A stretch of 64,000 nt of DNA from Jannaschia donghaensis (lineage in GTDB: Bacteria > Pseudomonadota > Alphaproteobacteria > Rhodobacterales > Rhodobacteraceae). The translations under genes and the position numbers were made by a program. Below the pieces are notes generated by a model. The model was not told the DNA's origin and ran no database searches. It saw only the letters and a program-made list of their open reading frames with translations. The stretch is from NCBI RefSeq assembly GCF_001403795.1, contig NZ_CXSU01000011.1, positions 746,247 to 810,246 on the forward strand. The letters are read 5' to 3'. Within the stretch, counting starts at the first letter, position 1, and each line of letters begins with the position of its first letter. Positions 1-64,000 of the stretch are shown in pieces.

Positions 1-302
1 TGATGCTGCGCGAGGATTGGATGCGGTCGCCCGTGGTGATGAAGCTGGAGGCGGCGCGCGTGGGCAAATGCTTCGACGCCATCGAAGCGCGGTTGTCGGG
101 CGACTGGCTTCTGTCGGAATTCTCGGCTGCGGATGTGGCTGTCGGTCAGGCCGTCGTCATGGCGCGGCGGTTCCACCGGGTCGGCGATCGCCCCAAGATG
201 GCCGCCTGGGTCGCGCGGTTCGAGGCACGGTCGGCCTTCGCGGCGTCCAACGACGGCGCGGGCCTTTACGGGCAGGACTTCTACGAGGTGCCCGATGCCT
301 GA
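1..302 (+). CDS. Glutathione S-transferase-like protein, C-terminal fragment (5' end outside window)
   Basis: About 100 residues are visible and the frame is open to the window edge, so the start lies upstream. The segment looks like the all-helical C-terminal domain of the GST superfamily: an FDAIEARLSG..WLLSEFSAADVA stretch resembles the usual 'L..L...L....fl.G..fS.ADia' motif, followed by a helical tail. The thioredoxin-like N-terminal domain is not in the window. Its stop overlaps the HMG-CoA lyase start by 8 bases, so the two are co-transcribed. GST-like genes are found within leucine-degradation (liu) operons of Rhodobacteraceae, but their substrate there is not established. The family call is moderately sure and the function is unknown. 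Confidence 0.7.
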   Translation, partial: MLREDWMRSPVVMKLEAARVGKCFDAIEARLSGDWLLSEFSAADVAVGQAVVMARRFHRVGDRPKMAAWVARFEARSAFAASNDGAGLYGQDFYEVPDA

Positions 303-1149
303 CGCGGTCGAAATCTTCGAAGTCGGGCCCCGCGACGGATTGCAGAACGAAGCGCGAATGATTCCGGCGGCGGATAAGATCGCCCTGATCGACCTGCTGT
401 CGGGGGCCGGTTTCCGGCGGATCGAGGTGGCGAGTTTCGTCAGCCCGAAATGGGTGCCGCAGATGGCCGACGGCGCAGAGGTCCTGGCGGGCATCGCGCG
501 TGCGCCGGGCGTGTCTTATGCCGCGCTGACGCCGAATATCCGCGGCTATGACGGCGCGCGGGCGGCGCGGGCGGACGAGGTGGCGATTTTCGCAAGCGCG
601 TCGGAGGGGTTTTCAAAGGCCAATCTCAACGCAACGATCATCGAAAGTCTGGAGCGGTTCACGCCTGTCGTGCGGGCCGCCGGGGATCATGGGATGCCCG
701 TGCGGGGCTATGTCTCCTGCGTGACGGATTGCCCGTTTGACGGGCCGGTGCCGCCCGGCGATGTCGCCGCCGTCGTCTCCGCCCTGCGTGAATTGGGGTG
801 CTATGAAATCAGCCTTGGCGATACGATCGGGCGCGGCACGTCGGACGCGGTGGATGCGATGCTGGATGCCGTGCTGGGTGAGATGGACGCCGGACGTCTG
901 GCAGGACATTTCCATGATACCGCCGGACGCGCGTTGGAAAATGTCGATGTCGCGCTGGCGCGGGGCCTTCGGGTGTTTGACGCGGCCGTCGGCGGCCTTG
1001 GCGGGTGTCCCTATGCGCCCGGCGCGGCGGGCAACGTGGCGACCGAGACGTTGCTGGCCCATCTGACGGCGGCTGGCCACGCTACGGGTCTGGACGCAGA
1101 CATCATAGACCGGGCGGCAGCGATGGCGCGGGCGATGCAAAGCGCCTGA
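295..1149 (+). CDS. mvaB: Hydroxymethylglutaryl-CoA lyase
   Basis: This 284-residue enzyme cleaves HMG-CoA to acetyl-CoA and acetoacetate, the last step of leucine degradation. The open frame extends upstream, but the ATG at 295 is chosen because family similarity starts right after it: VEIFEVGPRDGLQNE is the conserved N-terminal metal/active-site motif. HFHDT supplies the metal-binding histidines, and GGLGGCPYAPGAAGN near the C-terminus is the signature loop with the catalytic cysteine. The length matches bacterial HMG-CoA lyases. The start overlaps the GST-like stop, and a crotonase follows 63 bases downstream, which fits the end of a liu operon. Confidence 0.95.
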   Translation: MPDAVEIFEVGPRDGLQNEARMIPAADKIALIDLLSGAGFRRIEVASFVSPKWVPQMADGAEVLAGIARAPGVSYAALTPNIRGYDGARAARADEVAIFASASEGFSKANLNATIIESLERFTPVVRAAGDHGMPVRGYVSCVTDCPFDGPVPPGDVAAVVSALRELGCYEISLGDTIGRGTSDAVDAMLDAVLGEMDAGRLAGHFHDTAGRALENVDVALARGLRVFDAAVGGLGGCPYAPGAAGNVATETLLAHLTAAGHATGLDADIIDRAAAMARAMQSA

Positions 1150-1212
1150 TGTTTGGCGACGCTGGACGAGACATAACAAGATCGGGCGCGTGAGGCCCGA
1201 CTAGGAGGACCG

Positions 1213-1995
1213 ATGGACTATGAAACTCTGGATGTGACCCGCGACCGTCGCGGCGTCGTGACGGTGATCCTGAATTTGCCCGACACGCACAACGCCATGT
1301 CGGCGCAGATGATGGACGATCTGACCGATATCGCCCGGACATTGGGCAGCGACGACAGCCGCGTCGTGGTCCTGACCGGGGCGGGCCGATCGTTCTGCGC
1401 CGGCGGCGACTTGCGCTGGATGCGGGCGCAATTCGATGCGGAGCCTGCGGCGCGTGCGACCGAGGGCAAGCGCCTGGCCGGAATGCTTCAGGCGCTTAAC
1501 ACGATACCGAAACCCCTGATCGCGCGGGTGAACGGCGCGGCCTTTGGTGGCGGCGTGGGCCTGTGCTGCGTGTCGGACGTGGCGATCGGCGTGGACAGCG
1601 CGGTTTTCGGCCTGACGGAAACGCGGCTGGGGCTGATCCCGGCGACGATCGGGCCTTACGTGATCGCGCGGATGGGGGAAGGTCGGGCGCGGCGCGTCTT
1701 CATGAACTCCCGCCGGTTCGATGCGGCGGAGGCGGTCGATCTGGGCGTACTGTCGAAGGCGGTGGAGGCGGGCGATCTGGAAGCCGCGGTGGAGGCGGAG
1801 GTTGTGCCCTATCTGTCCTGCGCACCCGGCGCGGTGGCGGATGCGAAACGATTGGCCCGGTCGCTGGGCCCCGTAATCGACGCGTCGACGATCGCGTCGA
1901 CGATCGATGCCCTGTCGGCGCGGTGGAACGGGGACGAGGCGTCCGAAGGCGTGGGGGCCTTTTTCGACAAGCGCAAGCCGACGTGGGTGGAGTGA
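1213..1995 (+). CDS. Enoyl-CoA hydratase/isomerase (probable methylglutaconyl-CoA hydratase)
   Basis: This is a crotonase-fold protein of 260 residues. The first oxyanion-hole motif SFCAGGDLRWM and the second, NGAAFGGGVGLCCVSDVAI, are both present, followed by the FGLTETRLGLIPATI segment. The start has a strong ribosome site (AGGAGG about 5 bases before the ATG). Its position directly after HMG-CoA lyase suggests it hydrates 3-methylglutaconyl-CoA in the leucine pathway (LiuC/AtuE-like). That specific substrate is inferred from context. The family call is secure. Confidence 0.9.
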   Translation: MDYETLDVTRDRRGVVTVILNLPDTHNAMSAQMMDDLTDIARTLGSDDSRVVVLTGAGRSFCAGGDLRWMRAQFDAEPAARATEGKRLAGMLQALNTIPKPLIARVNGAAFGGGVGLCCVSDVAIGVDSAVFGLTETRLGLIPATIGPYVIARMGEGRARRVFMNSRRFDAAEAVDLGVLSKAVEAGDLEAAVEAEVVPYLSCAPGAVADAKRLARSLGPVIDASTIASTIDALSARWNGDEASEGVGAFFDKRKPTWVE

Positions 1996-2103
1996 AACGG
2001 GATCCGGCGGCGAAACCCGGCGCGCATGTGATCTGTCCGCTTGGCCGGAGTCTCCGGCTCCGCTAGACTATGCCCAAACCCTCGTCAGAAGGACCCTGCA
2101 GGC

Positions 2104-3225
2104 ATGTTCACCCGTCGCACGTTCACCGCAATGCTCGCCGTCGCGCCCCTTTCCGCCTGTGCGGACGCGCCCGTCACATCATCGCGCCCCGGCCTTCGCG
2201 CCGCTGATCCCGACCTTATTCCACGGGCGAATGCCGGCTGGTCGGCGTGGGTCGAGGGGTTCAAGGGCCGCGCACGGTCGCAAGGCATTTCGCAGGCGAC
2301 GCTGGAGGCCGCGTTTCGGGGGCAGGGCTTTGTGCCCGGCGTCGTCGCCCGCGACCGCAACCAGACCGAATTCAAGCGCAGCTTCGAAGATTATATCGCC
2401 ATCGTCGCGCCCGAGCGGAAAGTGACCGCAGGGCGCGCCGCCTTCGCCCGTAATCGCAGCACGCTGCAGGCCATCGAAAGCCGCTATGGCGTGCCCGCCG
2501 AGATCGTCTGCGCCATCTGGGGCGTAGAGAGCAATTTCGGCGCACGGCGCGGCGACATCCCGACGGTCAGCGCGGTGTCCACGCTGGCCTTCGATGGTCG
2601 TCGCGGGGCGTTCTTCGAAAAACAGTTGATCGCGGCGATGCAGATCCTGCAATCCGGCGACATCACCCCGCAGCGGATGCTGGGCAGCTGGGCTGGCGCG
2701 ATGGGCCACACGCAGTTCATCCCGACGTCGTATCTGCAATCGGCGGTCGATTTCACCGGCGACGGCCGCCGCGACATCTGGAGCGACGATCCGGCCGACG
2801 CGCTGGCCTCGGCCGCGGCGTACCTGCGCGACGCAGGCTGGAAGGCCGGGCAAAGCTGGGCCATCGAGGATCCGAGCGGCAACCTGACGCCGGACCGGGG
2901 CGGGCCGTCGTTCCGGACGGGGCCGAATTTCCGCGTCATCAAGCGCTACAACAACTCGGATGCCTATGCGCTGGGGGTCGGGCATCTGGCCGACCGGATC
3001 GCTGGCGGCGGTCCGCTGCGTCAGCCGTTCGGCCCCGACCGTTTCGGCCTGACCATCGACCAGCGGCAGGATCTGCAGCGCAAGCTGACGCGCGCGGGGT
3101 TCGACACCGACGGCGACGACGGCGTCATCGGACCGCGAAGCCGCGCCGCCATTTCCGCGTTCCAGCGGTCGCGCGGGCTGGCCGTGACGGGCGATCCGTC
3201 GGTTGCGCTTTTGAACATGCTTTGA
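2104..3225 (+). CDS. Membrane-bound lytic murein transglycosylase B-type lipoprotein
   Basis: The 373-residue protein is predicted to cut the glycan strand of peptidoglycan between MurNAc and GlcNAc. An N-terminal lipoprotein signal ends in the lipobox LSAC, which argues for the ATG at 2104 rather than the upstream in-frame start at 2041. The SLT_2/MltB catalytic domain (about residues 45-290) contains IWGVESNFGARRG, with the catalytic glutamate, and the SWAGAMGHTQFIPTSYL motif. A C-terminal peptidoglycan-binding domain 1 follows (about 310-370; GDDGVIGPRSRAAISAFQ). An SH3-repeat protein lies just downstream on the same strand. Confidence 0.93.
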   Translation: MFTRRTFTAMLAVAPLSACADAPVTSSRPGLRAADPDLIPRANAGWSAWVEGFKGRARSQGISQATLEAAFRGQGFVPGVVARDRNQTEFKRSFEDYIAIVAPERKVTAGRAAFARNRSTLQAIESRYGVPAEIVCAIWGVESNFGARRGDIPTVSAVSTLAFDGRRGAFFEKQLIAAMQILQSGDITPQRMLGSWAGAMGHTQFIPTSYLQSAVDFTGDGRRDIWSDDPADALASAAAYLRDAGWKAGQSWAIEDPSGNLTPDRGGPSFRTGPNFRVIKRYNNSDAYALGVGHLADRIAGGGPLRQPFGPDRFGLTIDQRQDLQRKLTRAGFDTDGDDGVIGPRSRAAISAFQRSRGLAVTGDPSVALLNML

Positions 3226-3317
3226 ATTTCCGGCCGCCGCTATCGCATATCGGCTGGCCCGTCGCCACATGGAAGACCGGGCTGTTCGGCCCCGAGCGGC
3301 AGCGTGAAAGGACCTCG

Positions 3318-4016
3318 ATGCGCCTTCTTCCAATCCTTCTGACCCTTGCGGTGACACTGATGGTGCTGCCTGCGGTGGCGGACCCGCTGCGCAACACCAG
3401 CCAGTTCGGCGTCGACATGCGGGCGGGACCCGGATTGCAGTTTCCGCTGATCCACGTCCTGGATCCGGGCGAGGTGGCAGACCGGGGGCGTTGCGATCTG
3501 GACGGCAAATGGTGCCTGCTGACGGCACGCAACAAGATCGGTTGGGTCGACACCTTCGGCCTGGCCCCGCCGCGGGCGACCGGCGCATCCGATCTGTCGC
3601 GGTCCGATCCGATCACGCCGCTGCGCACCGCGCCGATCGAGAGCACGACGCTGGACGGCGGGCCCGTGGGCACGCGACCTTTGCCGGGGGCGATCACCGA
3701 CGCGGTCCGCGGGATGATCGGCGGCGTGCCGCCCGCGCCGCCGGGGGCCCGCGTGCCGTTCATGTTCGCGACGAACGCGCCGTTCTATAACGTAACGGCC
3801 GGGCCGGTGAATTTGCGCGCGGGGCCGGGCACCGAAAACCCCGTCGTCGGTCTGCTGGACCCAGGCCAGGGCGGCGTCATCGACGTCTGCGATGCCGCGC
3901 AGCGCTGGTGCCGCATCTCGGTTCAGGGCGGGCCGGTCGCCTGGGTCAAGATGACGCTGGTTGGCCTGCGCCGGATCGACGTGCCCCCACTTGCGGCCAG
4001 CGACCGGGCGCGTTGA
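3318..4016 (+). CDS. Secreted SH3-like domain protein
   Basis: The protein has 232 residues with a cleavable signal peptide (MRLLPILLTLAVTLMVLPAVA). Two bacterial SH3-like repeats follow (about residues 25-80 and 160-225). Each carries the 'N/D-x-RaGPG-x(4)-P-(L/V)' loop (VDMRAGPGLQFPLIHVL and VNLRAGPGTENPVVGLL) and ends with a 'WC.(I/L)' plus 'GWV/AWV' segment. Such repeats usually bind peptidoglycan or proteins at the envelope. The ATG at 3318 is preferred over the in-frame start at 3222 because it begins the signal peptide and has GAAAGGA upstream. Its stop codon lies inside the predicted nuoA -35 box. The specific role is unknown. Confidence 0.85.
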   Translation: MRLLPILLTLAVTLMVLPAVADPLRNTSQFGVDMRAGPGLQFPLIHVLDPGEVADRGRCDLDGKWCLLTARNKIGWVDTFGLAPPRATGASDLSRSDPITPLRTAPIESTTLDGGPVGTRPLPGAITDAVRGMIGGVPPAPPGARVPFMFATNAPFYNVTAGPVNLRAGPGTENPVVGLLDPGQGGVIDVCDAAQRWCRISVQGGPVAWVKMTLVGLRRIDVPPLAASDRAR

Positions 4017-4041
4017 CGGCGGCACGGGGCCGGATTAAACG
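4013..4041 (+). promoter_or_regulatory. Candidate sigma-70-type promoter of the nuo operon
   Basis: TTGACG at 4013-4018 and TAAACG at 4036-4041 are separated by 17 bases, upstream of the nuoA start at 4068. The -35 box overlaps the stop codon of the SH3 protein (TGA at 4014-4016). Spacing and boxes fit a housekeeping promoter. No start-site data exist here. Confidence 0.5.
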
Positions 4042-4067
4042 CTGAAGCCACAGAACAGGAGTCCCCG

Positions 4068-4433
4068 ATGGACGAGATGCTGCGTGAATACCTGCCGATC
4101 ATGATGTTCCTTGGCGTGGCGGTGGGCCTCGGCCTGGTCCTGATCCTGGCCGCTGCCGTCATCGCCGTGCGCGCGCCCGACCCCGAGAAGGTCTCGGCCT
4201 ATGAATGCGGGTTCAATGCCTTCGACGACGCGCGCATGAAGTTCGACGTTCGGTTCTATCTGGTCGCGATCCTGTTCATCATCTTCGATCTGGAAATCGC
4301 GTTCCTCTTTCCCTGGGCCGTTTCGTTTCAGGGCCTGTCGGACGCCGCGTTCTGGTCGATGATGGTGTTCCTGTCGGTCCTGACCGTCGGGTTTGCCTAC
4401 GAATGGAAGAAGGGCGCACTCGACTGGGAATGA
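4068..4433 (+). CDS. nuoA: NADH-quinone oxidoreductase subunit A
   Basis: NuoA (121 residues) is a three-helix membrane subunit of proton-pumping complex I, at the junction between the peripheral and membrane arms. Transmembrane segments lie at about residues 10-32, 65-85 and 93-112. The conserved loop [32 protein letters not shown] is visible around residues 43-75. It is the first gene of the 14-subunit nuo cluster, has a ribosome site ACAGGAG upstream, and is followed by a strong hairpin and an extra membrane gene before nuoB. Confidence 0.97.
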
Positions 4434-4477
4434 TCGAACAGGCCACCGTCCGGCCCGAATATCGTCGTAATCACCTG

Positions 4478-4507
4478 AGAAGCCTTCGCCATTCGGCGGA
4501 GGCTTCT
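4478..4507 (+). promoter_or_regulatory. Hairpin between nuoA and the next gene, burying that gene's ribosome site
   Basis: Arms 4478-4490 (AGAAGCCTTCGCC) and 4495-4507 (GGCGGAGGCTTCT) pair over 13 positions with one G-T wobble and a 4-base loop. The right arm contains GGAGG (4498-4502), the only good Shine-Dalgarno sequence for the ATG at 4510. There is no U-run after the stem, so a simple intrinsic terminator is unlikely. Translational control, transcript processing or partial attenuation downstream of nuoA are all possible. Confidence 0.6.
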
Positions 4508-4509
4508 TC

Positions 4510-5418
4510 ATGTCAGGCATCCTATCCTATCGACTCTGGCGGCTGCGGCGTCGGATCGTTATCGGAACGGTCCTTTCGGCGGCTCCGGGTTTGCTGATCG
4601 CGCCGGATGCGCCGCTGGCCGTGCTGCACGCCGTCGCAATGGGCCTGTTCTGGTCGTGGCACGCCGTCCGTTTTCCCCGTTCCCATTTCGAGCCGGTGTA
4701 TTTCGGCCTGTGCTGGGGCGTGGCCTACGCGGGCTGCGCCGCCTTGCCAATCCTGACCGACAAACCGTCTCACCCAATGCTCCTGATCCTCTTTCCGATC
4801 CTGCTGTTGGGGGTTGCGGTACTGCTCGCGGCTCCGGGACAGGTCTTCAACTGGTGGACCTTCCCGGTGAAGGTCCGTCTGCACGGCACACGTGCGTCGC
4901 GGCTTTCGGTCGATGCGCTGCGCAAGGGCACGACGGCCGATGACGGACATCGCTCGGATCGCCGCGATGTCGATGCGGACGGGGAGGACGGCCTGCTGCG
5001 CATCACCAACCGCGCCCCGTACATCGACGTGGCGACCGGCAAGCTAGAGCAGGCGGAGTGGACGACGTGGGCGCGTGACGAGATCGCGACCGACACGGTT
5101 CACGCCACCATCCACATGGCCGAGCGGGAGGCGGAGCCCGTGCTGACGGTTCTGGAGTATGCCGAACGCGGCGACGGCTCCCTCCTGACCTACACGGAAA
5201 CCAGGACATGGCCTGCAGAAAACCTCTGGGCATTCTGGCTGTCCGACGGCACGCGCGATCACCTGACCTGCCTGTGCGATCAGGCAGAAGGGCGGGCACC
5301 GCGGGCCATATCCCTCGAACCGGACGATGCGATGATCCACGCGATCAATCGCCTCTTCCCGTCCGAGGACCCACCTGCGCCGCCCTCCGATCCGGTGAAC
5401 CGCGGCCCCTGGGGCTGA
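4510..5418 (+). CDS. Uncharacterised membrane protein between nuoA and nuoB
   Basis: I do not recognise a family. The 302-residue product has four likely transmembrane segments in its first 120 residues (about 14-32, 35-52, 60-80 and 90-110), then a soluble, acidic and polar domain of about 180 residues rich in charged and Trp residues, ending with a proline-rich tail. The ATG has GGAGG 7 bases upstream, but that site lies in the preceding hairpin. It is on the nuo strand, and a new promoter-like sequence lies after it, before nuoB. It could be an accessory or assembly factor for complex I, but the only basis is location. Confidence 0.65.
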   Translation: MSGILSYRLWRLRRRIVIGTVLSAAPGLLIAPDAPLAVLHAVAMGLFWSWHAVRFPRSHFEPVYFGLCWGVAYAGCAALPILTDKPSHPMLLILFPILLLGVAVLLAAPGQVFNWWTFPVKVRLHGTRASRLSVDALRKGTTADDGHRSDRRDVDADGEDGLLRITNRAPYIDVATGKLEQAEWTTWARDEIATDTVHATIHMAEREAEPVLTVLEYAERGDGSLLTYTETRTWPAENLWAFWLSDGTRDHLTCLCDQAEGRAPRAISLEPDDAMIHAINRLFPSEDPPAPPSDPVNRGPWG

Positions 5419-5491
5419 AACCGGGACGATCCGCCGCGCGTTGACGGGGTGAACGGACGAGACAAGCCGCCTATCTCCATGTGTGGCCGCG

Positions 5492-6706
<1,215 letters not shown>

Positions 6707-6707
<1 letters not shown>

Positions 6708-6901
6708 TGTGGTTTGACCCTCTTGGTGAGATTGGCGGACTGCTTGCAGGCTTGGCTGCGGCAATGACATTTGCCACTAGCCTCTCAAAAAAAACCTGCA
6801 TTCTTGGATTTATCCGATGCGTGTCATTGATCTCATTTGATTTTTCCGACCGTTTTGTGTGGCAGAAATCAGCCGACTTAGTAGGTAGGACTTCGACATG
6901 A
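6707..6901 (+). CDS. Small hypothetical protein wedged between nuoC and nuoD
   Basis: The frame encodes 64 residues with no family I recognise. The N-terminal part ([20 protein letters not shown]) could form one short membrane helix; the rest is polar. Its ATG overlaps the nuoC stop (TGATG) and its stop overlaps the nuoD start (ATGA), so it looks translationally coupled on both sides. Base composition is clearly more A/T-rich than nuoC and nuoD, including a run of eight A at 6787-6794, and codon use differs. It may be an acquired or fast-evolving gene, or a spacer that merely keeps ribosomes moving to nuoD. Confidence 0.5.
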
Positions 6902-8142
6902 TGGACGGCGACATTCGCACGAACACGTATGACGACGGCTCCGTCGACGCCCTCACCGGCGAGCAGCGGATCCGGAATTTCAACATCAACTTCGGCCCGC
7001 AGCATCCGGCGGCGCATGGCGTGTTGCGTCTGGTGCTGGAGCTGGACGGCGAGATCGTGGAGCGGTGCGACCCGCACATCGGTCTGCTGCATCGCGGCAC
7101 CGAGAAGTTGATGGAGAGCCGTACGTATCTCCAGAACCTGCCCTATCTGGACCGGTTGGATTATGTCGCGCCCATGAATCAGGAACACGCCTGGTGTCTG
7201 GCGATCGAGCGGTTGTGCGACATTCAGGTGCCGCGTCGCGCATCGCTGATCCGTGTGCTGTTTTGCGAAATCGGGCGCATCCTATCTCACATCCTCAACG
7301 TCACGACGCAGGCTATGGATGTCGGCGCGCTGACGCCCCCGCTCTGGGGTTTCGAAGAACGTGAGAAGCTGATGGTCTTCTACGAGCGGGCCTGCGGCGC
7401 GCGCCTGCACGCGGCGTATTTCCGGCCCGGCGGCGTCCATCAGGATCTGACGCCCGAACTGCTGGCCGATATCGACACCTGGTGTGACGAGTTTCCGCGC
7501 GTGATGGACGACATCGACGGATTGCTGACCGAAAACCGCATCTTCAAGCAGCGCAACGTCGACATCGCCGTGGTGTCCGAACAAGAAGTCATGGACTGGG
7601 GGTTCTCCGGCGTCATGGCGCGTGGATCGGGTCTGGCCTGGGACCTGCGCCGCGCGCAGCCCTATGAGTGCTACGACGAGTTCGATTTCCTGATCCCGAC
7701 GGGCAACAACGGCGATTGCTACGACCGTTATCTGGTTCGGATGGAGGAGATGCGGCAGTCCTTGCGCATCATGAAGCAGGCCATCGCCAAACTGGCCGAG
7801 CCGGAAGGGCAGGGCGACATCCTGGCCCGTGGCAAGATCACGCCGCCCAAACGGTCGGACATGAAGACCTCGATGGAAAGCCTGATCCACCACTTCAAGC
7901 TCTATACCGAAGGCTTTCACGTGCCTGCCGGCGAAATCTATGCCGCCGTCGAGGCTCCCAAGGGCGAATTCGGTGTCTACATGGTGTCGGACGGGTCGAA
8001 CAAACCCTACCGCGCCAAGCTGCGCGCGCCGGGGTATCTGCACTTGCAGGCGATGGACCACATCGCGCGCGGGCACCAGTTGGCGGACGTGGCGGCGATC
8101 ATTGGTACGTTGGACGTGGTGTTTGGGGAGATTGATCGGTGA
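6898..8142 (+). CDS. nuoD: NADH-quinone oxidoreductase subunit D
   Basis: NuoD (414 residues) is the 49-kDa subunit forming the quinone pocket with NuoB, related to [NiFe]-hydrogenase large subunits. Key stretches are [20 protein letters not shown] (quinone-site histidine loop), [12 protein letters not shown] and the C-terminal [27 protein letters not shown]. The product begins with two methionines (6898 or 6901). The first overlaps the stop of the small upstream gene. The stop overlaps a GTG start of the following gene. Confidence 0.97.
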
Positions 8143-8513
8143 AGGCAGCTGCTCTTTCAGCTTCAGTCTTTGCTTTCACCTCTGCGGCTTCCACGGCAGA
8201 GGTGCCCTCGACACGAGATTTTCAGAGATATGTAAGTTACGAGTTCTACGATGATTGCTCTGCCTTAGCGAGCCAGCTGACGCCCGAGATGCTCCCGAAT
8301 GCGACGGGCACGTATCTGTTTCGTCGGACTGCCTATGTAATGAGGGATCAGTGCGTTCGCGTTGACGTCCAATGTAAAGTTGGCGCGATCGATGATACCG
8401 CGCGGCGAGCACTGGAAGTGAACACCATGAATGTGAGTCTTGCCGAACGGCATGACTGTGGTCTCATTTCGAGCCTTACCAGAACAAACTCAGACTGGCA
8501 GGAACTGAATTAA
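8139..8513 (+). CDS. Hypothetical secreted four-cysteine protein between nuoD and nuoE
   Basis: The frame encodes 124 residues starting at a GTG that overlaps the nuoD stop, and its TAA overlaps the nuoE ATG (TAATG). A signal peptide is likely (about residues 1-20; cleavage after STA). The mature part has four cysteines ([28 protein letters not shown]), consistent with two periplasmic disulfides. It is less GC-rich than the flanking nuo genes. I know no family. A secreted protein coupled on both sides to cytoplasmic complex I subunits is odd, and horizontal insertion is possible. Confidence 0.6.
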
Positions 8514-9742
8514 TGCTACGCCGCCTCCACCAAGACCAACCCGAGACCTTCGCTTTCACCGAGGCCAACCAAGCCTGGGCCGACGCGCAGATCACCAAGT
8601 ATCCCGAGGGCCGTCAGGCCAGCGCGATCATTCCGTTGCTGTGGCGCGCGCAGGAGCAGGAAGGATGGCTGACGCGGCCCGCCATCGAGTATGTCTCGGA
8701 GATGCTGGGCCTCGCCTATATCCGCGGGCTGGAGGTGGCGACGTTCTATTTCATGTTCCAGCTGCAACCCGTCGGCAAAACGGCGCATATCCAGATCTGC
8801 GGCACCACGTCTTGCATGATCTGCGGTGCCGAGGATCTGGTCGCGGTCTGCAAAGACAAGATCGCCAAGCGCCCGCATGAGATCAGCGAAGACGGTCAGC
8901 TGTCGTGGGAAGAGGTGGAGTGTCTGGGGGCCTGCGCCAACGCGCCGATGGCCCAGATCGGCAAGGATTATTACGAAGACCTGACGGTGGAGCGGTTCAG
9001 CGAAATGCTGGACGAATTCCGCGCGGGCAACGTTCCGAAACCCGGCCCGCAGAACGGTCGGTTCACGTCTGAGCCGCTGGGCGGTGCGACCGCGCTGACC
9101 GATGCGGCGGCGAACATGAACCACGACCGCAATGCGAGCGTGACGCTGGCGACCGATATCGGCGACACGATCAAGCGGATCGACGGGACCGAGGTGCCGC
9201 TGGTCGCCCCCTGGGGCAAGGCCAACCAGGCCGACCCCGATCCGGTGGTCGCCGAGCGTGACCCGCTGATGGCCCCGGAAGGCCCCGACGGCAAGCAGGG
9301 CGGCAAACTGGCGGGGCAGGCGGATGCCAATCGGTCGCGCGGTGACGCCAGCGACGGCAAGGCCAATATCCGCGGCAGCGATGCCACGGCCATCGGCACG
9401 CCCGACGAAGGCACCGTCGCCCCCCCGCTCAAGGACAAGTCGGCGGCGCGCAAGCCGATCGTCGAAGCGGGCGAATCAGGCGCGCCGGGGATCGAAGGGG
9501 AAAAACCGACTGGTCTGGACGCGCCGCGGGATGGATCGGCGGATGACCTCACACGCATCCGCGGCATTGGGCCGAAGCTGGAAAAGCTTTGCAATTCTCT
9601 AGGGTTCTGGCATTTTGACCAGATCGCGAATTGGTCCGAGGCGGAAATCGCATGGGTCGATGCGAACTTGGAGGGGTTCAAGGGGCGCGTGACGCGTGAC
9701 GAATGGGTCAAACAGGCTAAAGTGCTGACCAAGGGGGAGTAG
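8513..9742 (+). CDS. nuoE: NADH-quinone oxidoreductase subunit E with long C-terminal extension
   Basis: Residues 1 to about 175 are NuoE, the thioredoxin-fold subunit holding a 2Fe-2S cluster near the FMN. Ligand cysteines are in [13 protein letters not shown] and CLGACANAP. The protein then continues to 409 residues, about twice the usual NuoE. The extension is a low-complexity Gly/Asp/Ala/Lys-rich linker (about 175-335) and a small C-terminal domain (about 340-405) with a helix-hairpin-helix-like [17 protein letters not shown] motif, then [12 protein letters not shown] and [11 protein letters not shown]. Similar extensions are known in Rhodobacteraceae NuoE. The same domain recurs in the next gene, which indicates duplication. 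Confidence 0.95.
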
Positions 9743-9812
9743 GCCGCGCTCTGCTCCCGTGGCGTAAAGGGGGGATGTTCGCTGAGATCGACCCCAAACT
9801 GGGAGTTGATCC

Positions 9813-10706
9813 ATGGACAACCATGACAAGAACATGACCACCGGAAACGTCGTGATCAGCTGGGGCATCGCCGCCTTGGCCGGTTTCATCGCGTTTCTTC
9901 TGTTTCGGATCATGGGCGATTGGACGTTTTCCGCCGCCGGGTTCGGGGGCGGGTTCATTGCCCTGATCCTGGTGGTGATCTTCACGATCATCTTTGGCCG
10001 CGACCTGACGCCGCCGCAGGCCCCGCAGGTCGATCTGCGCCCACGTCCGGTCGGGCCGGACGCGCCCGTGCCGACCGCCACGGCTGCGCCCAAGGGCGCG
10101 GGCGCGGCCCCGACGGTGGACGCCACCGAGACCGTATCCCCGGATACGTCAGTGTCGAAAAACAGCGCGCCCGCCACACCGGACACGACACCAAAGGCGA
10201 CCGCGCCGGTCGCGCCAAAGGCGGCCCCCGCGGCGACGGCCGCCGTGGTCGCAGGCAGCGCGGGCACCGGTGGCGGTGCCGCCGCGGCCACGTCGCCCGC
10301 CGCGACCGGCACACCGGTGGGCGAGGGGGCCATATCGGCCACCGACCGGCGCGAGAACGAAGCGGCAAGCCGCGCCGCAATTTCCGAGCAGCCGGTGACG
10401 GCACCCGCCACCGGGCCGGGAACCAAACCCCAAGCGCTGGACGCGCCGCGCGGCGGGACGGCGGACGATCTCAAGCGGATCAAAGGCGTAGGGCCCAAGA
10501 TGGAAACTATGCTGAACGGCATGGGTTTCTGGCACTTCGATCAGATCGCATCCTGGTCCGATCAGGAGGTCGCCTGGGTCGACCAGAATCTCGAAGGGTT
10601 CAAGGGTCGGGTCACGCGCGACGAATGGGTCCCGCAGGCAAGGGCCCTAGCCGCCGGAGAGACCACCGCCTTTTCGACGCGTGTCGACAAGGGCGATGTC
10701 TATTGA
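9813..10706 (+). CDS. Membrane-anchored paralogue of the NuoE C-terminal domain
   Basis: The product has 297 residues. Two transmembrane helices come first (about 11-30 and 36-58), then a long Ala/Pro/Thr-rich linker (about 65-205), then a C-terminal domain (about 215-290) with [40 protein letters not shown] and [11 protein letters not shown]. That domain aligns almost residue for residue with the end of NuoE encoded just upstream, so it arose by duplication. GGGAG precedes the ATG. One hypothesis is that the membrane anchor and the NuoE tail bind a common partner, linking the peripheral arm to the membrane. The function is unknown. Confidence 0.8.
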   Translation: MDNHDKNMTTGNVVISWGIAALAGFIAFLLFRIMGDWTFSAAGFGGGFIALILVVIFTIIFGRDLTPPQAPQVDLRPRPVGPDAPVPTATAAPKGAGAAPTVDATETVSPDTSVSKNSAPATPDTTPKATAPVAPKAAPAATAAVVAGSAGTGGGAAAATSPAATGTPVGEGAISATDRRENEAASRAAISEQPVTAPATGPGTKPQALDAPRGGTADDLKRIKGVGPKMETMLNGMGFWHFDQIASWSDQEVAWVDQNLEGFKGRVTRDEWVPQARALAAGETTAFSTRVDKGDVY

Positions 10707-10762
10707 TCTGCGGCACCGCGGACGCTTGACGGCATCCCGCCGTCGCTGTTGAAGGGGGCGAA

Positions 10763-10990
10763 ATGACCGGCCCCTCCGACCATGACGTGGCGATCGCCAA
10801 GCGCTCCGCCCGCGTGGCGGGTGTTATTATCGGTGTCTTCGTTCTGTGGGGGGTGCTTCAGGCCCTTGGCGCGCAATACGACCTGTCGCGCCGTATCATG
10901 GGCCTGGGAGATTCCGTCGCATTGGTGGCGATGGGCTGGGCGATATACGAGACAGTGATGATCTGGCGGCTGCGCCGCGAGAAGGAGTGA
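10763..10990 (+). CDS. Small two-helix membrane protein, DUF5337-like
   Basis: The 75-residue protein has two hydrophobic segments (about 18-36 and 48-66) joined by a short polar loop ([15 protein letters not shown]). It ends in a basic tail (WRLRREKE). It matches my memory of the DUF5337 family, found in complex I operons of Rhodobacteraceae just before nuoF. AAGGGGG lies about 6 bases before the ATG, and nuoF starts 4 bases after the stop. It could be a supernumerary subunit or assembly factor, inferred from location only. Confidence 0.75.
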
Positions 10991-10994
10991 CGAC

Positions 10995-12290
10995 ATGCTG
11001 CAAGACCAGGACCGCATTTTCACCAACATCTACGGGATGGCCGACCGGTCCCTGAAGGGCGCGCAGTCGCGCGGCCATTGGGACGGCACCAAGGACCTGA
11101 TCGGTCTGGGCCGCGACAAGATCGTCGAAATCATGAAGGCCAGCGGGCTGCGCGGACGCGGCGGCGCGGGCTTCCCCACGGGTCTCAAATGGTCGTTCAT
11201 GCCCAAAGAAAGCGACGGGCGTCCTGCATATCTGGTCATCAACGCCGACGAGAGCGAGCCGGGCACCTGCAAGGACCGGGAGATCATGCGCCACGATCCC
11301 CACACCCTGATCGAAGGTGCGCTGATCGCGTCCTTCGCCATGAATGCGCATGCCTGCTATATCTACATCCGCGGCGAATACATTCGCGAGAAGGAGGCGC
11401 TGCAGGCGGCCATCGACGAAGCCTATGACGCGGGCCTGATCGGCAAGAACGCCTGCGGCTCGGGCTGGGACTTCGATCTGTACCTGACCCACGGCGCGGG
11501 GGCCTACATCTGCGGCGAAGAAACCGCCCTGATCGAAAGCCTGGAAGGGAAGAAGGGGATGCCGCGCATGAAGCCGCCGTTCCCGGCAGGGGCGGGCCTT
11601 TACGGCTGCCCGACGACGGTCAACAACGTCGAAAGCATTGCGGTCGTCCCCACCATCCTGCGCCGCGGGGCCGAATGGTTCGCGGGGTTCGGTCGTCCGA
11701 ATAACGCCGGCACCAAGCTGTTCGCGATTTCCGGCCATGTGAACCGGCCCTGCGTGGTCGAGGAGGCGATGTCGATCCCCTTCGAGGAGTTGATCGAGAA
11801 GCATTGCGGCGGCATCCGTGGCGGTTGGGACAACCTCAAGGCGGTGATCCCGGGCGGGTCGTCGGTTCCGATGATTCCGGGCAAGGACATGCGCAGCGCG
11901 ATCATGGATTTCGACTATCTGCGCGAACAGAAGTCGGGTCTGGGGACGGCGGCGGTCATCGTGATGGATCAGTCCACGGACGTCATCAAGGCGATCTGGC
12001 GGTTGTCGGCGTTCTACAAGCACGAAAGCTGCGGTCAGTGCACGCCCTGCCGCGAAGGCACCGGCTGGATGATGCGGGTCATGGATCGTCTGGTGAAAGG
12101 CGAGGCGGAGGTCGAAGAGATCGACATGCTGCTCGACGTCACCAAACAGGTGGAGGGTCACACGATCTGCGCCCTCGGCGATGCGGCCGCTTGGCCGATC
12201 CAGGGTCTGATCCGGCATTTCCGCGATGAGATCGAGGATCGGATCAAGCACAAGCGCGTGCGCCCCACGGCGGCTGTGGCCGCCGAGTGA
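10995..12290 (+). CDS. nuoF: NADH-quinone oxidoreductase subunit F
   Basis: NuoF (431 residues) binds NADH and FMN and holds 4Fe-4S cluster N3, the electron entry point of complex I. Visible motifs are [18 protein letters not shown] (NADH/FMN glycine-rich site), [14 protein letters not shown] and the cluster motif [15 protein letters not shown], with a fourth cysteine in [14 protein letters not shown]. The length is normal. The stop TGA overlaps the ATG of the next lipoprotein gene (TGATG). Confidence 0.97.
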
Positions 12291-12742
12291 TGTTCTTGTC
12301 CTTCACCTTGAAGACGGCCGCCCTGACGGCGTTCACGGCCTTGGCTCTTGCCGCGTGCCAGACGGCATCCGTGCCGGCTGCAACCCCTGCCGTGGCATTG
12401 AACACCGACACGGTGGCATTGCAGGCCAACACGCAGTCCTTCGCCCAGGATACAGCCGTCGCGGCCTTTTATGCCCAGCGCTGCGCCGACCGGGGCATCA
12501 CGCTTGCCGGTGGCAGCCCCGACGCCGCGTCCGAAGCCTTCTTCGCCCGAATGACCGCTGCCGGTTACTCCCGCCCGCAGATCGAGGCGGCGACGGCATC
12601 GGTCGATACGGGGGCGACCGGGCAGGCCGCGATTTCCTATCTGGAAGGTCGGGGGCTGCAGGACGGCGACGACAGGCTCTGCGCTTCGGCCCGGACGGAA
12701 GTGTCGCAGGGCACGGCCGTCGGGCAACTCCTCTCGATCTGA
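12290..12742 (+). CDS. Lipoprotein, first of three DUF5333-like paralogues in the nuo operon
   Basis: The 150-residue product begins with a lipoprotein signal (ALALAAC lipobox). A GTG at 12287 is a possible alternative start, but the ATG at 12290 couples directly to the nuoF stop. The mature domain has two cysteines and ends with LCASARTEVSQGTAVGQLLS. That ending recurs in the genes at 13234 (VCAAGLREISEGTAIGALLL) and 14103 (ICRVARAEIAAGTTIGRLMY), and the central helix motif AGYSRPQIEAAT also matches both. I therefore treat the three as divergent copies of one DUF5333-type family known from Rhodobacteraceae nuo operons. Function unknown. Confidence 0.7.
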   Translation: MFLSFTLKTAALTAFTALALAACQTASVPAATPAVALNTDTVALQANTQSFAQDTAVAAFYAQRCADRGITLAGGSPDAASEAFFARMTAAGYSRPQIEAATASVDTGATGQAAISYLEGRGLQDGDDRLCASARTEVSQGTAVGQLLSI

Positions 12743-12823
12743 CGGGCGCGGTGCGGCGGGGCGCGGGCGGGGCCACGAAGGCGTTCCTTGCCTTTCCCAC
12801 GACGTTCGTGTGATCCACCCCGC

Positions 12824-13237
12824 ATGATGGAACATATTGCCCCCTACGCTCATGCCCTCGCCTCTCTTGGCGGCTGGGCCATTTTGATGGTCATCCTGCT
12901 GATCGCCTCCGCCTTCGGGACGCCTCGCGGCAGGACCGAAAGCGGCCATCCGGTCCGCGACTATTCGGACCCGGCCTACCGCCGCAGTCGGGCGTTCCTG
13001 AACGCGATCGAAATCAGTGGGCCGTTCATTGCCGCCACGCTTGCCGCGATCCTGGTCGGCGCGTCGCCGCTGCTGGTCAACATCTTTGCGTCCGTGTTTC
13101 TTGCCTCGCGCGTGGGGATGGCCATCGTTCACATCGCGACCGAGATTCAGCCCCTGCGCTCCGCGTTCTGGTTCGTCGGGCTGATCTGCTGCCTGGCCCT
13201 TGCCGGGATGGCGATCGTCGGGGCTTTCGCGCTTTGA
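12824..13237 (+). CDS. MAPEG-family membrane protein
   Basis: The product has about 137 residues with four hydrophobic segments (near residues 8-30, 58-80, 85-105 and 115-135). The pattern ESGHPVRDYSDPAYRRSRAFLNAIEISGPF, followed by SRVGMAIVHIATEIQPLRSAFW, fits the MAPEG superfamily (membrane-associated proteins in eicosanoid and glutathione metabolism). The in-frame start at 12788 is less likely than the ATG pair at 12824/12827, which begins the first helix region. Its stop overlaps the TTG of the next gene. A role in complex I is unproven; the enzyme substrate cannot be guessed from sequence. Confidence 0.75.
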   Translation: MMEHIAPYAHALASLGGWAILMVILLIASAFGTPRGRTESGHPVRDYSDPAYRRSRAFLNAIEISGPFIAATLAAILVGASPLLVNIFASVFLASRVGMAIVHIATEIQPLRSAFWFVGLICCLALAGMAIVGAFAL

Positions 13238-13626
13238 TCCGGCTTGCGGCCCTCGTTCTGATCGCCGCACCGGCCGCGGCGCAGGACAGACGCCCCGCGC
13301 CCGAGATTTTCGTCACATCCGCCATGGCCACCTCGACAGCGCAGATACTGGCCGTGAACTGCCCCGTGTTGTCCATCAATCCCGGAGCGATGCGCACCGA
13401 GACGGACCGCGTCCTGGACGCGCTGGACGCAGATGGCTTCACGCCCGAGACGATGACCGACGCGATGGAAGACCCGTCGGACCGGATCGCGGTCTTGCAG
13501 GATGCGTTCCTGGCGAAGCATGATCTCGCCGACGGGGCCACGTCAGATGCGGTTTGCGCCGCCGGGCTGCGCGAAATTTCTGAGGGAACCGCCATCGGTG
13601 CCCTGTTGCTGGAGGTCGAGGGATGA
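13234..13626 (+). CDS. Secreted protein, second DUF5333-like paralogue
   Basis: The frame encodes 130 residues from a TTG start overlapping the MAPEG stop (TTGA). The choice of TTG is supported by an immediate signal peptide (MIRLAALVLIAAPAAAQ). The mature part has cysteines in AVNCPVL and DAVCAAG, the helix motif DGFTPETMTDAM and the family ending REISEGTAIGALLL. These align with the proteins at 12290 and 14103. The stop overlaps the next ATG (ATGA at 13623-13626). Periplasmic, function unknown. Confidence 0.7.
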   Translation: MIRLAALVLIAAPAAAQDRRPAPEIFVTSAMATSTAQILAVNCPVLSINPGAMRTETDRVLDALDADGFTPETMTDAMEDPSDRIAVLQDAFLAKHDLADGATSDAVCAAGLREISEGTAIGALLLEVEG

Positions 13627-14012
13627 GGATCTTGGGTTTGGGTATCGCGACCACGCTGGCGCTGTCGGGATGCGGCACACTGGGCAGCTTGTCGTCCGGC
13701 GCATCGTCCCCGTTCAGCGGCGGTGGCGGTGGATTGCGCGGCTCCCAAAGCGAGATCGACGGCATCCGGTTTCGCACCCGCGTCTCTTCGGTCACTGCGG
13801 ACGATCGCGGTTTTACGACCCTGACACGTGGGGCCGGACGCGACCTGGCCGCCGCTGCGGAGGCGGGACGGGTCGAAGCCGTGGAATATTGCATCCGCCG
13901 ATTCGGCGGATCGGAAATCACCTGGACGCTGGGACCGGACCGCCCGGCCGGGGAAACGCCGCTGGATCAGGCGGGCGCACTGATCCTGGCGGGGACCTGC
14001 ATCTCGCGGTGA
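13623..14012 (+). CDS. Hypothetical lipoprotein in the nuo operon
   Basis: The product has 129 residues with a lipoprotein signal ending in LSGC, then a Ser/Gly-rich linker (SSGASSPFSGGGGGLRGS) and a small domain (about residues 45-128) with two cysteines (VEYCIRRFGG, AGTCISR). The start overlaps the previous stop by 4 bases. I do not recognise the family. It sits between the second and third DUF5333-like genes and probably belongs to the same envelope-associated accessory set. Confidence 0.65.
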   Translation: MRILGLGIATTLALSGCGTLGSLSSGASSPFSGGGGGLRGSQSEIDGIRFRTRVSSVTADDRGFTTLTRGAGRDLAAAAEAGRVEAVEYCIRRFGGSEITWTLGPDRPAGETPLDQAGALILAGTCISR

Positions 14013-14102
14013 TCCGTCTGTGATCGGATGTCACGGCCGCTGATATTGAATAGCCCGTGTAAGGGCGCACATCTGATGACGACACGAAACATTCGAGGTC
14101 CG

Positions 14103-14507
14103 ATGATGATTGCCCGCACCCTTGCAGTCGCCCTGCTTCTGGCAACGCCCGCCGCCGCCGACCGATACGATGCCCTGCGGGCCGATCCCGAAATCGCCAA
14201 CGGCGTGCTGGTCGCCGCCATCGGCGACGCCATCGGCGATGCCTGTCCCGATCTGGGGGAGCGTCGCACACGGTCATTGCTGGTGCTGAACGCGTTGGTG
14301 AACCGCGCACGCACCCTGGGCTATTCCGTCGGTGAAATCCGGGCCTATGTCGACGACGACGGTGAAAAAGCGCGGGTCAAGTCGCAGGCGCGGCAGTGGT
14401 TGGCGCAAAAGGGGGCCTCGACCAATGATCCGGGCAGCATCTGCCGGGTCGCGCGGGCTGAAATTGCCGCCGGAACGACCATCGGACGGCTCATGTACGT
14501 CAAGTGA
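14103..14507 (+). CDS. Secreted DUF5333-family protein (third paralogue)
   Basis: The product has about 134 residues with a signal peptide (IARTLAVALLLATPAAA). Two ATGs are adjacent (14103, 14106); the second is better spaced from GAGG at 14095-14098. The mature domain has the family pattern: a cysteine in GDACPDLGERR, the helix GYSVGEIRAYVDDD, AKSQARQWLAQKGA, a second cysteine and the ending AEIAAGTTIGRLM. It is the closest of the three paralogues to the DUF5333 proteins I recall next to nuoG in Rhodobacter-type operons. The role is unknown; the two cysteines may form a disulfide. Confidence 0.75.
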   Translation: MMIARTLAVALLLATPAAADRYDALRADPEIANGVLVAAIGDAIGDACPDLGERRTRSLLVLNALVNRARTLGYSVGEIRAYVDDDGEKARVKSQARQWLAQKGASTNDPGSICRVARAEIAAGTTIGRLMYVK

Positions 14508-14624
14508 GAACCATCACGGGCGGGGGCGACAAAGCCTCGCACGCGACGTTTCCGACACTGGCCTCCGCCGTCCGACCGGGCTAAACAACGTGCAAACGCG
14601 CTGATGCAGACCGGAGCGACCGCG

Positions 14625-16643
14625 ATGTCCGACCTCAAGACAATCAACATCGACGGAACCGAGATCGAGGTTCCCGCCGAAATGACACTGATCCAGGCTT
14701 GTGAGCAAGCGGGCGTCGAGATCCCCCGTTTCTGTTATCATGAGCGTCTGTCCATCGCGGGCAATTGCCGTATGTGTCTGGTCGAGGTCGTTGGTGGCCC
14801 GCCGAAACCCGCCGCAAGCTGCGCCATGCAGGTCAAGGATCTGCGTCCCGGCAAGGACGGGGAGCCGCCGGTCGTCAGAACCAACTCGCCCATGGTCAAG
14901 AAGGCGCGCGAGGGGGTGATGGAGTTCCTGCTCATCAATCATCCGCTGGACTGCCCGATCTGCGATCAGGGTGGTGAATGCGATCTGCAGGATCAGGCAA
15001 TGGCCTACGGGGTCGACTTTTCGCGCTTCCGCGAACCCAAGCGCGCCGCCGTCGATCTGGATCTTGGCCCGCTGGTCGAAACCCATATGACGCGCTGCAT
15101 CTCCTGCACCCGCTGCGTGCGTTTCACCACCGAAGTCGCGGGCATCACCCAGATGGGCCAGACCGGACGCGGCGAGGATTCGGAGATCACGTCCTATTTG
15201 GGCGAGACGTTGAAATCGAACATGCAGGGCAACATCATCGATCTGTGCCCCGTCGGCGCCCTGGTGTCCAAGCCCTATGCCTTCACGGCCCGCCCGTGGG
15301 AGCTGACGAAGACCGAAACCATCGATGTGATGGATGCGCTGGGCGCGTCGATCCGGGTGGACACCAAGGGCCGCGATGTCATGCGCATCCTGCCGCGCAA
15401 CCACGACGGCACCAACGAAGAGTGGATTTCCGACAAGACCCGCTTCGTCTTTGACGGCCTGCGCCGCCAGCGTTTGGACAAGCCTTATGTCCGCGTCGAC
15501 GGCAAATTGAAGTCCGCCACCTGGCCCGAGGCTCTGGACGCCGCGGCTAAGGCAATGAAAGACGCGAAGGTCGCGGGCCTCGTCGGTGACCTGGTTCCAA
15601 CCGAAGCCGCCTTTGCCCTGCGCCAGTTGATGGACAAGATGGGTGGCGTCACCGAATGTCGCACCGATGGGGCAAAACTGGGGACCGGCCGCGCGGAATA
15701 TGCGGGCACGGCGGCGATCGAGGATATCGACACCGCTCAGAATATCATGTTGATCGGTACCGACCCCGCGCGGGAGGCCCCGGTCTTGAATGCCCGCTTG
15801 CGCAAGGCGTGGACGCGCGGTGCGAACGTCGGCCTGGTCGGCAAGAAGGTCGATCTGACCTTCGATTACGAACACGTCGGCACCGGCCGCGCCGCGTTGG
15901 CGCAGGTCTCCGGGCAGACGGTTAGCGAAGAGACCAGAGCCGCGCCCTCGATCGTGATCGTCGGCATGGCGGCCCTGTCTGGGGACGACGGCGCGGACGT
16001 CTTCGCCCACGCCCGTCAGATCGCGGAGAATTCGGACTCCGGTCTGCTGATCCTGCACACCGCAGCGTCGCGTGTGGGCGCGATGGATGCGGGCTGCACC
16101 ACCGACGGCGGGGTCGAGGCCGCGCTGGCGGCGGACGTCATCTACAACCTGGGGGCCGATGACGTGGATGTGCCGGCGGGCAAGTTCGTCATCTACCAGG
16201 GCAGTCACGGCGACCGGGGCGCGCACCGTGCCGACGTCATCCTGCCCGGGGCCGCCTGGACCGAGGAGCAGGGCCTGTTCGTCAATACCGAAGGCCGCCC
16301 GCAGCTTGCCCTGCGCTCCGCCTTCGCGCCGGGCGACGCCAAGGAAAACTGGGCTATCCTGCGCGCCCTGTCGGCCGAGGTCGGGCTGCAGCTGTCGTTC
16401 GACAGCATCGCACAGCTGCGCCGCGCCCTGGTGAAGACCGCACCCCATCTGGCCGAAATCGACGAGGTGGCGGTCAATACCTTCGCGCCGACGGCGGCCC
16501 TGCCTGCCTTGGCCGATGGAGACTTCGACGTTACGATCTCCGATTTTTATCTGACGAACCCGATCGCCCGCGCCAGCCAGTTGATGGCGGAACTCTCGCA
16601 GCTGGCCCGCGACCGCGACAATCAGCCGATCGCGGCGGAGTAG
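14625..16643 (+). CDS. nuoG: NADH-quinone oxidoreductase subunit G
   Basis: NuoG (672 residues from the ATG at 14625; an in-frame ATG at 14604 would add 7) carries the electron-wire clusters N1b, N4 and N5. Residues 1-80 are the 2Fe-2S ferredoxin domain ([19 protein letters not shown]). Next comes the His/Cys motif [19 protein letters not shown] and then [12 protein letters not shown]. The rest is the molybdopterin-oxidoreductase-like domain, which has lost its cofactor role in this family. The start choice rests on similarity beginning at the MSDLK segment. Confidence 0.96.
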
Positions 16644-16648
16644 GGACC

Positions 16649-17035
16649 ATGCGGGCCGTCCCGCTGGTTCTTGTCGCGCTCGTCTCCGGATGCCAAAACG
16701 CGGAGCAGCCCGTGGTCGATGTGTTTCGGCCCGACTACAAGGGGGTCGAGACGCGGCTGCTGGAAGGCGATCTGGTGAACTTCCTGGTGACGATGGAAGG
16801 GGCGCGTGACCCGCAGGATGTGTTGGATTACGCCGAATGCGCCGCGTCGCAATATGCGCTGATCCGGGGATTCGGATTCGCGCGTCAGGTGCGGACAAAC
16901 GTGGTCGAAGAGGGTGGCCTTTGGCGCGGAGATGCGGTTTACACCGTTTCGCCAGCGCTCCCTCGGGGGCTGAGAACGATTGATGCCGAAGTGGCGGTCG
17001 AGACCTGCCGCGACAAGGGCATTCCGACCATATGA
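16649..17035 (+). CDS. Hypothetical lipoprotein between nuoG and nuoH
   Basis: The product has 128 residues with a short lipoprotein signal and lipobox VSGC. The mature domain is compact, with cysteines in YAECAASQYA and VETCRDKG and a central FARQVRTNV..GGLWRGDAVYTVSP stretch that reads like an alpha/beta sandwich. It starts 5 bases after the nuoG stop and ends 9 bases before nuoH. I know no named family. It appears to be part of the periplasmic accessory set in this operon. Confidence 0.7.
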   Translation: MRAVPLVLVALVSGCQNAEQPVVDVFRPDYKGVETRLLEGDLVNFLVTMEGARDPQDVLDYAECAASQYALIRGFGFARQVRTNVVEEGGLWRGDAVYTVSPALPRGLRTIDAEVAVETCRDKGIPTI

Positions 17036-17044
17036 GGACGTGAC

Positions 17045-18082
17045 ATGGGCGAATTCTTTCTGACTGGACCCGGTATCGCCCTGATCATCCTGGCGCAAAC
17101 GTTGGCTGTGGTCGCCTTCGTGATGATCTCGCTGTTGTTCCTCGTTTACGGCGATCGCAAGATCTGGGCGGCTGTGCAGATGCGGCGCGGCCCCAACGTC
17201 GTCGGTCCATGGGGTGCGCTTCAAACGGTGGCGGACGCGTTGAAATACGTGGTCAAGGAAATCGTTATTCCGGCCGGCGCGGACCGTTTCGTCTTCATGC
17301 TGGCCCCGCTGATTTCCTTCGTGCTGGCAATGATCGCCTGGGCGGTGATCCCGTTTTCGTCGACCTGGGTGTTGGCCGATATCAACGTCGCCATCCTTTA
17401 CGTCTTCGCCGTTTCCTCGCTGGAGGTGTACGGCGTGATCATGGGCGGCTGGGCGTCGAACTCCAAATATCCGTTCCTGGGCTCGCTCCGGTCCGCGGCG
17501 CAGATGATCTCCTACGAGGTGTCGATCGGCCTGGTCATCATTGGCGTGATCCTGTCGACCGGCTCGCTCAACTTCGGGGCCATCGTCGCGGCGCAGGACA
17601 CCGGCTGGGGCTTCTTCGGCTGGTACTGGCTGCCGCATTTCCCGATGGTTTTCCTGTTCTTCATTTCGGCCCTGGCCGAGACGAACCGCCCACCCTTCGA
17701 CCTGCCGGAAGCGGAATCGGAGCTGGTCGCCGGATACCAGGTCGAATATTCGTCGACGCCGTTCCTTCTATTCATGGCCGGCGAATACATCGCCATCTTC
17801 CTGATGTGCGCGCTGATCTCGCTGCTGTTTTTCGGCGGCTGGCTGTCCCCCATCCCGTTCCTGCCCGACGGGCCGCTGTGGATGGTTGCCAAGATGGCGT
17901 TCTTCTTCTTCCTCTTCGCGATGGTGAAGGCCATCGTGCCGCGCTACCGCTACGATCAATTGATGCGTTTGGGCTGGAAGGTGTTCCTTCCGTTCTCGCT
18001 CGCCTGGGTCGTTCTGGTGGCATTCCTTGCACGCTACGAAGTGCTCGGCGGGTTCTGGGCCCGCTGGGCCACGGGGGCCTGA
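17045..18082 (+). CDS. nuoH: NADH-quinone oxidoreductase subunit H
   Basis: NuoH (345 residues) is the eight-helix membrane subunit forming the entrance of the quinone channel. Signature segments are [42 protein letters not shown] and the charged loop [20 protein letters not shown]. Hydrophobic segments run through the whole length. The length is typical. It is separated by 1 base from nuoI. Confidence 0.97.
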
Positions 18083-18083
18083 T

Positions 18084-18590
18084 ATGACACAGCAGACGCA
18101 GCAGATCGACTGGAACCGGTCCATCAAGTATTTTCTCCTGGCGGACATCTGGAACGGGATGCGGCTGGGCTTCAAATATTTCTTCGCGCCCAAGGCCACG
18201 CTGAACTATCCGCACGAGAAGGGGCCGCAAAGTCCGCGCTTCCGCGGCGAACACGCGCTGCGCCGCTATCCCAACGGCGAAGAACGCTGCATCGCCTGCA
18301 AGCTGTGCGAAGCGGTTTGCCCGGCGCAGGCGATCACCATCGACGCCGAGCCGCGCGAGGATGGGTCGCGCCGTACGACGCGTTACGACATCGACATGAC
18401 CAAATGCATCTTCTGCGGCTTCTGCCAGGAGGCTTGCCCCGTCGATGCCATCGTCGAAGGCCCGAATTTCGAATACGCCACTGAGACGCGGGAGGAGCTG
18501 TTCTACGACAAGGAAAAGCTGCTCGACAATGGTGAGCGTTGGGAAGCGGTCATCGCGAAGAACCTCGAAATGGATGCGCCCTACCGATGA
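18084..18590 (+). CDS. nuoI: NADH-quinone oxidoreductase subunit I
   Basis: NuoI (168 residues) holds two 4Fe-4S clusters (N6a and N6b) and connects the peripheral arm to the membrane arm. The two ferredoxin motifs are [16 protein letters not shown] and [16 protein letters not shown]. The start at 18084 fits family length; the longer in-frame extension overlaps nuoH. The stop overlaps the next gene's ATG by 4 bases. Confidence 0.97.
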
Positions 18591-18982
18591 GTGATCCCAA
18601 GAATCCGTTCGCGGCCTGGATGGGCCAGATGCAGGACATGGCCAAGACCATGAACCCTGCACTCGAGCATTTCACGCCCACCGGGTTCGAGAAGCTCTGG
18701 CCGACGATGCCCGCCGAAATGGTGGAGCAATTCATGGGCAAGGGCCTGAACCCCGAGGGTCTGGACGCCAAGACCAAGATGCTGCTGACGCTGGCCGGCC
18801 TGACCGTGCTGGGCGCGCAGGCCGAGGCGCAGATCCGCCTGACCGTTCGACAGGCCGCCGAACAGGGTGCCACCAAACAGGAGATCGCCGAGACGATCGG
18901 CCTGATGGGTCTGTTCGGGGGGCTGCCCGCGATGAACAAGGCGATGGAGTTGGCCAATGCCGCACTGGGGGACGAGGAATGA
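18587..18982 (+). CDS. AhpD/carboxymuconolactone decarboxylase-like protein without cysteines
   Basis: The product has 131 residues and is mostly helical. The segment [47 protein letters not shown] resembles the CMD/AhpD fold, where 'R......LA..... c..c...H...a...G.s..Ei.e' is expected. The redox CxxC and the histidine of AhpD are absent, and there is no cysteine in the whole protein, so peroxidase activity is not expected. The N-terminus ([21 protein letters not shown]) is phasin-like amphipathic helix. It overlaps both nuoI and nuoJ by 4 bases. A structural or assembly role is a guess. Confidence 0.65.
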
Positions 18983-19593
18983 CCGTCCTTGACGCCGCCT
19001 TCTATCTTTTTGCGATCATCACCGTGACGGCCGGTCTGTTCGTGGTCGTGTCGCGCAACCCGGTTCATTCGGTGCTCTGGCTGATCCTGTGCTTTCTGTC
19101 GACGGCGGGTCTGTTCGTTCTTCTGGGGGCGGAATTCGTCGCGATGCTGCTGATCATCGTCTATGTGGGCGCGGTCGCGGTGCTGTTCTTGTTCGTCGTC
19201 ATGATGCTCGACGTCGATTTCGCCGAACTGAAGGCGGAGATGGCGAAATACGTACCGCTTGCAGGTTTGATCGGTGTGGTCCTGCTGATGCAGCTGGCCA
19301 TCGCCTACGGCGTCTGGGAAACGGCCGAAGGGGTCGAGATGGCCGCCGGTCTTTCGGCGATCGAAACGCCGCCCGTCCTGAACACGCAGGCCTTGGGTCT
19401 CATTCTCTATGACGAATATTTCGTCATGTTCCAGCTTTCGGGTCTGATCCTGCTGGTCGCGATGATCGGGGCCATCGCCCTTACGTTGCGCCACCGCAAG
19501 GACGTCAAGCGCCAGAACGTGCTGCACCAGATGTGGCGTGACCCCGCGACCGCTATGGACGTCCACGACGTCAAGCCGGGGCAGGGGCTGTGA
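18979..19593 (+). CDS. nuoJ: NADH-quinone oxidoreductase subunit J
   Basis: NuoJ (204 residues) is a five-helix membrane subunit. The hallmark helix 3 region [28 protein letters not shown], containing the pi-bulge segment, is present near residues 55-80. Helices also lie at about 6-22, 30-48, 92-110 and 150-172. The start overlaps the upstream stop (ATGA). The C-terminal tail is polar and basic. Confidence 0.96.
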
Positions 19594-19624
19594 CCTTCCC
19601 GAAGTCAATCCAGGAGGAGACGTA

Positions 19625-19696
19625 ATGTCCCGCACCACACTCATCATCGTGATCGTCGTTCTTGTGATCTTGATTGGCGGCTACGGCTTCCTCTGA
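19625..19696 (+). CDS. 23-residue membrane micropeptide between nuoJ and nuoK
   Basis: A short frame from ATG 19625 to TGA 19696 encodes a peptide made of three polar residues (SRT) followed by an unbroken hydrophobic stretch (LIIVIVVLVILIGGYGFL), long enough for one membrane helix. It has one of the strongest ribosome sites in the window (AGGAGGAG at about 19611-19618, 7 bases before the ATG) in an otherwise non-coding gap of 175 bases. It may be a single-helix supernumerary subunit of complex I or a small regulator. Not a family I can name. Confidence 0.6.
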   Translation: MSRTTLIIVIVVLVILIGGYGFL

Positions 19697-19768
19697 CCCG
19701 CCAAGGGCGCTAGGGGACCGACGACAAGAACAATACGAGCGGGGCGAATGCCCTCGGAGGGACCGGAC

Positions 19769-20074
19769 ATGATCGGACTCGAACACTATCTGACGGTGGC
19801 AGCGGCGTTGTTCGTCATCGGCATCTTCGGGATCTTCCTGAACCGCAAGAACGTCATCGTCATCCTGATGTCGGTCGAACTGATGCTGCTGGCCGTGAAC
19901 ATCAACTTCGTCGCATTTTCGGGCTTCCTGGGCGATCTGACAGGCCAGGTTTTCACCCTCTTCGTTCTGACGGTCGCCGCCGCCGAGGCGGCCATCGGCC
20001 TTGCCATCCTAGTCTGCTTCTTCCGCAACCGGGGCACAATCGACGTCGAAGACGTCAACGTGATGAAGGGCTGA
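19769..20074 (+). CDS. nuoK: NADH-quinone oxidoreductase subunit K
   Basis: NuoK (101 residues from the ATG at 19769; an in-frame ATG at 19748 would add 7 unusual residues) is a three-helix antiporter-like subunit of complex I. The conserved [27 protein letters not shown] segment contains the membrane glutamate. A second buried glutamate lies in [19 protein letters not shown] at about 19756-19760 suits this start, and 101 residues is the typical length. Confidence 0.96.
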
Positions 20075-20078
20075 GACA

Positions 20079-22181
20079 ATGACCACCATCATCCTCCTCG
20101 CCCCGCTCGTCGGGGCGCTGATCTGCGGGTTCGGCTGGAAGATCATCGGCGAAAAAGCGGCCATGGTCGTGGCCACGGGATTGTTGTTTCTGGCTGCGAT
20201 CCTGTCTTGGGTCGTGTTTCTGGGCCACGATGGCACCACGCAGCAGATCCCCCTGATGACTTGGGTGGAAAGCGGCTCGCTCGCGACCGACTGGGGCATC
20301 CGGTTGGACCGACTGACGGCGACGATGCTGATCGTGGTGACCACTGTATCGTCGCTCGTCCACCTCTATTCCTTCGGCTACATGGACCACGATCCGCAGT
20401 GGCAGGAAGGGGAGGTCTACAAGCCGCGCTTCTTCGCCTATCTGTCGTTCTTCACCTTTTCGATGCTGATGCTGGTGACGTCCGACAACCTGTTGCAGAT
20501 GTTCTTCGGGTGGGAAGGGGTCGGCGTCGCCTCCTACCTTCTGATCGGATTCTATTGGCGCAAACCGTCTGCGTCTGCGGCGGCGATGAAGGCCTTCATC
20601 GTCAACCGTGTCGGCGATTTCGGCTTCCTGCTGGGCATTTTCGGGCTGTTCTACCTGACCGACAGCATCGCGTTGGATGATGTGTTCGCCGCCACGCCGG
20701 AATTGGCCGAAACCACCATCCGCTTCCTGTGGACCGATTGGAACGCCGCGAACCTGCTGGCCTTCCTGCTGTTCGTCGGTGCGATGGGCAAATCGGCGCA
20801 ACTGGGCCTGCACACATGGCTGCCCGACGCCATGGAAGGCCCGACCCCCGTGTCCGCGCTGATCCATGCGGCAACCATGGTCACGGCCGGCGTGTTCCTC
20901 GTTTGCCGCATGTCGCCGCTGATGGAGGTCGCGCCGACTGCCATGGCTTTCGTCGTCGTGATGGGCGCGTTGACCGCCTTCGTCGCCGCGACGATCGGGC
21001 TGGTCCAGAACGACATCAAGCGCGTCATCGCCTATTCGACCATGTCGCAGCTGGGTTACATGTTCGTGGCCGCGGGCCTGGGGGCCTATTCGGTCGCGAT
21101 GTTCCACCTGCTGACCCACGCCTTTTTCAAGGCGATGCTGTTTCTTGGGGCCGGGTCGGTCATCCATGCCATGCACCACGAACAGGACATGCGGAACTAC
21201 GGCGGTCTGCGAAAGAAAATCCCGCTGACCTTCTGGGCGATGATGATCGGAACGCTCGCCATCACGGGCGTCGGCATCCCGCTTCTCTACATTGGATTTC
21301 CTGTGGGTTTTGCGGGCTTCGTCAGCAAGGATGCCATCATCGAGGTGGCCTATGCCGGCGGCGGGGCCCTTGGCCTGCCGTTCCTGGCCCTGTCACTCTC
21401 GGCGGTATTCACCAGCTTCTATTCCTGGCGGCTGATGTTCCTGACGTTCTATGGCAAGCCGCGGGGCGACAAACGGACCCACCACCACGCGCACGAAAGC
21501 CCGCTGACGATGACGATCCCGCTGGGCGTCTTGGCGGTCGGATCGATCTTTGCCGGGATGGTGTTCTATGGCCCGTTCTTCAAATCGCAGGAAACCGTCG
21601 ACCGCTTCTTCGGCATTTCCGACAATGCAGAAGTGCAGGCGGCCTTCGAAGGCGGGCTGATCGGCGTGGCGAATGCGGCCACCGAAGCAACCGATGGGGA
21701 GGAGCCGCAGGAGCGTGCACCCCAGACGCCTGGCGACGGGGCGATCTACATCGGCCCCGAAAACCACATCATCCACGAAGCGCATGAGGTGCCGGCCTGG
21801 GTCAAGGTTTCCCCGTTCATCGAAATGCTGATCGGGTTCTTTGTGGCGTGGATGTTCTATATCCGCAGCCCATCGTTGCCCGGACAATGGGCCGCGAACC
21901 TGGCACCGTTGCACCGGCTGCTGCTCAACAAATGGTACTTCGACGAGGTTTATAACTACGTCTTCGTTCGCGGTTTCAAGCGGCTCGGCACCTTCTTGTG
22001 GAAACGGGGGGACGGCACCGTCATCGATGGGTCGATCAACGGACTGGCCATGGGCATCGTGCCGTTCGCGACCAAGTGGCTCAATCGGGCCCAGTCGGGA
22101 TATATCTTCACCTACGCCTTCGCGATGGTGATCGGGATCGTTGTCCTGATCTCCTGGACGACCATCGCATCGGGGAACTAG
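20079..22181 (+). CDS. nuoL: NADH-quinone oxidoreductase subunit L
   Basis: NuoL (700 residues) is the distal antiporter-like proton-pumping subunit with a long lateral helix. Visible hallmarks include [61 protein letters not shown] and [16 protein letters not shown]. The loop around residues 535-570 is acidic and variable. The start is 4 bases after nuoK. The length is normal for alphaproteobacteria. Confidence 0.97.
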
Positions 22182-22187
22182 CGACCC

Positions 22188-23735
22188 ATGGAAAACCTCC
22201 TCTCCATCGTCACCTTCACGCCCATGGTCGCGGCGCTGATCCTTGCCGTGTTCCTGCGCGGCGACGATGCGGCCGCGCAGCGCAACGCCAAGTGGCTAGC
22301 CCTTGGGGCGACGACCTTCACGTTCCTCGTGTCGATCTTCATCCTGACCGGGTTCGATCCGCAGAACACCGGCTTCCAGTTCGTCGAAGATCGCGCCTGG
22401 GTGTTCGGACTGCAGTACAAGATGGGCGTCGACGGCATCTCGGTACTCTTCGTCATGCTGACCACGTTCCTGATGCCGCTGGTCATCGCATCGTGCTGGG
22501 ACGTTACGCACCGGGTGAAGGATTACATGGTCGCGCTTCTGCTGCTGCAATCGCTGATGATCGGCGTGTTCTGCGCACTCGACCTGATCCTGTTCTACGT
22601 TTTCTTCGAAGCGGGTCTGATCCCGATGTTCCTGATCATCGGCATCTGGGGCGGGGCGAACCGCATCTACGCATCGTTCAAGTTCTTCCTCTATACGCTG
22701 CTGGGCTCGGTCCTGATGCTGGTCGCGATGATCGCGATGTACGTTGATGCCGGAACCACCGATATTCCGACCCTGCTGACGCATCAGTTTTCCTATGCGC
22801 CACTCAGCGTTCTGGGCCTGAATGTCGTTGGTGGAATGCAGACACTGATGTGGCTCGCCTTTTTCGCCAGTTTCGCGGTCAAGATGCCGATGTGGCCCGT
22901 CCATACATGGCTGCCCGATGCCCACGTTCAGGCCCCGACCGCAGGCTCGGTCGTCCTTGCGGCGATCTTGCTCAAGATGGGAGGCTACGGCTTTCTGCGC
23001 TTCTCGCTGCCGATGTTCCCGGTCGGGTCGGAGGTCATGGGCCCGTTGGTCCTGTGGCTGTCGGCCATCGCCATCGTCTATGCATCGCTCGTCGCGATGA
23101 TGCAGTCGGACATGAAGAAGCTCATCGCCTACTCGTCGGTGGCGCATATGGGTTTCGTGACGATGGGCATCTTTGCCGCGAACCAGCAGGGCGTCGACGG
23201 AGCTATCTTTCAGATGATCAGCCATGGTTTCATCTCGGGCGCGCTGTTTTTGTGCGTGGGCGTCGTTTACGACCGGATGCACACCCGCGAGATCGACGCC
23301 TACGGCGGTCTGGTCAACCGGATGCCGGCCTACGCCCTTGTCTTCATGCTCTTCACCATGGCCAACGTCGGCCTGCCGGGCACATCGGGTTTCGTGGGCG
23401 AATTCCTGACACTGATGGGCGTATTTCAGGTCAATACCTGGGTCGCGCTGGTTGCCACCACGGGTGTGATCTTCTCGGCGTGCTATGCGCTTTGGCTTTA
23501 CCGCCGGGTCATGTTCGGCGACCTGATCAAGGAAAGCCTGCGCTCCATCACCGACATGACGGGTCGGGAGCGTGCGATTTTCGCGCCCCTGATCTTCTTC
23601 ACCATCCTGCTGGGCGTCTATCCCAGCCTGATCACCGACATCATCGGACCCTCGGTGTCCGATCTTGTCGATACCTATGAGTTCGCCACCGCCGATATCG
23701 TCCTGACGACCGATGTCGCCACGGTCGACAACTGA
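22188..23735 (+). CDS. nuoM: NADH-quinone oxidoreductase subunit M
   Basis: NuoM (515 residues) is the second antiporter-like proton-pumping subunit. Key segments are [18 protein letters not shown] with the conserved membrane glutamate, [31 protein letters not shown] and [15 protein letters not shown]. Hydrophobic helices run through the length. The gene is 6 bases after nuoL and 9 bases before nuoN. Confidence 0.97.
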
Positions 23736-23744
23736 GGCCCGCCC

Positions 23745-25175
23745 ATGCAAGCCGATCTGACACTCATCCTGCCTGAAATCGCCTTGGCGCTCTATGCGAT
23801 GGGGGCGCTTCTGGGGGCCGTCTACACCGGAAAGGACGCGCTGGCCCAACCGCTGATCTGGCTGACGGCCGCCGTTTTGACCATCGTCGCGCTCTGGATC
23901 GCGCTGTCGTCCGCCAGTGGCGTCGCCTTCGACGGCATGATCGTGAAGGACGGGTTCGCGCGCTTTGCGCAGGTCACGATCCTGCTGTCCGCCGCCGCCG
24001 TCCTCGTCATCGGACAGGAGTACCTGGCGCGCACGGGGATGCTGAAATTCGAATACCCGCTTCTGATCGTCCTGTCTGTCATCGGCATGATGGTGATGGT
24101 GTCCTCGGGCAACCTGCTGACGATCTACATGGGGCTGGAGCTGCAGTCGCTGGCGCTTTACGTCGTCGCGTCCCTGCGCCGCGACAGTGTCAAGTCGACC
24201 GAAGCCGGGCTGAAATACTTCGTTCTGGGCGCGCTGTCGTCGGGCCTGCTGCTCTACGGCATCTCGCTCACCTACGGCTATGCCGGCACGTTGTCGTTCC
24301 CCGGCGTGATCGAGGCGGCGGCTGGTGAGGCACCGCTGGGCCTTTTGTTCGGTCTGGTCTTCATGATCTCCGGTCTGGCCTTCAAGGTTTCGGCCGCGCC
24401 GTTCCACATGTGGACGCCGGACGTCTACGAAGGTTCGCCCACGCCGGTCACCGCCTTTTTCGCCACCGCGCCCAAGGTCGCGGCCATGGCGATGTTCGCA
24501 CGTGTCGTCCACGACGCCTTCGGGGGCATCGTCGCCGATTGGCAGCAGATTGTGGCCCTTCTGTCGGTGCTGTCGATGTTCGTCGGGGCGATCGCGGCGA
24601 TCGGTCAGAAGGACATCAAGCGGCTGATGGCCTATTCGTCGATCGCGCACATGGGCTATGCCCTGATGGGCCTCGCGGCTGGGACCGCCGGGGGCGTGCA
24701 GGCGATGCTTCTCTACATGGCGATCTACGTGGTGATGAACATCGGCACCTTCGCCTTCATCCTGTCGATGAGTCGGGACGGCCGCGATGTCACCGATATC
24801 GCGTCGCTCAAAATGCTGTCCAAGGTCCGTCCGGGGGCCGCGCTGGCTCTGCTCGTTCTGATGTTCAGCCTTGCCGGCATTCCGCCGACCCTCGGGTTCT
24901 TTGCCAAGTACGGTGTGCTGCAGGCGGCAGTGGATGCCGAGCTTGTCTGGCTTGCCGTCTTGGGCGTCGTGGCGTCGGTCATCGGCGCGTTCTATTATCT
25001 GCGGATCGTTTTCTTCATGTACTTCGGCGACGCCGAGGAGCCTTTCGCCCCTGACGTTCCGATGGTGCAGATGATCGCATTGGCAGGGTCGGCGGTTCTG
25101 ATGCTTGCCCTTCTGCCAGAACTTCTGGGGTTGGAGCCCTTGGCCGCCATGGCGGCGGACGCGCTGGTCAACTGA
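23745..25175 (+). CDS. nuoN: NADH-quinone oxidoreductase subunit N
   Basis: NuoN (476 residues) is the third antiporter-like subunit. Typical motifs are [21 protein letters not shown] with the conserved glutamate, [25 protein letters not shown] and [16 protein letters not shown]. Its stop shares a base with the birA ATG (TGATG at 25173-25177), so the operon continues into cofactor genes. Confidence 0.97.
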
Positions 25176-25951
25176 TGGGGCAAGACGGGTTGGCGTCCGA
25201 TTGGCCCGCCGGGGTCGACCGCGTCATTCTGGAGGAGGTGGACAGCACCTCACTCGAAGCCGCCCGCCGCGCGCCCGCGATCCCGACATGGATCATGGCG
25301 CGCAGCCAAACCGCCGCGAAAGGCCGTCGCGGGCGTGCATGGTCCATGCCAAAGGGGAACTTCGCCGCCTCCCTCGTCTGGCAGCCGCCGGGCGGTCCGG
25401 CGGAGATGGCGCTGCGCAGCTTCACAGCGTCCCTTGCCCTGCACGATACGCTGACCGATCTGGGCGTCGCGGGTCTGTCGTTGAAATGGCCGAACGACGT
25501 CCTGCTGAACGATTGCAAGCTGGCGGGTATCCTTCTGGAATGTCCTGCGCCGGGCCTTCTGGTCATGGGGATCGGCATCAACCTGATCGCGGCCCCGGAT
25601 GCGGGCCAAGTCGAACCCGGCGCGGTCGCCCCGATCTCCCTGCTGGAGGCGACGGGCCTGCGGGTGGAGCCATCGACGCTTCTGGGTCGTCTCGCCCGCG
25701 CCTTCGCCGAACGCGAGGCGCAGTTCATCACTTGGGGATTCGGGCCGATCCGACAGGATTGGATGCGCTACGCCGCCCGCGTCGGACACCCCATGACCGC
25801 GCGCTTGCCGGGCGAGACGGTGCATGGCGTCTTCACCGACGTCGACGGGGACGGTCACCTGATCCTGAAGACGGACGCGGGCGTTCGCCACATCACCGCG
25901 GGCGATGTGTTTTTCGACACGAGACAAGCAAAGGTGCCCACATGCTCCTGA
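25175..25951 (+). CDS. birA: Biotin-[acetyl-CoA-carboxylase] ligase
   Basis: BirA (258 residues) activates biotin with ATP and attaches it to carboxylase carrier domains. Motifs seen are AKGRRGRAWSMPKGNFAASL (biotin-AMP loop), LKWPNDVLLN (biotin-pocket motif with catalytic lysine) and MGIGINL. There is no N-terminal DNA-binding domain, so it should be a ligase only, not a repressor. The start overlaps the nuoN stop; the end overlaps coaX by 10 bases. The nuoN-birA-coaX-rnj order is common in Rhodobacteraceae. Confidence 0.95.
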   Translation: MGQDGLASDWPAGVDRVILEEVDSTSLEAARRAPAIPTWIMARSQTAAKGRRGRAWSMPKGNFAASLVWQPPGGPAEMALRSFTASLALHDTLTDLGVAGLSLKWPNDVLLNDCKLAGILLECPAPGLLVMGIGINLIAAPDAGQVEPGAVAPISLLEATGLRVEPSTLLGRLARAFAEREAQFITWGFGPIRQDWMRYAARVGHPMTARLPGETVHGVFTDVDGDGHLILKTDAGVRHITAGDVFFDTRQAKVPTCS

Positions 25952-26715
25952 CCATCGACTGCGGCAACACCAATACCGTCTTCGCCATCTGGGATGGCAC
26001 GGCCTTCGTGGACTCCTGGCGGCGGGCGACGAACCATCAAAGCACGGCCGACGAATATTACACCTGGCTGCGCACATCGATGAGCTTGCGCGGCATCGAC
26101 GTCGCCATCACCGACTGCATCATCTCCTCGACCGTGCCGCGTGTGGTCTTCAACCTCCGTGTCCTCTGCGACCGCTACTTCGACACGCGGCCCTGGGTCG
26201 TCGGCAAACCCGAGACGAAGCTGCCCATCGACACCCGCGTCGATGCGGGCACCGCCGTCGGACCGGACCGCCTGGTCAATACGGTCGCAGGTTACAACCG
26301 GCATGGCGGTGACATCATCATCGTCGATTTCGGGACGGCGACCACCTTCGATGTGGCCGACAGCGACGGCGCCTATATCGGGGGCGTGATCGCCCCGGGC
26401 GTCAACCTGTCGCTGGAGGCGTTGCACATGGCCGCAGCCGCGTTGCCGCATGTGGACATTACCCAGCCCTTGCGGGTAGTGGGCACCAACACCGTCGCCT
26501 GCATGCAGTCGGGCGTGTTCTGGGGCTATGTGGGCCTCATCAAAGAAATCACAGCAAGAATAAGGGCTGAGCGCGATCGCCCGATGAAAGTCATCGCGAC
26601 AGGTGGGCTGGCACCTCTTTTCCAGCAGGGCGAAGACCTGTTCGACGCCTACGAAGAAGATCTGACGATGCACGGTCTGACCGTCATCCATAAGTACAAT
26701 AAGGAAAACACATGA
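25942..26715 (+). CDS. coaX: Type III pantothenate kinase
   Basis: CoaX (257 residues) phosphorylates pantothenate in the first step of coenzyme A synthesis. Type III hallmarks are the N-terminal phosphate loop DCGNTNTVFAIWDG, then DTRVDAGTAVGPDR and the second ATPase motif DFGTATTFDV, followed by GGVIAPGVNLSLEAL. The ATG at 25942 is chosen because the DCGNT loop must lie close to the N-terminus. Overlaps with birA and rnj (ATGA at 26712-26715) support an operon. Confidence 0.96.
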   Translation: MLLTIDCGNTNTVFAIWDGTAFVDSWRRATNHQSTADEYYTWLRTSMSLRGIDVAITDCIISSTVPRVVFNLRVLCDRYFDTRPWVVGKPETKLPIDTRVDAGTAVGPDRLVNTVAGYNRHGGDIIIVDFGTATTFDVADSDGAYIGGVIAPGVNLSLEALHMAAAALPHVDITQPLRVVGTNTVACMQSGVFWGYVGLIKEITARIRAERDRPMKVIATGGLAPLFQQGEDLFDAYEEDLTMHGLTVIHKYNKENT

Positions 26716-28388
26716 GCGGACGAGACCGCCTTATCTACCTTCCCCTTGGCGGGGCGGGTGAAATCGGCATGAATGCCTACGTTTACGGCTACGGCAAACC
26801 CGGCAAGGAGCGTTTGATCCTGGTGGATCTGGGCATTGCCTTCCCGGACATGGACACGACGCCCGGCGTCGATATCATCGTGCCCGACATCACCTGGCTG
26901 ACCGAGAACCTGAACCGGCTGGAAGCGGTGTTCATCACCCATGGTCACGAAGACCATGTGGGCGGTGTCGGCCACCTCTATCCGCAGATCAAGAAGCCCA
27001 TCCATTGCCGCGCGTTCACCGCGAACCTGGCCCGGCGCAAGCTGCAGGAAAAGGGTCAGGACCCGAAGGTCGTTCACACGGCACCGTCCTTCCCCCAGAT
27101 GATCGACGCGGGCCCCTTCAAGGTCGGCTTCCTACCTGTCAGCCACTCGATCCCGGAATCCAATGCGCTCGTCATCGACAGCCCGGCGGGTCGCATCATC
27201 CACACCGGCGATTTCAAGATCGACCGCTCTCCTGTCGTGGGTCAGCCGTTCAGTGACGATCTCTGGGCCGAAGCGGCCCGACCGGGCGTTCGCGCCCTGG
27301 TGTGCGATTCGACCAACGTCTTCTCCAAGAACGAAGGCCGCTCCGAAGCTGAAGTCGCGCCGAACCTCAAGCCGCTGGTGCAATCGGCCACCGGCATGTT
27401 CGTGGCCACGACTTTCGCGTCCAATGTCGCGCGCCTTCAATCGCTTGCCATCGCAGGCGAGGCCGCGGGCCGCTCCATCTGTCTGATGGGTCGCGCCATG
27501 CGCCGCATGACCGAAGCCGCGCGGGAAGAAGGGATCCTGACGGATTTCCCCAAAACCATCTCGCCCGAAGAAGCCGCCGACATTCCGCGCGAAAACCTGA
27601 TGCTGATCGTCACCGGCAGCCAGGGTGAACGCCGCGCCGCATCGGCGCAGCTGAGCCGGGGCAAGTATTTCGGCATGGAGCTGAAGGAAGGCGACACCTT
27701 CCTGTTCTCCTCCAAGACGATTCCGGGCAACGAAAAGGAAGTCGCCCGGATCATGAACAACCTGTCCGAATTGGGCGTGGATGTCGTGACCGACGACGAC
27801 GGGCTGTACCATGTGTCGGGTCACGCCAATCGGCCCGATCTGGAGTTCATGCACAACCTGACTCAGCCGCAGATCGTCGTGCCGATGCACGGTGAACATC
27901 GCCACCTGCGCGAACATGCCAAGGTCGCCGACGCCGGCGGTCGGATCGGCATCGTGGCACCCAACGGCACCATGATCGACCTTGCGGGCAATGAGCCCCG
28001 CGTCGTCGATCACGTGGAAACCGGGCGCACCTATCTGGATGGGTCCGCCTTGGTGGGTCAGTTCGACGGCGTCGTGCGCGACCGGATCCGCATGGCCTTG
28101 AACGGTCATGTGGTGGTTGCCGTGATGGTCGACGACGACAACGAGATCCTGGAGGACACCTGGGTCGATATTCGTGGCCTGCCCGAGCAGGTCCGGGGAT
28201 CGGCGTCGTTGGCCGACATCATGGAAGAGCATCTTGCCGGTCAGTTGGCTCGGGTGAACACCCGGACGGCGAATGACGACGAAGCGCTAGAAGGTCTGAT
28301 CGTCAAGGGCGTCCGCAAGGTCGCCCAGGACGAGATCGGGAAACGTCCCGAAGTGACCGTTCTGATCACGCGGCTGTCGGCGGAGTGA
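26712..28388 (+). CDS. rnj: Ribonuclease J
   Basis: The 558-residue protein is an RNase J-type endo/5'-exoribonuclease. The metallo-beta-lactamase core has the metal motif ITHGHEDHVGG (about residues 76-86), with further histidines in PVSHSIPES, IIHTGDFKID and PMHGEHRHL. The beta-CASP insert lies at about residues 200-360. The C-terminal domain (about 460-558) is typical. It is the last gene of the nuo-birA-coaX-rnj transcription unit and is followed by a strong hairpin. Confidence 0.95.
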   Translation: MSGRDRLIYLPLGGAGEIGMNAYVYGYGKPGKERLILVDLGIAFPDMDTTPGVDIIVPDITWLTENLNRLEAVFITHGHEDHVGGVGHLYPQIKKPIHCRAFTANLARRKLQEKGQDPKVVHTAPSFPQMIDAGPFKVGFLPVSHSIPESNALVIDSPAGRIIHTGDFKIDRSPVVGQPFSDDLWAEAARPGVRALVCDSTNVFSKNEGRSEAEVAPNLKPLVQSATGMFVATTFASNVARLQSLAIAGEAAGRSICLMGRAMRRMTEAAREEGILTDFPKTISPEEAADIPRENLMLIVTGSQGERRAASAQLSRGKYFGMELKEGDTFLFSSKTIPGNEKEVARIMNNLSELGVDVVTDDDGLYHVSGHANRPDLEFMHNLTQPQIVVPMHGEHRHLREHAKVADAGGRIGIVAPNGTMIDLAGNEPRVVDHVETGRTYLDGSALVGQFDGVVRDRIRMALNGHVVVAVMVDDDNEILEDTWVDIRGLPEQVRGSASLADIMEEHLAGQLARVNTRTANDDEALEGLIVKGVRKVAQDEIGKRPEVTVLITRLSAE

Positions 28389-28502
28389 TCCCCAAGGGGC
28401 GTCGGGGGTCGGTTATCCGATATCATCCCGGCGCCATCGCGCCACGAACGGCTTTGGGGTCACGGATCGTACATTAAGCAAGATCGGGGAGTGTATTTCC
28501 CC

Positions 28503-28533
28503 AAAGGGAAGGGCCTGTGGTCCTTCCCTTTTT
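28503..28533 (+). terminator. Intrinsic terminator after rnj
   Basis: Arms 28503-28515 (AAAGGGAAGGGCC) and 28519-28531 (GGTCCTTCCCTTT) pair over 13 positions with one wobble around a 3-base loop, and the last bases form a five-T run (28529-28533). It lies in the 153-base gap between the convergent rnj and formate dehydrogenase genes and may stop transcription from both sides. The T-run favours the + strand. Confidence 0.8.
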
Positions 28534-28541
28534 CCATCCGA

Positions 28542-31319
28542 TCACTCCGCCGCGACGGTATCGGCGGCTTCGACCTTCACCGCCGCGAACTTGAACTCGG
28601 GGATCTTGCCGACCGGGTCCAGCGCCGGATTGGTCAGCAGATTGGCCGCCGCCTCTACGAAGGCGAAGGGCAGGAACACCATGTCGGGTGCCACCGCCCG
28701 GTCGGCCCGCGCCATCAGCGTCACCGTGCCCCGCCGCGTCGACAGGCGCACCCAGCCACCGGGCGCCACGCCCAGTTTGCGCAGGGTGCCGGGATGCATC
28801 GAACAATTCGCCTCCGGCTCTACCGCGTCCAGAACCTTGGACCGGCGTGTCATCGACCCTGTGTGCCAATGCTCCAGCTGTCTGCCGGTCGTCAGGATCA
28901 TCGGATAATCTGCATCCGGCACTTCATCGGGCGCGATGACGTTGGCGGGCGTGAACTTGGCGCGTCCTTCGGGCCTGGGAAAGCCATCGCCGAAGACGAT
29001 CGCCTGGCCCGGATCAGTGGGGGACAGGGACGGATATGTCACCGCATCTTCCCGCTCCAACCGGTCCCACGTGATATTGTCGAGCGAGGCCATGACCTGC
29101 TTCATTTCGGCGAAGACCTCGCGGGGGTGGGCATAGGTCCAGTCCAGTCCGCACCGCTTGGCCAGATCGACCGTGATAGCCCAATCCTCCCGCGCATCGC
29201 CGGGCGGTGTTACGGCGGGACGTCCCATCTGCACCTGCCGGTTGGTGTTCGTCACCGTTCCGGTTTTTTCGGCAAAGGCGGCGGCGGGCAGGATGACGTC
29301 GGCGTAATTCGCCGTTTCCGTCAGGAAGATGTCCTGCACCACGAGACAGTCCAGCGCGGCAAGGGCGGCACGCGCATGATCCACGTCCGGGTCCGACATG
29401 GCCGGGTTTTCGCCCAAGACATACATCGCCTTGATGTCGCCCGCGTGCACCGCGTCGAGGATTTCCGTGACTGTCAGACCCTTCTCGGCCTCGATCTTTC
29501 CGTCGAACCCGCCCTGGTCGCCCCAGAGCGCGGCGTATTTCTGGCGCACGTCGTCTTTCAGCACCGACGCGTAGTCGGGCAGGAACATCGGGATCAGCCC
29601 TGCGTCAGATGCACCCTGCACGTTGTTCTGACCGCGCAGCGGATGCAGGCCCGCGCCGGGCCGCCCGATCTGACCGGTCATAAGCGCCAGAGAGATGAGG
29701 CACCGCGAATTGTCGGTCCCATGGATGTGCTGGGATACGCCCATGCCCCAGAAGATCATCGCCGATTTCGCCCCGGCGAAGGTGCGCGCGACATCGCGGA
29801 TCGTGGCGGCGTCGATGCCGGTCAAATCGGCCATCTTTTCGGGCGCAAAGCCTTTCAGATGCTCACGCTCCGCGTCCCAGTTTTCGGTCATCGCCTCGAT
29901 ATACTGGCGATCGACCAGACCCTCTTCGGCGATGACATGCATGATCGAATTGAGCAGGGCGACGTCCGCGCCGGGCCGGAATTGCAGCATGTGCGACGAA
30001 TGACGCTTGAGCGCCTGTCCCCGCGGGTCCAGCACGATCAGTTTGCCGCCGCGCTTGGCGAATTGCTTGAAGAAGGTTGCCGCGACGGGATGATTCTCGA
30101 CCGGGTTCGCGCCGATGACGATGGCGACGTCCGCATTCTCGATTTCGTTGAAGGTCGCCGTCACCGCACCCGATCCGACATTCTCGATCAGCGCGGCGAC
30201 CGACGATGCGTGGCACAGGCGGGTGCAGTGATCAACGTTGTTGTGCCCGAAGCCCTGCCGGATAAACTTCTGGAACAGATAGGCTTCCTCGTTCGAACAT
30301 TTGGCCGATCCGAAGCCTGCAACCTGACGTCCGCGTCCCTTTAGCCCCTTTGCGGCGGCGTCCAGCGCTTCGTCCCAAGTCGCCTCCCGGAAGACTTCGC
30401 CGTAGTTTCCTGGATCGACGTTCAGCCCCTTGGCCGGTGCGTCGTCCCGCCGGATCAATGGTTTGGTCAGGCGGTGAGGATGGTGGATGTAATCGAAGCC
30501 GAAGCGGCCCTTCACGCAAAGCCGGCCTTCGTTCGCCGGCCCGTTGATGCCGTCGACCTTCACGATCTTGCCGTCCTTCGATTTCAGCGAGACCTGACAA
30601 CCGACGCCGCAGAACGGGCAGATCGATTTGGTTTCAGCGTCGAAATTCTTGCTGTCACCGATCTGATCCGGCCCGATCATCGTGCCCGGCATCAACGCGC
30701 CGGTCGGACAGGCCTGGACGCATTCGCCGCAGGCCACGCAGGACGACTCGCCCATCGGATCGTCGAAATCGAAAACCGGATAGGACTCGTGCCCGCGTCC
30801 CGCCATGCCGATCACGTCGTTGACCTGCACCTCGCGGCAGGCCCGCACGCACAAGCCGCATTGGATGCAGGCGTCCAGATTGACCTGCATCGCGACATGG
30901 CTGTCGTCGAGGAGGGGAATACGCGTCGCGTCCAAGGTCGGTAGACGGCTGGTCGTGACGCCCGTCGCATCGGCCATGTCCCAAAGATGAGATGATGTGT
31001 CGTGGGCGACCGCACGCTCGGGCTGATCGGCGAGCAACATCTCGATCACCATCTTGCGCGCGCTTTTGGCACGCGCGCTGTCCGTCGTGACGACCATGCC
31101 CTCCGACGGCTCCCGGATGCAGGACGCGGCAAGGGTGCGTTCGCCCTCGATCTCGACCATGCAGGCGCGGCAATTTCCGTCGGGACGATAGCCGGGCGCA
31201 GGCTTGTGGCACAGGTGTGGAATGACCAGGCCACGACCGTTCGCCACTTCCCAGATGGAAGAGCCGGGCTGTGCTTCGACGGGCTGGCCGTCGAGTGTGA
31301 ACCTGATCGTGTCGGACAT
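28542..31319 (-). CDS. Formate dehydrogenase alpha subunit (Mo/W-bis-MGD), cysteine type, stand-alone
   Basis: The 925-residue protein should oxidise formate to CO2. An N-terminal NuoG-like 2Fe-2S domain (CHKPAPGYRPDGNCRACMVE) is followed by CIQCGLCVRACREV and CVACGECVQACPTGAL, then the molybdopterin domain with the 4Fe-4S motif CPFCGVGCQVSLKS. The active-site segment NVDHCTRLCHASSVAAL has Cys where selenocysteine sits in E. coli FdhF. The ATG at 31319 has GGAGG 7 bases upstream; the longer frame to 31430 lacks similarity. No beta/gamma (fdsB, fdsG), fdhD/fdsC or fdsD genes are adjacent, so its electron partner must lie elsewhere. Confidence 0.92.
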   Translation of the reverse strand: MSDTIRFTLDGQPVEAQPGSSIWEVANGRGLVIPHLCHKPAPGYRPDGNCRACMVEIEGERTLAASCIREPSEGMVVTTDSARAKSARKMVIEMLLADQPERAVAHDTSSHLWDMADATGVTTSRLPTLDATRIPLLDDSHVAMQVNLDACIQCGLCVRACREVQVNDVIGMAGRGHESYPVFDFDDPMGESSCVACGECVQACPTGALMPGTMIGPDQIGDSKNFDAETKSICPFCGVGCQVSLKSKDGKIVKVDGINGPANEGRLCVKGRFGFDYIHHPHRLTKPLIRRDDAPAKGLNVDPGNYGEVFREATWDEALDAAAKGLKGRGRQVAGFGSAKCSNEEAYLFQKFIRQGFGHNNVDHCTRLCHASSVAALIENVGSGAVTATFNEIENADVAIVIGANPVENHPVAATFFKQFAKRGGKLIVLDPRGQALKRHSSHMLQFRPGADVALLNSIMHVIAEEGLVDRQYIEAMTENWDAEREHLKGFAPEKMADLTGIDAATIRDVARTFAGAKSAMIFWGMGVSQHIHGTDNSRCLISLALMTGQIGRPGAGLHPLRGQNNVQGASDAGLIPMFLPDYASVLKDDVRQKYAALWGDQGGFDGKIEAEKGLTVTEILDAVHAGDIKAMYVLGENPAMSDPDVDHARAALAALDCLVVQDIFLTETANYADVILPAAAFAEKTGTVTNTNRQVQMGRPAVTPPGDAREDWAITVDLAKRCGLDWTYAHPREVFAEMKQVMASLDNITWDRLEREDAVTYPSLSPTDPGQAIVFGDGFPRPEGRAKFTPANVIAPDEVPDADYPMILTTGRQLEHWHTGSMTRRSKVLDAVEPEANCSMHPGTLRKLGVAPGGWVRLSTRRGTVTLMARADRAVAPDMVFLPFAFVEAAANLLTNPALDPVGKIPEFKFAAVKVEAADTVAAE

Positions 31320-31479
31320 GGGCGCGCCTCCGGTTTGGGACGATCCTAGGCGCGTGGTTTGCCGACCGAAAGCCCAACCCCGACGCCGCGCGCCCCCGAA
31401 GCGACGGGCGCGGTTTCCGATGATGGACATCTCGTCCCGCGGCGGCCCGCCTGTCGACGGCGCGCAGGGGCCGGTTTGG

Positions 31480-32220
31480 TCAGTCCTTGCGCGCCATCAG
31501 GCCGTACCACATCCAATCGGGCAGGAACTGACCGCCGCGGAACAGCCAGGAAAACGCCGTCGGGAAACTCTTCTTGAAATCGTCGCCATTCATCAGGTCG
31601 AACATGTGCTGCGCGGCCTCCTCCGGCTGCATCAGGAAAGGCATGTCGAAGTCGTTCTTTTCGGTCAGGCGGGTCTTGATGAAACCGGGGTTCGCCACCT
31701 GAACCGTCACGCCGGTGTGGCGCAGATCGGCGTACATCCCTTCAGCCAGCCACATCACACCAGCCTTGGACGCGCCGTAGCCCGTCGCGCCGGGCAGGCC
31801 GCGAAACCCTGAAAGGGAGCCGGTCAGGACGATGTGGCCCCGGTCACGCTCGACCATTTCGCCGATGACCGTCCCGACGGCGCGGGCGGCCCCAGTGAAG
31901 TTGATGTCGCACATCGCCTCCACTTCCTCGCCGTTCCAGTCCTGCGCCTTCTGGGGCCAGTAAACGCCTGCCAGATAGACCATGCCGTCGATTTCGCCGA
32001 TCCGGGCCTTGGCCTCCTCCAGCGAGGCGCGATCGGCGGCGTCGCAAGGGGCCACGCTGCTCTTGCCCGGCAAGTCGTCCGACAGCGCGCGCAGCTTGTC
32101 CTCGGACCGGGCCGACAGGATCACCTCGGCCCCCGCGCGCGACAGCTTGTGCGCCAGCGCCGCGCCCAGCCCGTCGGACGCCCCGATCAGCCAGTATCGC
32201 TTGCCTGTCCAATCACGCAT
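31480..32220 (-). CDS. Short-chain dehydrogenase/reductase
   Basis: The 246-residue SDR has the cofactor loop IGASDGLGAALAHKL, the NAG-like region VYLAGVYWP and the catalytic set Ser (TGSLSG), Tyr and Lys (GYGASKAGV). The residues after the second beta strand (SARSEDKL) suggest NADP(H). It is the last gene of the five-gene minus-strand operon driven from the rpoE side, and its start overlaps the DUF3833 stop by 8 bases. The same order is known in R. sphaeroides next to rpoE-chrR. The substrate is unknown; a lipid-related role is inferred from neighbours. Confidence 0.9.
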   Translation of the reverse strand: MRDWTGKRYWLIGASDGLGAALAHKLSRAGAEVILSARSEDKLRALSDDLPGKSSVAPCDAADRASLEEAKARIGEIDGMVYLAGVYWPQKAQDWNGEEVEAMCDINFTGAARAVGTVIGEMVERDRGHIVLTGSLSGFRGLPGATGYGASKAGVMWLAEGMYADLRHTGVTVQVANPGFIKTRLTEKNDFDMPFLMQPEEAAQHMFDLMNGDDFKKSFPTAFSWLFRGGQFLPDWMWYGLMARKD

Positions 32221-32782
32221 TGGGTTTCTCCTTGGGTCGTATGGTGCAGAAAAGCTCTGCTACCTTGATGCCGTATTTGCGGAACTGACTGCGGTTCAGG
32301 ATCACGCCATCGGCCTGAAGATACATCCAGTCGACCGCGTCGAGGACATGGCCGCCGTTTTCTTCGGGCAGGCGGATCTTGTAGCGCAGGCCAAGGGCGT
32401 TGCCGCCAAGCCGGCCCGATCCGGCCCCGATCACGTCGCTCGCCTCCGCCCGGACGCTGCCGTCGTCGGCGACGATCAGATGCCATTCGCGGGTCTGTGT
32501 CGTGCCATCGTCGTATTGAAATGTCTCGGACATGACGCCTTTGGGCCCGTCCCAGACGATATTCATGTCGGCGGTGAACCGGGACGTCACGCGCCCCGTG
32601 GGTCCGAAAATCATCCCCTCGCAGGTCATCGGACCCGACAGGTGGCGGGGCAAGTCCAGCGTGGGTTCGTTGTCGACATATTCGGCACCCGTTTGGGATG
32701 CGAAACCGGTCAAATTACGCACGACGACCACCAGAGCGAGGGCGGTCAGGATGGCGAGCACGAAAAGGAATGTCATCATCAT
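32213..32782 (-). CDS. DUF3833-family protein
   Basis: The product has 189 residues: one N-terminal membrane helix or signal anchor (MTFLFVLAILTALALVVVV), then a beta-rich, lipocalin-like domain with CEGMIFGPTGRVTSRFTADMNIVWDG and WHLIVADDGSVRAEASDVIG, which matches DUF3833. It probably faces the periplasm. Three ATGs are in tandem; the first (32782) overlaps the MFS stop. It belongs to the sigma-E-type operon. Lipid or hydrophobic ligand binding is a guess based on fold and neighbours. Confidence 0.8.
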   Translation of the reverse strand: MMMTFLFVLAILTALALVVVVRNLTGFASQTGAEYVDNEPTLDLPRHLSGPMTCEGMIFGPTGRVTSRFTADMNIVWDGPKGVMSETFQYDDGTTQTREWHLIVADDGSVRAEASDVIGAGSGRLGGNALGLRYKIRLPEENGGHVLDAVDWMYLQADGVILNRSQFRKYGIKVAELFCTIRPKEKPNA

Positions 32783-33999
32783 GCGTCGATCTCCGAACCG
32801 GTGCGCGCCATCAGGACGAGGGCGAGGGTTTTCAGGGCGAGCGGTACACCTGCATAGAGGAATGTAAGAGACCAAAGCGCCGACGTCGTGTTTTGTTCCC
32901 CCGGAACGAAGCCCGCCGCGTCCAGCACCGGGAACAGCGCGATTGCCGCGATGGCCAACGTGGCCTTGTTGACGAACGACCAGAGGCCGAAGCCATCGGC
33001 GGCGGTCGGCGCGATGATTTCCATTCGGCGGGCGAACAGAGCGGGCAGCAACGACAGATCCGCCCCCACGGCGGCCCCGGATGCAACGCAGACGGCCGCG
33101 AACAGCCATATGTCGCCCGTGCCCAGGGGCAGGGCGAAGGCGAATGTCACGATGGCCAGACCCATCGCAATCAGCAGCGTGCGACGCGACCCCAACCGGG
33201 TGGCCAGCTTGCCCCAGACCGGCACCGATGCGGCGGCCGATAGAAAGAACAGCAACAGCAACGGTCCCTCTTGTCCGGGCGCGCCCAGCCGGTCGGCGAC
33301 GTAGAACAGGAACAGCGTGGACGTGACCGCGACGGGCGTCGCGTTGACCAGCGCGATCAGCAGAAGACGGCGCGCGGGGGCATCCGACAGAACGATGCGC
33401 AGACCGTTGCCCTGTGGCGCGGCCCCGCGCGGCGACCATTCGGGCCACATTGCGATCAGGGCGAGACCCGTCGCCGCCGCGAAAGCGATCGCGTACCAGG
33501 TGAAGGCGGCACCGGTAGCGGCCAAAACGGACGGCAGGGCGGCGGCGATGCAGACCCCGATCAGCGATCCCGTCTCGCGCCAGCCGGCCAGACGAACGTG
33601 ACCGTTCGGCGTGGCAGCGGCCTTGGCGACGCCTTGGGCATAGAAACAGATCGTCAGAAACGAAAACGCCGAAAACAGCGCGGCGAGCGACAGGGCGAAC
33701 CACCACAGTGGCGGCAACGCGGGCGGCACCGCAAAAAGCATCAGCATCGCAGCCGCCATCACCGTGGCGGCGGCCAGGACCATCGGACCGCGACGGCGGC
33801 GCGTCACCTCGGCCAGACGGCCCAGCAACGGATCCTGCACGAGGTCGATCAGACGCAGGGCGAACAACGCGAATGACAGCTGTGCCAGCGTCACGCCATA
33901 GGTATCGACGTAGAATTTGGGTGCGTGGATGTAGATCGGCAGTCCCGCCGCCGCCAGAACGGCGGCGAACCCCGCATAGCGCGGCAGGCCCGCGGTCAC
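32779..33999 (-). CDS. MFS transporter, GPH (sugar/cation symporter)-like
   Basis: About 406 residues with roughly twelve hydrophobic segments. The segment LRLIDLVQDPLLGRLAEVTRRRRGP is the MelB/GPH-type loop 2-3 motif (D-x(3)-DP-x(2)-G). A GTG at 33999 overlapping the DUF1365 stop (GTGA) is chosen as the start; the in-frame extension to 34098 would overlap the previous gene by about 100 bases and adds a charged, non-membrane stretch. In R. sphaeroides a GPH carrier holds the same position in the rpoE-linked cluster. The substrate is unknown. Confidence 0.88.
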   Translation of the reverse strand: MTAGLPRYAGFAAVLAAAGLPIYIHAPKFYVDTYGVTLAQLSFALFALRLIDLVQDPLLGRLAEVTRRRRGPMVLAAATVMAAAMLMLFAVPPALPPLWWFALSLAALFSAFSFLTICFYAQGVAKAAATPNGHVRLAGWRETGSLIGVCIAAALPSVLAATGAAFTWYAIAFAAATGLALIAMWPEWSPRGAAPQGNGLRIVLSDAPARRLLLIALVNATPVAVTSTLFLFYVADRLGAPGQEGPLLLLFFLSAAASVPVWGKLATRLGSRRTLLIAMGLAIVTFAFALPLGTGDIWLFAAVCVASGAAVGADLSLLPALFARRMEIIAPTAADGFGLWSFVNKATLAIAAIALFPVLDAAGFVPGEQNTTSALWSLTFLYAGVPLALKTLALVLMARTGSEIDA

Positions 34000-34769
34000 G
34001 TTCCGCGCCCCGAGACTTCGCTGTCGGGCGGCGTGGGCCGGCCCCGGAAAGTCGCGCCCTTCCACCACAGTTTTAGCGCCTGCCAATGGATCAGACACAG
34101 CACCCGGCGTGTGCCGAACGGCCGACGCAGGGCCGCCCCGATAAGGGCCCGGTTCGTCAACGGTCGGCGCGGCCCGGTCAGCGTGGCGACCAGCGTACCA
34201 TTGCCCTGTCGGTAGCCGATCCGAATAGAGATACGGTTCGGGCGGATGTCGAAGCGGAAATCGTAGTCCCCCTCAACCGGCTGAAAGGGTGATACATGCA
34301 TCAGCTTGGCGGCACGTAGCTGCGTGTTGGCGTCGATCGGCGACAGATCGTCCGCGTGACACAGATAGGAATGCCGGTCGCCGTAGGTGTTCGTCACCTC
34401 GGCGATCACGGCGACCAGATCGTCGTGTCTATCGTGGATCAACCAGAAACTGACCGGATTGAAGACATGCCCCAGAACACGCGGTTGGGCGAGCAGCAGG
34501 ATGCGGCCCGGATCGAAGGTCGGAAGGGCTTCGGCCAAAACGTCGCCAACCCAGTCCATGCCCCGCCCCTGATCGGGGGGGCCGCCGTGATCCCGGTCGC
34601 GGACCTGCGCGAACCCGTGCGCGTTTCGCGAAAACAGCTTCGGCAGGGGGCCGTCGTCGGTCGGGTCGAGCAGGACATAGTCCACGCCATAGCTGAACCG
34701 ATTGGTCACGCCTTCCGCCGTCCGCCCGTGAAACGTGGTCCCGGGAATATGATCGAGTATGCGGGTCAC
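33996..34769 (-). CDS. DUF1365-family protein
   Basis: The 257-residue protein has the family features FSYGVDYVLLDPTD near the N-terminus, RVLGHVFNPVSFWLIHD, and MHVSPFQPVEGDYDFRF. DUF1365 genes usually stand beside an FAD-dependent oxidoreductase and often a cyclopropane-fatty-acid-synthase-type methyltransferase; the first is present here, the second is not. The start is the GTG at 34769, overlapping the upstream stop (GTGA). No ATG lies before the conserved part in this frame except far upstream inside the previous gene. Probably part of membrane lipid modification under stress. Confidence 0.85.
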   Translation of the reverse strand: MTRILDHIPGTTFHGRTAEGVTNRFSYGVDYVLLDPTDDGPLPKLFSRNAHGFAQVRDRDHGGPPDQGRGMDWVGDVLAEALPTFDPGRILLLAQPRVLGHVFNPVSFWLIHDRHDDLVAVIAEVTNTYGDRHSYLCHADDLSPIDANTQLRAAKLMHVSPFQPVEGDYDFRFDIRPNRISIRIGYRQGNGTLVATLTGPRRPLTNRALIGAALRRPFGTRRVLCLIHWQALKLWWKGATFRGRPTPPDSEVSGRGT

Positions 34770-36061
34770 TCCGCCGCGACGGCCATCGCACGCCGCCGGT
34801 CCATCCCGGCCACCACGTCGAGCGCGGAGGCGAAGCCGTCCTCGTGAAAGCCATTCTTCATCCACGCCCCGCAGAACCAGGTGTTGTCAGTCCCGTTGCG
34901 CGCGCGGATGCCGTCGACCGCAGCCATCATGGCAAGGTCATAGACCGGATGGCGGAAAACCTTGCGGTCATAGATCAGCTCCTCCCGAATGGGTTGCTGC
35001 GGGTTGAGCGTCGAGAAGATCGGGTCGTCCATCGGGATCGGCTGCAAGCGGTTCATCCAATAGGTCAGCCCGATGCGATCGGGGCGCGCCGCCTGTTCGG
35101 CATAGTTCCACGACGCCCACGTCTTGCGTAGCTTGGGCATGACGGACGCATCGGCGTGCAGGACTGCATCGTTGTCCTGATACCGGACCTTGGAGAGCAG
35201 CGCCGTTTCCTGCGCCGTCGCATCCGACAAAAGACACAGCGACACGTCGGAATGAGTGGCAAGGACGACATCGTCGAACGCCTCCCATTCCGCGCCCATC
35301 AGGCGCACGTCTGCGCCACCGTCGGTGCGGCGTATGCCTTGCACAGGGGCCCCTAGGCGAATGTCGACGCCGGCCCCTTCCAGATGGGTCTGCAGGCGGT
35401 TGACGTATTCGATCGACCCGCCCTGAACCGTGAACCACTCATGCTGACCGGTGTGCGACAGCAACGCGTGATTGCGGAAGAAGCGGATCATGGCCTGCGC
35501 CGGGAAATCCATGACGTCCTGACTGGGCGTCGACCAGATCGCACCCGAGATCGGGCCGATGTACCAGTCCCGAAATGCCTGTCCCACACCCAGATCGTCA
35601 AGGAAATCGCGCAGCGGCAGATCCGGGTCGTTGGCTGCATCGGCGGCGCGGGCGTTGAAACGGAAGATATCGCGCACCATCCGCAGGAACTTGGGCGACA
35701 GAAGGTTGCGGCGCTGGGCGAACATCGTGTCGGCGGTCTGCAGCGAATATTCCACCCGACCCCCGTCGATGGACGCGGCGAAAGACATGTCGCTGTCGGC
35801 GATGGGCACGTCCAGGTCGGTGAACATGGCCAGCAAATTGGGGTAATTCACCTTGTTGAAGACGATAAACCCGGTGTCCACGGGTTGATCGCCGCGCTTG
35901 CCGGCCGTTACCGTGCGCGCATGACCACCCAACCGCGGCTCCGCTTCGATCAACACGACCTGGTTTCCGGGGGCGAGGGCCTGGGCGGCGGCCATGCCGC
36001 TGATGCCGCCGCCGATGACGGCGATGCGGCGGGGCGGGGTCGAATTCGTCGAAAGGGGCAA
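34766..36061 (-). CDS. FAD-dependent (amine oxidase-type) oxidoreductase
   Basis: The 431-residue protein starts with a dinucleotide-binding motif (IAVIGGGISGMAAAQAL) and the following acidic residue (VVLIEAEPRLGGHARTV). The C-terminal part is the flavin amine oxidase domain typical of the FAD-DUF1365-CFA gene sets. The TTG at 36061 is proposed as start: it lies 15 residues before the Rossmann motif, has AGGA about 10 bases upstream and fits the -10 element at 36095-36099. The frame is open to 36505 but that stretch crosses the promoter region. It is the first gene of the minus-strand operon. Confidence 0.85.
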   Translation of the reverse strand: MPLSTNSTPPRRIAVIGGGISGMAAAQALAPGNQVVLIEAEPRLGGHARTVTAGKRGDQPVDTGFIVFNKVNYPNLLAMFTDLDVPIADSDMSFAASIDGGRVEYSLQTADTMFAQRRNLLSPKFLRMVRDIFRFNARAADAANDPDLPLRDFLDDLGVGQAFRDWYIGPISGAIWSTPSQDVMDFPAQAMIRFFRNHALLSHTGQHEWFTVQGGSIEYVNRLQTHLEGAGVDIRLGAPVQGIRRTDGGADVRLMGAEWEAFDDVVLATHSDVSLCLLSDATAQETALLSKVRYQDNDAVLHADASVMPKLRKTWASWNYAEQAARPDRIGLTYWMNRLQPIPMDDPIFSTLNPQQPIREELIYDRKVFRHPVYDLAMMAAVDGIRARNGTDNTWFCGAWMKNGFHEDGFASALDVVAGMDRRRAMAVAAE

Positions 36062-36083
36062 CCTGTATCCTGTTCGTTTCCTT

Positions 36084-36104
36084 GCACGTATGAGGGATAC
36101 GTGC
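36084..36104. promoter_or_regulatory. Perfect palindrome over the FAD-operon promoter
   Basis: GCACGTAT (36084-36091), a 5-base spacer and ATACGTGC (36097-36104) form an exact 8+8 inverted repeat. It covers the proposed -10 element of the minus-strand promoter (36095-36099) and the expected start site. Spacing and symmetry look like the operator of a dimeric transcription factor. No regulator can be named. Confidence 0.55.
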
Positions 36105-36123
36105 CGTTCACGTCCGAGGATCA
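36095..36123 (-). promoter_or_regulatory. Sigma-E (RpoE)-type promoter of the FAD/DUF1365/MFS/DUF3833/SDR operon
   Basis: On the minus strand TGATCC (36123-36118) is followed after 18 bases by TATCC (36099-36095). The R. sphaeroides sigma-E consensus, as I recall it, is TGATCC about 18 bases before a TA-containing -10 box (TAAGA). A start near 36088 would leave a leader of about 27 bases to the TTG at 36061. Spacing is identical to the divergent rpoE promoter. Confidence 0.65.
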
Positions 36124-36165
36124 CATGTTCCGCCGAACCGGTGTACGTCGACATGGCATGAAATG

Positions 36166-36194
36166 TGATCCAAGCAACCGCAGGCGGCGTAAAT
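36166..36194 (+). promoter_or_regulatory. Sigma-E (RpoE)-type autoregulatory promoter of rpoE-chrR
   Basis: TGATCC (36166-36171), an 18-base spacer and TAAAT (36190-36194) lie upstream of rpoE. This matches the known autoregulated rpoE promoter arrangement of R. sphaeroides. The divergent operon carries the same -35 box and spacer on the other strand. Confidence 0.7.
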
Positions 36195-36253
36195 GTCACA
36201 TAACATGAACGGCATCGAAACGTTTGCCGACCCCGTGGCTGCAAAGGAACCGC

Positions 36254-36910
36254 ATGAGCAGATCCGTGTCTCTCCTTGCCACACGGCCGGAGCGTTCCAT
36301 GACGATTGCAGCGTCTGAAACCGCACATCACTGGGCGACCTTGCTGCTTGCGGTCGGGTCGGACCGCAATACCGATGCGTTCGAAGCGCTGTTTCGGCAT
36401 TTCGCGCCGCGCGTAAAGTCGTATCTGATGCGGACGGGCCTGACGCCCGCCATGGCCGAGGATTGCATGCAGGATGTGATGGTGACCCTGTGGCGCAAGG
36501 CGCATCTGTACGATCCAGCACGGGCCGGGGTTTCGACCTGGTTGTTCACCATCGCGCGCAACCGCAAGATCGACCTGATCCGCCGGTCGACACGGCCCGA
36601 GCCGGAGGATTTGTCCTGGGGGCCGGAGGCCGCGCCCGATCAGGCCGACGCGCTGGCCCTGTCACAGGAGGCGGATCGCCTGGCCGAGGCCATCGCTGAT
36701 CTGCCAGCAGCGCAGCGCGACATGGTCCGACGTGCCTATTTCGCCGATGCGACGCATGCCGAAATCGCCGCCGCCACGGGCCTGCCGCTGGGGACGATCA
36801 AATCGCGCATCCGCTTGGCCATCGACCGGTTGCGCCATGCGATGCAATCCGACGGATCCGGTGCGCCCTGCCCCGCATCCGCCTCGGACACGAACGACCG
36901 AAGGACCTGA
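36254..36910 (+). CDS. rpoE: ECF RNA polymerase sigma factor RpoE (singlet-oxygen type)
   Basis: The product has about 218 residues from the ATG at 36254 (AAAGGA 6 bases upstream) or 203 from the ATG at 36299; the latter matches usual family length more closely. Region 2 (about residues 45-110) contains FEALFRHFAPRVKSYLMRTGL and DCMQDVMVTLWRKAHLYDP, then FTIARNRKIDLIRR. Region 4 (about 145-195) has LPAAQRDMVRRAYFADATHAEIAAATGLPLGTIKSRIRLAIDRLR. ChrR follows one base after the stop. In R. sphaeroides this pair controls the response to singlet oxygen; the linked minus-strand operon is part of that regulon. Confidence 0.93.
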   Translation: MSRSVSLLATRPERSMTIAASETAHHWATLLLAVGSDRNTDAFEALFRHFAPRVKSYLMRTGLTPAMAEDCMQDVMVTLWRKAHLYDPARAGVSTWLFTIARNRKIDLIRRSTRPEPEDLSWGPEAAPDQADALALSQEADRLAEAIADLPAAQRDMVRRAYFADATHAEIAAATGLPLGTIKSRIRLAIDRLRHAMQSDGSGAPCPASASDTNDRRT

Positions 36911-36911
36911 A

Positions 36912-37556
36912 ATGACGATCCGACATCCGATACCCGACGACCTGCTGATGGGATATGCGGCCGGTCACCTTCCGCCATCCCACGATCTTATGGTTGCGAC
37001 CGCCGTCTCTCTGGATGACGACGCGCGGGCGCGCCTTGCCGGATTCGAAGCCGTAGGAGGTGCCCTTCTGGACGAAGCGGAGGCGGTGTCGTTGGACGAC
37101 GGATCGCTGGATGCGGTGATGGCGCGGCTGAAGGGGGGGACCCCGGATCCGGTTTCACCGGCCGGGACGGTCGACGACGTGCTGCCGGCACCCCTGCGCG
37201 ATGCGGTGGGCGGCGGCCTGAGCGACGTGCGATGGAAATCCGCCGGCTTGGGCGTCCGGCAGGCCGTTCTGGGGGCGGACGAAGGGGGGACCGTCCGGCT
37301 GCTGTCGATTCCGGCCGGGCAGGCGATGCCCGATCACGGGCATCACGGCGCGGAATTCACGCTGGTGGTTCAGGGCGCGTTCATCGATGCCGGTCGCCGG
37401 TTCGGGCGCGGTGACATGGAAGTGGCCGATGCGCAGACCGAACATCAACCGGTCGCCGCCGCCGGGGAGGATTGCATCTGTCTGGTGGTGACCGATGCGC
37501 CGCTGAAATTCTCGGGCCTTTTACCGCGGATCGCCCAACGGTTCCTGAAAATCTGA
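36912..37556 (+). CDS. chrR: ChrR-type anti-sigma factor with degenerate zinc site in the anti-sigma domain
   Basis: The 214-residue protein has the two-domain layout of ChrR: an N-terminal anti-sigma domain (about 1-85; MTIRHPIPDDLLMGYAAGHL) and a C-terminal cupin (about 110-200). In R. sphaeroides ChrR the anti-sigma domain binds zinc through H6, H31, C35 and C38 (from memory). Here these positions are P6, A31, D35 and A38 (segment VATAVSLDDDARARL), so all four ligands are gone, although H5 remains. The cupin keeps its probable metal ligands (DHGHHGAEFTLVVQGAF and TEHQP). It is encoded one base after rpoE. It may bind sigma-E without zinc, or be weakened. Confidence 0.9.
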   Translation: MTIRHPIPDDLLMGYAAGHLPPSHDLMVATAVSLDDDARARLAGFEAVGGALLDEAEAVSLDDGSLDAVMARLKGGTPDPVSPAGTVDDVLPAPLRDAVGGGLSDVRWKSAGLGVRQAVLGADEGGTVRLLSIPAGQAMPDHGHHGAEFTLVVQGAFIDAGRRFGRGDMEVADAQTEHQPVAAAGEDCICLVVTDAPLKFSGLLPRIAQRFLKI

Positions 37557-37565
37557 CGGAGCTTC

Positions 37566-38057
37566 GCCGACTGGCTTGTCTTTGTGGGGGTCTGGACACT
37601 TTTCGTCACCTCGCCGGGTCCCAAAGCTGTCAATTGCATCCTGACGGCGTTAAATGCCGGCTTCCTGCGTGCCTTTTGGGGCGTCGCGGCGGTCCTGTTT
37701 CAGGCGATGCTGTTCCTGACGCTGGCCGGATTGGGCGTGATAGCCTTACTGGTGTCGGCAATGCAAACGATCTTTCTGCGGGCCTTCGCCATTGCGACCC
37801 TGAACGCCAAGCCGGTCGCCGGAGACCTTGCCGCAGTCACGCAATTCGCCGCGATGGATGTCCTGATCTGGGCGCAGATGTCGGTCATCGTGCCGACGGC
37901 CCTGACGCTGACAGCGCTCAGCTACACCGGGTGGTGTGCCCTGGGGGGCGGCTGGGTCGCCGGGCGCTGGGCGTGGTCGCAAGCACGTCGCTGCGGCGGG
38001 TTTTGGCCTGAAGCTTCGTACTTTGCGGTGTTCTGCTGCCCGCCCTGTGGCTGGCTG
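37566..38057 (+). pseudogene. LysE/RhtB-family exporter remnant
   Basis: The reading frame directly after chrR (same frame, 3' of its stop) shows the LysE N-terminus (WTLFVTSPGPKAVNCILTAL, then FWGVAAVLFQAMLFLTLAGLG) and the LysE second half (IFLRAFAIATLNAKPVAGDL, IVPTALTLTALSYTG). About 50 residues expected between the two parts, including the first transmembrane hairpin loop and the linker, are missing, and no good start codon or ribosome site remains (a GTG at 37584 is inside the conserved part). The 3' end runs into the convergent creA. This stretch therefore holds a decayed amino-acid exporter and no intact gene. Confidence 0.65.
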
Positions 38058-38528
38058 TCAGTCGGCCAAGGTCGCGTTGTAGAGCGGCACGGTCGAGATC
38101 GACATTTTCGCCGACCCCTCGGTCAGTTCCTGCGCGTGGGCGATATAAATCAGCGTCTGGTTCGCTTCGTCGAAGATGCGCTTGATGCGCAGCGACTTCA
38201 AAATGATCGACCGACTTTCGCGGAACACCTGCTCCCCGTCTTCCGACAGGTCGATGTCTCCGACCTTGATCGGCCCGGTCTGGCGGCACGCAATGGAGGC
38301 GTTTGACGGATCCTCGAACCAATTGCCATTCGACAGACGATCAATCAGGGACCGGTCGAAATAGGCGACGTGGCAGGTCACGCCTTCCACTTTGGGGTCC
38401 CGGATGGCGTCGATGATGATGTCGTTTCCGACCCAATCGACGCCCACCTCGCCCACCTGTTCGGCGGTTGCGGAAAGGGTCGACAGCGTACCGAAGACGA
38501 CGGCGGCGAGAATATTAATTGATTTCAT
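38058..38528 (-). CDS. creA: CreA-family protein
   Basis: The 156-residue protein has a signal peptide (MKSINILAAVVFGTLSTLSATA) and the CreA domain: VGVDWVGNDIIIDAIRDPKVEGVTCHVAYFDR, SNASIACRQTGPI and the C-terminal RIFDEANQTLIYIAH. CreA is a periplasmic protein of unknown function, named from the E. coli cre locus. The ATG at 38528 begins the signal peptide; the upstream frame to 38681 lacks similarity. It is divergent from the dienelactone hydrolase gene. Confidence 0.9.
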   Translation of the reverse strand: MKSINILAAVVFGTLSTLSATAEQVGEVGVDWVGNDIIIDAIRDPKVEGVTCHVAYFDRSLIDRLSNGNWFEDPSNASIACRQTGPIKVGDIDLSEDGEQVFRESRSIILKSLRIKRIFDEANQTLIYIAHAQELTEGSAKMSISTVPLYNATLAD

Positions 38529-38617
38529 GCGACGGAACGCGCGATTTACGACGTGGGTTCCATGGGCGGTGCGTGGCACGGTCCTGCCGGCAACGCCAAA
38601 CAAAAGGGATGATGACC

Positions 38618-39505
38618 ATGACTCGTATGACCGCCAAGGATTTCGATCAGGATCTGCTCGACCTGTATGATTTTTATGCACATGGAAAGATCACCAAGCG
38701 CGAATTTCTGGACCGTGCCGGCAAATGGGCCGTCGGTGGCGTGACCGCCGCGGCGATCCTGGCGTCGATGTCGCCAAACTATGCCTTGGCCCAGCAGATC
38801 GCGGAAGACGATGCCGATATCGAAGGGGAGGATATCGTCTATCCGTCGCCCAACGGACATGGAGAGGTGAACGGATATCTTGTCCGTCCCGCCGCATCCG
38901 AAAATCCGCCCGCGACGGTTCTGGTCGTGCACGAGAACCGGGGCCTGAACCCTTATATTCGCGATGTGGCGCGCCGTGTGGCAAAGGCGGGTTTCATCGC
39001 GTTGGCCCCCGACGGGCTGACGTCCGTGGGCGGCTATCCCGGCAACGACGACGAGGGACGGGAGCTGCAGCGCACGGTCGACGGCGAGAAGCTGATGAAC
39101 GACTTTTTCGCGGGCTACGAATATCTTGCCGCGCTGGAGGGAACGAACGGCAAGGTGGGGGCGACCGGCTTTTGCTATGGCGGTGGCGTGGTCAATGCGC
39201 TGGCCGTCGCCTATCCGGAGTTGGCGGCGGGCGTGCCGTTCTATGGCCGTCAGGCCAGCGCCGAAGACGTCCCCAAGATCGAGACACCGCTTCTGTTCCA
39301 ATACGCGGCGCTCGACAGCCGCATCAACGCGGGCTGGCCCGAAATGCAGAAAGCGTTGGAGGCCAACGACAAGGTCTACGAAGCCGCAATCTGGCCCGAC
39401 GTGAACCACGGCTTCCACAACGATACGACACCCCGCTATGACGCGGAAACGGCCGAAGCCGCGTGGGACAAAACGATCGCATGGTTCCGGGTCTATCTGG
39501 CCTAA
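38618..39505 (+). CDS. Dienelactone hydrolase family protein, exported
   Basis: About 295 residues (in-frame ATGs at 38609 and 38612 would add 2-3). The N-terminus has a helical region with KREFLDRAGKWAVGGVTAAAILA, a Tat-like or anchored leader, then the alpha/beta-hydrolase domain. The catalytic triad is visible: nucleophile Cys in TGFCYGGGVVNAL, Asp in AALDSRINAGW and His in DVNHGFHND. The oxyanion region is VVHENRGLNPYIRD. The physiological ester or lactone is unknown. Confidence 0.9.
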   Translation: MTRMTAKDFDQDLLDLYDFYAHGKITKREFLDRAGKWAVGGVTAAAILASMSPNYALAQQIAEDDADIEGEDIVYPSPNGHGEVNGYLVRPAASENPPATVLVVHENRGLNPYIRDVARRVAKAGFIALAPDGLTSVGGYPGNDDEGRELQRTVDGEKLMNDFFAGYEYLAALEGTNGKVGATGFCYGGGVVNALAVAYPELAAGVPFYGRQASAEDVPKIETPLLFQYAALDSRINAGWPEMQKALEANDKVYEAAIWPDVNHGFHNDTTPRYDAETAEAAWDKTIAWFRVYLA

Positions 39506-39547
39506 CGGCGCCACATTTTCGTCCTGCCGAAGGGATAGGACGCGGGG

Positions 39548-39796
39548 ATGTTCTTCTTCCTCGCGTTCCAATCCTGCGTTTTCGCCGCCTGGGCGGTCGT
39601 GTCGGCGGGCATCCTGATGGGGATGGCGGGGCGCGCTGTCTCTGGTGACATGCAGACGTCCGACGGGTCATCGTCGGCGCTGCGCGATTATCTGACCGAT
39701 CCGATGACCGCCCTGCGTCGGCGTGTCTGGCTGGGGCTGACCCCCGTTCTTCTGATCTGTCTTGCGACGACGGGCGTCATCGTCGCGACCGTCTGA
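39548..39796 (+). CDS. Small two-helix membrane protein
   Basis: The frame encodes 82 residues with hydrophobic segments at about 3-30 and 60-80, separated by a polar loop (SGDMQTSDGSSSALRDYLTD). AGGACGCGGGG precedes the ATG. I do not recognise a family. It lies between the dienelactone hydrolase and the RluA synthase, on the same strand. Confidence 0.6.
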   Translation: MFFFLAFQSCVFAAWAVVSAGILMGMAGRAVSGDMQTSDGSSSALRDYLTDPMTALRRRVWLGLTPVLLICLATTGVIVATV

Positions 39797-39832
39797 CTGG
39801 TGCCTGTGGCGGTGGCGCGGTAAGCGCGCCGG

Positions 39833-40486
39833 ATGACCGGACCTTCGACTCCCTACGATCCGCCGACCGGACCGATCCCCGTGATCCACCGCGACGATCA
39901 CCTGCTTGTCGTCGACAAACCTCATGGCTTGCTGTCGGTGCCGGGCCGGGGGGAGCATCTGGCCGATTGCCTGCTGTCCCGATTGGCAGATGATTTCCCC
40001 GAAGTGCTGCTCTGCCACCGACTGGACCGGGACACCTCGGGCATCATGATCTTCGCTCTGACCAAGGAAGGTCAGCGCAAGATCGGGCGAATGTTCGAGG
40101 TCAAACGGATCAAGAAGCGCTACGTCGCGCGCGTCGCCGGCGCGGTGGCGGACCCGGCGGGAACCATCGACCTTCCCCTAATCGTCGACTGGCCGAACCG
40201 CCCGTTGCAGCACGTGAACCACGAGACCGGCAAGAACGCGGTCACCGATTGGCAGCGCATCGCGCTGGAGGATGGAACCACCCGGATGCGCCTGATGCCG
40301 CGCACCGGGCGCAGCCATCAACTGCGGGTGCATATGCTGGAACTTGGCCATCCAATTCTGGGGGATCCGTTTTATTCAGACGATCACGCCGACTGGCCGC
40401 GCATGATGCTGCACGCCGAGGGTCTGAAGTTCGAACACCCCATCACCGGTCAGGTCATGCGGCTGGACGCGCCCTGTCCGTTCTGA
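39833..40486 (+). CDS. RluA-family pseudouridine synthase
   Basis: The 217-residue enzyme converts uridine to pseudouridine in rRNA and/or tRNA. The catalytic motif CHRLDRDTSGIMIFALT contains the conserved aspartate. Other hallmarks are LLVVDKPHGLLSVPGRG, KRYVARVAG and the C-terminal RTGRSHQLRVHMLELGHPILGDPFY. It lacks an S4 domain, like E. coli RluA. The exact RNA target is not deducible. Confidence 0.93.
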   Translation: MTGPSTPYDPPTGPIPVIHRDDHLLVVDKPHGLLSVPGRGEHLADCLLSRLADDFPEVLLCHRLDRDTSGIMIFALTKEGQRKIGRMFEVKRIKKRYVARVAGAVADPAGTIDLPLIVDWPNRPLQHVNHETGKNAVTDWQRIALEDGTTRMRLMPRTGRSHQLRVHMLELGHPILGDPFYSDDHADWPRMMLHAEGLKFEHPITGQVMRLDAPCPF

Positions 40487-40492
40487 CGGGCT

Positions 40493-40615
40493 TTACTGCG
40501 CGGTGACTGGATTGGTCGGCACCGGGCCCGGCTCCATCATGGTTTGTGCGGCGAGTCCGGAGGCGAGAAGCATGAACGCGCAAAGCACGAGCGCGAAAAC
40601 GGTTGCGGGCTGCAT
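40493..40615 (-). CDS. Small secreted peptide
   Basis: A 40-residue frame with an N-terminal hydrophobic signal-like stretch (ATVFALVLCAFMLLASGLAAQ) and a short Pro/Thr/Met tail. AAGGA lies about 10 bases before the ATG at 40615. It ends 6 bases from the convergent rluA gene. No family recognised; it could be a membrane micropeptide. Confidence 0.4.
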   Translation of the reverse strand: MQPATVFALVLCAFMLLASGLAAQTMMEPGPVPTNPVTAQ

Positions 40616-40816
40616 GATGATTCGTCCTTCAGACGGGCGTGTCGTGTCGACCGTCCCATATGCCCGCGCGGACTCCGCGTGCAATACGCGTAATGTGTGA
40701 AATGCCGCACGACGGCGTGTGACCAGCATTCGGTCCGACGGGCGACGGCGTCTGGAAAACCGGGGACTGGGTCCCTAGGTTGCAGACGACACCGTTCCCA
40801 GGAGGAGGCATAGCCC

Positions 40817-41473
40817 ATGTCCTTGCGCATCAACCAAACCGTCCCCGATTTCCACGCCGAGACCAGCGAAGGTCCGATCGACTTTCACGATTTCATCGGC
40901 GATCACTGGACCATCCTGTTCAGCCATCCGAAGGATTTCACCCCCGTCTGCACGACCGAATTCGGAGCCGTGGCACAGCTGAGCGACGAGTGGGAGAAGC
41001 GCGGAGTGAAGGTCATCGGGATTTCCGTCGATGGCGTCGAGGATCACCGCAAATGGAAAAGCGACATCGGAACGTTCGCCGGAACGCCTGCGACCTTCCC
41101 GATCATCGCCGACGAAGGGCTGGAGATTTCCAAGGCCTACGACATGCTGCCCGCCGACGCCTATTTGCCCGACGGGCGCACGCCCAACGATACGGCGACG
41201 GTGCGCTCGGTCTACATCATCGGGCCGGACAAGCAGCTTAAGCTGTCGATGACCTATCCGATGAACGTCGGGCGTAACTTCGCCGAAATCCTGCGCGCCG
41301 TCGACGCGCTTCAGGCCGCCGCCAAGCACGGCATCGCGATGCCCGCCAACTGGGAAAAGGGTCGCGATGTGGTCATTCCGGCGACGGTCAGCAACGAGGA
41401 TGCCAAGGCGAAGTTCGGCGAATTCACGACGCATTTCCCGTACCTGCGCACGACCAAGGACCCTTCGGCCTGA
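40817..41473 (+). CDS. 1-Cys peroxiredoxin (Prx6 type)
   Basis: The 218-residue enzyme reduces hydroperoxides. The peroxidatic site is FSHPKDFTPVCTTEFG with Cys45; no other cysteine exists in the protein, so it must use an external thiol. The Prx6-type C-terminal domain is present (IAMPANWEKGRDVVIPATVS). A very strong ribosome site (AGGAGGAGG) precedes the ATG. The MarR regulator is convergent, with only 2 bases between stops. Confidence 0.95.
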   Translation: MSLRINQTVPDFHAETSEGPIDFHDFIGDHWTILFSHPKDFTPVCTTEFGAVAQLSDEWEKRGVKVIGISVDGVEDHRKWKSDIGTFAGTPATFPIIADEGLEISKAYDMLPADAYLPDGRTPNDTATVRSVYIIGPDKQLKLSMTYPMNVGRNFAEILRAVDALQAAAKHGIAMPANWEKGRDVVIPATVSNEDAKAKFGEFTTHFPYLRTTKDPSA

Positions 41474-41475
41474 TT

Positions 41476-41892
41476 TCAGGTCAGACGGTCGAGCAGTGTC
41501 TTCGCCACGCGGGCGAAGGCGGCGCGATCTTCCTTGGGAATGCCGTCGAACAGGTTCGACAGGCCGTCCGTGCGCACCGCGCGGGCGGCCTTTACGTTGT
41601 CGCGGGCATGATCGTTGAGCCGGATGACAGTCTTGCGCCGGTCCGTCGGATGGCGTTCGCGCGCCAGCAGGCCCTCGGCCTCCAGCTGATCCACGAGGCC
41701 TGTCACGGCTTGAGGGGAGACATGCAGATGGGTCGCCAAATCGCGCATGGTGGACGGGCCTTCGTCGGCCAGGCACGCCAGCAGGGCCACCCGCGGACCG
41801 CGGTCGGTACCGCTGCCCTGGGTCCGGCGCAGGGCCGGTGCAAGGCGGTCGATGAGATCGGCGAGATGCTTGGGGGAAGATGGTTTTGCCAT
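41476..41892 (-). CDS. MarR-family transcriptional regulator
   Basis: The 138-residue protein has a winged-helix domain: GPRVALLACLADEGPSTMRDLATHLHVSPQAVTGLVDQLEAEGLL, then the wing RERHPTDRRKTVIRLN. The flanking helices would form the dimer interface. The ATG at 41892 fits family length; upstream in-frame sequence to 42045 has no similarity. There is no cysteine typical of OhrR sensors. Its targets are unknown; the nearby peroxiredoxin is a candidate by proximity only. Confidence 0.9.
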   Translation of the reverse strand: MAKPSSPKHLADLIDRLAPALRRTQGSGTDRGPRVALLACLADEGPSTMRDLATHLHVSPQAVTGLVDQLEAEGLLARERHPTDRRKTVIRLNDHARDNVKAARAVRTDGLSNLFDGIPKEDRAAFARVAKTLLDRLT

Positions 41893-41959
41893 GACCACAG
41901 GTTGAAGCTGCGGTGACGAAACGTCAAGGGATTGAGAATCGCTCTCGCAGGGATGCGTC

Positions 41960-42610
41960 TCAGGCCCAGCGAAGCGGAGTGGGCGGTGGTCCGTCAGCAT
42001 AGTCGATACGCAGAACACCGCGGGGCGACGGGTCGGTTGCCGCACCGGACCGATGCAGAAGCAACATCGACATCACGAGGATATCGCCCGGTTCCGCGGT
42101 GCAGGTGACGACCGGGCAGGCCTGCGCCGTCGCCTCGGCCTCTGCGGCGGGCACCAGACCCTTCCGATGGCTGCCGACTGCGATCTGCATCGCGCCGTTC
42201 TCCGTCGTATGATGATCAAGATGTAGGCGGACGAAAAGCATCCGACACAGACAGTCTGCGTCGGGTTCACAGTGCCACACTGCGCCCTTGCGCGACCAGT
42301 TCGTGACCGGGGCCGACGCGTCTTTGTCGCGCACGGCGATGATCCGGTCCTGATGCCACGGGACGCCTCAGTTCACCCCATCTTCCTTGGCAAAGCTGAC
42401 AAGGCGGACGGGCCGTGATCGTGCATGGGGTGCAGGAAAGGACGTGATCCAAGGACCGCCGCTCACGGCCTGAAACAACGGGCTGTGGCGAGGCACCCGC
42501 GCGCCCGGACGCTTATCCGTTGCGGCAAGGTCGTGCAGTTGACCGACCGTTTCGGTTGGGACGGCACCCCGAATCCAAGTGTAGCCGTCGCGGTCAAAGT
42601 CATCCATCAT
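41960..42610 (-). pseudogene. Phytanoyl-CoA dioxygenase-family gene interrupted by one in-frame stop
   Basis: Two halves lie in the same frame. The N-terminal half ends ...SFAKEDGVN at a TGA (42370-42368) and the downstream half continues GVPWHQDRIIAVRD without a frame change. PWHQD is the Fe(II)-binding HxD motif of the PhyH family, and related proteins usually have Trp at the stop position (NWxVPWHQD), so a TGG-to-TGA change is the simplest explanation. The C-terminal half keeps the distal histidine region (GDILVMSMLLLHRSG) and the 2-oxoglutarate-binding Arg-like ending. Read-through would give about 216 residues. Substrate unknown. Confidence 0.8.
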
Positions 42611-42656
42611 AAGATGATGATTGGGTCGCGCGTGACGGCACCGCAAGGCGCAAACG

Positions 42657-42685
42657 AAAAGGCCGCCCCCGGAGGAGCGGCCCTT
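42657..42685 (-). terminator. Intrinsic terminator after rpmJ
   Basis: On the minus strand AAGGGCCGC pairs with GCGGCCTTT (one wobble) around an 11-base loop and is followed by a T-run (TTTT). It begins about 23 bases after the rpmJ stop, as expected for its terminator. Confidence 0.75.
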
Positions 42686-42707
42686 CGATGTGCAAGCTGC
42701 AGCCGCT

Positions 42708-42833
42708 TCAGCCTTGGCGGGCCTTGAAGCGGGGCTGCGTCTTGTTGATCACGTAGACCCGGCCCTTGCGGCGCACGACGCGACAGTCGCGATGGCGGTT
42801 CTTCAGCGACCGGAGGGAATTGCGAACCTTCAT
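42708..42833 (-). CDS. rpmJ: 50S ribosomal protein L36, 41-residue form
   Basis: A 41-residue basic protein: [17 protein letters not shown], then [21 protein letters not shown] and RQG. This is the longer L36 type usual in alphaproteobacteria, which has a single cysteine and lacks the zinc-binding set of short L36. AGGAG lies 7 bases before the ATG. A terminator follows. Confidence 0.95.
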
Positions 42834-42900
42834 GGCTGCTCTCCTGCTCTGCGGGGGTGACGCCCCGGGTTGGTATGTGCCCCGGATCCGGGGCGGTGAA

Positions 42901-42975
42901 TGGTGGGCGATACTGGGATCGAACCAGTGACCCCTTCGATGTCAACGAAGTGCTCTACCGCTGAGCTAATCACCC
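42901..42975 (-). tRNA. tRNA-Val (GAC)
   Basis: On the minus strand the acceptor arms GGGTGAT and ATCGCCC pair (one wobble). The anticodon arm CTTCG-TTGACAT-CGAAG gives anticodon GAC, which reads GUC/GUU valine codons. The T arm contains GGTTCGATCC. The CCA end is encoded (TGG at 42901-42903 on the + strand). Confidence 0.97.
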
Positions 42976-43107
42976 GTCACGATGGGGCGAAGCATGTCGA
43001 CCCGTCGATTGGTGGGCGGTGGATAGTGGCTTTCACAATGGCGCGCAAGGGGGCTTTCCGCAGTTTGTGCAACGCACTATCTTGCCCGGCAAGGAGCTTT
43101 TGCCCGC

Positions 43108-43965
43108 ATGCCCAGAGAACCGTTTTTACTGACGATGCCCAAGCGCGTCACTGCGCCGATCGTGGTGGCGTCGCCTCATTCGGGGCGCGACTACGACGCG
43201 GCATTCATGGATACGACCGTTCTCGACCAGGGTCGTATCCGGTCGTCCGAAGACGCCTATGTCGACATGCTGGTCGAAGGTGTGCCGCATCTGGGCGTGC
43301 CGCTTCTGGCGGCGGGGATGCCACGCGCGTTTCTCGATCTCAATCGCGCAGCTGAGGAGTTGGACCCGGCCGTCATCCACAATGTTCCGCGCGGGACGAC
43401 GAATCCACGCGTCAGCTCGGGACTGGGGGTGATTCCCCGCGTCGTCGCGCAGGGGCGCGCCATCTATCGCGGCAAGATCAGCCGGGCCGAAGCGCGTCAC
43501 CGGATCGAAGGGTTCTGGCGACCCTATCACACCAAACTGGATGAATTGCTGACCACGGCCCACGACACGTTCGGACGGGCAATCCTGCTGGATTGCCATT
43601 CGATGCCGCACGAGGCGATCGCGACGTCCGGACCGCAGGGCCGCCATGCGGAGATCGTGCTGGGCGACAGGTTCGGATCCTCGGCCGCCACCGACCTGGT
43701 CGATGTCCTGGAGCAGGTGTTCCAGGATCTGGGGTTTCGCGTCGCGCGCAACGCCCCCTTCGCGGGGGCTTATGTTACGCAGGCCTACGGCCGGCCGGAG
43801 CGGGGCCGTCACGCCATCCAGATCGAGATCGATCGTTCGCTGTATCTCAACGAGGATCTTGTCGAACGGACGGCCAATTTCGGTGCCGTCCGAAACCTGA
43901 TGACCGAGGCGGTTGCCCAGTTCGCCGCCGAAGTCAGGGGCCCTAAAGATTTGGCCGCCGAATAG
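43108..43965 (+). CDS. N-formylglutamate amidohydrolase family protein
   Basis: The 285-residue protein has the family motifs VASPHSGRDY, with the N-terminal metal histidine, DLNRAAEELDP, and ILLDCHSMPHEA, with further metal ligands. Members hydrolyse N-formylglutamate in histidine degradation (HutG type 2) or related amides. No other hut gene is nearby, so the substrate is uncertain. AAGGAG lies about 11 bases before the ATG. Its stop is 3 bases from the convergent dinB stop. Confidence 0.88.
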   Translation: MPREPFLLTMPKRVTAPIVVASPHSGRDYDAAFMDTTVLDQGRIRSSEDAYVDMLVEGVPHLGVPLLAAGMPRAFLDLNRAAEELDPAVIHNVPRGTTNPRVSSGLGVIPRVVAQGRAIYRGKISRAEARHRIEGFWRPYHTKLDELLTTAHDTFGRAILLDCHSMPHEAIATSGPQGRHAEIVLGDRFGSSAATDLVDVLEQVFQDLGFRVARNAPFAGAYVTQAYGRPERGRHAIQIEIDRSLYLNEDLVERTANFGAVRNLMTEAVAQFAAEVRGPKDLAAE

Positions 43966-43968
43966 GAT

Positions 43969-45222
43969 CTAGCGCAACGCGCGCCCCTTCTGGATCGCAT
44001 CCTTTCCAAACCGCGCCCGGATCGCGTCGGTCGCCCGTTCCGCTTCGTGCCGGCGGCCGGCATTGGGGTCCAGAAGATCGCCGCCCCGGTCGGCCTGATC
44101 GCCGGGAACGAGGTCGGAAATGCCGACACCGATCAAACGGGCCGGGCCGGTGTTGCCCGTCGCATCCAGCAGACTGCGCGCCTCGCGGTAGATGCGATCG
44201 GCCATCTGCGTGGGGTCCGACAGGGCGTGGCGGCGCGTGATGGTCGAAAAATCGGCACGCTTGAGCTTCAGGGTCACGACACGACCGGCCATCTCCTTGG
44301 CCTTGGCGCGGTCGGACACCTGTTCGGACAGACGCCACAGATGCCCGTCGAGCGTGCCCTGATCGGCCGTGTTCTCGTGGAACGTCGTTTCCTTGGAGAT
44401 GGACTTGACCGGGCGGCGCGCGTTGACGGACCGACGGTCCTGACCCCGCGCCAGATGCCAAAGCCGTTCGCCCATCGACCCGAAACGCCGCGACAGATCG
44501 GCGCGGTCCCACCGCTTCAGATCGGCGATCGTGTTGATGCCGGCTTTCTTGAGCGCTTCCTGGCCCACGATGCCGACGCCCCAGATGATGCCGACGGCCT
44601 GCGGGGCCAGGAAATCCTCGGTCTCGGCCCGGCCGATGACGGAAAAGCCGCGCGGTTTATCGAGGTCCGATGCGATCTTGGCCAGAAACTTGTTGTGCGA
44701 CAATCCGATGGACCCCGTGATCCCGATCTCGTCGCGCATTCGCCGCGTCAGGCGGGCAAGCATCACGGCCGGCGGGGCCCCGTGCAGCCGGGCGGTTCCG
44801 GTCAGGTCCAGAAACGCCTCGTCCAGCGACAGCGGCTCGATCGCAGGGGTCAGTTCCTCCATCAGGGCGCGGACCTGCTTGGACACTTCCACATACAGAT
44901 CCATTCGGCCCTTGATCACCACCGCGTCGGGGCACAGCTCCAGCGCCTTGAACATCGGCATGGCCGACCGCACGCCCCGGATGCGCGCGATATAACAGCA
45001 GGTCGACACGACGCCGCGCCGCCCGCCCCCGATGATGACCGGCTTGTCGGCCAGTTCGGGGCGATCGCGTTTTTCGACGCTGGCATAGAAGGCGTCGCAA
45101 TCCATATGTGCGATACTCAGGTCGAAAAGCTCCGCGTGCGCGGTGATGCGCGGGCTGCGGCACGAAGGGCATCGCGGCGCGTCATCGAACGTGGTCAGGC
45201 ATTGGCGACAAAGTGCAGGCAT
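43969..45222 (-). CDS. dinB: DNA polymerase IV (Y family) with N-terminal zinc-ribbon
   Basis: The 417-residue translesion polymerase has the palm motifs IAHMDCDAFYASVEKRDRPEL and LSLDEAFLDLTG, with the catalytic acidic residues, and SIGLSHNKFLAKIASDLDKP. The thumb and little-finger domains follow. The first 35 residues add a C-x2-C...C-x2-C segment (LCRQCLTTFDDAPRCPSC), a probable zinc ribbon that E. coli DinB lacks. There is no clear LexA box in the short upstream gap. The ATG at 45222 is chosen since the longer frame overlaps the divergent gene at 45323. Confidence 0.93.
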   Translation of the reverse strand: MPALCRQCLTTFDDAPRCPSCRSPRITAHAELFDLSIAHMDCDAFYASVEKRDRPELADKPVIIGGGRRGVVSTCCYIARIRGVRSAMPMFKALELCPDAVVIKGRMDLYVEVSKQVRALMEELTPAIEPLSLDEAFLDLTGTARLHGAPPAVMLARLTRRMRDEIGITGSIGLSHNKFLAKIASDLDKPRGFSVIGRAETEDFLAPQAVGIIWGVGIVGQEALKKAGINTIADLKRWDRADLSRRFGSMGERLWHLARGQDRRSVNARRPVKSISKETTFHENTADQGTLDGHLWRLSEQVSDRAKAKEMAGRVVTLKLKRADFSTITRRHALSDPTQMADRIYREARSLLDATGNTGPARLIGVGISDLVPGDQADRGGDLLDPNAGRRHEAERATDAIRARFGKDAIQKGRALR

Positions 45223-45322
45223 AAGCGGATTTGTACCGGCCCGGGGACGCCAAGGGAACCTGCGACACACTCCTCGGATTGGTTTGCTAAGCTCCAGCCA
45301 TACCCCCCTAAGGAGCGATCGA

Positions 45323-45631
45323 ATGGACGACGACCCCAAGACGACCCCGAGAGGGACGACGACCCCGATAGAGACGGCCCACGTGGCTAACACGGAAACA
45401 AGCGGCGGCAATACCAAGCTGTGGCTGGCGCTGGGCGCGATTCTGGTGCTGCTTTTGCTGTTCTTCGCGTTCTCGGGCGGTGAGGAGAACATGTCCGAAC
45501 CCGGCCCCGTCGGCGATCCGGTCGAAGGTGTGGATGCCCCGGTCGCCGGTTCGATCGACGAGAATGCCGCCCCGGTCGAAGAAACCGCTCCGGCGGACGG
45601 CGCGGAGGAAGACGTCCCCGCCACCGAGTGA
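45323..45631 (+). CDS. Small acidic single-pass membrane protein
   Basis: The 102-residue protein has a Thr-rich N-terminal tail, one membrane helix (about residues 33-51, LWLALGAILVLLLLFFAF) and an acidic Pro/Glu/Ala-rich C-terminal half. AAGGAG precedes the ATG at 45323. I know no family. Its layout resembles the protein at 47062, and the two flank the SPFH/NfeD pair. The hairpin at 45650 follows. Confidence 0.65.
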   Translation: MDDDPKTTPRGTTTPIETAHVANTETSGGNTKLWLALGAILVLLLLFFAFSGGEENMSEPGPVGDPVEGVDAPVAGSIDENAAPVEETAPADGAEEDVPATE

Positions 45632-45649
45632 CCCATTCACGTCGACATC

Positions 45650-45680
45650 ATGGCCGGTCGGGTTTCGCCCGACCGGCCAT
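45650..45680 (+). terminator. Strong hairpin after the small membrane protein gene
   Basis: A perfect 13-base stem (ATGGCCGGTCGGG / CCCGACCGGCCAT) with a 5-base loop starts 19 bases after the stop at 45631. No T-run follows, so it may be a terminator needing help, an mRNA-stabilising structure or a repeated palindrome. Confidence 0.55.
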
Positions 45681-45792
45681 CGGTCTGCGGCCCCCCGGTC
45701 ACAGGTGACGGTCTTCTGCCGCGCGGATGGTCCCGCAACGCCGCGCAATGGCTATATCGGTCCCGGTACATCGAAGACGGGAACAGGCGACC

Positions 45793-46686
45793 ATGGATAT
45801 CGAGACCGAGCTTTTGAATTTCGCGGGTGAAAATGCGGTCCTGATCGCCATCGCGATCTTTGTTATCGTCTGCATCCTGCTGGGCGTGCGGATCGTGCCG
45901 CAGTCTGAAAAATACGTGGTGGAGCGGTTCGGCCGCCTGCGCAGCGTGTTGGGGCCCGGCATCAACCTGATCGTGCCGTTCCTCGACAAGGTGGCGCATA
46001 AGATCTCCATCCTTGAGCGGCAGCTGCCCAACGCCAACCAGGACGCGATCACCCGCGACAACGTTCTGGTCCAGATCGAGACGAGTGTCTTTTACCGCAT
46101 CCTGCACCCCGAAAAGACGGTGTACCGGATCCGCGATGTGGACGCCGCCATTTCCACCACCGTGGCCGGTATCGTAAGGGCCGAGGTCGGCATGATGGAA
46201 CTGGACGAGGTGCAGTCAAACCGGTCCGAAGTCATCGCCAAGATCAAGAGCCAGGTGGCCGAAGCCGTCGACGACTGGGGCATCGAGGTGACGCGCGCCG
46301 AAATCCTGGACGTGGACCTGGACGCGCAGACGCGTGAGGCGATGATGCAGCAGCTTAATGCCGAACGGGCGCGCCGCGCGCAGGTGACGGAAGCCGAAGG
46401 CACGCGCCGCGCGGTCGAACTGGCCGCCGATGCCGAACTCTACGCCGCTGAACAGACGGCCAAGGCCCGACGCATCGCCGCCGACGCCGAAGCCTACGCG
46501 ACCGGCGTCGTGGCCCAGGCCATTGCGGAAAACGGGTTGGAGGCGGCGCAATACCAAGTCGCGCTCAAGCAGGTGGAGGCATTGACCGCGCTGGGCAAGG
46601 GGCAGGGGTCGCAGACCATCGTCGTGCCGGCATCCGCGATGGACGCTTTCGGCGAAGCCTTCAAGATGCTCAAGGGGCGCGGCTGA
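45793..46686 (+). CDS. SPFH/stomatin-like protein (QmcA type)
   Basis: The 297-residue protein has one N-terminal membrane helix (about 14-32) and an SPFH/band-7 domain (about 35-200; VPQSEKYVVERFGRLRSVLGPGINLIVPF, then QDAITRDNVLVQIE). An Ala/Glu-rich coiled coil (about 195-260; RAQVTEAEGTRRAVELAADAE) and a hydrophobic tail follow. Such proteins form ring-like assemblies that organise membranes and protect proteases. The NfeD partner gene shares a base with its stop, a classical pairing. Confidence 0.93.
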   Translation: MDIETELLNFAGENAVLIAIAIFVIVCILLGVRIVPQSEKYVVERFGRLRSVLGPGINLIVPFLDKVAHKISILERQLPNANQDAITRDNVLVQIETSVFYRILHPEKTVYRIRDVDAAISTTVAGIVRAEVGMMELDEVQSNRSEVIAKIKSQVAEAVDDWGIEVTRAEILDVDLDAQTREAMMQQLNAERARRAQVTEAEGTRRAVELAADAELYAAEQTAKARRIAADAEAYATGVVAQAIAENGLEAAQYQVALKQVEALTALGKGQGSQTIVVPASAMDAFGEAFKMLKGRG

Positions 46687-46970
46687 TGCTTGCCACTTGG
46701 TGGGTCTGGGCGCTGGCGGCCTTGGTGTTCGGTATTCTGGAAGTGATCGCACCCACATATATTCTTCTGGGCTTTGCGATCGGCGCGGGCGTGGTGTCCG
46801 CGGGTCTTCTCACCGGTCTTCTTGGCGGGTTGGCCGCCTCGTCCTATGGGGTCGCGTGGCTTGCCGTGATCTTCGCTGTGCTGTCCTTGCTGGCGTGGCT
46901 TGGTCTGCGCGCGGGATTCGGAAAACCGTCGGGCAGCGTTCAGACCTTCGACAAGGACATCAACGACTAA
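46686..46970 (+). CDS. NfeD-like membrane protein, short form
   Basis: The 94-residue protein has three hydrophobic segments (about 3-20, 26-48 and 54-76) and a short polar tail (GKPSGSVQTFDKDIND). It lacks the C-terminal OB-fold domain of full NfeD. It overlaps the SPFH gene stop (TGATG), as expected for the SPFH-NfeD partner, and a terminator follows. Confidence 0.85.
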   Translation: MLATWWVWALAALVFGILEVIAPTYILLGFAIGAGVVSAGLLTGLLGGLAASSYGVAWLAVIFAVLSLLAWLGLRAGFGKPSGSVQTFDKDIND

Positions 46971-46989
46971 TCCGCGCCGCCGGACAGGG

Positions 46990-47041
46990 CCGGGCAGATG
47001 CCGCGGGGGGAACCCGATGCCATCTGCCCGGTTCTTCTTCT
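46990..47041 (+). terminator. Hairpin terminator after the SPFH-NfeD operon
   Basis: CCGGGCAGATG (46990-47000) pairs exactly with CATCTGCCCGG (47021-47031) over 11 bases, followed by a pyrimidine tail TTCTTCTTCT. The loop of about 20 bases is large. It separates nfeD from the next small gene. Confidence 0.65.
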
Positions 47042-47061
47042 AACCCATCTAGGAGAAGACA

Positions 47062-47316
47062 ATGGTTTCCGAACCCAAGGACGCCCCCGTCCCCGACAAG
47101 TCGAAGACGAAATTCTATATCGGCCTGGTGGTCGCGATCCTGATCGGCGGGGCACTCGTGATCTTCGTTCTGCCGAACCTCTATGCCTCGACGACGGAAG
47201 GTCCTGCGGCCGATGCCATCGACGGTGTCGTCGTTCCCGGAGAGGACGGGCTGCAGACGCTGGACGGCGATGCGGTCGTACCGACCGAGGGCGATCCGCA
47301 AGCGACGTCGAATTAG
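47062..47316 (+). CDS. Small single-pass membrane protein
   Basis: The 84-residue product has a polar N-terminus (about 17 residues), one helix (about 18-38, FYIGLVVAILIGGALVIFVL) and an acidic tail. TAGGAGAAG precedes the ATG at good spacing. I know no family. Its layout is like the protein at 45323. Its stop overlaps the stop of the convergent pyrF by 4 bases. Confidence 0.6.
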   Translation: MVSEPKDAPVPDKSKTKFYIGLVVAILIGGALVIFVLPNLYASTTEGPAADAIDGVVVPGEDGLQTLDGDAVVPTEGDPQATSN

Positions 47317-48011
47317 CCTGTCGCGAGATCAGCAAGGATGGCCTGCGCCGCCGCGCGCGGGTCGTCCGCTGCGTGGATGGGACGGCCGACGACGATATGA
47401 TCGGCCCCCGCCACGACTGCATCGCGGGGCGTCATCACACGCTTCTGATCGCCCAGGGCAGACCCCGTGGGACGCACGCCGGGGGTCACGATCAGTTTTT
47501 CGATTGCCTGGGGAAGCGCGCGGATCAGCGCCGCTTCTTGCGGGGAGGCGATGACTCCGTCGGCGCCGGCCTCCAACGCCCGTGCCGCCCGCTCCTGCAC
47601 CAGATCGGGGATGTCGCCCGCCCTGATCAGCCCGTCGTCCAGATCGGCGCGATCGAGCGATGTCAGGATCGTCACGGCAAGGATCTTCATATCGCCCTTG
47701 GCCTGTGCGGCCGCGCGGACCACGTGAGGGTCGCCATGGACGGTGAGGAAATCCAGATCGAACTGCGAAAGCCCCCTGACCGCCGCCTCTACCGTGGCAC
47801 CGATGTCGAACAGTTTCATGTCGAGGAAGATGCGCTTGCCGTGTTCCCCCTTCAGCTCGTTCGCCAGGGCCAGCCCGCCGCCGGTCAGCATCCCAAGGCC
47901 GATCTTGTAGAATGATACGGCATCGCCCAACCGCTCCGCCATGTTCAGTCCGTCGAGTGCGTTCGGAACATCGAGGGCGACGATCAGACGGTCATCGGCG
48001 GGCAGGGACAT
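47313..48011 (-). CDS. pyrF: Orotidine 5'-phosphate decarboxylase
   Basis: The 232-residue enzyme makes UMP from OMP in pyrimidine synthesis. The catalytic array is visible as FLDMKLFDIGATV (D-x-K-x2-D), with substrate-binding LIVALDVPN at the N-terminus and TPGVRPTGSALGDQKRV plus VVGRPIHAADDP at the C-terminus. GGAGATC precedes the ATG. Length and motifs match bacterial PyrF group I. Confidence 0.97.
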   Translation of the reverse strand: MSLPADDRLIVALDVPNALDGLNMAERLGDAVSFYKIGLGMLTGGGLALANELKGEHGKRIFLDMKLFDIGATVEAAVRGLSQFDLDFLTVHGDPHVVRAAAQAKGDMKILAVTILTSLDRADLDDGLIRAGDIPDLVQERAARALEAGADGVIASPQEAALIRALPQAIEKLIVTPGVRPTGSALGDQKRVMTPRDAVVAGADHIVVGRPIHAADDPRAAAQAILADLATG

Positions 48012-48086
48012 GGATGATCTCCGGTATTTTGCGTGTGCCGCGCCCTAGGCCGCCGCTGCCCGTCTTGTCCAGACCGGGCCGGGGCA

Positions 48087-48502
<416 letters not shown>

Positions 48503-48506
<4 letters not shown>

Positions 48507-48778
48507 GCGCCGATCACGCGGTTCCAGGTTTCGATCCGGACGTCATCGAACAGGCCGGCGCGCGCATAGGGATCGGCGGCGGCAAAGGCTTCCACATGGG
48601 CGCGGTCGGGCGTGTCGAAGATGATGAGCGATCCCGACATCTCTCCGGCGGCATTGATGAAGGGACCGGCCTGAATGACGTGCGGATCGGCCTTGAGATG
48701 CGCCAGATGCGCCTCCCGGTTGGTCTTGCGGACCTCCAGGTGGTCGGGCTTATCGGTGCAGATCAGGGCGTGAAGCAT
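48503..48778 (-). CDS. YciI-like protein
   Basis: The 91-residue ferredoxin-like fold protein has family features HALICTDKPDHLEVRK, REAHLAHLKADPHVIQAGPF and SLIIFDTPDRAHVEAFAAADPYARAGLF. The conserved His-Asp pair typical of YciI is present. The role is not established. AAGGA precedes the start. Confidence 0.9.
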
Positions 48779-48803
48779 GGTGTGTCCTTGGGTGTCGGGC
48801 GGG

Positions 48804-49754
48804 TCACTCGGCCGTCAATCCACGGTCGAGCAGGGTCTGGATCGCATCCTTCACGCTGGCGTCGCCCGCGACAAGGGCCGCGACGGCCTGCGTGATCGGC
48901 ATGTCGATCCCGTGGCGCTTGGCAAGACGCAGGGCGGCCTGCGCGGTCGCCGCCCCTTCGGTCGTCGCGACCTCTGGTGTGGCACCTGATCCCAAGGCCT
49001 GGCCAAGGGCAAAATTGCGCGACTGCGGCGAGGCGGAGGTCAGCGCCAGATCGCCCAGACCGGACAGGCCCATCAACGTCTGAGGCCGCGCGCCAAGCGC
49101 CGGGGCCAGACGCAGCATTTCGGCCATACCGCGCGTCATCAGGGCCGCGCGCGCCGAGTCCCCCAGCCCCGCGCCGATCGCGGCCCCGCAGGCGATTGCG
49201 ATGACATTCTTGAGCGCGCCGCCCAATTCCACGCCCACCACGTCGTCTGTCCGGTAGAGGCGAAGCGTCGGGGTGGAGAGGGTTCGTTGCAGATCGACGC
49301 CCACGGTTTCGTCCGCGCAGCCAAGGGCCAAGGCCGTCGGCAACCCGCGCGCGATGTCCGCGGCGAAGCTTGGACCGGACAAAAGGGCGGGTGTCGTGCC
49401 CGGCCAGGCATCCGCGATGATGGCGGTCGGTCCGCGCAACGTCTCAAGATCGACGCCTTTGCAGGCCGCGACGGCGATGCGCGGGCGCACGTCCATCTGC
49501 GCCAGAACGGTCGATAGCCGTTGCATCGGAATCGCCAGGATCACAACGTCGCACGCCGCGATTGCGCCGGTATCGGCGGTCAGGTCGATTGCATCGGGCA
49601 ACGGCACACCCGGCAGGCGGTCGGAGCGTCGCATGCGCCGTGCGGTGGCGATCGCCGCTGCGTCGCGCCCCCAAAGCGTCACCGCGACGTCTGCCTTCGC
49701 ATAGGTGACGGCAAGGGCCGTGCCGAACGCACCGGCCCCCAGGATGCCGATCAT
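48804..49754 (-). CDS. gpsA: Glycerol-3-phosphate dehydrogenase [NAD(P)+]
   Basis: The 316-residue enzyme makes sn-glycerol-3-phosphate for phospholipid synthesis. The cofactor motif [18 protein letters not shown] is at the N-terminus. [30 protein letters not shown] and the catalytic-lysine region [15 protein letters not shown] follow. The ATG at 49754 overlaps the tsaD stop by 4 bases. The in-frame extension to 49814 has no similarity. Confidence 0.96.
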
Positions 49755-50827
49755 GCCTTGGCCCCCCGCTTGCCGGACCCCAGCATCGGGGCCGCCCGCG
49801 CGTCCAATGGCCAACGGGGCCGCGCGGCGAGAGTGAGATCATCGATATCCCCCGCCGCCAACCGTTCCCCCCCCGCCCAGGCGATCATCGCGGCATTGTC
49901 GGTGCAAAGGGCCAGCGGGGGGGCGACGAAGGGCACGCCCGCGTCTTTCGCCACATTGGCCAGCGCGCTGCGAAGCGCCGCGTTCGCCGCGACGCCCCCC
50001 GCGACGGCAAAGGCGGTAAAATCGGCCATGGCCAGCGCCCGGCGTGATTTTTCCGCCAAGACATCGCCGACGGCAGCCTGAAAACTTGAACATAGGTCGG
50101 CGCGGACGGCCAACGGCAACCCGCCGTGCTGCGCCACGATGGCATCGCGCGCGCGCAGCGCAGCCGTCTTCAAACCCGAAAACGACATGTCGCAGCCCGG
50201 CCGGTCCAGCAACGGGCGCGGCAGGCGGATCGTGGGCGTGATGCCTTTCGCGCAGGCTTCGACCGCCGGACCACCGGGCTGCGGCAGGCCTAGAAGGCGC
50301 GCGACCTTGTCGAACGCCTCTCCGGGGGCGTCGTCGATCGTGCCACCCAACCGGATGAAGTCATTCGGGCCATCGACCTGCAGAAACAGGCAATGCCCCC
50401 CCGACACCAGCAGCATCAGATAAGGAAACGACAGTCCGTCGGTTAGGCGCGGCGTCAGCGCGTGACCGGCCAGATGGTTCACACCGATCAGCGGCTTGCC
50501 CGTGGCGGCGGAAAGACCCTTGGCGCACATCACGCCCGCCAGCACCCCGCCGATCAGGCCGGGCCCGGCGGTCACTGCGATGCCGTCGATACCCTTAAGC
50601 GTCAGACCCGCCTGGGCCAAGGCGGCCTCTACCGCCAGATCCATCTTCTCGGCGTGGGCACGGGCGGCGATCTCGGGGACCACACCGCCAAAGGCCGCAT
50701 GAAGGTGATCTTGGCCCAGAACAACGTTCGACAGGATGTCACCGCGCCCCCCGGCCATGCGCACGACGGCCGCCCCGGTGTCGTCGCAAGAGCTTTCGAG
50801 GCCCAGAATGGTAAGCTCTTGTGCCAT
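49751..50827 (-). CDS. tsaD: tRNA N6-adenosine threonylcarbamoyltransferase
   Basis: TsaD (358 residues from 50827; an in-frame ATG at 50857 would add 10) transfers threonylcarbamoyl to A37 of ANN-decoding tRNAs. Hallmarks are [15 protein letters not shown], the metal motif [25 protein letters not shown] and [19 protein letters not shown] lies 7 bases before 50827. It is divergent from hemD; the 55-base gap must hold both promoters. Confidence 0.95.
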
Positions 50828-50882
50828 GGTGTCCGCCGGTCCAATCCTTGGCGTCATCTATGCCCTGGCTTGCGGAGGAACA

Positions 50883-51569
50883 ATGCACCCCTGTCCCGTC
50901 CTGCTGACCCGTCCCCAAGCGGATGCGCAGCGCATGGTCGGGACGCTGCGCGAAATGGGCGCGCAACGGGTCGAGGTTTCCCCGCTTCTCCGGATCGATC
51001 CGACGGGGCCGCCGCCCGAGATCGCGGGCGGCGTTATCCTGACGTCCGCCAATGCGGTCGCGGTGCTGGCAGGGCGGTCGGATCTGCGCGGATGTCCCGC
51101 GTGGGTCGTCGGCCCGCGCACGGCACGATTGGCCGAAGACATCGGCCTGAACGTGAAGGGGGTTGCGGCGCAGGCGGATACGCTGGTCGACCTTATCCCC
51201 AACGATGCGCCCCACCTGACGCACCTGCGGGGCGAGGTGTCGCGCGGTGATATCGTCGGGCGACTGACGCGCCGCGGAATCGTCGCCGATGAAAGGGTCG
51301 TCTATCGGCAAACTCCGCTGGATCTGACAGCATCCGCACGTGCCTTGCTGCGGGACGGGCCGGTCCTTGTGCCACTTTTCTCGCCGCGCAGCGCCCGGCT
51401 CTTTGCGATGGCCTGTCCGCATGACGCCGTTCCGAACCTGCGGTTGCTGGCCCTTAGCGATGCTGTCGCGGCCGAATGTCCCGTGCGCCCCGTCGGTATC
51501 TGTGAAACGCCTGACGGTGCTGGAATGTACGCGCTCCTCAAACGGCGGCTAACGCAGATCGGCGGTTGA
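50883..51569 (+). CDS. hemD: Uroporphyrinogen-III synthase
   Basis: The 228-residue enzyme closes hydroxymethylbilane to uroporphyrinogen III in tetrapyrrole synthesis. The family is poorly conserved, but PVLLTRPQADAQRMVGTL, LTSANAVAVLAG, VVGPRTARLAEDIGL and VPLFSPRSARLFA are typical. GGAGG lies 5 bases before the ATG at 50883. It is followed by the mitofilin-like and hemY genes, a hemD-mic60-hemY order conserved in alphaproteobacteria. Confidence 0.92.
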   Translation: MHPCPVLLTRPQADAQRMVGTLREMGAQRVEVSPLLRIDPTGPPPEIAGGVILTSANAVAVLAGRSDLRGCPAWVVGPRTARLAEDIGLNVKGVAAQADTLVDLIPNDAPHLTHLRGEVSRGDIVGRLTRRGIVADERVVYRQTPLDLTASARALLRDGPVLVPLFSPRSARLFAMACPHDAVPNLRLLALSDAVAAECPVRPVGICETPDGAGMYALLKRRLTQIGG

Positions 51570-51622
51570 GGGGGGCGGGCCTAAGGTCTAGGTATTGAAA
51601 GAATCTGCCAGGAGGGCACGCC

Positions 51623-52891
51623 TTGGCGCGCACCACGAAGACACCCTCGAAGACCACCGGAACCGCCAAACGCGCCTCTGCCTCCAAAGGCAAGGCCCCG
51701 GCTTCTACGACCAGTAGCTCAGCATCGTCGCGTCGCGCCGATCCGGCAGGCGCGCGCGCGGTGACACCCGGCACGCCACCGGCGGCTGCGACATCGACCG
51801 ACTCGACTGCCCCGGCTGCCGCGGCGGTGACCGAAACGGTCACATCTGCGCCGGTGTCGAAAGAGCAACCGTCCACCATGTCGAAATCGTCGGTCCCGCC
51901 GGTCAAGGAAACGCTGGCCCGTCCCGCACGGTCGGACGCGGCACCGACGTCCCCCACAACGTCCGCCCCCGAGGAGCCGACACGCAGCGGTGCAGGGTTT
52001 GTCCCGCTCCTGCTTGGGGGCGTTCTGGCCGGGGCGATCGGATTCATCATCGCCACCCTGATGGCGGGAAACCCCGAAGAGACGACGTCCTTTGACCCGA
52101 CCCGGCTGGAATCGCTGGCGGCAGAAGTCGACGCGCTGAAAGCCGCAGATGCGCCGAACGTCGATCTTTCCGGTGTCGAGGCGGCGCAGGCTGCGCTGTC
52201 AGAAAGGCTTGACGCACTGGCCGCCCGCGTGGATGCGATCGGGACCGATGCGAATGGCCAACAAGCGGGTGCAGATGGTCCCGCAGTGGCGGATCTCCAA
52301 TCGCGGATCGCGGCCCTGGGCGACGAACTTGCGACGCTGCGCGACGATCTGACGGCGCGTGTCACAACCGTCGAGGACGGTCTGGCCGAAGCCAATTCCC
52401 TTGCCGTTTCCGTCGAATCCGAGGCCGAAGCCCTCGCGCGGGAGGCGGCGCGCAACCAGGTCAGGCTGGCGCTGCAATCGGGCGCGCCCTACGCCGAGCC
52501 GCTGTCGGTCCTGGGCGGTGATGCGCCAGAGGCTTTGGCGGCGTCCGCCGAAACAGGTGTACCGTCGCAGGCGGACCTGATGTCCAACTTCCCGGATCTG
52601 TCGCGCGATGCCCTGCGGGCGGCCCGCGCGTCGGAACCGGCGGCGGGCGTCGGATCGCTGTTCCAGAACGCGTTCAACCCGCGCAGCCTGCAGCCCCGCG
52701 AAGGCGATGATCCCGACGCGGTTCTCAGCCGGGCCGAAGCCGCCGTCCGGAACGGCGATCTGGACGCCGCATTGACCGAGATCGAGGCGCTGCCAGATGA
52801 TGCGCGCGCCGTTCTCGACGATTGGATTCAAAGGGCAAATGCCCGCGCGACGGCGCTTGCCGCCGCCGATGACTACCTTCAGGACGGGTGA
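51623..52891 (+). CDS. Mitofilin/Mic60-like membrane protein
   Basis: The 422-residue protein starts at a TTG with GGAGG upstream (no ATG fits). The first 130 residues are low-complexity Thr/Ser/Ala/Pro-rich and basic. A single membrane helix follows (about 132-153, FVPLLLGGVLAGAIGFIIATLM), then a long coiled coil (about 160-285). The C-terminal mitofilin domain (about 290-420) has RLALQSGAPYAEPLSVLGG. Alphaproteobacterial Mic60 homologues encoded between hemD and hemY shape intracytoplasmic membranes and contact the outer membrane. Confidence 0.85.
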   Translation: MARTTKTPSKTTGTAKRASASKGKAPASTTSSSASSRRADPAGARAVTPGTPPAAATSTDSTAPAAAAVTETVTSAPVSKEQPSTMSKSSVPPVKETLARPARSDAAPTSPTTSAPEEPTRSGAGFVPLLLGGVLAGAIGFIIATLMAGNPEETTSFDPTRLESLAAEVDALKAADAPNVDLSGVEAAQAALSERLDALAARVDAIGTDANGQQAGADGPAVADLQSRIAALGDELATLRDDLTARVTTVEDGLAEANSLAVSVESEAEALAREAARNQVRLALQSGAPYAEPLSVLGGDAPEALAASAETGVPSQADLMSNFPDLSRDALRAARASEPAAGVGSLFQNAFNPRSLQPREGDDPDAVLSRAEAAVRNGDLDAALTEIEALPDDARAVLDDWIQRANARATALAAADDYLQDG

Positions 52892-52899
52892 GGATTTAG

Positions 52900-54513
52900 A
52901 TGCTCTGGTCGCTTTTCAAGATCCTCTTGTTCGTCGCGCTCGTCGCGGCGCTCGCTTACGGTGTGCAGTGGGTCTTGTCCCTGTCGGCGGACGCCACGAT
53001 CCGGTTCAACGATGTCGAATACGTTCTGCCGCCGCTGGTCCTGATCGTCGGAGCGCTGGCACTCATGCTGGTGCTGTGGGTGATTTTCAAGCTGACCGGT
53101 CTTTTGATCGCGACGCTGAAGTTCATCAACGGTGACGACACGGCCTTGGGCGCATATTTCGATCGCAACCGCGAACGAAAGGGTTACGCCGCCCTGTCCG
53201 ACAGCTTGATCGCGCTGGCTTCGGGTGAGGCGCGGGAAGCCGCTGCGAAAGCCCAGAAAGCCGAGAAATATCTCAACCGCCCCGAAGTCACGACGCTGAT
53301 CGTGGCGCAGGCGTCCGAAGCGGCCGGAGAGACGGCCCGCGCCACGGAAGCCTGGAAAACCCTCGTGACGCACGACCGGACCCGGTTCGTCGGCGTGCGC
53401 GGCCTGATGCGCCAGAAACTGGAGGCGGGGGATACCGAAACGGCGATGAAACTGGCCGAGAAGGCCTTCGCCCTCAAGCCGCGCCACGTCGAGACGCAGG
53501 ACACCCTGCTGCGCCTGCAAGCCCGCGACGAAAATTGGGATGGTGCGCGACGCGTCCTGTCCGCCAAGCTGAAGTCCGGCGATATGCCCAAGGACGTCTA
53601 CAAGCGCCGCGAGGCGGTCCTGTCGCTGGCGGACGCGCGCAACCAACTGGCCGACGGCAACGCCGACAAAGCCCGCGCCGAAATCCTGGAGGCGAACCGT
53701 CTGTCCCCCGAGCTGGTGCCGGCCGCCGTCATGGCCGCGCGTCTGCACATCGAAAGCGGCGAGAAGCGCAGGGCCGCCAAGGTGCTGAAGGCCGCGCGCC
53801 TGAAGACGCCGCACCCGGATCTGGCCGCCGCCTTTGCCGAGATCGAACCCGGCGAGACCCCGGACGCCCGGATCAAGCGGTTCCAGCCCTTTCTGAAAGT
53901 GGCTCCGCAGGCCAGCGAGTCGAAGCTTCTGGAAACGGAACTGTATCTTGCGGCCGAAGACTTTCCCGGCGCGCGGCGTGCCCTGGGCAAACTCTACGAG
54001 ACGGAACCGACGACCCGGTCGCTGACCCTGATGGCCGCGATCGAGCGGGGCGAGGGCGGATCGGAAGCGGTCGTGCGCGGCTGGCTGGCCAAGGCCATCA
54101 GCGCACCGCGCGGACCGCAGTGGATTTGCGATACATGCGGCACGGTCCACGCCGATTGGCTGCCGGTCTGCACAAGCTGCGAAGCCTTCGACAGTCTGTC
54201 CTGGACGGCTGCCCCCGTGGGTGCGACGCCCGCCAGCCTGCCGTCCGAGATGATGCCGCTGTTGATGGGCCCGACTCGCGCGGACGTCCCCGAGGCCGAA
54301 GTGCCGGAGGTTCTGGCCGAGGATATCGCCTTGGTCGAAGACACCAAACCGCAGACGCCGCGACCGCATGACGACTCGGTCGTTGTCGTCGAACTGGACG
54401 AGAAGGTCGGCGACGCGCCGGCCATGTCGGTGGGGGATGCGCCCGGTGTTTCGATCGATGACGTGGGCACGACGCGCGACGTCGGGTCCACAGCGACACC
54501 CCCCAGAAATTGA
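52900..54513 (+). CDS. hemY: HemY-type TPR membrane protein with C-terminal zinc ribbon
   Basis: The 537-residue protein has two N-terminal membrane helices (about 4-24 and 43-66) and a HemY_N segment (NGDDTALGAYFDRNRERKGYAALSDSLIALASGEA), then TPR-like helical repeats (about 100-390). Residues about 405-435 hold a four-cysteine module (WICDTCGTVHADWLPVCTSC), like the rubredoxin-type end of LapB. An acidic tail follows. The exact function is unproven. HemY is encoded next to heme-synthesis genes. It starts 8 bases after the mitofilin stop. Confidence 0.88.
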   Translation: MLWSLFKILLFVALVAALAYGVQWVLSLSADATIRFNDVEYVLPPLVLIVGALALMLVLWVIFKLTGLLIATLKFINGDDTALGAYFDRNRERKGYAALSDSLIALASGEAREAAAKAQKAEKYLNRPEVTTLIVAQASEAAGETARATEAWKTLVTHDRTRFVGVRGLMRQKLEAGDTETAMKLAEKAFALKPRHVETQDTLLRLQARDENWDGARRVLSAKLKSGDMPKDVYKRREAVLSLADARNQLADGNADKARAEILEANRLSPELVPAAVMAARLHIESGEKRRAAKVLKAARLKTPHPDLAAAFAEIEPGETPDARIKRFQPFLKVAPQASESKLLETELYLAAEDFPGARRALGKLYETEPTTRSLTLMAAIERGEGGSEAVVRGWLAKAISAPRGPQWICDTCGTVHADWLPVCTSCEAFDSLSWTAAPVGATPASLPSEMMPLLMGPTRADVPEAEVPEVLAEDIALVEDTKPQTPRPHDDSVVVVELDEKVGDAPAMSVGDAPGVSIDDVGTTRDVGSTATPPRN

Positions 54514-54568
54514 TCGCAATTCGGGGCTGGAAACGGCCCCGGACCCCTGCTAGGACGCCGCCACGGTC

Positions 54569-54641
54569 GCCGCTGTAGCTCAGCTGGTAGAGCACATCAT
54601 TCGTAATGATGGGGTCGGGGGTTCGAATCCCTTCAGCGGCA
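54569..54641 (+). tRNA. tRNA-Thr (CGT)
   Basis: The acceptor arms GCCGCTG and CAGCGGC pair fully. The D arm GCTC...GAGC and the anticodon arm CATCA-TTCGTAA-TGATG give anticodon CGT (reads ACG). The T arm holds GGTTCGAATCC. After the discriminator A the sequence is CCG, so the CCA end is not encoded. Confidence 0.96.
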
Positions 54642-54819
54642 CCGTAGATTCCCGAAGATACATCGAGCAGCCAATGCGGGCGTCCGCAGTGGGCTGGACT
54701 GGCGCGCATCGCGGCTCCCGATCACTCGTCTTAGGACCTGCGGGCACCCGCTTGTCCACGCCACATTGCGCATGCAGTTCAGGACGACCTCCGATTTGAT
54801 GTCGGGCGCGCCGTCACCA

Positions 54820-54855
54820 TAAAAAAGCCGCCGTCCGAATGCGTCGGGCGGCGGC
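54820..54855 (-). terminator. Intrinsic terminator of the histidine phosphatase gene
   Basis: On the minus strand GCCGCCGCCCGA and TCGGACGGCGGC pair over 11 of 12 positions around a 5-base loop and are followed by six T. It lies about 27 bases after the stop at 54882. The rest of the 54642-54881 gap shows no supported gene. Confidence 0.85.
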
Positions 54856-54881
54856 CATGATGGTCGTATCTCCGAAGCGGC

Positions 54882-55667
54882 TCAGTCGGCCGCAGTCTTG
54901 ACCACGTCGTCCGGGAAATGTCCGGCATCCGGTCCGGCCGACTTCAGCCGCAGATAGCCCAGAACACGGTTGTCGCGCTTGGGATCAACCACCAGAAGCT
55001 CACCTTCGTACACCCGGAACTCGGTCAATTCCTCGATGTTGGTGTAATGGGAGATGAGGAGGAGGGGGCCCGTCCCGTCGCTCCCGTCCCAATTGGTGAT
55101 GATCTGCCGCATTTCGGTGACGTTGGGCGCGCCCTGAAGCGAGAGCAGAAGGTTCAGCGCGGGCACGGTCTCGATCGGTTTACCCAGGAGCGCGGCGTCG
55201 TCGATCTCCAGCATCCCTTCGGACAGGGCGGCCAACGTCTCCTGATTGCGGCACCATTCGCTGACCATGATCCGCCCCGGGACGAGGCCATTGGCCACGA
55301 GCAGCACGCCGAGTTGGCGCATGCGCTCTTTCCCGTCCTCGGTCATCACGCGCTGATCGTCGCAATCCGTCGGGGCCACGTCGGACGCATCGCGCATCGA
55401 CCAATCCGTGGGCCCATGGCGCATCACAAGGACGATATCGTCGCGGAACAATTCATCCAGCATCTGCCACGGCTCGAAGCGCAGGACTTCGGTTACCGTT
55501 CTGTCCTGCGTTTCGGCGGGCATCGTGACCGACATCTCGCCGGTCAGGCCGGTGGTGCGCACGATTGCCCCGGTCATGTCGCCAACCAATCGCCCCTCCA
55601 GGTTCTGAGCGGTTGCGGTGAACGGCCCGACGACGAAAGTCGCTGCCAGGAGAAGGTGTCTTAGCAT
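54882..55667 (-). CDS. Exported histidine phosphatase family protein
   Basis: The 261-residue protein has a signal peptide (MLRHLLLAATFVVGPFTATA) and a histidine-phosphatase (phosphoglycerate mutase-like) domain. The catalytic RHG motif is IVLVMRHGPTDW (about residue 83), followed by VMVSEWCRNQETL-like SEWCRNQETL and the second catalytic histidine in LLISHYTNI. Location is periplasmic; the phosphate substrate is unknown. A terminator follows on the same strand. Confidence 0.88.
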   Translation of the reverse strand: MLRHLLLAATFVVGPFTATAQNLEGRLVGDMTGAIVRTTGLTGEMSVTMPAETQDRTVTEVLRFEPWQMLDELFRDDIVLVMRHGPTDWSMRDASDVAPTDCDDQRVMTEDGKERMRQLGVLLVANGLVPGRIMVSEWCRNQETLAALSEGMLEIDDAALLGKPIETVPALNLLLSLQGAPNVTEMRQIITNWDGSDGTGPLLLISHYTNIEELTEFRVYEGELLVVDPKRDNRVLGYLRLKSAGPDAGHFPDDVVKTAAD

Positions 55668-55770
55668 CTGGTGGTCCTTTATAACTCAAGCGAACCTAGC
55701 ATCGCCGCATCGAAAGTCCCGTCGGGGGAAAGCAGCGTGCGATCACGTTTTCGCGGGGTGTTCGGCCGGA

Positions 55771-56322
55771 TCAAAGATCGCGGGCCAGAACCTCAGCCAG
55801 CTGCTGCCAGGCCGCTTCGTGCGCGGCGATGATCGCCGTATAGCTGTCCAGATCGATCACCGGCGCGCTGATGGCGAAATTGCCCACGCTGTCGCGCCCG
55901 ACCTCGGATTTCATCGCATATGTTCCGGTCAGAAGAAGGATGCTGTTTGACTGCACGATCATGTCGTCGACGAAGATCGAGACCTCGACTTCCGGAAACC
56001 CGGAAAGCGGCCAAGGCTCGGCGGCGACGCGGGCATCGGTGATGGTGTTGAGATGACGCGTCAACGCGCCTTGCATCGCCCGGTCTGGCAGATCGGCCCA
56101 AAGCTTGTCGGTGTCGGTCGTCAGGCTTCCGTCGGGCTGCTGGATCGGAATTTCCTGGTTGATCGCGTATTCCGGGATCGAGATCTCGTTGACCTGCACG
56201 GTCTGTGCGCGGACGTTCACGCGCACTTCGGATTGCGTGGCCGGCGGGGCGAAATACTGGGTCTGCCCGCAGGCAGCCAGGATCAGAAGCAGCGGGGCGA
56301 GGCGGGCGGGCAGAGAAGTCAT
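55771..56322 (-). CDS. pqiC: PqiC/YmbA-type lipoprotein (membrane-integrity transporter subunit)
   Basis: The 183-residue lipoprotein has lipobox LAAC and a mature domain YFAPPATQSEVRVNVRAQTVQVNEISIPEYA...LWADLPDRAMQGALTRHLN, typical of the ABC-transporter auxiliary/PqiC family. In E. coli PqiC is the outer-membrane partner of PqiB. AGGA about 9 bases upstream supports the ATG at 56322; a TTG at 56328 overlapping the pqiB stop is an alternative. It is the last gene of the tamB-pqiA-pqiA-pqiB-pqiC run. Confidence 0.85.
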   Translation of the reverse strand: MTSLPARLAPLLLILAACGQTQYFAPPATQSEVRVNVRAQTVQVNEISIPEYAINQEIPIQQPDGSLTTDTDKLWADLPDRAMQGALTRHLNTITDARVAAEPWPLSGFPEVEVSIFVDDMIVQSNSILLLTGTYAMKSEVGRDSVGNFAISAPVIDLDSYTAIIAAHEAAWQQLAEVLARDL

Positions 56323-56324
56323 GA

Positions 56325-59069
56325 TCAACGTCCTAGCAGCAGGGAGTTCGGGTTGCGTTCGATTGTCCGCGACAGTGATGAGACGTCGTCGGCTGCGCGC
56401 GTGGCGGCCCGCAGCGCCTGGTAGAGTTCGGTGTTCACCCGACTGCCCTCGCCATAGGTGCTCAGCACGCCGGTGGCCTCACGGGTCAGGGCCTGAAGGC
56501 GGTTCACCAGTGCCGGCAGATCCTGCGCCGACGCGCGGATGCTGTCGGCTGCTCCGGAGGCGGAGCGCAGCGTGGAATTAAGGGTATCGAGCGTTCCACC
56601 CGTCCGCACCGTCTCGATCGTCAGGCGAAGCTCCTCTAGCGTGTCGGCCAGCACGACGGGCACATCGCCCGCTTCGTCCGAGGACAGGAACGCATCCGCC
56701 GTGGTCATCAGGTCCGTGGCAGCATTCACCAGTTCGTCCAGCGCCAGCTCGTTGGCCTTGCCCGACAACACATTCAGGTTCGCGCCCAGCGTCTCGGCTT
56801 GGGTCAGGACACGCTCGGTCGCGGCGGTGATGCGGGGCAGGTTCTCGGTGCCCGCCGCGATGCTGGTCGCCGCCTGCGATGCCGCCTCCAGCGCGACGGT
56901 CAGCGCTGCGACGGCCCCCTGGCGCGTAATCTCGGCGGTGATGGTCCGCACTTCGCCGGTGACTTCGCTGAGGTTGGAAAGCATCGTCTCGACCTCCGGA
57001 GAGGTGATAAGGTCGCGGCCGCCTTCCAGAAGGCCGCGCGCCGCGCCGGGCAATGCCTGCGTGTCGGCGGAGGCCAAAAGCGCGTCGGCCGCGGCGACCA
57101 CACCGTCGATCTGGCGGCGCAGGCTTTCCAAATCTGCAGTGCCGGCGGCGACGTTGTCGGCCGTCGCCTCGATCGAGGTCAACGCACGGGTCACCGTCTC
57201 GGCGATGGCGGTGCCCTCAAACGGGGCGACAAGGGCGCGCACGTCCGCCGTGACCCGCGCAACGTCCGCCAGGATCGCATCCAGTTCCGGCCCGTTCACC
57301 AGGTCGGCGGCCCCCGATAGCGTGTCGCGTGCAAGGCCGGGGATCTCTTGCGTGGCGGGATCGTTGAGAAGCGTGCTCGTCCCCTCCAGCGTGGTCTGGG
57401 CGGCGGCGGTCAACGCGCCCAGGTTTTGCGTGCCTGCTGCGATATTGTCTGCGGCGGCCGTCGCCGCGACCAGGGCCGCGTCCAGCGTCTGGATCATCTC
57501 TCGCTCGGCGATGGACTGGGTGATGCCGCGCAAATCGCCGGTGATCGTTTCGATGTCGAGGAGGACCGAAGCCACCTGCGGCGAGGAGATGATGCTGCGC
57601 CCGTCCCGGACCAGGCCGCGCCCGTCTTCCAGAAGGGCCAGAACCTCGCCCGGAATTGCGCGCGTGGCGTCGTCCCCGGCGATCCGGTTCACGTTGTTCA
57701 GCAGGTCGGTGGCTGCCGCCAGCAGCTCCTCGATCGGCAGATCGTTGATCCGTGTCAGGACCGATTCCGCACTGCTTGTCAGCCCCTCGATGTCCGAATC
57801 GACGGTGGGGATCAGCGGGTTGGCGGCGATCCCGATTTGCAGACGCTGTTCGCCCACGGCGTCAGGATCGTTCACCAGATCGATGGCAAGATCGCCCCCC
57901 AGAAGCGACGTCGATACGAGCTTGGCCCGCATGCCCGCCACAACCAGGGAGTCGATGAAGTCGATCGCGGTCAGGTCGTTTCCGACCTGGTCCAGACCCA
58001 TCTTCGCCGGTTGAAGCGCCATGACGGCCAGCAGTTCGACCTGGCCATTGGGGCTGTCGGGCCGGATGAAGCCTGTGATTTCCGCAACGGTCCCGACGGT
58101 CACGCCCTGATAGCGGACGAGCGCGCCTTGGACCAAACCGGAAGCCGCCGTCGGAAAGATGGCGGACAGACGAACGGTTCGGTTCGTCGGCGTCTCGAAC
58201 GTCGAGACGCGGGCTGAATCCTCGTCCTCGAAGATATTGTAGACATAGCCGGTTCCGATCGCCTCCCCGCCCGAGATCAGCGTGTCGAAATTTACCCCAC
58301 CCTCCAGGATCGACGCGATCGACCCGATCCTCAGGTCGACGCCGCCGGCCCCGATCGTGGCGGACACGCCCGACGCATCCCAGAACCGCGTCGCGGTGGA
58401 CAATTGCCGGTCGTAGGGCGCGCGGACGAAGGCATCCACCCGGACCTCGGTGCCGTCGGTGGTCAGGCGCGGGGCCGCAACTTCGCCCACTTCGATCCCG
58501 CGGTACAGGATCGGGGCGCCAGGACCCAAGCGACTGCTGTCCTTGGCGCGCAGGACGATCGCCGTTCCGTCGACCCCCGGCGGCACGACGGGCGCGCGTT
58601 CGTCACCGGCGAAAACCGTCCGCGCGTTGCCCAGTTGATTGTCCCACGTTCCTTCGATGTAGGTCCCCGACAGGATCGTATTCAGCCCCTGAACGCCGCG
58701 CGCGCTGACTTCGGGCTGGACCACCCAGAACGATGCGTCGCCGTCGAGATAGGGCGCGATCTCCTTGTTGACGCGGATATAGACGTTCACCTGCTTCAAA
58801 TCGCTGGTGAAGCCGATGTCCTCCACCACGCCGACGGTGACTTCGCGGTAACGCAGCGTGGTCTGACCGGCCGTGACGCCCGACGCATCCGGAAAGGCGA
58901 TCTCGATCAGGATCCCGCGTTCGGACCAGGACTGATAGGCAATGCCTAGGGCGATAACGATGGCGAGGATCGGGACAAGCCAGACGGCACTGATCATGCC
59001 CCGGCGTTTGCGGCCTTTGGGTTCGGCCACCGGCTTGGCAGGGGTCGTTGGATTGGAACTATCGCTCAT
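56325..59069 (-). CDS. pqiB: PqiB-type MCE-domain protein with extended helical repeats
   Basis: The 914-residue protein has one N-terminal membrane helix (about 25-45) and three MCE/MlaD domains (about 49-140, 160-265 and 290-400; e.g. LRYREVTVGVVEDIGF, ILYRGIEVGEVAAP, VRYQGVTVGTVAEI). E. coli PqiB (about 546 residues) is much shorter. The extra C-terminal half is alpha-helical and repetitive: units of about 105 residues recur with IPG.AR/VL..G..L, SPEV...L and NIAAGT.NL. MCE rings with long helices form tunnels for lipid movement across the periplasm, so the extra length may matter for span. The start overlaps the pqiA stop. Confidence 0.9.
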   Translation of the reverse strand: MSDSSNPTTPAKPVAEPKGRKRRGMISAVWLVPILAIVIALGIAYQSWSERGILIEIAFPDASGVTAGQTTLRYREVTVGVVEDIGFTSDLKQVNVYIRVNKEIAPYLDGDASFWVVQPEVSARGVQGLNTILSGTYIEGTWDNQLGNARTVFAGDERAPVVPPGVDGTAIVLRAKDSSRLGPGAPILYRGIEVGEVAAPRLTTDGTEVRVDAFVRAPYDRQLSTATRFWDASGVSATIGAGGVDLRIGSIASILEGGVNFDTLISGGEAIGTGYVYNIFEDEDSARVSTFETPTNRTVRLSAIFPTAASGLVQGALVRYQGVTVGTVAEITGFIRPDSPNGQVELLAVMALQPAKMGLDQVGNDLTAIDFIDSLVVAGMRAKLVSTSLLGGDLAIDLVNDPDAVGEQRLQIGIAANPLIPTVDSDIEGLTSSAESVLTRINDLPIEELLAAATDLLNNVNRIAGDDATRAIPGEVLALLEDGRGLVRDGRSIISSPQVASVLLDIETITGDLRGITQSIAEREMIQTLDAALVAATAAADNIAAGTQNLGALTAAAQTTLEGTSTLLNDPATQEIPGLARDTLSGAADLVNGPELDAILADVARVTADVRALVAPFEGTAIAETVTRALTSIEATADNVAAGTADLESLRRQIDGVVAAADALLASADTQALPGAARGLLEGGRDLITSPEVETMLSNLSEVTGEVRTITAEITRQGAVAALTVALEAASQAATSIAAGTENLPRITAATERVLTQAETLGANLNVLSGKANELALDELVNAATDLMTTADAFLSSDEAGDVPVVLADTLEELRLTIETVRTGGTLDTLNSTLRSASGAADSIRASAQDLPALVNRLQALTREATGVLSTYGEGSRVNTELYQALRAATRAADDVSSLSRTIERNPNSLLLGR

Positions 59070-59719
59070 GACGGGGTCTCATCGGAAAGGGTCTCGATCT
59101 CGTCCCAGATGCGGCGGCTGTCGAAACTCAGCGCTGAAAGCATCGTGAACACGACCGAAAGGGCAAAGCAAACCGCGGCGATGCCCGGATTGATCGTGGC
59201 GAGAAGGTTGAATTGTACCAGCGCGACCAGGATGGCAACGACGAACACGTCGATCATCGACCACCGTCCGATCCATTCGACGGCTTCATACAGATGCAGA
59301 AGGCGCTTGGGTTTGATACCATGCGGCTTTCTGACGGCATAGGCCAGATAGCCGATCGCGACGAATTTTCCGACCGGAATGACGACCGATGCAAAGAAGA
59401 CGATCCCTGCCACCGCATAGGCATGGTGGTGGATCAGTTCGATGACCCCGCCGACGATCGTCGCCTCGGACGCGCGGCCGACGGTCTTGGTGATCAGCAT
59501 CGGATAAAGATTGGCAGGGATATAGAACAACATCCCAACCAGCGCCCAGGCCCAGACCCGCTGAAGCGATGTCCGGTCCCGGCTTTCAAGCGCGCCGCCG
59601 CACCGCGCGCAGATCTCCGTTTCCATCGGCCAGACGCGGGTACAGTGACGGCAGCCCACAAGCCCCGCATCCCGCGCCGTGAGGGCGTTCAGCTTTTCGC
59701 GCTGTCCAGTGCCGACCAT
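59066..59719 (-). CDS. pqiA: Paraquat-inducible protein A domain protein (second half)
   Basis: The 217-residue membrane protein has a four-cysteine zinc-ribbon at the N-terminus (CRHCTRVWPMETEICARCGG), then about four membrane helices (near 53-72, 85-115, 135-165 and 170-195) with LVGMLFYIPANLYPMLITKT and SMIDVFVVAILVALVQF. E. coli PqiA contains two such units fused; here each is a separate gene. It overlaps the upstream unit by 31 bases and pqiB by 4. Confidence 0.9.
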   Translation of the reverse strand: MVGTGQREKLNALTARDAGLVGCRHCTRVWPMETEICARCGGALESRDRTSLQRVWAWALVGMLFYIPANLYPMLITKTVGRASEATIVGGVIELIHHHAYAVAGIVFFASVVIPVGKFVAIGYLAYAVRKPHGIKPKRLLHLYEAVEWIGRWSMIDVFVVAILVALVQFNLLATINPGIAAVCFALSVVFTMLSALSFDSRRIWDEIETLSDETPS

Positions 59720-60306
59720 ATCGAATGCTTGCTCATCTGTGTGTCTTTGAGGGCCGTTATGAAGACGATAAGGGCGAACGACCAGAACGCCGGTCCCATC
59801 GACAGGGTGGCGAGGTCCGCCAACTTGACCAGGGCCACGGCCACGCCGACCATGAAGATCTCGGCCATGGCCCAGGGTTTAAGGATTTCCGCCCATCGCA
59901 GGGCAAAGGCGGCACCGGGCAGGGGGGCGCGGTCGATCGACAGCGGCCCCAAGGCCCATAGGATCGTGCCCAGCCGGGCGACCGGCAGGATGATGACGAA
60001 GAATGCGACCGCGATCGACAGGGGGGCCATGACGCCCTGTGAAAAGCTCATCACCGTCTCGAAGACCGACGCGCGGCTGGTGAAGACGCCGTTGCGCAAC
60101 TGCAGGAACGGATAGAACACCACGATCGTCATCAGGATCAGGGCCGTCGCCGCCAGGACGACGATCCGCACGATGGCTTCGGGCCGCCCGACGGCGATCA
60201 CGGTGGCACAGCGGACGCAGCGCAGGCGGGTATCGACCTCGACGTCCCCGATCTCGTGCAGGGCATCGCAGACGGGGCAGCAGACCAGATCTTCCGATGC
60301 CTCCAT
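59689..60306 (-). CDS. pqiA: Paraquat-inducible protein A domain protein (first half)
   Basis: The 205-residue membrane protein has an N-terminal zinc-ribbon (CCPVCDALHE..., LRCVRCATVIA) and about four helices, with IVVFYPFLQLRNG and WAMAEIFMVGVAVALVKLADLA, typical of the PqiA unit. The ATG at 60306 is preferred; a TTG at 60312 overlapping the tamB stop is possible. Together with the next gene it reconstitutes a full two-unit PqiA. Confidence 0.9.
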   Translation of the reverse strand: MEASEDLVCCPVCDALHEIGDVEVDTRLRCVRCATVIAVGRPEAIVRIVVLAATALILMTIVVFYPFLQLRNGVFTSRASVFETVMSFSQGVMAPLSIAVAFFVIILPVARLGTILWALGPLSIDRAPLPGAAFALRWAEILKPWAMAEIFMVGVAVALVKLADLATLSMGPAFWSFALIVFITALKDTQMSKHSIWSALDSAKS

Positions 60307-60308
60307 CC

Positions 60309-63300
60309 TCAATAATCCTTTTCGTAGAACAGGCCGAGCGATCCGCTGCCCTCGGCCCCGGCGGAGCCGCGCACCGTCAGGTTGGGCGTCACGTCGAGGT
60401 TCAGACTGATCGTCGCCTCGCCATCCTGATTGATCTGCACGTCCGTATAGACATTGTCGGAGACGTATTTGCCCGCCCGCAGCGCGACGTTGCCGTTTTC
60501 GTCGGTCGTCACGTCAAGGTCGTCCAATCCGGCACTTCCGCGCAGGTTGTCCAACAGACCGCCGCTGCCGCGACCGGCCAGGACGGCGATGGAATTGGCC
60601 AGCTGAAGCGCCTGAAGCGGCGAGAGTTGATCCAGGCCCCGGCCAAAGAAGATCTGCGCGACGATCTCTTCCTGCGGGACATCGGGCGTGGATTCGAACG
60701 TGACCTCGATGGCGTCGGCGGGGCCTTCGACGACGATGGCGGCCTCGATGGTGTCGGTCTGCGTCACGGCCACAAGGCGGATGTACGGGGTCAGCCCCCC
60801 CTGGAAGCTGACCCGTCCTTCGTCCAGGTCGAACCGCTGCTCCAGAATATCCAGGCGCCCACGGACAAGTTCGAACCCGCCCGCGGTGATCGGATTGGCC
60901 GTCGTCCCCGAAAGGCGCAAAGTCCCGCCCAATTCGGCATCCAGACCGCGCCCGCGGATGAAGATGCGGCCCGGCGCGTTGATCGTCAGATCCAGCCCGT
61001 AGACCGGTCCACCGCCCCCGCCGTTTTCATCCGCGACCGCTTCGCTTCCGTCCACCGTCTGGCCCGCGCGGGCCAGGGTGCGCTGCACCGGGCGTGGGCT
61101 GCGGATGTGTTCGATGGAGGGCAGGTCGCCGATGGCCGTCAGGCCCGACGATGGGACCGAGATTTCCGCGCCGTCGATGGTAATTGCCCCGGAAATGTTC
61201 GCCCCGCCGGTCAGCGGCCCGGCGATGCGCAGGGTCCCGTCCACGTCTGCGGTATAGAGAGACGGATCTTCCAGCTCGATGTCGAAATCCACCCCGAGGT
61301 TTGCATCGAAACCGTCCGACAGGGCCACCGGCCCCTCGACGGCGATCCGCCCGCCGGATTGCGGGGATGCCGTCAGCGCGACCTGCGCGGTCCCACCCCG
61401 AAGCTGAACCGTGGCATCGATGTTTTCCAAGCCATTCTGAATCGACGGGATCGACAGGGCCGCGTCCGATGTCGTGATCGTTCCCGTGACGGCATCCAGC
61501 CCCGGCGCGCCGTTCACGTCCAGGTCGAACCGGGCGACACCGGCCAGGCGGCGCGGGGCCAGCGCCCCGTTCGCCAACCCCAGCGGGGCGGAGCCGTCGA
61601 CCGACAGGTTCAGCGTGCCATCGGTGCGGACATCGCCGACCACGGTGGCCGTCGTGCCTGCGGGTCCGCCCAGATCGATGTCGATGGCCCAGGCCTCGCC
61701 GCGTTGCTGCGCCGTGCCCGCGACCCGCAGGGGCCCCGAGATGTCGGGCACAAGCGGTCCGATATCCGGCACGGCCAGCGTGAACTCCGCCTGCGGTGCC
61801 GGGCCGGTCAGAACGCCGTTCGCGACCAGCGTGGCACCCAGCGGTCCGCCCGCGTCCACGTCCACGGCCCAATTGCCGCCTTGCTGGAACACGCGGCCAG
61901 TGGCGCGCAACGCCCCGGACAGGCCGGGCGCGAAGGGCGCGACGTTGCCAACGTTCAGCCGGAAATCCAGATCGGCGTCCGGTCCGGTCGCCACACCATC
62001 GACGCTGGCCGAAATCGCCTGGGCCCCGTCCACGTCCGCCGAAACCTCGAACTGGCCGTCGACCTGCCGCGCGGTAACGTCATAGTTGAGCGGACCCCGC
62101 AATTGCGGGGCCAATCGTCCCGCATCGGGGATCTGACCACGCGCCACGATGGTCGGCGCGCCGTCCACCAGATCGACGGTCGCGTCGATGGTCGCGGCGT
62201 AGGGCCCGGTTCCGTCCACGTCGATTGTCACTCCGGTGTCGGTCTGCACCGCCCGTCCGGTCACCGACAGACCGCCCGGCACGGGGGCAAGGGGGCTGAG
62301 ATCATCGATGTCAGCCGTGAAATCGACGGCCAAGGGCGATTGTGTCAGGACGCTCTGTGCCGTGACCCGTGCATTGTAGGGGCCGCGCAGGTCCACATCG
62401 GCGGTCCAGTCCTCTCCCTGCTTCGCGACGGCCCCGTCCAGGTCCAGTCGGCCCTCGATCCCGGCCACGAAATCCGACACCTGCGGGACCGTGCCCGCGA
62501 ATTCGATCCGCGCGTCCGCGCCGGTCAGGGGGCCCTTGGTGCGCAGGGTGATGCCGGCGGGCGCGTCCACGGCGGCATCGATGTCCCACTGACCACCGAT
62601 CTGGGCAAGCGTGCCGCGAAGCGCGACCGGGCCGTTCATCGCTTCGATATCGGCAAGGGCGGGGACGGGGGCGGTCAGATCGGGCAGATCGGCGGTGAAG
62701 TCGATTTTCGGCGCGGGGCCAGTGACGGGTCCATTGACCGTCGCGGTCAGGTCGTAAGGGCCCGAGGCGTCGGCGTCGAGCGACCAGACACCGCCCGTCG
62801 AAAACGCGCGCCCCGAAACGGCGACGCCGCCCGGTATGCCGGAGGCGAAGGGTTCGATCTGCGGGACCGTGGCCGAAAACTGCACGTCCGGCGTTTCTCC
62901 CGTCAGAGTTCCGCTGGCCGAGACGGTAATGCCTTCGGGGGCCAGCGCGTCGAGTGTACCTTGCCAGATCCCGTCTTCCGTCTGATCGGCCTGGACCGCC
63001 AGATCGATCGCGCCGTCCAGGCGCGGATCGATGCGCGTGCCGTCCTCGATCCGGACTGTCAGATCCGCGTTCGAGCGTTCGCCCTGCAGGTAGGGCGGCG
63101 AGTCTTCGGACAAAAGCCGGACGGACCCTGACGTCGTCAGGTGGTCGTTCGACAGGCGAAGCGAATCTACGAATGTCCCGTCGACGGTCCGGCGGGTCGC
63201 GATCGCCAGCGTCGTTTCCCCTTCCAGCAGGGCATCGGCCTGCGCGATGTCGAGCGCAAGGTCCTGCGTGACGGCCTGCAGGTTCAAATCGAACGTCCCC

Positions 63301-64000
63301 GCGACCGGTTCGATCGCGCCCGTCACGCCGGCATTCGCCGCGCCCGAAAGGTTCTGCCCCGACAGGGCAACCAATCGCGCAAGATCTTCGATCGCGGCCC
63401 CCAGGTCGACACGGAGGGTCAGCGGTTGTTCGGGGTCGGTGCCGTCCACGTCCACACCGCCGGTCAGGGCATAGCCTGGGCCGCGAAGGATCAGATCGGT
63501 CAGTCTGACGGGCTGACCGGCGGTCCATGCGATGTCGCTCTCGAGCGAGATGCGCGGCCCCGCGGCCTGCGCGATGGCCGGGTCGGTGAAGTCGAGCGCG
63601 TTGAGCACCGCCCCGATCCCGGCGGTCGCCGTTTCGACCACGCCGTCCGCATCGCGGCTCAGCACGCCGGTCGCCTCGATCTCCCCGTCGCCCAGCGTCA
63701 CGGCGGGCGACCGGTAATCGAGGACCGACAGGTCCAGTGCCCAGGTGTCGGACACGGATGCGTCGTGGCGCAGGGTCAAGTCCGCGCGGCGTAATTGGCT
63801 GTTGTCGGACGTCGGCAAAAGGACCGTGGTGCCGTCCTCCGCCTCGATCACGCCGGCGATGTCCAGAAATTCGGGCCATCCGTTCGCGCCCAGGCGTGCG
63901 GCCCCGGTCAAACTCAGCGCCTGTGTGCGCAAATCCAGCGTGTCGAGGACCAGGCCACCTTCCGCCTGCTGAATGCCCCGCGCGACCAACGCGACGTCGT
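60309..64000 (-). CDS. tamB: TamB-type translocation and assembly module protein (5' end outside window)
   Basis: At least 1229 codons are visible and the frame is open to the window edge, so the N-terminal anchor is missing. The protein consists of long beta-rich AsmA/TamB-type repeats (e.g. ..VDIDVDGTGPYAATIDATVDL..). It ends in the conserved DUF490 C-terminal domain: INAPGRIFIRGRGLDAELGG, ERFDLDEGRVSFQGG-like VSFQGGLTPYIRL, VTFESTPDVPQEEIVAQIFFGR and the final beta strand LGLFYEKDY. TamB links the inner membrane with outer-membrane assembly and phospholipid transport. Its linkage with pqiAABC suggests a lipid-transport operon. Confidence 0.93.
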   Translation of the reverse strand, partial: DVALVARGIQQAEGGLVLDTLDLRTQALSLTGAARLGANGWPEFLDIAGVIEAEDGTTVLLPTSDNSQLRRADLTLRHDASVSDTWALDLSVLDYRSPAVTLGDGEIEATGVLSRDADGVVETATAGIGAVLNALDFTDPAIAQAAGPRISLESDIAWTAGQPVRLTDLILRGPGYALTGGVDVDGTDPEQPLTLRVDLGAAIEDLARLVALSGQNLSGAANAGVTGAIEPVAGTFDLNLQAVTQDLALDIAQADALLEGETTLAIATRRTVDGTFVDSLRLSNDHLTTSGSVRLLSEDSPPYLQGERSNADLTVRIEDGTRIDPRLDGAIDLAVQADQTEDGIWQGTLDALAPEGITVSASGTLTGETPDVQFSATVPQIEPFASGIPGGVAVSGRAFSTGGVWSLDADASGPYDLTATVNGPVTGPAPKIDFTADLPDLTAPVPALADIEAMNGPVALRGTLAQIGGQWDIDAAVDAPAGITLRTKGPLTGADARIEFAGTVPQVSDFVAGIEGRLDLDGAVAKQGEDWTADVDLRGPYNARVTAQSVLTQSPLAVDFTADIDDLSPLAPVPGGLSVTGRAVQTDTGVTIDVDGTGPYAATIDATVDLVDGAPTIVARGQIPDAGRLAPQLRGPLNYDVTARQVDGQFEVSADVDGAQAISASVDGVATGPDADLDFRLNVGNVAPFAPGLSGALRATGRVFQQGGNWAVDVDAGGPLGATLVANGVLTGPAPQAEFTLAVPDIGPLVPDISGPLRVAGTAQQRGEAWAIDIDLGGPAGTTATVVGDVRTDGTLNLSVDGSAPLGLANGALAPRRLAGVARFDLDVNGAPGLDAVTGTITTSDAALSIPSIQNGLENIDATVQLRGGTAQVALTASPQSGGRIAVEGPVALSDGFDANLGVDFDIELEDPSLYTADVDGTLRIAGPLTGGANISGAITIDGAEISVPSSGLTAIGDLPSIEHIRSPRPVQRTLARAGQTVDGSEAVADENGGGGGPVYGLDLTINAPGRIFIRGRGLDAELGGTLRLSGTTANPITAGGFELVRGRLDILEQRFDLDEGRVSFQGGLTPYIRLVAVTQTDTIEAAIVVEGPADAIEVTFESTPDVPQEEIVAQIFFGRGLDQLSPLQALQLANSIAVLAGRGSGGLLDNLRGSAGLDDLDVTTDENGNVALRAGKYVSDNVYTDVQINQDGEATISLNLDVTPNLTVRGSAGAEGSGSLGLFYEKDY

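What the first reader, a model, noticed from the sequence alone, without database searches (positions are those of the whole stretch)
36912..37070. ChrR whose anti-sigma domain has lost all four zinc ligands
The translated N-terminus reads VATAVSLDDDARARL at residues 28-42. In the R. sphaeroides protein, as I recall, the matching segment is VATHLSLCDECRA, and zinc is held by H6, H31, C35 and C38. Here positions 6, 31, 35 and 38 are Pro, Ala, Asp and Ala with no gap in the alignment, while the cupin domain keeps its His/Glu cluster. Zinc is thought to be needed for ChrR to bind sigma-E. Either this ChrR inhibits sigma-E by a zinc-free surface, or sigma-E is partly released, or the N-terminal domain senses something else. 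The sigma factor and its promoters look intact.
Basis: partly seen in the sequence, partly recalled or inferred. Interest (0 to 1): 0.82.

Follow-up and report, generated by a model that had tools for sequence, protein, structure and literature searches.

The report
Anti-sigma factor without its zinc
A light-stress regulator thought to need a zinc atom has lost that zinc site in one group of mostly light-using bacteria while staying under strong natural selection, so these bacteria offer a direct test of whether the zinc is really the oxygen sensor.

Summary
ChrR at 36912-37556 aligns without a gap over its first 80 residues to the solved R. sphaeroides ChrR; zinc ligands H6, H31, C35, C38 read P, A, D, A. 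The cupin ligands are kept. It is no sequencing error: all 12 ChrR-bearing genomes of 20 in the genus have D35/A38. Related genera (Thalassobacter, Roseicyclus, Rhodophyticola) lack one or both cysteines. Careful trees without the ligand region put them in one clade; a larger quick tree does not. About five further lineages lost ligands separately. Of 248 genera typed, 17 are affected.

The zinc-free domain is not decaying: its dN/dS (0.025, 0.049 to the two nearest relatives) is below that of the cupin domain and SigE. AlphaFold2 gives the solved fold with residue 35 just before helix 3; C35 is replaced by S, N or D, except R in one remote row. SigE and ChrR are kept or lost together in the genus.

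Best reading: a zinc-free ChrR still holds SigE, and release runs through the cupin domain. Zinc-free anti-sigma domains are known elsewhere (RseA, RskA). New variant of a known kind; binding and sensing untested.

The parts
36912..37556 (+). chrR: ChrR-family anti-sigma factor, 214 aa
   Evidence: ORF; TIGR02451 190.6 bits against a cut-off of 124.5; 2z2s_B/2q1z_B E 1e-60/9.7e-57
36912..37136 (+). anti-sigma domain (ASD, residues 1-75, four predicted helices 9-17, 22-34, 36-54, 65-75) without zinc ligands (P6, A31, D35, A38)
   Evidence: gapless alignment; AlphaFold2 model, block pLDDT 91-97 over residues 1-50
37002..37025 (+). codons of residues 31-38 (AVSLDDDA), the lost H-X3-C-X2-C zinc knuckle; D35 lies just before helix 3
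37221..37493 (+). cupin-like domain with its metal ligands H142, H144, E148, H178 kept
   Evidence: Pfam Cupin_7 residues 104-194, E 2e-15; ligand columns
36299..36910 (+). rpoE/sigE: ECF11-type sigma factor (start codon uncertain; the ORF is open from 36224); one base lies between its stop and the chrR start
   Evidence: 2q1z_A E 7.3e-68
36166..36192 (+). SigE-type promoter TGATCC-N17-GTAA upstream of rpoE (autoregulation inferred)
   Evidence: motif as listed in PMC5507510 (passages)
36098..36123 (-). SigE-type promoter TGATCC-N16-CGTA for the divergent operon
34766..36052 (-). flavin amine-oxidase-like gene, by position and family like RSP_1091 (start approximate; assignment by position)
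   Evidence: Pfam Amino_oxidase E 4.8e-20; divergent upstream in 42 of 45 named loci
33996..34865 (-). DUF1365 gene, as RSP_1090 (assignment by position, recalled)
   Evidence: Pfam DUF1365 E 7.6e-67

Best explanation
This is an orthologous, working ChrR whose anti-sigma domain has gone metal-free. The zinc that normally pins helices 1, 2 and 3 is replaced by protein packing: an N-cap residue (Asp, in relatives Ser or Asn) takes the place of C35 at the start of helix 3, Ala sits at 38 inside helix 3, and other residues fill positions 31 and 6. The bundle still wedges into SigE and holds it off RNA polymerase. Release on singlet oxygen then cannot depend on oxidation of a zinc-thiolate in this domain; it runs through the kept metal-binding cupin domain and ChrR turnover. 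Shown here: ligand loss, its spread on the tree, purifying selection, co-occurrence with SigE, kept promoter and cupin ligands, predicted fold. Inferred: absence of zinc, SigE binding, N-cap stabilisation, cupin-only sensing.
For: Gapless alignment. Ligand states of 286 distinct ChrRs from 304 loci: 233 HHCC, 53 not; cupin ligands HHEH in 285 of 286. A sigma gene ends at most 147 bases before chrR in 304 of 304 loci (302 within -10 to 60; one sigma gene, L290, is cut by the stretch). Selection: window against its two nearest relatives, dN/dS of ASD residues 2-53 is 0.025 and 0.049, of the cupin domain 0.107 and 0.095, of SigE 0.086 and 0.166; group pN/pS of the ASD is 0.255 in the Jannaschia type (54 pairs), 0.221 in the other members of the zinc-less clade (492 pairs) and 0.344 in HHCC (7744 pairs). 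SigE and ChrR both matched in the same 12, and neither in the same 8, of 20 genus genomes. Model: mean pLDDT 89.2, pTM 0.81; to 2q1z chain D TM 0.92 by target length, 0.79 by query length, rmsd 2.1 A; a ligand-bearing relative gives the same helices. Residue 35 is non-helical between helices 22-34 and 36-54; in the 284 rows its substitutes are S (26), D (13) and N (6). Of Cys and His in ASD positions 1-80 only H5 is invariant in 12 Jannaschia-type rows, as it also is in HHCC (136 of 136). Passages of PMC6852236 and PMC5358783: the RseA fold is stabilised without zinc, and RsiW stays bound to SigW without zinc.
Against: In R. sphaeroides zinc binding is reported as required for ChrR to inhibit SigE (PMC6852236 passages). 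Selection and co-occurrence show that the domain is used, not that it binds SigE. AlphaFold2 does not model zinc and also folds the ligand-bearing relative, so the model cannot show metal independence. dS is near saturation, so ratios are rough. The remote L057 has Arg at 35, outside the N-cap set. One Jannaschia-type ChrR (L012) has lost the cupin ligands too, which fits poorly with obligatory cupin sensing in that species.
Confidence: 0.7

Rival explanations
1. The domain has become a weak inhibitor: SigE is partly free all the time, giving these phototrophs a constitutive singlet-oxygen defence that the cupin domain only modulates.
For: Zinc is needed for inhibition in R. sphaeroides (PMC6852236 passages); 44 of 51 non-HHCC rows come from genomes with pufM; L012 keeps SigE although both metal sites are gone.
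Against: Between the window and its two nearest relatives the zinc-free ASD evolves more slowly than the cupin domain and SigE, and in the clade its mean column entropy is below that of equal-sized HHCC draws (0.74 against 0.90); a weakened domain would be expected to relax.
Confidence: 0.17
2. Zinc or another metal is still bound at a shifted or mixed site (for example H5, D35 and residues of the cupin domain or of SigE).
For: H5 is invariant and D35 could ligate a metal; PMC6432622 (passages) speculates on mixed coordination between the two domains in oxidised ChrR.
Against: No new Cys or His is conserved in the ASD of the 12 Jannaschia-type rows. H5 is equally invariant in zinc-bearing ChrRs (136 of 136), where PMC6432622 says that only the second His of the HH pair binds zinc.
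Confidence: 0.07
3. The partner or signal has changed: this ChrR no longer acts on the adjacent SigE, or its N-terminal domain senses something else.
For: None found beyond the ligand loss itself.
Against: A sigma gene lies just upstream of chrR in 304 of 304 loci, and SigE and ChrR are present or absent together in 20 of 20 genus genomes; promoter and divergent operon are kept.
Confidence: 0.04

Closest known systems
Rhodobacter sphaeroides ChrR (2q1z, 2z2s), TIGR02451
   Same: Full-length similarity, two-domain layout, predicted fold, cupin ligands, adjacent SigE, promoter motif, divergent amine-oxidase/DUF1365 genes
   Different: None of the four ASD zinc ligands is present
Zinc-free class I anti-sigma domains: E. 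coli RseA, M. tuberculosis RskA
   Same: Same kind of helical anti-sigma domain without a zinc-binding motif (PMC6852236 and PMC7406223 passages)
   Different: Not ChrR orthologues, and no cupin domain is mentioned for them in the passages seen; the ChrR case is loss of zinc ligands within one orthologous group
B. subtilis RsiW
   Same: Binds its sigma factor without zinc (PMC5358783 passages)
   Different: RsiW keeps its CHCC ligands; proteolysis is its regulator
Mixed zinc and non-zinc anti-sigma groups AS27, AS19-1, AS33-1/AS33-2
   Same: Zinc and non-zinc members within or between close groups (PMC7406223 passages)
   Different: ChrR's own group AS11 is not named as mixed in the passages seen

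Membership tests
ChrR family anti-sigma factor (TIGR02451) | whole-protein profile score over the curated cut-off | tested here: met
   190.6 bits against 124.5; the narrower NF051881 equivalog is not reached (144.6 against 300)
ChrR family anti-sigma factor (TIGR02451) | cupin-like domain with H141, H143, E147, H177 | tested here: met
   window H142, H144, E148, H178
ChrR family anti-sigma factor (TIGR02451) | adjacent ECF11 sigma factor | tested here: met
   2q1z_A E 7.3e-68; one base between sigma stop and chrR start
ChrR family anti-sigma factor (TIGR02451) | inhibits SigE and releases it on singlet oxygen | not testable with these tools
   needs binding and reporter assays
ZAS (zinc-containing anti-sigma) subfamily | H/C-X24/25-H-X3-C-X2-C motif | tested here: not met
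   P6, A31, D35, A38; Pfam at E <= 1 lists only cupin families for the protein
ZAS (zinc-containing anti-sigma) subfamily | binds zinc in the ASD | not testable with these tools
   needs metal analysis
Class I anti-sigma domain (ASD fold) | four-helix bundle as in 2q1z | tested here: met
   predicted helices 9-17, 22-34, 36-54, 65-75; whole model against 2q1z chain D TM 0.92 by target length, 2.1 A; a prediction, not an experiment

The most novel reading that the evidence does not exclude
In a large clade of mostly phototrophic Rhodobacteraceae, singlet-oxygen control of SigE works with no zinc-thiolate in the anti-sigma domain. The ASD zinc of ChrR is then a structural part that can be dispensed with, not the singlet-oxygen sensor. 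It was lost repeatedly, perhaps because aerobic bacteriochlorophyll makers gain from an anti-sigma domain that singlet oxygen cannot destroy, with the lost site refilled by similar helix-capping residues.
Probability: 0.35. Interest if true: 0.75.

Novelty: new variant of a known kind. Interest (0 to 1): 0.55.

Why it matters
Whether the zinc-thiolate of ChrR's anti-sigma domain is the singlet-oxygen sensor is described in print as under debate (PMC6432622 passages), and the zinc's role in the response as unknown (PMC6852236 passages). A natural series (HHCC; QHCA; HHSS, HHSA and HHNA; PADA), several of its members in named strains, removes the thiols without any engineered mutation. If such strains still repress SigE in the dark and release it under singlet oxygen, the zinc site cannot be an obligatory sensor. 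It would also show, within one orthologous group, how a metal-stabilised domain becomes metal-free.

Tried and rejected
Phototrophy as the driver: 44 of 51 non-HHCC rows and 93 of 139 HHCC rows come from genomes with pufM (Fisher p 0.010), but independent pairs on the tree show no signal (3 pairs on starred branches, 7 at most), so I do not claim an association.

One origin or two: a quick tree of 190 rows joins Jannaschia, Thalassobacter and the Roseicyclus group (44 rows, SH-aLRT 99). A quick tree of 284 rows puts the 13 Jannaschia/Thalassobacter rows with five HHCC rows, apart from the other 31; the branches on the path between the two have SH-aLRT 47-88. A careful tree of 80 thinned rows puts the 38 rows kept of the group on one side of a branch (100/92, all of 200 bootstrap trees), and so does a careful tree of 81 rows that holds all five of those HHCC rows (100/98). 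In both, the bootstrap had not settled (correlations 0.987 and 0.942). For these two trees I thinned the group from 43 to 38 rows, left out L012, L052, L057, L118, L240 and L270, and took 38 (then 39) of the HHCC rows, the 38 from the 145 nearer than 0.48 to the window. One origin is favoured, not settled.

Number of losses: the 190-row tree needs 7 changes of HHCC state, but its well-supported branches alone force only 3.

Compensating changes: D25 is fixed in the clade (43 of 43, against 13 of 136 HHCC) but is in none of 6 separate losers, so it may be shared history. V32 is in 43 of 43 clade rows and 6 of 6 separate losers against 61 of 136 HHCC, but the later-found L270 has I32. Not pressed. 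Replacement zinc ligands were looked for and not found.

Strict promoter regex upstream of sigE: 5 of 12 Jannaschia type, 23 of 39 other non-HHCC, 55 of 139 HHCC, 0.3-0.8% in shuffles: promoters kept alike, with many misses by the strict pattern.

Full report
What is there. The window lies in a 3.48 Mb genome (G000). The closest named ChrR relatives are Jannaschia (L013 J. faecimaris and L014 J. marina, both 80% identical). SigE (36299-36910, start uncertain) and ChrR (36912-37556) are adjacent. ChrR scores 190.6 bits with TIGR02451 (cut-off 124.5), and Pfam lists only cupin families for it. phmmer to the solved R. sphaeroides ChrR has no gap in the first 80 residues and puts P6, A31, D35 and A38 at the four zinc ligands H6, H31, C35, C38 (ligand numbers from PMC6852236, passages). 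The cupin ligands are kept. I found no second ChrR in the own genome: one match with the protein at E <= 10 and one with TIGR02451.

How far it spreads. Of 20 genus genomes, 12 have a ChrR match at E <= 1e-5, and all 12 have D35/A38, with P (11) or E (1) at 6 and A (11) or T (1) at 31. The same 12 have SigE by a P0002 search at E <= 1e-20 (best identity 64-100%), and the other 8 have neither; TIGR02451 finds in one of those 8 (G014) only a weak cupin-region match with a stop inside. In a sample of 394 family genomes (393 genera), 325 match the window's ChrR and 328 match a more distant ChrR, L053. Most of the first 205 were chosen by likeness to a zinc-less query, so zinc-less ones are over-represented among rows. 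By genus the count is fairer but still a part: of 248 genera typed (327 match), 230 have HHCC only, 17 have a non-HHCC ChrR, and one has an HHCC copy and a YHCC copy. In rows, 233 of 286 are HHCC and 53 are not. The commonest non-HHCC states are HHSA (15), PADA (10, one with a broken cupin site), HHNA (5), QHCA (5) and HHSS (3).

The tree. Trees were built on SigE plus ChrR from residue 46 on, so the ligands could not drive them. The Jannaschia type is one group in the 190-row tree (12 rows, SH-aLRT 99). Whether it shares one zinc loss with the Roseicyclus group depends on the tree: yes in the 190-row quick tree (44 rows, 99) and in two careful trees of 80 and 81 rows (100/92 and 100/98, 200 of 200 bootstrap trees each, bootstrap not settled); no in the 284-row quick tree, where the branches between them have SH-aLRT 47-88. 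Within the group one or both cysteines are gone everywhere (Thalassobacter HHNA, Roseicyclus mostly HHSA; L030 and L038 have Cys at 35, kept or regained), and H31 is lost only in Jannaschia. This reads as stepwise loss, although counts of changes cannot by themselves give direction. Outside it, L052 (Actibacterium, QHCA), L072 (QHSA), L161 (HHSS), L125 with L117 and L118 (QHCA) and L270 (HQDA) sit among HHCC relatives, so about five further losses are needed on the best trees; well-supported branches of the 190-row tree alone force only 3 changes in all. L270 reached D35/A38 separately from Jannaschia. L057 is a remote long branch (R at 35) and was left out of the later trees.

The domain is maintained. 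Between the window and its two nearest relatives, dN/dS of ASD residues 2-53 is 0.025 and 0.049, below the cupin domain (0.107, 0.095) and SigE (0.086, 0.166). Over groups, pN/pS of the ASD is 0.255 (Jannaschia type, 11 rows, L012 dropped, 54 pairs), 0.221 (other members of the zinc-less clade, 32 rows, 492 pairs) and 0.344 (HHCC, 136 rows, 7744 pairs); pairs with SigE distance outside 0.03-0.35 were dropped. Synonymous sites are near saturation, so these are rough; in the other zinc-less members the ASD ratio (0.221) is a little above that of SigE (0.203). Mean column entropy of residues 3-53 is 0.74 in 43 clade rows against 0.90 in equal-sized HHCC draws, but the clade is also younger than the HHCC set as a whole. 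A domain losing its job would be expected to drift.

Structure. AlphaFold2 on 44 aligned ChrRs gives mean pLDDT 89.2 and pTM 0.81, with helices 9-17, 22-34, 36-54 and 65-75. Foldseek's best six PDB hits are the ChrR chains of 2q1z and 2z2s (best: TM 0.92 by target length, 0.79 by query length, 2.1 A). The control, ligand-bearing L045, gives the same helices shifted by its one extra residue. Residue 35 is the single non-helical residue before helix 3, the N-cap position. In the 284-row set the residues at 35 are C 239, S 26, D 13 and N 6, and at 38 they are C 233, A 45, S 4 and V 2. That S, N and D favour helix N-caps and Ala favours helices is recalled knowledge. This suggests how the bundle stands without zinc, but the program knows nothing of zinc, so it is not proof.

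Setting. TGATCC-N16-CGTA sites point both ways from the region upstream of rpoE (36098-36123 minus, 36166-36191 plus; 2 found, 0.20 expected, 3 of 100 shuffles as high). The motif matches the site listed for the P. syringae homologue in PMC5507510 (passages). Upstream run an amine-oxidase-like gene, DUF1365, an MFS gene and DUF3833. PMC7074977 (passages) says that the RSP_1090/91 genes beside rpoE-chrR are conserved in many Rhodobacteraceae, naming Jannaschia rubra, whose ChrR is here PADA (L019). The amine-oxidase gene is divergent upstream in 7 of 8 named Jannaschia-type loci, 31 of 32 other non-HHCC loci and 4 of 5 HHCC loci. The own genome has pufM.

How it most likely works. Zinc normally pins three helices of the ASD; here packing and an N-cap do. 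RseA and RskA show that such domains can work without a zinc motif, and RsiW keeps its grip on SigW after zinc is gone (PMC6852236, PMC7406223, PMC5358783; passages). In R. sphaeroides the cupin domain is needed for release, and E147 and H177 are needed (PMC6852236); both are kept here. So release most likely starts in the cupin domain and ends in ChrR turnover. Against this stands the report that R. sphaeroides ChrR needs zinc to inhibit; the two agree only if these lineages have compensated. In what I saw, no assay of any of these zinc-less proteins is reported.

In print. My searches (open-licence PMC papers only) listed no paper that reports ChrR without zinc ligands in its title or abstract start, and the passages that I read in seven papers that discuss ChrR or its kin do not mention it. 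I saw listings and passages, no whole text, and the original zinc, structure and mutation papers (ids from the reference lists printed) are not held, so a remark there or in a supplement would have escaped me. Mixed zinc and non-zinc anti-sigma groups are already described (PMC7406223), which is why I call this a new variant of a known kind.

Noticed in passing
L012 (G005, same genus), ChrR 1501-2145: A ChrR that lacks the ASD zinc ligands and also the cupin metal site (VERH in place of HHEH, with a two-residue gap there), beside a SigE gene in a pufM-bearing genome; the ASD is more conserved than the cupin domain.
   Followed up: partly
L307 (G000:C11:372113-372139): A perfect SigE-type promoter pattern 49 bases before a gene whose product looks like a secreted fasciclin-domain protein (recognised by eye, not scanned); PMC10949492 (passages) mentions fasciclin under RpoE-ChrR control in Azospirillum.
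   Followed up: partly
L235 and L240 (both G119): One genome with two ChrRs, each with a sigma gene upstream; L240 has Tyr at the first zinc ligand (YHCC).
   Followed up: no
L270 (G222): A ChrR outside the zinc-less clade that reached D35/A38 separately and has Gln at 31 (HQDA).
   Followed up: partly
8 of 20 genus genomes (G003, G006, G011, G014-G017, G019): No SigE and no ChrR match, although 3 of the 8 (G006, G014, G019) have pufM.
   Followed up: no
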